Shown one piece after another: positions 1-20,502 of a stretch of 20,502 nt of DNA. Every line of letters begins with the position of its first letter. The stretch's first letter is position 1. The DNA lies in the IMG/VR virus record IMGVR_UViG_3300020172_002476, positions 1 to 20,502 of that record. One strand, given 5' to 3'. The notes below the pieces were generated by a model, which saw only the letters and a program-made list of their open reading frames with translations, was not told where the DNA came from and made no database searches. The stretch is from a virus. The translations under genes and the position numbers were made by a program.

Positions 1-1625
1 TAACGGTTGACGAAGAATTCAATCAAGGTTCATTCCTACTTGCATCTTTGGTCCCAACAACATATGAAAGAGTTTCCACTATGGGAACTGCAACATTATG
101 GGAAATCCAAATGAGAGCTTGGTCATATAAGAACATGTTGGCAATTCCTAAAAAGAATGAAAAAACAGAATTTGTTGGAGGTTTATCACGACTATTAAAG
201 GTGGGATATTCAACAGATGTATTGAAACTTGACTTCTCGTCACTATACCCATCCATTCAATTGGTTCACGATGTATTCCCAACTTGCGATATTACAGGAG
301 CGATGAAAGGAATGTTAAATTACTTCCGTAATACTCGTATCAAGTATAAAAACTTGGCTAAAGAATATGCGGATATTGATAAGAAACAATCAACGTCGTA
401 TGACCGAAAACAATTACCGATTAAGATTTTCATTAACTCGATGTTCGGAGCGTTATCCGCACCACAAGTATACCACTGGGGTGACATGTATATGGGAGAA
501 CAAATAACCTGTACGGGACGACAATATCTTCGTCAGATGTTACGTTTCTTTATGAAAAGAGGTTACACACCGCTTGTATGTGACACTGACGGGATGAACT
601 TCTCATTACCTGAAGGTGGTGTAGATGATAGGACTTATATTGGTAAAGGTAACAATTGGTTGGTTAAAGAAGGTAAAGAATATAAGGGGTATGATGCGGA
701 TGTTGCCGAGTTTAACGATACGTTTATGAAAGGCGCTATGGGTCTTGATTGTGATGGGACTTGGAAATCCTGTATGAACATTGCTCGTAAGAACTACGCA
801 ACAATGGAACATAATGGTAAGATTAAACTTACAGGTAACTCTATCAAGAGTAAGAAACTACCTTTATACATTGAAGATTTCTTGGACAAAGGAATTAAGA
901 TGTTGTTAGAAGGTGATGGTCAATCATTTGTTGAATGGTATTACGAATACTTGGAAGTAATCTTTAATCAACAAATCCCTCTAATGAAAATTGCCCAAAG
1001 AGCCAAGGTTAAATTATCTATTGACGATTATAACAAACGTTCAAAAGAAAAGACCAAAGCGGGTAATGAGATGTCAAGAATGGCACATATGGAACTTGCA
1101 ATGAGAGATGGTATTGCGGTTAGTTTAGGTGATGTGATATTTTATGTTAATAACGGACTTAAAGCATCACACGGGGATGTTCAAAAGGTGAATGATAAGA
1201 TGAGTAAGAAAGAAAAAGATGAATATAGATTAATTCATGGTAAAGACCCCGTTTTAGGTTCACACATCCAACTTAATTGTTATAGACTAAATCCTGCCGA
1301 GTTAGAGTCAAATCCTGGTATGACAGGTGAATATAACGTAGCAAGAGCGGTTGTTACATTTAACAAACGTATTGAACCATTATTAATTGTATTTGGTGAA
1401 GAAGTTAGAAATAACCTTATTGTTAATGACCCTAAAGATAGGGGATTGTTTACTAAAGACCAATGTAAATTAATCAATGGTATTCCGTTTGAACCTGCCG
1501 ACCAAGATAGTATTGAGGATTTGTTAACGATTACTGACCAAGAAAAAATATATTGGGAAAAACGAGGAATTGACCCCGAGTACATTTACGAATTGGCTGA
1601 GGAAGGATGGGAAGAAATGGTTTAA
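1..1625 (+). CDS. Family B DNA polymerase, C-terminal polymerase domain (5' truncated by window edge)
   Basis: This is the replicative DNA polymerase of the phage (T4 gp43 type), which extends primers in the phage replisome. The frame is open from the left edge (first full codon at base 3), so the 3'-5' exonuclease domain and true start lie outside the window. About 540 residues are visible. Motif A (LDFSSLYPS) has its catalytic Asp codon at 231-233. Motif B (K-x3-NSMFG) spans about 423-449. Motif C reads CDTDG with the DTD codons at 582-590. The Ser usual after DTD is Gly here. About 345 residues follow motif C, comprising the rest of the palm and the thumb. The end (EEGWEEMV) shows no obvious clamp-binding peptide. 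Its TAA overlaps the stop of the convergent gene, and a likely terminator lies about 105 nt downstream inside that gene. The family call is very secure. Confidence 0.95.
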   Translation, partial: TVDEEFNQGSFLLASLVPTTYERVSTMGTATLWEIQMRAWSYKNMLAIPKKNEKTEFVGGLSRLLKVGYSTDVLKLDFSSLYPSIQLVHDVFPTCDITGAMKGMLNYFRNTRIKYKNLAKEYADIDKKQSTSYDRKQLPIKIFINSMFGALSAPQVYHWGDMYMGEQITCTGRQYLRQMLRFFMKRGYTPLVCDTDGMNFSLPEGGVDDRTYIGKGNNWLVKEGKEYKGYDADVAEFNDTFMKGAMGLDCDGTWKSCMNIARKNYATMEHNGKIKLTGNSIKSKKLPLYIEDFLDKGIKMLLEGDGQSFVEWYYEYLEVIFNQQIPLMKIAQRAKVKLSIDDYNKRSKEKTKAGNEMSRMAHMELAMRDGIAVSLGDVIFYVNNGLKASHGDVQKVNDKMSKKEKDEYRLIHGKDPVLGSHIQLNCYRLNPAELESNPGMTGEYNVARAVVTFNKRIEPLLIVFGEEVRNNLIVNDPKDRGLFTKDQCKLINGIPFEPADQDSIEDLLTITDQEKIYWEKRGIDPEYIYELAEEGWEEMV

Positions 1626-1957
1626 AATTGCTTTAACCCATCAGAAGAAACAATATACCACGAACTAAATCCGTAGTATAACTCAACACAAGCCCCTTTT
1701 TCAATATTAATTTCATTAAACTCTTCATCAATCAGACCTGTAATGGGTCTGATTTTTGTATTAGTTAACGCTTTAATAATTACGTGGTCAGTATTTTCAT
1801 GGTTTACAATAACCTCACAATTATCCACAAGTTTTGTAATTATAACCGATTCACCTTCTGTAGAATAATGATTGTCAGATACTATACAAATTTCAGATGT
1901 TTTTAAAACAACACCTGAAATTATTCTTTCCATTGGTATAGATTTTTGTATTGGCAT
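1622..1957 (-). CDS. Small beta-rich protein, possibly virion-associated
   Basis: This 111-residue protein is not recognised by name. It is built of short alternating hydrophobic strands with many Val and Ile and no signal peptide or membrane segment. The C-terminal stretch IEKGACVELYYGFSSWYIVSS resembles the 'G-x-x-V-x-L-x-Y-x-x-x-x-W-x-I-V' strand pair common at the ends of phage fibre and head-decoration domains, so a structural role is plausible but inferred. Its ATG overlaps the stop of the upstream gp13-like gene by one base (TAATG), which implies translational coupling and co-transcription. It has no TATTTAT element of its own. Its stop overlaps that of the DNA polymerase on the other strand. 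A plus-strand terminator hairpin is embedded in its coding sequence at 1730-1757. Confidence 0.75.
   Translation of the reverse strand: MPIQKSIPMERIISGVVLKTSEICIVSDNHYSTEGESVIITKLVDNCEVIVNHENTDHVIIKALTNTKIRPITGLIDEEFNEINIEKGACVELYYGFSSWYIVSSDGLKQF
1730..1757 (+). terminator. Rho-independent-type terminator for the polymerase transcript, inside the convergent gene
   Basis: A perfect 9-bp stem, AATCAGACC / GGTCTGATT, has a 7-nt loop and is followed by a T run at 1753-1757. It lies about 105 nt past the polymerase stop. In the opposite direction the stem is followed by GATG rather than a T run, so it should act only on plus-strand transcripts. It lies wholly within the coding sequence of the minus-strand 111-residue gene. 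Confidence 0.6.
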
Positions 1958-3078
1958 TAAACAACGTAAATTCCTCTTGGGAATGCTCTATATTTTAATT
2001 CTTTATTCAAGCTTTCTGTGATTGCGGCGTTTGTTTCAGAGAATCCTTTTGGATTAAGTGCCTCTAATCTTAGTTTCAAATTCTCTTCTAATTTCGCCTT
2101 TTCATCTTTACCTTCAGTTGCCAAAGATTGGTAATCCATAGTTAATTCTGAATCAGGAGTTTTTAAATTACCTGAATATTTTCCTCTAACTTTAGATAAT
2201 GTTTCTTTACAACTCGCAATAAACCATCTTCTAACAAATTGTTTTGCTGGATTATTTAAATCTTCCCATCTTAAAGGTGCCAATGGAACATCAGAAGGTA
2301 ATTTAATAATTTCAGGATTTGCGTTATAACAAGCGTTTTGTTGGTCAGCGTTACCAACTTCAACCTCATAATACCAATACCAAACTTGCATATTCTTCAA
2401 TTCAGAATTACCAAAGTCAAATTTTCCACCAGGTGTTTGCATTAAGTGAATTGCCTTTTTACCTTCAGGAAGCGCTGTCATTCTGTATGTTAAATCTCCC
2501 GCAATAATTCTTCTTTGAATGTTAATTTCTTGCATTCTTAACAACATATCAAACCCTGGCATCATAAAATATGAACCTGTGTATCCCATTTGAGAATATC
2601 CAGCAGGTCCTCCCATTCCGTATCCACCTAAGGCCCCAAAACTCCATGGGTCAAAAAGAACATTATTTTGAGATGATGGTGTAAACCACAAAAGTTCATT
2701 TACTTCTCGACCCGCAGGTATTTCATATATTTGTTGGCCGGGAACTAAAGTAATAAAATCTTTCTTTAAAACCGAATCCCCATTTGTTTGTAGACCAACG
2801 ATTTTTGAATATGCTTGCATGTATCTGTTAGTGTAGTCAAAATCCCTACTAACAAATGCATCGGCAACTGACTGAGTCTCGAGATTAAGATTATATAACT
2901 GAGACCACTGAGATTGTATTAACCAATCTTGAACATACTGAGAATAATCCCCGATAGAAAACTCCATTAATGTGTCCATCTGTTCGTCCTCTAATTCAAT
3001 AGAACGCAATGGGGCTCCTAAAATATGTCTTACTTTAGTGTAAAGTTCACTTCTTTCTGGTTCTGCAATAACTCCCAT
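1957..3078 (-). CDS. Putative neck protein, T4 gp13-like
   Basis: This 373-residue virion protein probably belongs to the head-tail connector. Residues 11-52 (VRHILGAPLRSIELEDEQMD, then a Glu/Tyr-rich helix) follow the layout of the N terminus of T4-type gp13 neck proteins: an arginine-rich helix, LG-x-P, a strand, D-x-Q-x-D and an E-x5-Y helix. Residues 147-175 form an unusual Gly/Met/Tyr-rich loop, which I infer to be an exposed insertion. The C-terminal third is helical and charged and ends FPRGIYVV. T4 gp13 is about 309 residues, so this one is longer. The start is the ATG at 3078, with TATTTAT 17 nt upstream, directly after the SOD gene stop. It is co-directional with the SOD fusion upstream and coupled to the 111-residue gene downstream. 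A different neck or adaptor protein is the main alternative. Confidence 0.5.
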   Translation of the reverse strand: MGVIAEPERSELYTKVRHILGAPLRSIELEDEQMDTLMEFSIGDYSQYVQDWLIQSQWSQLYNLNLETQSVADAFVSRDFDYTNRYMQAYSKIVGLQTNGDSVLKKDFITLVPGQQIYEIPAGREVNELLWFTPSSQNNVLFDPWSFGALGGYGMGGPAGYSQMGYTGSYFMMPGFDMLLRMQEINIQRRIIAGDLTYRMTALPEGKKAIHLMQTPGGKFDFGNSELKNMQVWYWYYEVEVGNADQQNACYNANPEIIKLPSDVPLAPLRWEDLNNPAKQFVRRWFIASCKETLSKVRGKYSGNLKTPDSELTMDYQSLATEGKDEKAKLEENLKLRLEALNPKGFSETNAAITESLNKELKYRAFPRGIYVV

Positions 3079-3090
3079 AGTTTGATATTT

Positions 3091-3102
3091 TATTTATAAA
3101 TA
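3091..3102 (-). promoter_or_regulatory. TATTTAT promoter-like element for the gp13-like gene (palindromic TATTTATAAATA)
   Basis: On the minus strand TATTTAT occupies 3096-3102, directly after the SOD gene stop codon and 17 nt before the ATG at 3078. The full 12-mer is a perfect palindrome. It therefore also contains TATAAATA, the exact T4 late promoter consensus, in the same direction. Promoter function is inferred. Confidence 0.55.
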
Positions 3103-4638
3103 TCAATCTATTTCATTAATTAAATTTTCTGTTGGAATTTTAAAGTGGTCACCTGACGCATCAACATTTTCATTTTTGAAAACATATATTTTACCATTAG
3201 GGTATGCAAAGATTAATAGGTCTGTTTTATAACTTTTAACAAATCCTTTAATTTTAATTAGGTATTCACCATTGGATTGTGTAATAGAGTAAATAGGTTT
3301 TACTTGAGCAGTATTTTCTTTACCATTTATGTTTACAACAACGTCAACACCCCCGACCGCATCATTTTCCTTACCTAATCCACCAATTATTTTAGAAGTA
3401 CCTTTACCAAGAGAACTATTAATTTTTTCAGAAACGTAAATCTCAAGCTCATTACCCTTCTTGTTAGTTTTACCTAATACTGACATAATATTGGTTAGGG
3501 TATTGGATGACGGAAAAAGTCTATTTTTAAATTTTTTAAGATATTCACAAAATCTATAAACCTCATTTAATTGTTCTGAGGGTTTTTTACCAATAAGTTT
3601 AATTTCAGGTTGCCCGTATTTTTTTAATGCTTTGTTAATATCATTAAGTAAAATTGTAAACGCAATATAATTTGTGTTTAATTTATTAATTACCGAACGA
3701 CCTTTTTCTCCATTAATATCGTAAACTCCTGACATCTCATCGGGACCATATTCACCCTTTTCATAATAATTGTCAGGGTAAGTATCTTTTAAGATTGAGT
3801 CGATACATTTTCTAAAAGTCCACAATAATTTTTTATTATTACTCAATAAAAACGAATAGTCTGAGTATTCCTCACTACTTGGTTTGTGAGACCCTTTTTG
3901 TTCATTAATCATATATGACTCTTTAATGGTTTCTTCTTTTTTTACTTTTGACAAATATAATTCATTAACAAACTTCCAATTAATCGCATCCCAAAAATTT
4001 TGAATGTATTCGTCACGTTTGTTTTGATATTTTAAATAATATGCATGTTCCCACAAATCCAATCCTAATATCGGAAATCCACCTTTGTCAAAAATATTCA
4101 TTAATGGATTATCCTGATTTGGTGTGGACATAACTTTTAGATTACCACTCTTATTTAGAACTAACCAAACCCATCCTGAACCGAATCTCTTTTTAGCAAT
4201 TGTTTCAAACTTTTCTTTGAATTCTCTATAACTGCCAAAATCCTTTTTTATTTTGTTTAAGACATCACCACTTGGTTTTTGTGGTGTTGGGGATAACATC
4301 TTCCAAAACAATGCGTGGTTAAACGCTCCACCTGCATTATTTCTTATTGTTATATTATATTTCGATATTTGTCTAACAATCTTTTCTAACTCAACATCAC
4401 CATAGTCTTTCTTTCGTAATGCCGAGTTTAATTTATTCACATAACCCTTATAATGTTTCTGATAATGAAACTTCATAGTCTCGGGGTCAATAAATCGTCT
4501 TAATGATGCATAACCATAGGGTAATTTTTCAATACCTATAGTTTTCATCTCGTTGATAAAAAACTTGGTTTCAGGTAAACTTTTTTCCCCTGTTATTTTT
4601 TGTATTAAAGACTCAGATAATAAATTTAACGATTTCAT
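3103..4638 (-). CDS. Mn-type superoxide dismutase fused to a C-terminal PD-(D/E)xK-like domain
   Basis: This is a 511-residue two-domain protein. Residues about 38-230 are a Fe/Mn superoxide dismutase, which converts superoxide to oxygen and peroxide. All four metal ligands are in place: H58 (FHYQKH), H108 (NNAGGAFNH), and D194 and H198 (LDLWEHAYY). Second-shell H62, Y66 and W156, and Q175 in PNQD, are also present. Gly at the 'NNAGG' position together with Gln in NQD points to the manganese type. After a charged linker, residues about 255-511 form a separate domain ending in a restriction-nuclease-like pattern: E397/E399 in a helix, D432 (GVDVVV) and Q445-V-K447 after it. The first 35 residues are an extra leader absent from normal SODs. 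The ATG at 4638 is preferred over a TTG one codon upstream because TATTTAT ends 5 nt before it. The SOD call is secure; nuclease activity is inferred. Confidence 0.92.
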   Translation of the reverse strand: MKSLNLLSESLIQKITGEKSLPETKFFINEMKTIGIEKLPYGYASLRRFIDPETMKFHYQKHYKGYVNKLNSALRKKDYGDVELEKIVRQISKYNITIRNNAGGAFNHALFWKMLSPTPQKPSGDVLNKIKKDFGSYREFKEKFETIAKKRFGSGWVWLVLNKSGNLKVMSTPNQDNPLMNIFDKGGFPILGLDLWEHAYYLKYQNKRDEYIQNFWDAINWKFVNELYLSKVKKEETIKESYMINEQKGSHKPSSEEYSDYSFLLSNNKKLLWTFRKCIDSILKDTYPDNYYEKGEYGPDEMSGVYDINGEKGRSVINKLNTNYIAFTILLNDINKALKKYGQPEIKLIGKKPSEQLNEVYRFCEYLKKFKNRLFPSSNTLTNIMSVLGKTNKKGNELEIYVSEKINSSLGKGTSKIIGGLGKENDAVGGVDVVVNINGKENTAQVKPIYSITQSNGEYLIKIKGFVKSYKTDLLIFAYPNGKIYVFKNENVDASGDHFKIPTENLINEID

Positions 4639-4643
4639 CAATA

Positions 4644-4650
4644 ATAAATA
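4644..4650 (-). promoter_or_regulatory. TATTTAT element for the SOD fusion gene
   Basis: TATTTAT on the minus strand ends 5 nt before the ATG at 4638 and starts one base after the helicase stop codon. The context is AGTATTTATTATTGATG, with no Shine-Dalgarno sequence. Any transcript starting at the usual distance from a -10 element would have almost no leader. Confidence 0.5.
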
Positions 4651-4651
4651 C

Positions 4652-6421
4652 TTACTTATTATTGATTTCGTTCAGGATTTGTTCAACTATGTCAGCATCA
4701 GTTTCTTGGATATCCCCCATTACGGTTCCAATAATCTTCTTTTTCTTATCTAAGATATCGTAAATTACCCCCTCCAAAGTATTCTCAAATATTGGATAGT
4801 AGATTGAAACTGAATTTTTTTGACCATATCTATATGCTCGGTCTTCGGCCTGTGAATGTTCAGCAGGTACAAATGATAAATCATTCATGATTACTGCCTC
4901 GGCTGCCGTCAATGTTAAACCTACACCAGCAGCTTTAATATTCCCACAAAACACTTGAACTTTTTCACTTTCCTGAAACTTATCTACAGCATCTTGTCGA
5001 GCAGGTTTAGGTGTTGACCCATCTAAATAAACTGACTTCTTACCAAAATGTTCATGTATCTTTTTTAAAGGTTCTGTAAAATTACTGAATATGATAACTT
5101 TCTTACCTTGCTCAATAATATTCTCGGCAAGTTCAATTGTGTGTGAAATTTTTTCTTCAGCAATGACCTGTCTAACCTTCATCAGTTTTGTAAACTGAAC
5201 TGATAATGATTTTGACTCATCTTGACGATTATTGTACCAATCATAATATTCCCCCATCAATCCTTCGTACAATCTCGATTTTAGTCTGAGATAAACAGGG
5301 GTCATAATTTTTTCGGGTAAATCTAAAACATCGGTTTTTAACCTTCTTAATATCTGACGAGATGTTCTGTCTCGAAGTTCTTCCAAATTAGATGCTCCCG
5401 TAACATTCCAAACCTTTTTATTACCAACTCTAAATTGATAACCTCCACAATAACGAATGGCGTAAGCCATCCAATTCTGACTAACAGGACTATCAATTAA
5501 CTTTAAAATGTTATAATAATTCATTGGACGAGAAGTCATCGGAGTACCTGTTAATAACCAAAGTTTTTTAATGTCTTTGGTTAAATCCATTATAATTTTT
5601 GTACGTTGAGCTTGGGCATTTGAAACATAATGAGCCTCGTCGATAACAACCAAATCAAATTTTGATTTTAAAATAATTGAATTGTCTTTATCCTTAGGGT
5701 CGTGGAAGTTTTTTAGAATGTCGTAGTTTGTAATGATATAATCAGCGTCTTCAAACTTTTTACCTTCACAGATATATACACTCTTTTCGGTGTAATTACG
5801 AATTTCTCGTTCCCAATTTATTTTTAAAGATGCGGGACAAATAATTAAAACTCTTTTAGACCCACTCTCTAATGAAGCGATTACCGTTGATGTGGTCTTA
5901 CCAAGACCCATATCATCGGCTAAAATAAATTTATCGTTTTTTAATAATTTTTCGATTGCTTCTTTTTGGTGAGATAGTGGAGGACGATTATCATACTTTG
6001 AATAGTCTACCTCAACGATGTTTTCTTTATACTCTTTAATAATTGCCGCTTTAGGAACCCAAAAATCATGAATGGTATCAGCACTAAAAACCTTACCCCA
6101 TATGTGATATGATTTATCTTTTTCAACTAACAACTTCTCAATGTAGATTTTATCGGGTTCTTTAATAAACGGATTATCCTCCACCAATTTTTTTGAGAAA
6201 TATGAGTCGATATCGACCCATTTTTTTGCAACTTTTGGGTTTATGTTTCTAAAGTTTAGAACATAATCGCACTGAGCTCTTGTGGGAACATACTTTTTAT
6301 TTACCTCGCATTGTTTTTTTATTTTAAGAATATAGTTGTTTGACCCGTTATATTCTTCCAAAACTTTTAAGGTTTCCTGTTCGATACTAATATGTGGTTT
6401 TTGGTTCTCCAAGTTATTCAA
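4652..6421 (-). CDS. SNF2-family DNA helicase/translocase
   Basis: This 589-residue superfamily 2 ATPase probably remodels forks or recombination intermediates, similar in role to SMARCAL1-like annealing helicases or T4 UvsW. That biological role is inferred. Visible motifs: DDMGLGKTT at 169-177 (Walker A), CPASLKINWERE (motif Ia), DEAH at 261-264, LLTGTPMTSRP (motif III), VIIFSNFT (motif IV), GVGLTLT at 499-505 and SQAEDRAYRYGQ around 523-534 (motif VI with the SNF2-type arginines). The first 145 residues form an N-terminal domain I do not recognise. There is no in-frame ATG before the Walker A Met, so the start is taken as TTG at 6421. An upstream stop at 6428-6430 limits alternatives. An out-of-frame ATG lies at 6428, so either TTG is real or a one-base error exists in the T run between them. 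It is divergent from the HNH gene, with a 44-nt gap. Confidence 0.95.
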   Translation of the reverse strand: MNNLENQKPHISIEQETLKVLEEYNGSNNYILKIKKQCEVNKKYVPTRAQCDYVLNFRNINPKVAKKWVDIDSYFSKKLVEDNPFIKEPDKIYIEKLLVEKDKSYHIWGKVFSADTIHDFWVPKAAIIKEYKENIVEVDYSKYDNRPPLSHQKEAIEKLLKNDKFILADDMGLGKTTSTVIASLESGSKRVLIICPASLKINWEREIRNYTEKSVYICEGKKFEDADYIITNYDILKNFHDPKDKDNSIILKSKFDLVVIDEAHYVSNAQAQRTKIIMDLTKDIKKLWLLTGTPMTSRPMNYYNILKLIDSPVSQNWMAYAIRYCGGYQFRVGNKKVWNVTGASNLEELRDRTSRQILRRLKTDVLDLPEKIMTPVYLRLKSRLYEGLMGEYYDWYNNRQDESKSLSVQFTKLMKVRQVIAEEKISHTIELAENIIEQGKKVIIFSNFTEPLKKIHEHFGKKSVYLDGSTPKPARQDAVDKFQESEKVQVFCGNIKAAGVGLTLTAAEAVIMNDLSFVPAEHSQAEDRAYRYGQKNSVSIYYPIFENTLEGVIYDILDKKKKIIGTVMGDIQETDADIVEQILNEINNK

Positions 6422-6438
6422 AATACATTATTACAATA

Positions 6439-6445
6439 ATAAACA
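6439..6445 (-). promoter_or_regulatory. Variant element TGTTTAT upstream of the helicase
   Basis: On the minus strand TGTTTATTATTG closely matches the TATTTATTATTG before the SOD gene, differing by one base. It lies 17 nt before the TTG start. It is weaker evidence than the exact copies. Confidence 0.3.
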
Positions 6446-6454
6446 AAATAAAGA

Positions 6455-6461
6455 TATTTAT
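6455..6461 (+). promoter_or_regulatory. TATTTAT element for the HNH gene
   Basis: TATTTAT ends 4 nt before the ATG at 6466 (context GATATTTATCAATATG). It supports this ATG over the upstream in-frame ATG at 6394, which lies inside the divergent helicase gene. Confidence 0.5.
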
Positions 6462-6465
6462 CAAT

Positions 6466-7104
6466 ATGTCTACGAGTGTTAAAAAATGTTCAAAATGTGA
6501 AACAGAAAAATTACTGTGTGAGTTTGATAAATGTTCAAAAACTAAATGTGGACATAGGTCAGTTTGCAAACTTTGTAGAAAAAAAGAAAGAATTGATAAT
6601 AGGGATTTGATTAAAGTTAGTAAGAAAAAATATTACGAAAAAAATAAAGAGTTGGTTTTGGTAAGAGCTAAAGAGTATAAAGATAAAAATAAAGAAAGAG
6701 TATTGATAAGTGCTAAAAATTATCGAGAAAATAACAAAGATAAAGTTAACCTATCAAAAAAAACATCTACTCGTAAAAAGTATAAAGAAGATGGTTTATT
6801 TAGATTAAAAACCCAATTAAGAAAATCGGTAAACAGGTATTTTAAACAAACAGAAAAAAGTAAAAAAACTTTTGAAATTGTAGGATGTACACCATCTTAT
6901 TTAAAAGAATATGTTGAGGGTAAATTTAAATCTTGGATGACATGGGATAATTATGGGTATGGTAAAAATAAATGGGTTATTGACCATATTAAACCTCTTT
7001 CATCTGCCAATAATAAAGAAGAATTATACTTGTTATGTCATTACACAAATTTACAACCTCTTTCTTGGGAAGATAACATGAAAAAAAGTGATAAAATATT
7101 ATGA
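6466..7104 (+). CDS. HNH endonuclease with N-terminal zinc-binding domain
   Basis: This 212-residue protein is probably a free-standing homing-type DNA endonuclease. Residues 8-37 hold seven cysteines, including CSKC and CKLC pairs, consistent with a zinc ribbon. Residues 54-98 are three imperfect 15-residue repeats (K-x-Y-x-x-K/N-N-K-x-x-V pattern) rich in Lys and Glu, probably a helical linker. The nuclease core is at the C terminus: D173-H174 (VIDHIKPL), N195 (YTNLQPLSW) and N204 (EDNMKKSDK), the classic H-N-N/H arrangement. It sits at the junction between the minus-strand and plus-strand blocks. Its TGA overlaps the next ATG as ATGA, so the neck-like gene probably depends on it for transcription and coupling. 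The gene is markedly rich in A runs. The HNH class is secure; homing behaviour is inferred. Confidence 0.9.
   Translation: MSTSVKKCSKCETEKLLCEFDKCSKTKCGHRSVCKLCRKKERIDNRDLIKVSKKKYYEKNKELVLVRAKEYKDKNKERVLISAKNYRENNKDKVNLSKKTSTRKKYKEDGLFRLKTQLRKSVNRYFKQTEKSKKTFEIVGCTPSYLKEYVEGKFKSWMTWDNYGYGKNKWVIDHIKPLSSANNKEELYLLCHYTNLQPLSWEDNMKKSDKIL
6625..6759 (+). repeat. Three tandem 45-nt / 15-residue imperfect repeats in the HNH gene
   Basis: The units start at 6625, 6670 and 6715. They read KKYYEKNKELVLVRA, KEYKDKNKERVLISA and KNYRENNKDKVNLSK. Conserved positions are K1, Y3, N7, K8 and V11. They link the zinc domain to the nuclease core. Confidence 0.8.
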
Positions 7105-7613
7105 ATAGAGTAGTACCAATAACAAGATTAAGTAAATTTTTTGGTGAAAATGACTTTAATTTAGACATATCCATGGGGAAAGAATGGTTAAATGGTGATA
7201 TGAATTTTACTCTTGTGTTGTATCGTGTAGATAAAAGTAAGACAAATACTGATGGCGTCTATGGAGAGGCTCTAGACGACGGTATCAAATTTTTACCCCC
7301 AATAGAGTTCAAAGCTTTTGTTCAAATTGTTGCCCCTGAAAATAAATTTTTGGGTAATAGTAAAATTAACCAAATTGAGCCAGGTAATTTAAGAATTTCA
7401 GTTTATCAATCACATTTGGATGAACTTGAAATTGATGTTGAGTATGGTGATTATATTGGTTACTACGAGACGGAAACAAGAGTAAGATATTATGTTGTAA
7501 ATAATGACGGAAGAGTTGTTAGTGATAATAAACACACCTATGGTGGGTATAAGCCATTTTACAGAACAATTAATGCATCCCCTGTAAACGAAAACGAATT
7601 TAGAGGATTATAA
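7101..7613 (+). CDS. Putative neck / head-closure protein, T4 gp14-like
   Basis: This 170-residue protein is likely part of the head-tail connector. Residues 36-60 (a strand, then LYRVDKSKT...DGVYGEA) lead into a beta-rich half with a GDYIGYYETETRVRYYVV segment at 116-133 and YKPFYRTINASPV near the end. This 'yGDyI...yEV...pFY' order resembles the C-terminal half of T4-type gp14 neck proteins. T4 gp14 is longer (256 residues), so the match is partial and the call rests on pattern and position. The ATG overlaps the HNH stop by 4 nt (ATGA), and its own stop overlaps the next start by 1 nt (TAATG). This makes an HNH - gp14-like - gp15-like translationally coupled unit. No signal peptide or membrane segment is present. 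Confidence 0.45.
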   Translation: MNRVVPITRLSKFFGENDFNLDISMGKEWLNGDMNFTLVLYRVDKSKTNTDGVYGEALDDGIKFLPPIEFKAFVQIVAPENKFLGNSKINQIEPGNLRISVYQSHLDELEIDVEYGDYIGYYETETRVRYYVVNNDGRVVSDNKHTYGGYKPFYRTINASPVNENEFRGL

Positions 7614-8665
7614 TGTTACCAAAAAAAGTTAAAAAAAATATTAATTTAACACCCGAAAAAACGGGTTTGGCTCGTAGATATCAATTACTTGAAGATATTA
7701 ACGAAGGAGGAACTTTTTTACCTAAGTCATTATTACATGAGGATTTAGATGGTGGGTTTTTAAATTTTGTAAAAGAAGATTTAAAAACTGATATTAATGG
7801 TAAGATAATACCTGTAGTTAATATCTTATTAACATCTCAAAATTGGGCTCAATTCACACAAACTTGGGATTTTAATGATTTAGATAAAAACTCTAAACCT
7901 CCGTTTATTACGACAATTAGACAACCTGAAGTTAAATTTGGGACAATCCAGTCTTTAAGATACAATATTCCAAATAGAAAACAATATTATTACGCGGCAG
8001 TTCCAACATGGGACGGAACAAGAAAAGGCATGGACATTTATACCATACCACAACCTGTACCTGTTGACATCAAATATACGGTTAAAATAATTTGTAATCG
8101 TATGAGAGAATTAAATTTATTTAACCAAGTTGTAATTGAAAAGTTCGCATCACGACAAGCATATACCCAAATTAAAGGACACTATATTCCGATTCAATTA
8201 GACGATGTTTCTGACGAGTCAGTTATGGATTTGGAAAAAAGAAGATATTATATACAATCATACGGATTTACATTACAAGGATTTTTAATTGATGAAAAAG
8301 AATTTGAAGTTAAACCTGCAATTAGTAGAGTTTTAATGATGGTTGAAACACAAAGTCAAACTAAAAAAAGAAAGATTAAAAAATCACCTGAAAATCCAAA
8401 TAACATTCCTTTAACGTTTAATTATCCCGTAGGTATAACAACATATAGTAAGACTTTTGAATACAATAACGATTTAGTTTTAGATAGTACTGATAATATA
8501 ACATCATATTCAGTATACATTAATAACTTATATTATGGAAGTAATATTACTCAGACCATTACTGGGAAATTACAATTAAATGCTAATGATACGTTAAGAA
8601 TTGATATTGTTAAAACTAACGGAGCAGATACATCCAACATGGAATTCACGTCAATATTACTTTAA
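7613..8665 (+). CDS. Putative tail terminator / proximal sheath stabiliser, T4 gp15-like, with extra C-terminal beta domain
   Basis: This 350-residue protein would cap the tail tube and sheath at the head-proximal end. Residues 65-245 resemble the gp15 family. A strand 'KYTVKIICNRMRELNLFNQVVIEKF' region (154-178, equivalent to T4 'YELSIFTRYEDDMFQIVEQI') is followed by a GHYIPI strand. Then comes RRYYIQSYGFTLQGFLIDEKEF (210-231, equivalent to the T4 'SRRRIEWSLTFEVNGWMYPP' element). After a basic linker (TKKRKIKKSPENPNN, 250-264) an added domain of about 85 residues is made of short strands and looks immunoglobulin-like. T4 gp15 has 272 residues and lacks this addition. It is coupled to the gp14-like gene by a TAATG overlap and lies directly before the sheath gene, where a terminator protein is expected. 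Its stop overlaps that of a small minus-strand gene. Confidence 0.55.
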   Translation: MLPKKVKKNINLTPEKTGLARRYQLLEDINEGGTFLPKSLLHEDLDGGFLNFVKEDLKTDINGKIIPVVNILLTSQNWAQFTQTWDFNDLDKNSKPPFITTIRQPEVKFGTIQSLRYNIPNRKQYYYAAVPTWDGTRKGMDIYTIPQPVPVDIKYTVKIICNRMRELNLFNQVVIEKFASRQAYTQIKGHYIPIQLDDVSDESVMDLEKRRYYIQSYGFTLQGFLIDEKEFEVKPAISRVLMMVETQSQTKKRKIKKSPENPNNIPLTFNYPVGITTYSKTFEYNNDLVLDSTDNITSYSVYINNLYYGSNITQTITGKLQLNANDTLRIDIVKTNGADTSNMEFTSILL

Positions 8666-8811
8666 CGTTCTCCGTATATATCTTTCTTCTCTTGACAATT
8701 TTCCTCAATTAATTTCTCTAAAAACTTATGAATTTTATATCCATTCTTCATGCAATACTTTTTAAGTATTGAATGACTATCTTCAGATATCTTTAAGTTT
8801 TTAATTTTCAA
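8662..8811 (-). CDS. Small ribbon-helix-helix-like protein (49 residues)
   Basis: This short gene starts with TTG at 8811. Its product begins MKIKNLKISEDSHSILKK, continues with a YCMKNGYKIHKF segment and a second amphipathic helix EKLIEENCQ, and ends KKDIYGER. One strand followed by two helices is the layout of small ribbon-helix-helix DNA-binding proteins and antitoxin-like repressors. There is no in-frame ATG upstream of the internal Met at residue 21, and the next upstream stop is near 8835. Its TAA overlaps the stop of the convergent gp15-like gene. A variant element, TATTTAC at 8847-8853, lies 35 nt upstream. No toxin partner is adjacent. The open frame and coherent amphipathic sequence support a real gene; the DNA-binding role is inferred. 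Confidence 0.6.
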   Translation of the reverse strand: MKIKNLKISEDSHSILKKYCMKNGYKIHKFLEKLIEENCQEKKDIYGER

Positions 8812-8846
8812 GGCAGAATAAAGTAAGAATTAAATCATACTTCTAA

Positions 8847-8853
8847 GTAAATA
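8847..8853 (-). promoter_or_regulatory. Variant element TATTTAC upstream of the small RHH-like gene
   Basis: TATTTAC on the minus strand lies 35 nt before the TTG start at 8811. It differs from TATTTAT by the last base. The spacing is similar to that of the tail tube gene. Confidence 0.3.
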
Positions 8854-8889
8854 GTTATAAAAACGATAAGTTTTTGAATTTTATTGAAA

Positions 8890-8896
8890 TATTTAT
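8890..8896 (+). promoter_or_regulatory. TATTTAT element for the tail sheath gene
   Basis: TATTTAT ends 30 nt before the sheath ATG. The leader between them is almost pure A/T and A-rich near the start codon, with no Shine-Dalgarno sequence. The rest of the gap from 8812 is AT-rich with no further gene seen. Confidence 0.55.
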
Positions 8897-8926
8897 CATT
8901 AAATAAATTCTAAAATATAAAAATAA

Positions 8927-11900
8927 ATGGCAACAGCAAACAAAGTATTCGTCTCTCCGGGTGTATATACATCTGAGACTGATTTATCGTTTGTTTCACA
9001 AAGTGTTGGTGTTACTACTTTAGGTATTGTAGGAGAAACTTTAAAAGGCCCTGCCTTTGAACCAATTTTCATTGGTAGTTATGATGAGTTTCAAACATAC
9101 TTTGGGGGTACTACACCTGAAAAATTTGTGAACACACAAATTCCAAAATACGAGGCTGCGTACATCGCAAAGTCTTATTTGCAGCAATCTAACCAATTGT
9201 TTGTAACAAGAGTATTAGGTCTAAATGGTTATGATGCGGGACCATCTTGGTCAATCAAAACAATTTCTAACGTTAATCCAGATACTATTGGATTTTCAGG
9301 TAGTACAGGACAACCTACGGTCTATACATTACTTTTCTCAGGTAATACAGGTGGAACGGTTAACTATACAAATACCTCAACGTGGACGGCATCTCCTATG
9401 TATAATATTTTCACAACTTCTTATACGACTTTTAATAAAGGAACTTCAAATTTAAGGACTGACTTAACAACTATGTTATCAGGTATTTTTACAACACCTG
9501 CAAACTCGGCAACAACAATTGATTATTTTGGTTCAATTCCTGGAGCTAATTTTACAGCTTTAAGTTCATATACATCAAGAACTAACGTTTATGACGTAGT
9601 GTCTTTATCAGGTGCAAGTTTAAGTTCTCGTGAGAATGATGCATGGTTTTACTCTTCGTTTGAACCATCATTTAATGGTGTGTTACAAACAAGTGCATAT
9701 ACAGGATTTTCATTCTATAGTGTTGTTACTAATATAGTAACAGGTGCAACGGCTGGTACTTATACAGGTACTGTATCGGGTACTTATTACACTTTAACGG
9801 GTACTGCGTATACTGATTATTCTAACTTAGTAGTCGCAACATTACGTTCAAGAGGTATTACCCAATACTCAACAACTTTACATGGACCACAATACCAAGT
9901 ATCGGGGACATCAGATGTTTCATTATTAGGTTCAGGAACAATTTATTCAGCAATTACTAAAAACCCATATTCAACATTTAAAATAACTGGTTCCACAATT
10001 GATAATGTTGATTTCTCATTTGAAACATCTTTCTTAAATTCTCAGTCAAATTATTTAGCAAGTGTATTTGGAACGGAAAACTTTGCAAAAGAAAGAACTG
10101 AAGTTCCATTATTCTTAGAAGAAAGATATGATACATTATTATCTTATGGTTATAACAAAGGATACATTAGAGGTATTAATAGTAACTTAATCGGGTTAGG
10201 TGATGCTAGAACAACGACTAATACTGATACTACAGGTTTCTACTTAGAAAGATATCAAACTCCTGAATCTCCATGGGTTGTATCTGAGTTACGTGGTAAT
10301 GTTGTATATAAATTGTTTAAATTTACAACTATCTCTGATGGTAACGCAGCTAATAGACAAGTTAAAGTTTCTTTGGCAAACATGTCGTTTGTTAATTTAA
10401 CTTTTGACGTAATTGTTAGAGATTTCTACGACACAGACGCAAATCCAGTTGTTATTGAAAAGTTTACAAATTGTTCTATGGACCCAAGTCTTAATAGTTA
10501 CGTGGCTAAGAAAATTGGTACTTCAGATGGTGAGTTTGAGATTAAGTCTAAATTTATAATGGTCGAAGTTAACTATGAAGCCCCAATCGACGCAATTCCT
10601 TGCGGATTTGAAGGTTTCGTAAGTAGAGTTTATGGTTCAGTATCGAACACATCTCCATTCCCTGTAATTAAAACAAAATATGTCACACCTGGTGAAGTGG
10701 TTTATAATCCTCCATTTGGTTCATTAGCCGGTGGTGATGATGCATTACCTGCAGCTGGTGATAATGTTAGAAGAACATACTTAGGTATCTCATCAACAAT
10801 CGGAACAGATAATGACTTTTATGAATATAAAGGTAAAGTTAGACCTATTGGTGATTTGTGTGAGGAAGGAACATATGGTGTTTGGCCAGTATTAACGAAA
10901 GGTTTCCACATGGATAGTGGAGCAACTGCAATTACAATAAGTTCAACCGTATACACAGCGTCTACAGGAACACAAGCATTTGATTGTGGAACGGCTTCCT
11001 TCTCATCTGAACCAACAGATACTGATAATCCATACTACAGATTATTTGCAAGAAAGTTCACTTTATTAGTTCAAGGAGGATTTGATGGATGGGACATCTA
11101 TGAAGAAAGACGTACAAATGGTGACACATACGCATTAGGACAATCAGGATTTAAAGCTGGTTTCTGTGCGGGAGTTGACCCATATCCAACATCTACAGGA
11201 TGGGGTTCATTTAAGAAAATTGCGGTTGGTGATGGAAGTATCGAGTATGGTAATTCTGATTACTACGCATATTTGATGGGTCTTAGAACTTTCTCAAATC
11301 CTGAGGTTACAAACATTAACGTTTTTGTTACACCTGGTATTGATTATGTTAATAACTCAAACTTAGTTGAGGAGTCAATTAACATGATTGAAACTGAAAG
11401 AGCTGACTCAGTGTACATTGTGACAACACCTGACTTTAACTTACTTCAGTCATCAACATCTATGGATAATTTAATTTACCCACAAGAGGCGGTTGACGCA
11501 TTAGAAGAAACAGGAATTGACTCTAACTACACCGCAACTTACTACCCTTGGGTATTAACTCGTGATACCGTTAATAACACTCAAATCTACTTACCATCAA
11601 CTGGTGAAGTTTGTAGAAACTTAGCGTTAACTGATAACATTGCATTCCCATGGTTTGCAACTGCGGGTTATACAAGAGGTTTGGTAAACGCTATCAGAGC
11701 TCGTAAGAGACTAACTCAAGAAGATAGAGACACTCTTTACAAAGGAAGAATTAACCCAATCGCAACTTTCAACGATGTTGGAACGGTAATTTGGGGTAAC
11801 AAGACCCTTCAAATTAGAGAGTCTGCTCTTGACAGAATTAATGTTAGAAGATTGTTATTACAAGCTCGTAAATTGATTTCTGCAGTGGCTGTAAGATTGT

Positions 11901-12142
11901 TGTTTGAACAAAACGATAACTTAGTAAGACAACAATTCCTAAGTCAGGTTAATCCAATCTTAGACGCCATTCGTAGAGATAGAGGATTGTATGACTTCCG
12001 TGTAACGGTTTCTAATAGTCCTGAAGACTTAGACGCTAACCAATTAGTAGGTAAGATTTATATCAAACCAACAAAATCGTTAGAATTCATCGACATTGAG
12101 TTCTTGATTACACCAACAGGAGCATCTTTCGAAGATATCTAA
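8927..12142 (+). CDS. Contractile tail sheath protein, T4 gp18-like, with large insertion
   Basis: This 1071-residue protein polymerises around the tail tube and contracts during injection. The N terminus carries the sheath signature SPGVYTSETDLSFV (10-23), then GVTTLGIVGETLKGPAF and SYDEFQTYFGG, and IAKSYL...NQLFVTRVLG (80-98). The conserved C-terminal sheath domain runs from about residue 798: NVFVTPGIDY, YPWVLTRDTVNN, GRINPIATF, RINVRRLLLQARKLISAVAVR, and a final strand before PTGASFEDI. T4 gp18 has 659 residues. The extra length comes mainly from a Ser/Thr/Tyr/Gly-rich stretch at about 130-345, poor in charge and probably an exposed decoration domain, and from further insertions in the middle. 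It is followed by a strong terminator and preceded by a TATTTAT element with a long A-rich leader, as expected for an abundant late protein. Confidence 0.97.
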   Translation: MATANKVFVSPGVYTSETDLSFVSQSVGVTTLGIVGETLKGPAFEPIFIGSYDEFQTYFGGTTPEKFVNTQIPKYEAAYIAKSYLQQSNQLFVTRVLGLNGYDAGPSWSIKTISNVNPDTIGFSGSTGQPTVYTLLFSGNTGGTVNYTNTSTWTASPMYNIFTTSYTTFNKGTSNLRTDLTTMLSGIFTTPANSATTIDYFGSIPGANFTALSSYTSRTNVYDVVSLSGASLSSRENDAWFYSSFEPSFNGVLQTSAYTGFSFYSVVTNIVTGATAGTYTGTVSGTYYTLTGTAYTDYSNLVVATLRSRGITQYSTTLHGPQYQVSGTSDVSLLGSGTIYSAITKNPYSTFKITGSTIDNVDFSFETSFLNSQSNYLASVFGTENFAKERTEVPLFLEERYDTLLSYGYNKGYIRGINSNLIGLGDARTTTNTDTTGFYLERYQTPESPWVVSELRGNVVYKLFKFTTISDGNAANRQVKVSLANMSFVNLTFDVIVRDFYDTDANPVVIEKFTNCSMDPSLNSYVAKKIGTSDGEFEIKSKFIMVEVNYEAPIDAIPCGFEGFVSRVYGSVSNTSPFPVIKTKYVTPGEVVYNPPFGSLAGGDDALPAAGDNVRRTYLGISSTIGTDNDFYEYKGKVRPIGDLCEEGTYGVWPVLTKGFHMDSGATAITISSTVYTASTGTQAFDCGTASFSSEPTDTDNPYYRLFARKFTLLVQGGFDGWDIYEERRTNGDTYALGQSGFKAGFCAGVDPYPTSTGWGSFKKIAVGDGSIEYGNSDYYAYLMGLRTFSNPEVTNINVFVTPGIDYVNNSNLVEESINMIETERADSVYIVTTPDFNLLQSSTSMDNLIYPQEAVDALEETGIDSNYTATYYPWVLTRDTVNNTQIYLPSTGEVCRNLALTDNIAFPWFATAGYTRGLVNAIRARKRLTQEDRDTLYKGRINPIATFNDVGTVIWGNKTLQIRESALDRINVRRLLLQARKLISAVAVRLLFEQNDNLVRQQFLSQVNPILDAIRRDRGLYDFRVTVSNSPEDLDANQLVGKIYIKPTKSLEFIDIEFLITPTGASFEDI

Positions 12143-12165
12143 TTAAAAAAAATAATATTAATCTT

Positions 12166-12198
12166 AAAACCCTCACACTATGTGGGGGTTTTTATTTT
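12166..12198 (+). terminator. Rho-independent terminator after tail sheath gene
   Basis: A 12-bp stem, AAAACCCTCACA / TGTGGGGGTTTT, contains one T-G wobble and has a CTA loop. The stem runs into TTTTTATTTT. It lies 24 nt after the sheath stop and before the TATTTAT element of the HAD-like gene. Confidence 0.88.
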
Positions 12199-12204
12199 AC
12201 TTAA

Positions 12205-12211
12205 TATTTAT
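12205..12211 (+). promoter_or_regulatory. TATTTAT element for the HAD-like gene
   Basis: TATTTAT (extended TATTTATA) ends 5 nt before the ATG at 12217 and follows the sheath terminator. This makes the HAD-like gene a separate transcription start. Confidence 0.5.
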
Positions 12212-12216
12212 ACAAT

Positions 12217-13035
12217 ATGAAAGTTTATCTTGTAGAAAATTTTAGAGAAGAATTAACTCCCGAATTAAAGTATTATGCATTTGATTGGGATGATAATATT
12301 ATGATGATGCCAACCCAAATCATTCTTAAAGACGATAAAGGTAATGAGGTTGGAATGTCTACTGAAGATTTTGCGGAATACCGAGTTAAAATTGGGGTGG
12401 AACCTTTTGAGTATAAAAAGAAAAATATTGTGGGGTTTGCGGAAGACCCATTTAGATATTTCTCAACTAAGGGAGATAAAAGATTTATAGTTGACTCATT
12501 ATTGGCAAAAACTGGTCCGGCTTGGGACGACTTTGTTGAGGCAATTAATGGGGGGTCAATCTTTTCGATTGTTACTGCGAGAGGTCATTCTCCATTAGTT
12601 ATTAGAAAGGCAATCGAAAATATGATTAACACCAATTTCAAAGGGATATCTAAAAAAGAACTTGTTAAAAATTTAAGAAAATTCAGAGATATCGCCGGTG
12701 AAGAAGATATGTCGGATGATGAATTAATTGATACTTACATGAATATGAATAAGTATTATCCTGTAACATTTGGAGCTGGTTCGGCACAAAGTCCTGAAAA
12801 GGGAAAGGTTGACGCTTTAAGAGAATTTCAAGAATATGTAAAATACATTGCCAAAAGATTACATAAACCAGGAATGTTTAAAAATGAAATATCAAATAGA
12901 TTTATACCACAGATAGGATTTTCAGATGATGATTTAAGAAACCTAGAGAAAGTTAAACAAGAATTAGGAAAAGACCCAGAAAATATTATTAAGACAATTT
13001 CAACTCATGGAGGAGTTAAGAAAGATTATTATTAA
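12217..13035 (+). CDS. HAD-superfamily-like hydrolase/phosphatase
   Basis: This 272-residue protein has the four haloacid-dehalogenase motifs in order. Motif I is AFDWDDNI, with D23 as candidate nucleophile and D25 as acid/base. Motif II is SIVTARGHS, with T120. The motif III lysine is in SPEKGKVDA (K195 or K197). Motif IV is IGFSDDDLRN (D237-D239). A helical segment at about 140-180 between motifs II and III may be a cap. HAD enzymes transfer phosphate from small molecules, proteins or nucleic-acid ends; the substrate here cannot be read from sequence. Its position between sheath and tube is unusual for an enzyme. It has its own TATTTAT element and follows a terminator, but no clear terminator follows it. 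The first 13 residues (MKVYLVENFREEL) precede the fold and resemble a short helical leader. Confidence 0.8.
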   Translation: MKVYLVENFREELTPELKYYAFDWDDNIMMMPTQIILKDDKGNEVGMSTEDFAEYRVKIGVEPFEYKKKNIVGFAEDPFRYFSTKGDKRFIVDSLLAKTGPAWDDFVEAINGGSIFSIVTARGHSPLVIRKAIENMINTNFKGISKKELVKNLRKFRDIAGEEDMSDDELIDTYMNMNKYYPVTFGAGSAQSPEKGKVDALREFQEYVKYIAKRLHKPGMFKNEISNRFIPQIGFSDDDLRNLEKVKQELGKDPENIIKTISTHGGVKKDYY

Positions 13036-13100
13036 TCTGGACTTATAGCAAGTTTCTGATAAAAAAAACCAAAGTAAATAGAAAAATTTTAAATTGATAC

Positions 13101-13107
13101 TATTTAT
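13101..13107 (+). promoter_or_regulatory. TATTTAT element for the tail tube gene
   Basis: TATTTAT (extended TATTTATA) ends 34 nt before the tube ATG at 13142. The leader is about two-thirds A and has no Shine-Dalgarno sequence, very like that of the sheath gene. The stretch 13036-13100 before it holds nothing else I can identify. Confidence 0.55.
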
Positions 13108-13141
13108 AATAAACTAAAAGAAAAATTAAAAAACGAAAAAT

Positions 13142-13630
13142 ATGGCTGATTTACTAATGAAAATGCCGATACCTTATGAGCCAAAAAGAAAAAACAGGTT
13201 CATTTTAAGATTCCCTTCAGAATTAGGTATCAACGAATGGTTTGTTGAAAGTACAAGTAGACCAAAAATCACAATTGGTGCAACTCCAATACCTTTCTTG
13301 AACACTGAAAAGTATGTTGCTGGAAAATACACTTGGGGTACTATTAACGTTACTTTCCGTGACCCAATCGGTCCTTCAGCGGCTCAAGCTCTTATGGAGT
13401 GGGTTCGTCTACATGCTGAGTCTGTAACAGGTCGTATGGGATACGCTGCGGGTTACAAGAAGACAATCGAATTAGATATGTTAGACCCAACAGGTGTTGT
13501 TATTGAAAAATGGCAATTGGTTGATACATTCTTAACTGATGTTGACTTTAGTTCATTAGGATATGGAGAAGATGGTTTAGCTCAAATCGTCGCAACTCTT
13601 CGTCCTGACTATTGTGTATTGTTGTACTAA
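13142..13630 (+). CDS. Tail tube protein, T4 gp19-like
   Basis: This 162-residue protein is essentially the same length as T4 gp19 (163 residues). It stacks as hexamers to form the rigid inner tube through which DNA passes. The sequence follows the family layout: KRKNRFILRFPSELGI near residues 15-30, ESTSRPKITIG (36-46), YVAGKYTWGTINVTFRDPIG (59-78), a helix ALMEWVRLHAES, then TIELDMLDPTGVVIEKWQLV and the final DVDFSSLGYG strand. It lies two genes after the sheath, as in many myoviruses, with only the HAD gene between. It uses several CGT arginine codons where neighbours mostly use AGA, consistent with high expression. It is bounded by a TATTTAT element with a long A-rich leader and by a clear terminator, so it may be expressed alone at high level. 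Confidence 0.93.
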   Translation: MADLLMKMPIPYEPKRKNRFILRFPSELGINEWFVESTSRPKITIGATPIPFLNTEKYVAGKYTWGTINVTFRDPIGPSAAQALMEWVRLHAESVTGRMGYAAGYKKTIELDMLDPTGVVIEKWQLVDTFLTDVDFSSLGYGEDGLAQIVATLRPDYCVLLY

Positions 13631-13656
13631 TACAAAAATAAAAAATACTCAAAATT

Positions 13657-13679
13657 ACCCACTATATGTGGGTTTTTTT
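13657..13679 (+). terminator. Rho-independent terminator after tail tube gene
   Basis: A 6-bp stem, ACCCAC / GTGGGT, has a TATAT loop and is followed directly by a run of seven T at 13673-13679. It lies 27 nt after the tube stop. Confidence 0.88.
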
Positions 13680-13695
13680 GTTTACAAAAGTTTAA

Positions 13696-13702
13696 TACTT
13701 AT
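13696..13702 (+). promoter_or_regulatory. Variant element TACTTAT for the chaperone gene
   Basis: TACTTAT differs from TATTTAT at one position. It ends 29 nt before the ATG at 13732 and follows the tube terminator. It supports that ATG rather than the in-frame TTG at 13705 as the start. Confidence 0.35.
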
Positions 13703-13731
13703 TATTGTTAATAACAAAAACCTTTTTAATT

Positions 13732-14484
13732 ATGGATGAAAGAACTGCCGGACAAGACAATTTTAATTTACCACATGACATAGTAATACTACCAAGTCAA
13801 GGTATATTTTATAAAAATAAAAAAAAATCAGTTAAAGTTGGATTTTTAACTGCGACTGATGAAAATATTATTGCAAGTGCTTCTAATATCGGGGCAAATG
13901 CGATGATTAGTAATTTGATACGTTCTAAATTATATGAACCTGACATGAAAATTGACGACATGTTAGAAGGGGACGTACAAGCAATTTTAGTATTTCTTAG
14001 AAACACATCATTTGGAGCTGATTATAATTTAATTCTTACAGACCCTTCTACAGGTAAAGAATTTGAAACTACAATCATTTTAGAAGAATTGAATTTTATC
14101 AAATTGGAATCTGAACCAAATTCAGAAGGACTTTTTGAAACAACTCTACCAAAAACAAATTCTAAAGTTAAATTAAAATTGTTGAATTATGGTGATAATA
14201 AAGAACTCCAAAAAATGGAAGACGATTATCCTAAAGGGATGACTGCTCCTAAAGTAACATGGAAATTAATGAAACAAATTGTTGAGATAGACGGACAAAC
14301 TTCTAAAGAAGAAATTTCAAAGTTTATTAACAGAATGCCAATTGCGGATTCTAAACATATTTCCAATTTCATGTCAAAAAATGAACCAGGTATTGATTTA
14401 AGAAAAGAAGTTATCGCCCCGTCCGGAGAAAGAGTATTCGTAAGAGTATCTTTTGGGGTGGAGTTTTTTCGGCCTTTCTTCTAA
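13732..14484 (+). CDS. Tail/baseplate hub assembly chaperone, T4 gp26-like (zero-frame product)
   Basis: This 250-residue protein probably helps assemble the hub or load the tape measure protein. The opening DIVILPSQGIFYKNK, then 'VGFLTATDENIIASASNI', 'DDMLEGDVQAILVFLRNTSFGADYN' and a late FVRVSFGVEFF strand follow the layout of T4 gp26-type hub chaperones, which begin with LPSKG and a 'lt-x-x-DE' segment. The gene lies between tube and tape measure, the classic slot of tail assembly chaperones that are often made in two lengths by frameshifting. The zero frame ends FFRPFF at 14484. The +1 frame is open across the end and carries a 41-residue extension. The ATG at 13732 is chosen; the nine extra residues from TTG at 13705 overlap the leader. 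No zinc-type cysteines are present. Confidence 0.6.
   Translation: MDERTAGQDNFNLPHDIVILPSQGIFYKNKKKSVKVGFLTATDENIIASASNIGANAMISNLIRSKLYEPDMKIDDMLEGDVQAILVFLRNTSFGADYNLILTDPSTGKEFETTIILEELNFIKLESEPNSEGLFETTLPKTNSKVKLKLLNYGDNKELQKMEDDYPKGMTAPKVTWKLMKQIVEIDGQTSKEEISKFINRMPIADSKHISNFMSKNEPGIDLRKEVIAPSGERVFVRVSFGVEFFRPFF
14464..14470 (+). other. Candidate +1 ribosomal frameshift site
   Basis: The zero frame reads GAG TTT TTT CGG here. A Phe tRNA on the second TTT can slip forward one base onto TTC with full pairing. The next zero-frame codon, CGG, is an arginine codon that looks rare in this AT-rich window and could stall the ribosome. After the slip the frame stays open to 14626. A -1 slip would reach a stop within about ten codons. 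Confidence 0.4.
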
Positions 14485-14500
14485 TTATTTAACAATTTTA

Positions 14501-20502: not shown

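Follow-up and report, generated by a model that had tools for sequence, protein, structure and literature searches.

In bacteriophage T4, the internal head proteins IPI-IPIII and Alt are processed by the head protease gp21, which cuts after the motif L/I-X-E; the internal proteins carry propeptides that act as capsid targeting sequences, and IPIII bearing D in place of the E of the motif is packaged but escapes processing (PMC9026906). The inner-body and ejection proteins of the large phages phiKZ and SPN3US are also processed by a protease and packed in the head (PMC9026906, PMC13282480). Among viruses of eukaryotes, the virion of the chlorovirus PBCV-1 carries a Cu/Zn superoxide dismutase (SOD) together with two DNA restriction endonucleases; the SOD is thought to lower early superoxide and the nucleases to degrade host DNA early in infection (PMC7019647).

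The gene described here encodes a 511-residue protein with a variable leader, a Mn/Fe-type SOD, a linker and a nuclease-like half of two domains (Table 1). It lies in the window, by which we mean the whole stretch of viral DNA that was analysed (20,502 nucleotides; a 20.5-kb fragment that contains no protease gene). The coordinates and the length of the protein in a preliminary description of this DNA, made from the sequence alone, are correct, with the gene on the minus strand, and a SNF2-type helicase upstream and a neck/adaptor protein downstream adjoin it, as was also described there. The homologues start at the same ATG as the window gene; an in-frame alternative start is a TTG at 4641. 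The plus strand across 3103-4638 is dense in stops. An ORF at 6394-7104 of the window looks like an HNH endonuclease, and its relatives vary in position between related loci, the behaviour expected of a mobile gene. We consider it likely that the gene encodes a T4-type internal head polyprotein of a jumbo phage, because its leader and linker end in conserved head-protease motifs, relatives of the phage carry the corresponding protease genes, and the SOD forms a cassette that is bounded by these sites and has been lost repeatedly. Packaging, cleavage, ejection and both enzyme activities are inferred.

Table 1. Features of the fusion gene and its immediate neighbours (window coordinates)
Feature	Coordinates	Strand	Basis
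Whole gene, 511 aa	3103..4638	-	ATG 4638, stop 3103-3105
Leader, residues 1-30, ending at predicted site F-I-N-E|M	4549..4638	-	E30 conserved, rest variable
Predicted head-protease site 1 (I28-N29-E30)	4549..4557	-	Motif L/I-X-E of T4 gp21
Mn/Fe superoxide dismutase, residues 31-230	3949..4548	-	Pfam, PDB relatives, ligands invariant
SOD ligand codons	H58 4465-4467; H108 4315-4317; D194 4057-4059; H198 4045-4047	-	
Linker, residues 231-247, tandem sites I238-K-E240 and I244-N-E246/Q247	3898..3948	-	
Predicted head-protease site 2 (I244-N245-E246)	3901..3909	-	Conservation; SOD-less join at equivalent place
Helical middle domain, residues 248-389	3472..3897	-	AF2 pLDDT 91; conserved GRSVxNKxNTNY
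PD-(D/E)xK nuclease-like domain, residues 390-511	3106..3471	-	Fold match and catalytic residues
Nuclease residue codons	E399 3442-3444; D432 3343-3345; Q445 3304-3306; K447 3298-3300	-	
Upstream neighbour: SNF2/UvsW-like helicase	4652..6421	-	Member of conserved block
Downstream neighbour: neck / head-tail adaptor (PHROG 211, Ad2)	1957..3078	-	Member of conserved block

Residues 38-227 are spanned by the Pfam families Sod_Fe_N (E = 7e-22; 78 bits against a Pfam cut-off of 27) and Sod_Fe_C (E = 5e-41; 139 bits against 20.9), and among solved structures the closest are MnSODs, 1gv3 ranking first (E = 1.8e-62). The four metal ligands (H58, H108, D194 and H198) and the second-shell residues H62, Y66 and Q175, which the preliminary description had reported as intact in a Mn-type enzyme, are all present and are invariant in 37 homologues that share less than 90% identity. 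Its further suggestion that the active site is maintained by selection agrees with the dN/dS ratios for 31 disjoint pairs, by which the SOD is the most strongly purified part of the gene (0.05, compared with 0.19 for the leader, 0.16 for the linker and 0.09-0.10 for the two domains of the nuclease half); SOD activity itself is inferred. With ratios of 0.05 for the SOD and 0.10 for the PD-(D/E)xK domain, the fusion gene is not a chance pattern. In an AlphaFold2 (AF2) model of the full-length protein the SOD half is poor and the leader and linker are of low confidence, which is weak evidence on the latter two since the alignment is shallow.

The nearest cellular SODs are those of Bacteroidota, which are about 50% identical to the phage SOD and have identical ligands, but lack both the head-protease leader and the nuclease domain. 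In a tree, the phage SODs form one clade separate from 63 bacterial rows, and a single acquisition by these phages would thus fit. Many matches that are nominally phage SODs look like bacterial contigs and were left out. Vibrio phage 2.275.O and Pseudomonas phage PA5oct encode stand-alone SODs in which the four ligands are intact but H62 and Q175 have been lost. The PA5oct SOD (L136, 2935-3483) is divergent, and the note 'ESI-MS/MS' in its record suggests detection by mass spectrometry; a literature search found no paper confirming that this note refers to the virion.

The nuclease half was modelled separately (AlphaFold2, residues 249-511, 42 homologues in the alignment) with a pLDDT of 90.8. 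Foldseek gave only one match below 0.001, the homing endonuclease I-Ssp6803I (2ost, E = 5e-4), which covers the last 120 residues. For the same 120 residues, VIA-align returned archaeal Hjc resolvases (Z = 7.1), NhoI (6.5), HhaI (5.7) and DpnI (5.3), with SPARDA also listed. I-Ssp6803I is itself a QxK enzyme. Although Z scores of about 7 would be weak on their own, we accept the PD-(D/E)xK fold because the leading matches share this one fold and the residues expected of it (E399, D432, Q445 and K447) are invariant in the 37 homologues; no superposition on a solved active site lies behind the residue assignment. A C-terminal domain of this type had been proposed in the preliminary description, and the separately modelled half bears this out at the level of fold and residues, with no sign of an unrelated fold, cleavage being inferred. 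The proposal had left the acidic position between E397 and E399; E399 is the invariant one and E397 varies in the alignment.

By sequence, the nuclease half seems to represent a PD-(D/E)xK family that has not been described. Searches of Pfam, PHROGs, PADLOC and NCBIfam gave no convincing match to it, a sequence-profile search of the PDB gave none, and the family searches found no known relative of the helical middle domain. A 501-residue protein of an uncultured phage (A0A6J5L953; UniProt via BFVD) matches the nuclease half with 48% identity over the aligned part and is annotated only as 'superoxide dismutase'. The same nuclease half is held by a 1113-residue protein of an uncultured marine phage (UniProt A0A8D9CCA0; TM 0.80), perhaps with another cassette. 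As activity has not been demonstrated and no member of the family is characterised, the C-terminal fold could merely bind DNA or protein without cutting and so hold the SOD in the head. We find this quite improbable, given that all four presumed catalytic residues are invariant and that the part of the protein which is always kept (see below) is the nuclease and not the SOD.

The ranking of Hjc in the VIA-align comparison, together with the adjoining neck genes, would also accommodate a packaged head protein whose nuclease, perhaps a resolvase of the Holliday-junction type, works while particles are assembled or DNA is packaged, with the SOD protecting the particle. Z scores of about 7 are, however, common to restriction and homing enzymes, so the fold cannot give the substrate, and the best Foldseek match is I-Ssp6803I; moreover, there is little obvious use for a SOD on a resting particle. 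This role in assembly is possible but rather unlikely.

The features that suggest an internal head polyprotein cut into two enzymes lie outside the two folded halves. The leader is highly variable except for its [IL]xE end. E30 is found in 35 of 37 non-redundant homologues, always with I, L or V at P3 and usually followed by M or A, and in the other two the motif is shifted by a few residues (PIQE/Q or QIDE/A); [ILV]xE is thus at or near E30 in all 37, with V in two. In the linker, E246 is found in 38 of 39 homologues and I, L or V at P3 in 38 of 39, the next residue being mostly G, S, Q or A. Counted as [IL]xE, the linker motif is present in 36 of 37 homologues (LVKE in the remaining one), and most have a second [IL]xE about ten residues before E246. 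One homologue (L068) has lost site 2 and retained KLNE. A cut at E30 would leave the SOD starting eight residues before LPY, where the commonest cellular offset is seven, and residue 31 is accordingly one residue ahead of the usual cellular SOD start. L/I-x-E is a short motif, which counts against the head-polyprotein reading, and in a test of leader types on 134 ortholog triples E was not separated from the control residues. An internal translation start at M31 was rejected as a general explanation because six of the 37 homologues carry A there. A candidate late-promoter motif, TATAAATA, was also discarded, its occurrence being at chance level.

Relatives of the fusion protein are encoded by at least 595 IMG/VR stretches. 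The preliminary description had called a phage-encoded SOD rare, which does not apply within this phage group, where the fusion is common. We parsed 241 viral loci, drawn from many metagenomes and with some contigs included more than once: 175 encode SOD and nuclease, so that the same fusion recurs in other phage contigs, and 66 encode the nuclease only. With or without the SOD, the gene order is helicase, fusion or nuclease gene, neck protein and a small gene, with DNA polymerase on the opposite strand. An assembly artefact joining two genes, for which we found no supporting evidence, has next to no probability and can be ruled out, since the same join occurs at 175 loci from many metagenomes and, with few exceptions, has the helicase and the neck gene on either side. 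Homologues without the SOD, which might have pointed to misassembly, do exist but occupy the same locus.

The loci without SOD are the strongest evidence for a cassette bounded by the sites. In these, a similar leader (about 14-30 residues) continues through [IL]xE directly into the nuclease, and [ILV]xE is retained in 22 of 23 distinct SOD-less proteins. L235 and related loci have the leader MKNTENKVNLIIEEIKKNETDRKVTLILSE joined straight to SKAEKCS..., with which the nuclease half begins, and L248, the sister of a SOD-bearing gene, has a different leader that ends NLIKE/S. A third form (L374, L376 and others) reads SINE/MKKIEIEKL-KSIISE/GKSERC, in which the first SOD residues are joined in frame to the end of the linker; this scar keeps both sites, and the DNA is 89% identical to that of a SOD-bearing gene. 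One SOD-less group (L343 to L346) has LVLIQ where LVLxE is expected, which, like the loss of site 2 in L068, counts against the head-polyprotein reading. The SOD-less rows are nested within the SOD-bearing tree (the L374 set was merged with its SOD-bearing neighbour), the root of which is not known, and on this tree the simplest history would be loss of the SOD in at least three lineages. A 308-kb record with a SOD-less locus has no SOD elsewhere in the record. The SOD is therefore optional, as the loci that lack it keep both leader and nuclease. A distant stand-alone homologue of the nuclease (L221; LR745206.1, 634 kb; hhalign 2e-8) starts MKKFTEYIKE/SS. Proteins encoded near it start MRLKRFNKFKINES, MRHLKRFNES, MKKFTEYIKES and so on, resembling T4 capsid targeting sequences.

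Retention of the leader when the SOD is lost bears on whether the protein is instead an uncut bifunctional enzyme of the infected cell, with the SOD tethered to a nuclease of phage DNA metabolism and nothing packaged. Such an enzyme would suit a gene that follows directly on a helicase (after about 11 bases); protection of the infected cell could be all that phage MnSODs provide, and some jumbo phages have a stand-alone SOD among non-head genes. It would leave unexplained why the leader persists without the SOD, why the motif of a head protease stands at the joints and why, in each of two otherwise variable stretches, the E residue is conserved more than any other position, and we judge it unlikely.

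A gp21-family Peptidase_S77 is encoded in six of six relative records longer than 155 kb and also in both relative records near 300 kb; no S77 protease was found in a 177-kb record (G018), which is possibly a fragment. The major capsid protein of the relatives is gp23-like, with SFLINE/A where T4 gp23 has SFLTE/A, and its nearest cultured relatives include Flavobacterium phages. Since the nearest cellular SODs are also from Bacteroidota, the host likely belongs to this phylum. In three relatives of 242-322 kb (among L088-L134), [IL]xE[ASGMNQ] occurs at 59, 66 and 75 places within residues 5-40 of the proteins, about twice the 24.5, 30.3 and 30.3 expected from within-protein shuffles (sd about 5). 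No comparable excess was seen in these three genomes with D, K, Q or N in place of E, and Bacteroidota genes, used as a control, have no N-terminal excess of [IL]xE. Judged from these counts, many proteins of these phages may be processed head proteins. A HAD-like protein at 12217-13035 of the window (YYAFDWDDN) starts MKVYLVE, and its orthologues start MLKNRKLIE/G and MRKKYILE/G, resembling a short T4-like leader. Near the head genes of other records, proteins at G004:250795-252153, G001:199305-200600 and G003:110580-111905 have variable starts and a conserved NLKE/RLNE/KINE followed by API...YEGPERM.

On the head-polyprotein reading, the leader would take the chain into the prohead core, as T4 capsid targeting sequences do. 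The gp21-family protease of the phage would then cut after [IL]xE at E30 and E246, and probably also after E240, the other site of the tandem. The products, an ordinary MnSOD and a nuclease of the PD-(D/E)xK type still carrying the helical domain, would remain in the head and be ejected with the DNA; the SOD would lower superoxide in the first minutes of infection and the nuclease would cut DNA, most likely that of the host or of a competitor, a target that is inferred. Neither packaging nor cleavage has been demonstrated, as we found no virion proteomics for these phages, and ejection, the two activities and their targets are likewise inferences. The preliminary description had the fusion pair oxygen-radical removal with DNA cleavage or binding: the pairing stands, but the chain is probably cut apart, so that the two activities would be co-delivered and not joined in one enzyme. 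Its suggestion of a role in the virion or in host takeover agrees with the present results, with packaging inferred.

If this is correct, phages can deliver a redox enzyme with the genome and not only proteins for host takeover, and the superoxide present when infection begins would seem to affect whether it succeeds. A polyprotein would be cut inside the capsid into two enzymes, one of them a cassette gained or lost at these cut sites. Being in excess close to the N termini of proteins, [IL]xE would also serve as an easy means of listing head-packaged candidates in uncultured jumbo phages.

Compared with the T4 internal proteins and Alt, the fusion protein has the same kind of leader ending in L/I-x-E, and the relatives of its phage, like T4, have a gp21-family protease and a gp23-like capsid protein; ejection with the DNA is assumed. 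The leader of about 30 residues exceeds the 10-19 residues of T4 internal-protein propeptides, and only its end shows a recognisable likeness to T4 leaders. The fusion also differs from T4 in having an internal site whose cleavage would yield two enzymes, in its cargo (a SOD and a PD-(D/E)xK nuclease) and in the SOD being an optional cassette. The phiKZ protease recognises S/A-X-E, unlike the [IL]xE of the fusion. With I-Ssp6803I, Hjc and other PD-(D/E)xK nucleases the phage domain has in common the fold and the E-D-(E/Q)xK residues, but it has an extra helical domain and no convincing family match by sequence. A literature search that excluded most subscription journals did not find the fusion described, and superoxide does not come up in the jumbo-phage review consulted. 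We put at about even chances the broader proposal that this is the first phage known to inject an antioxidant enzyme and a nuclease, as infection starts, from a head-delivered polyprotein with exchangeable cassettes between protease sites, and as such a bacterial counterpart to the cargo of SOD and nucleases in chloroviruses. PBCV-1 differs from it in having separate genes, a Cu/Zn rather than a Mn enzyme and an algal host, and the resemblance would be convergent, not homologous.
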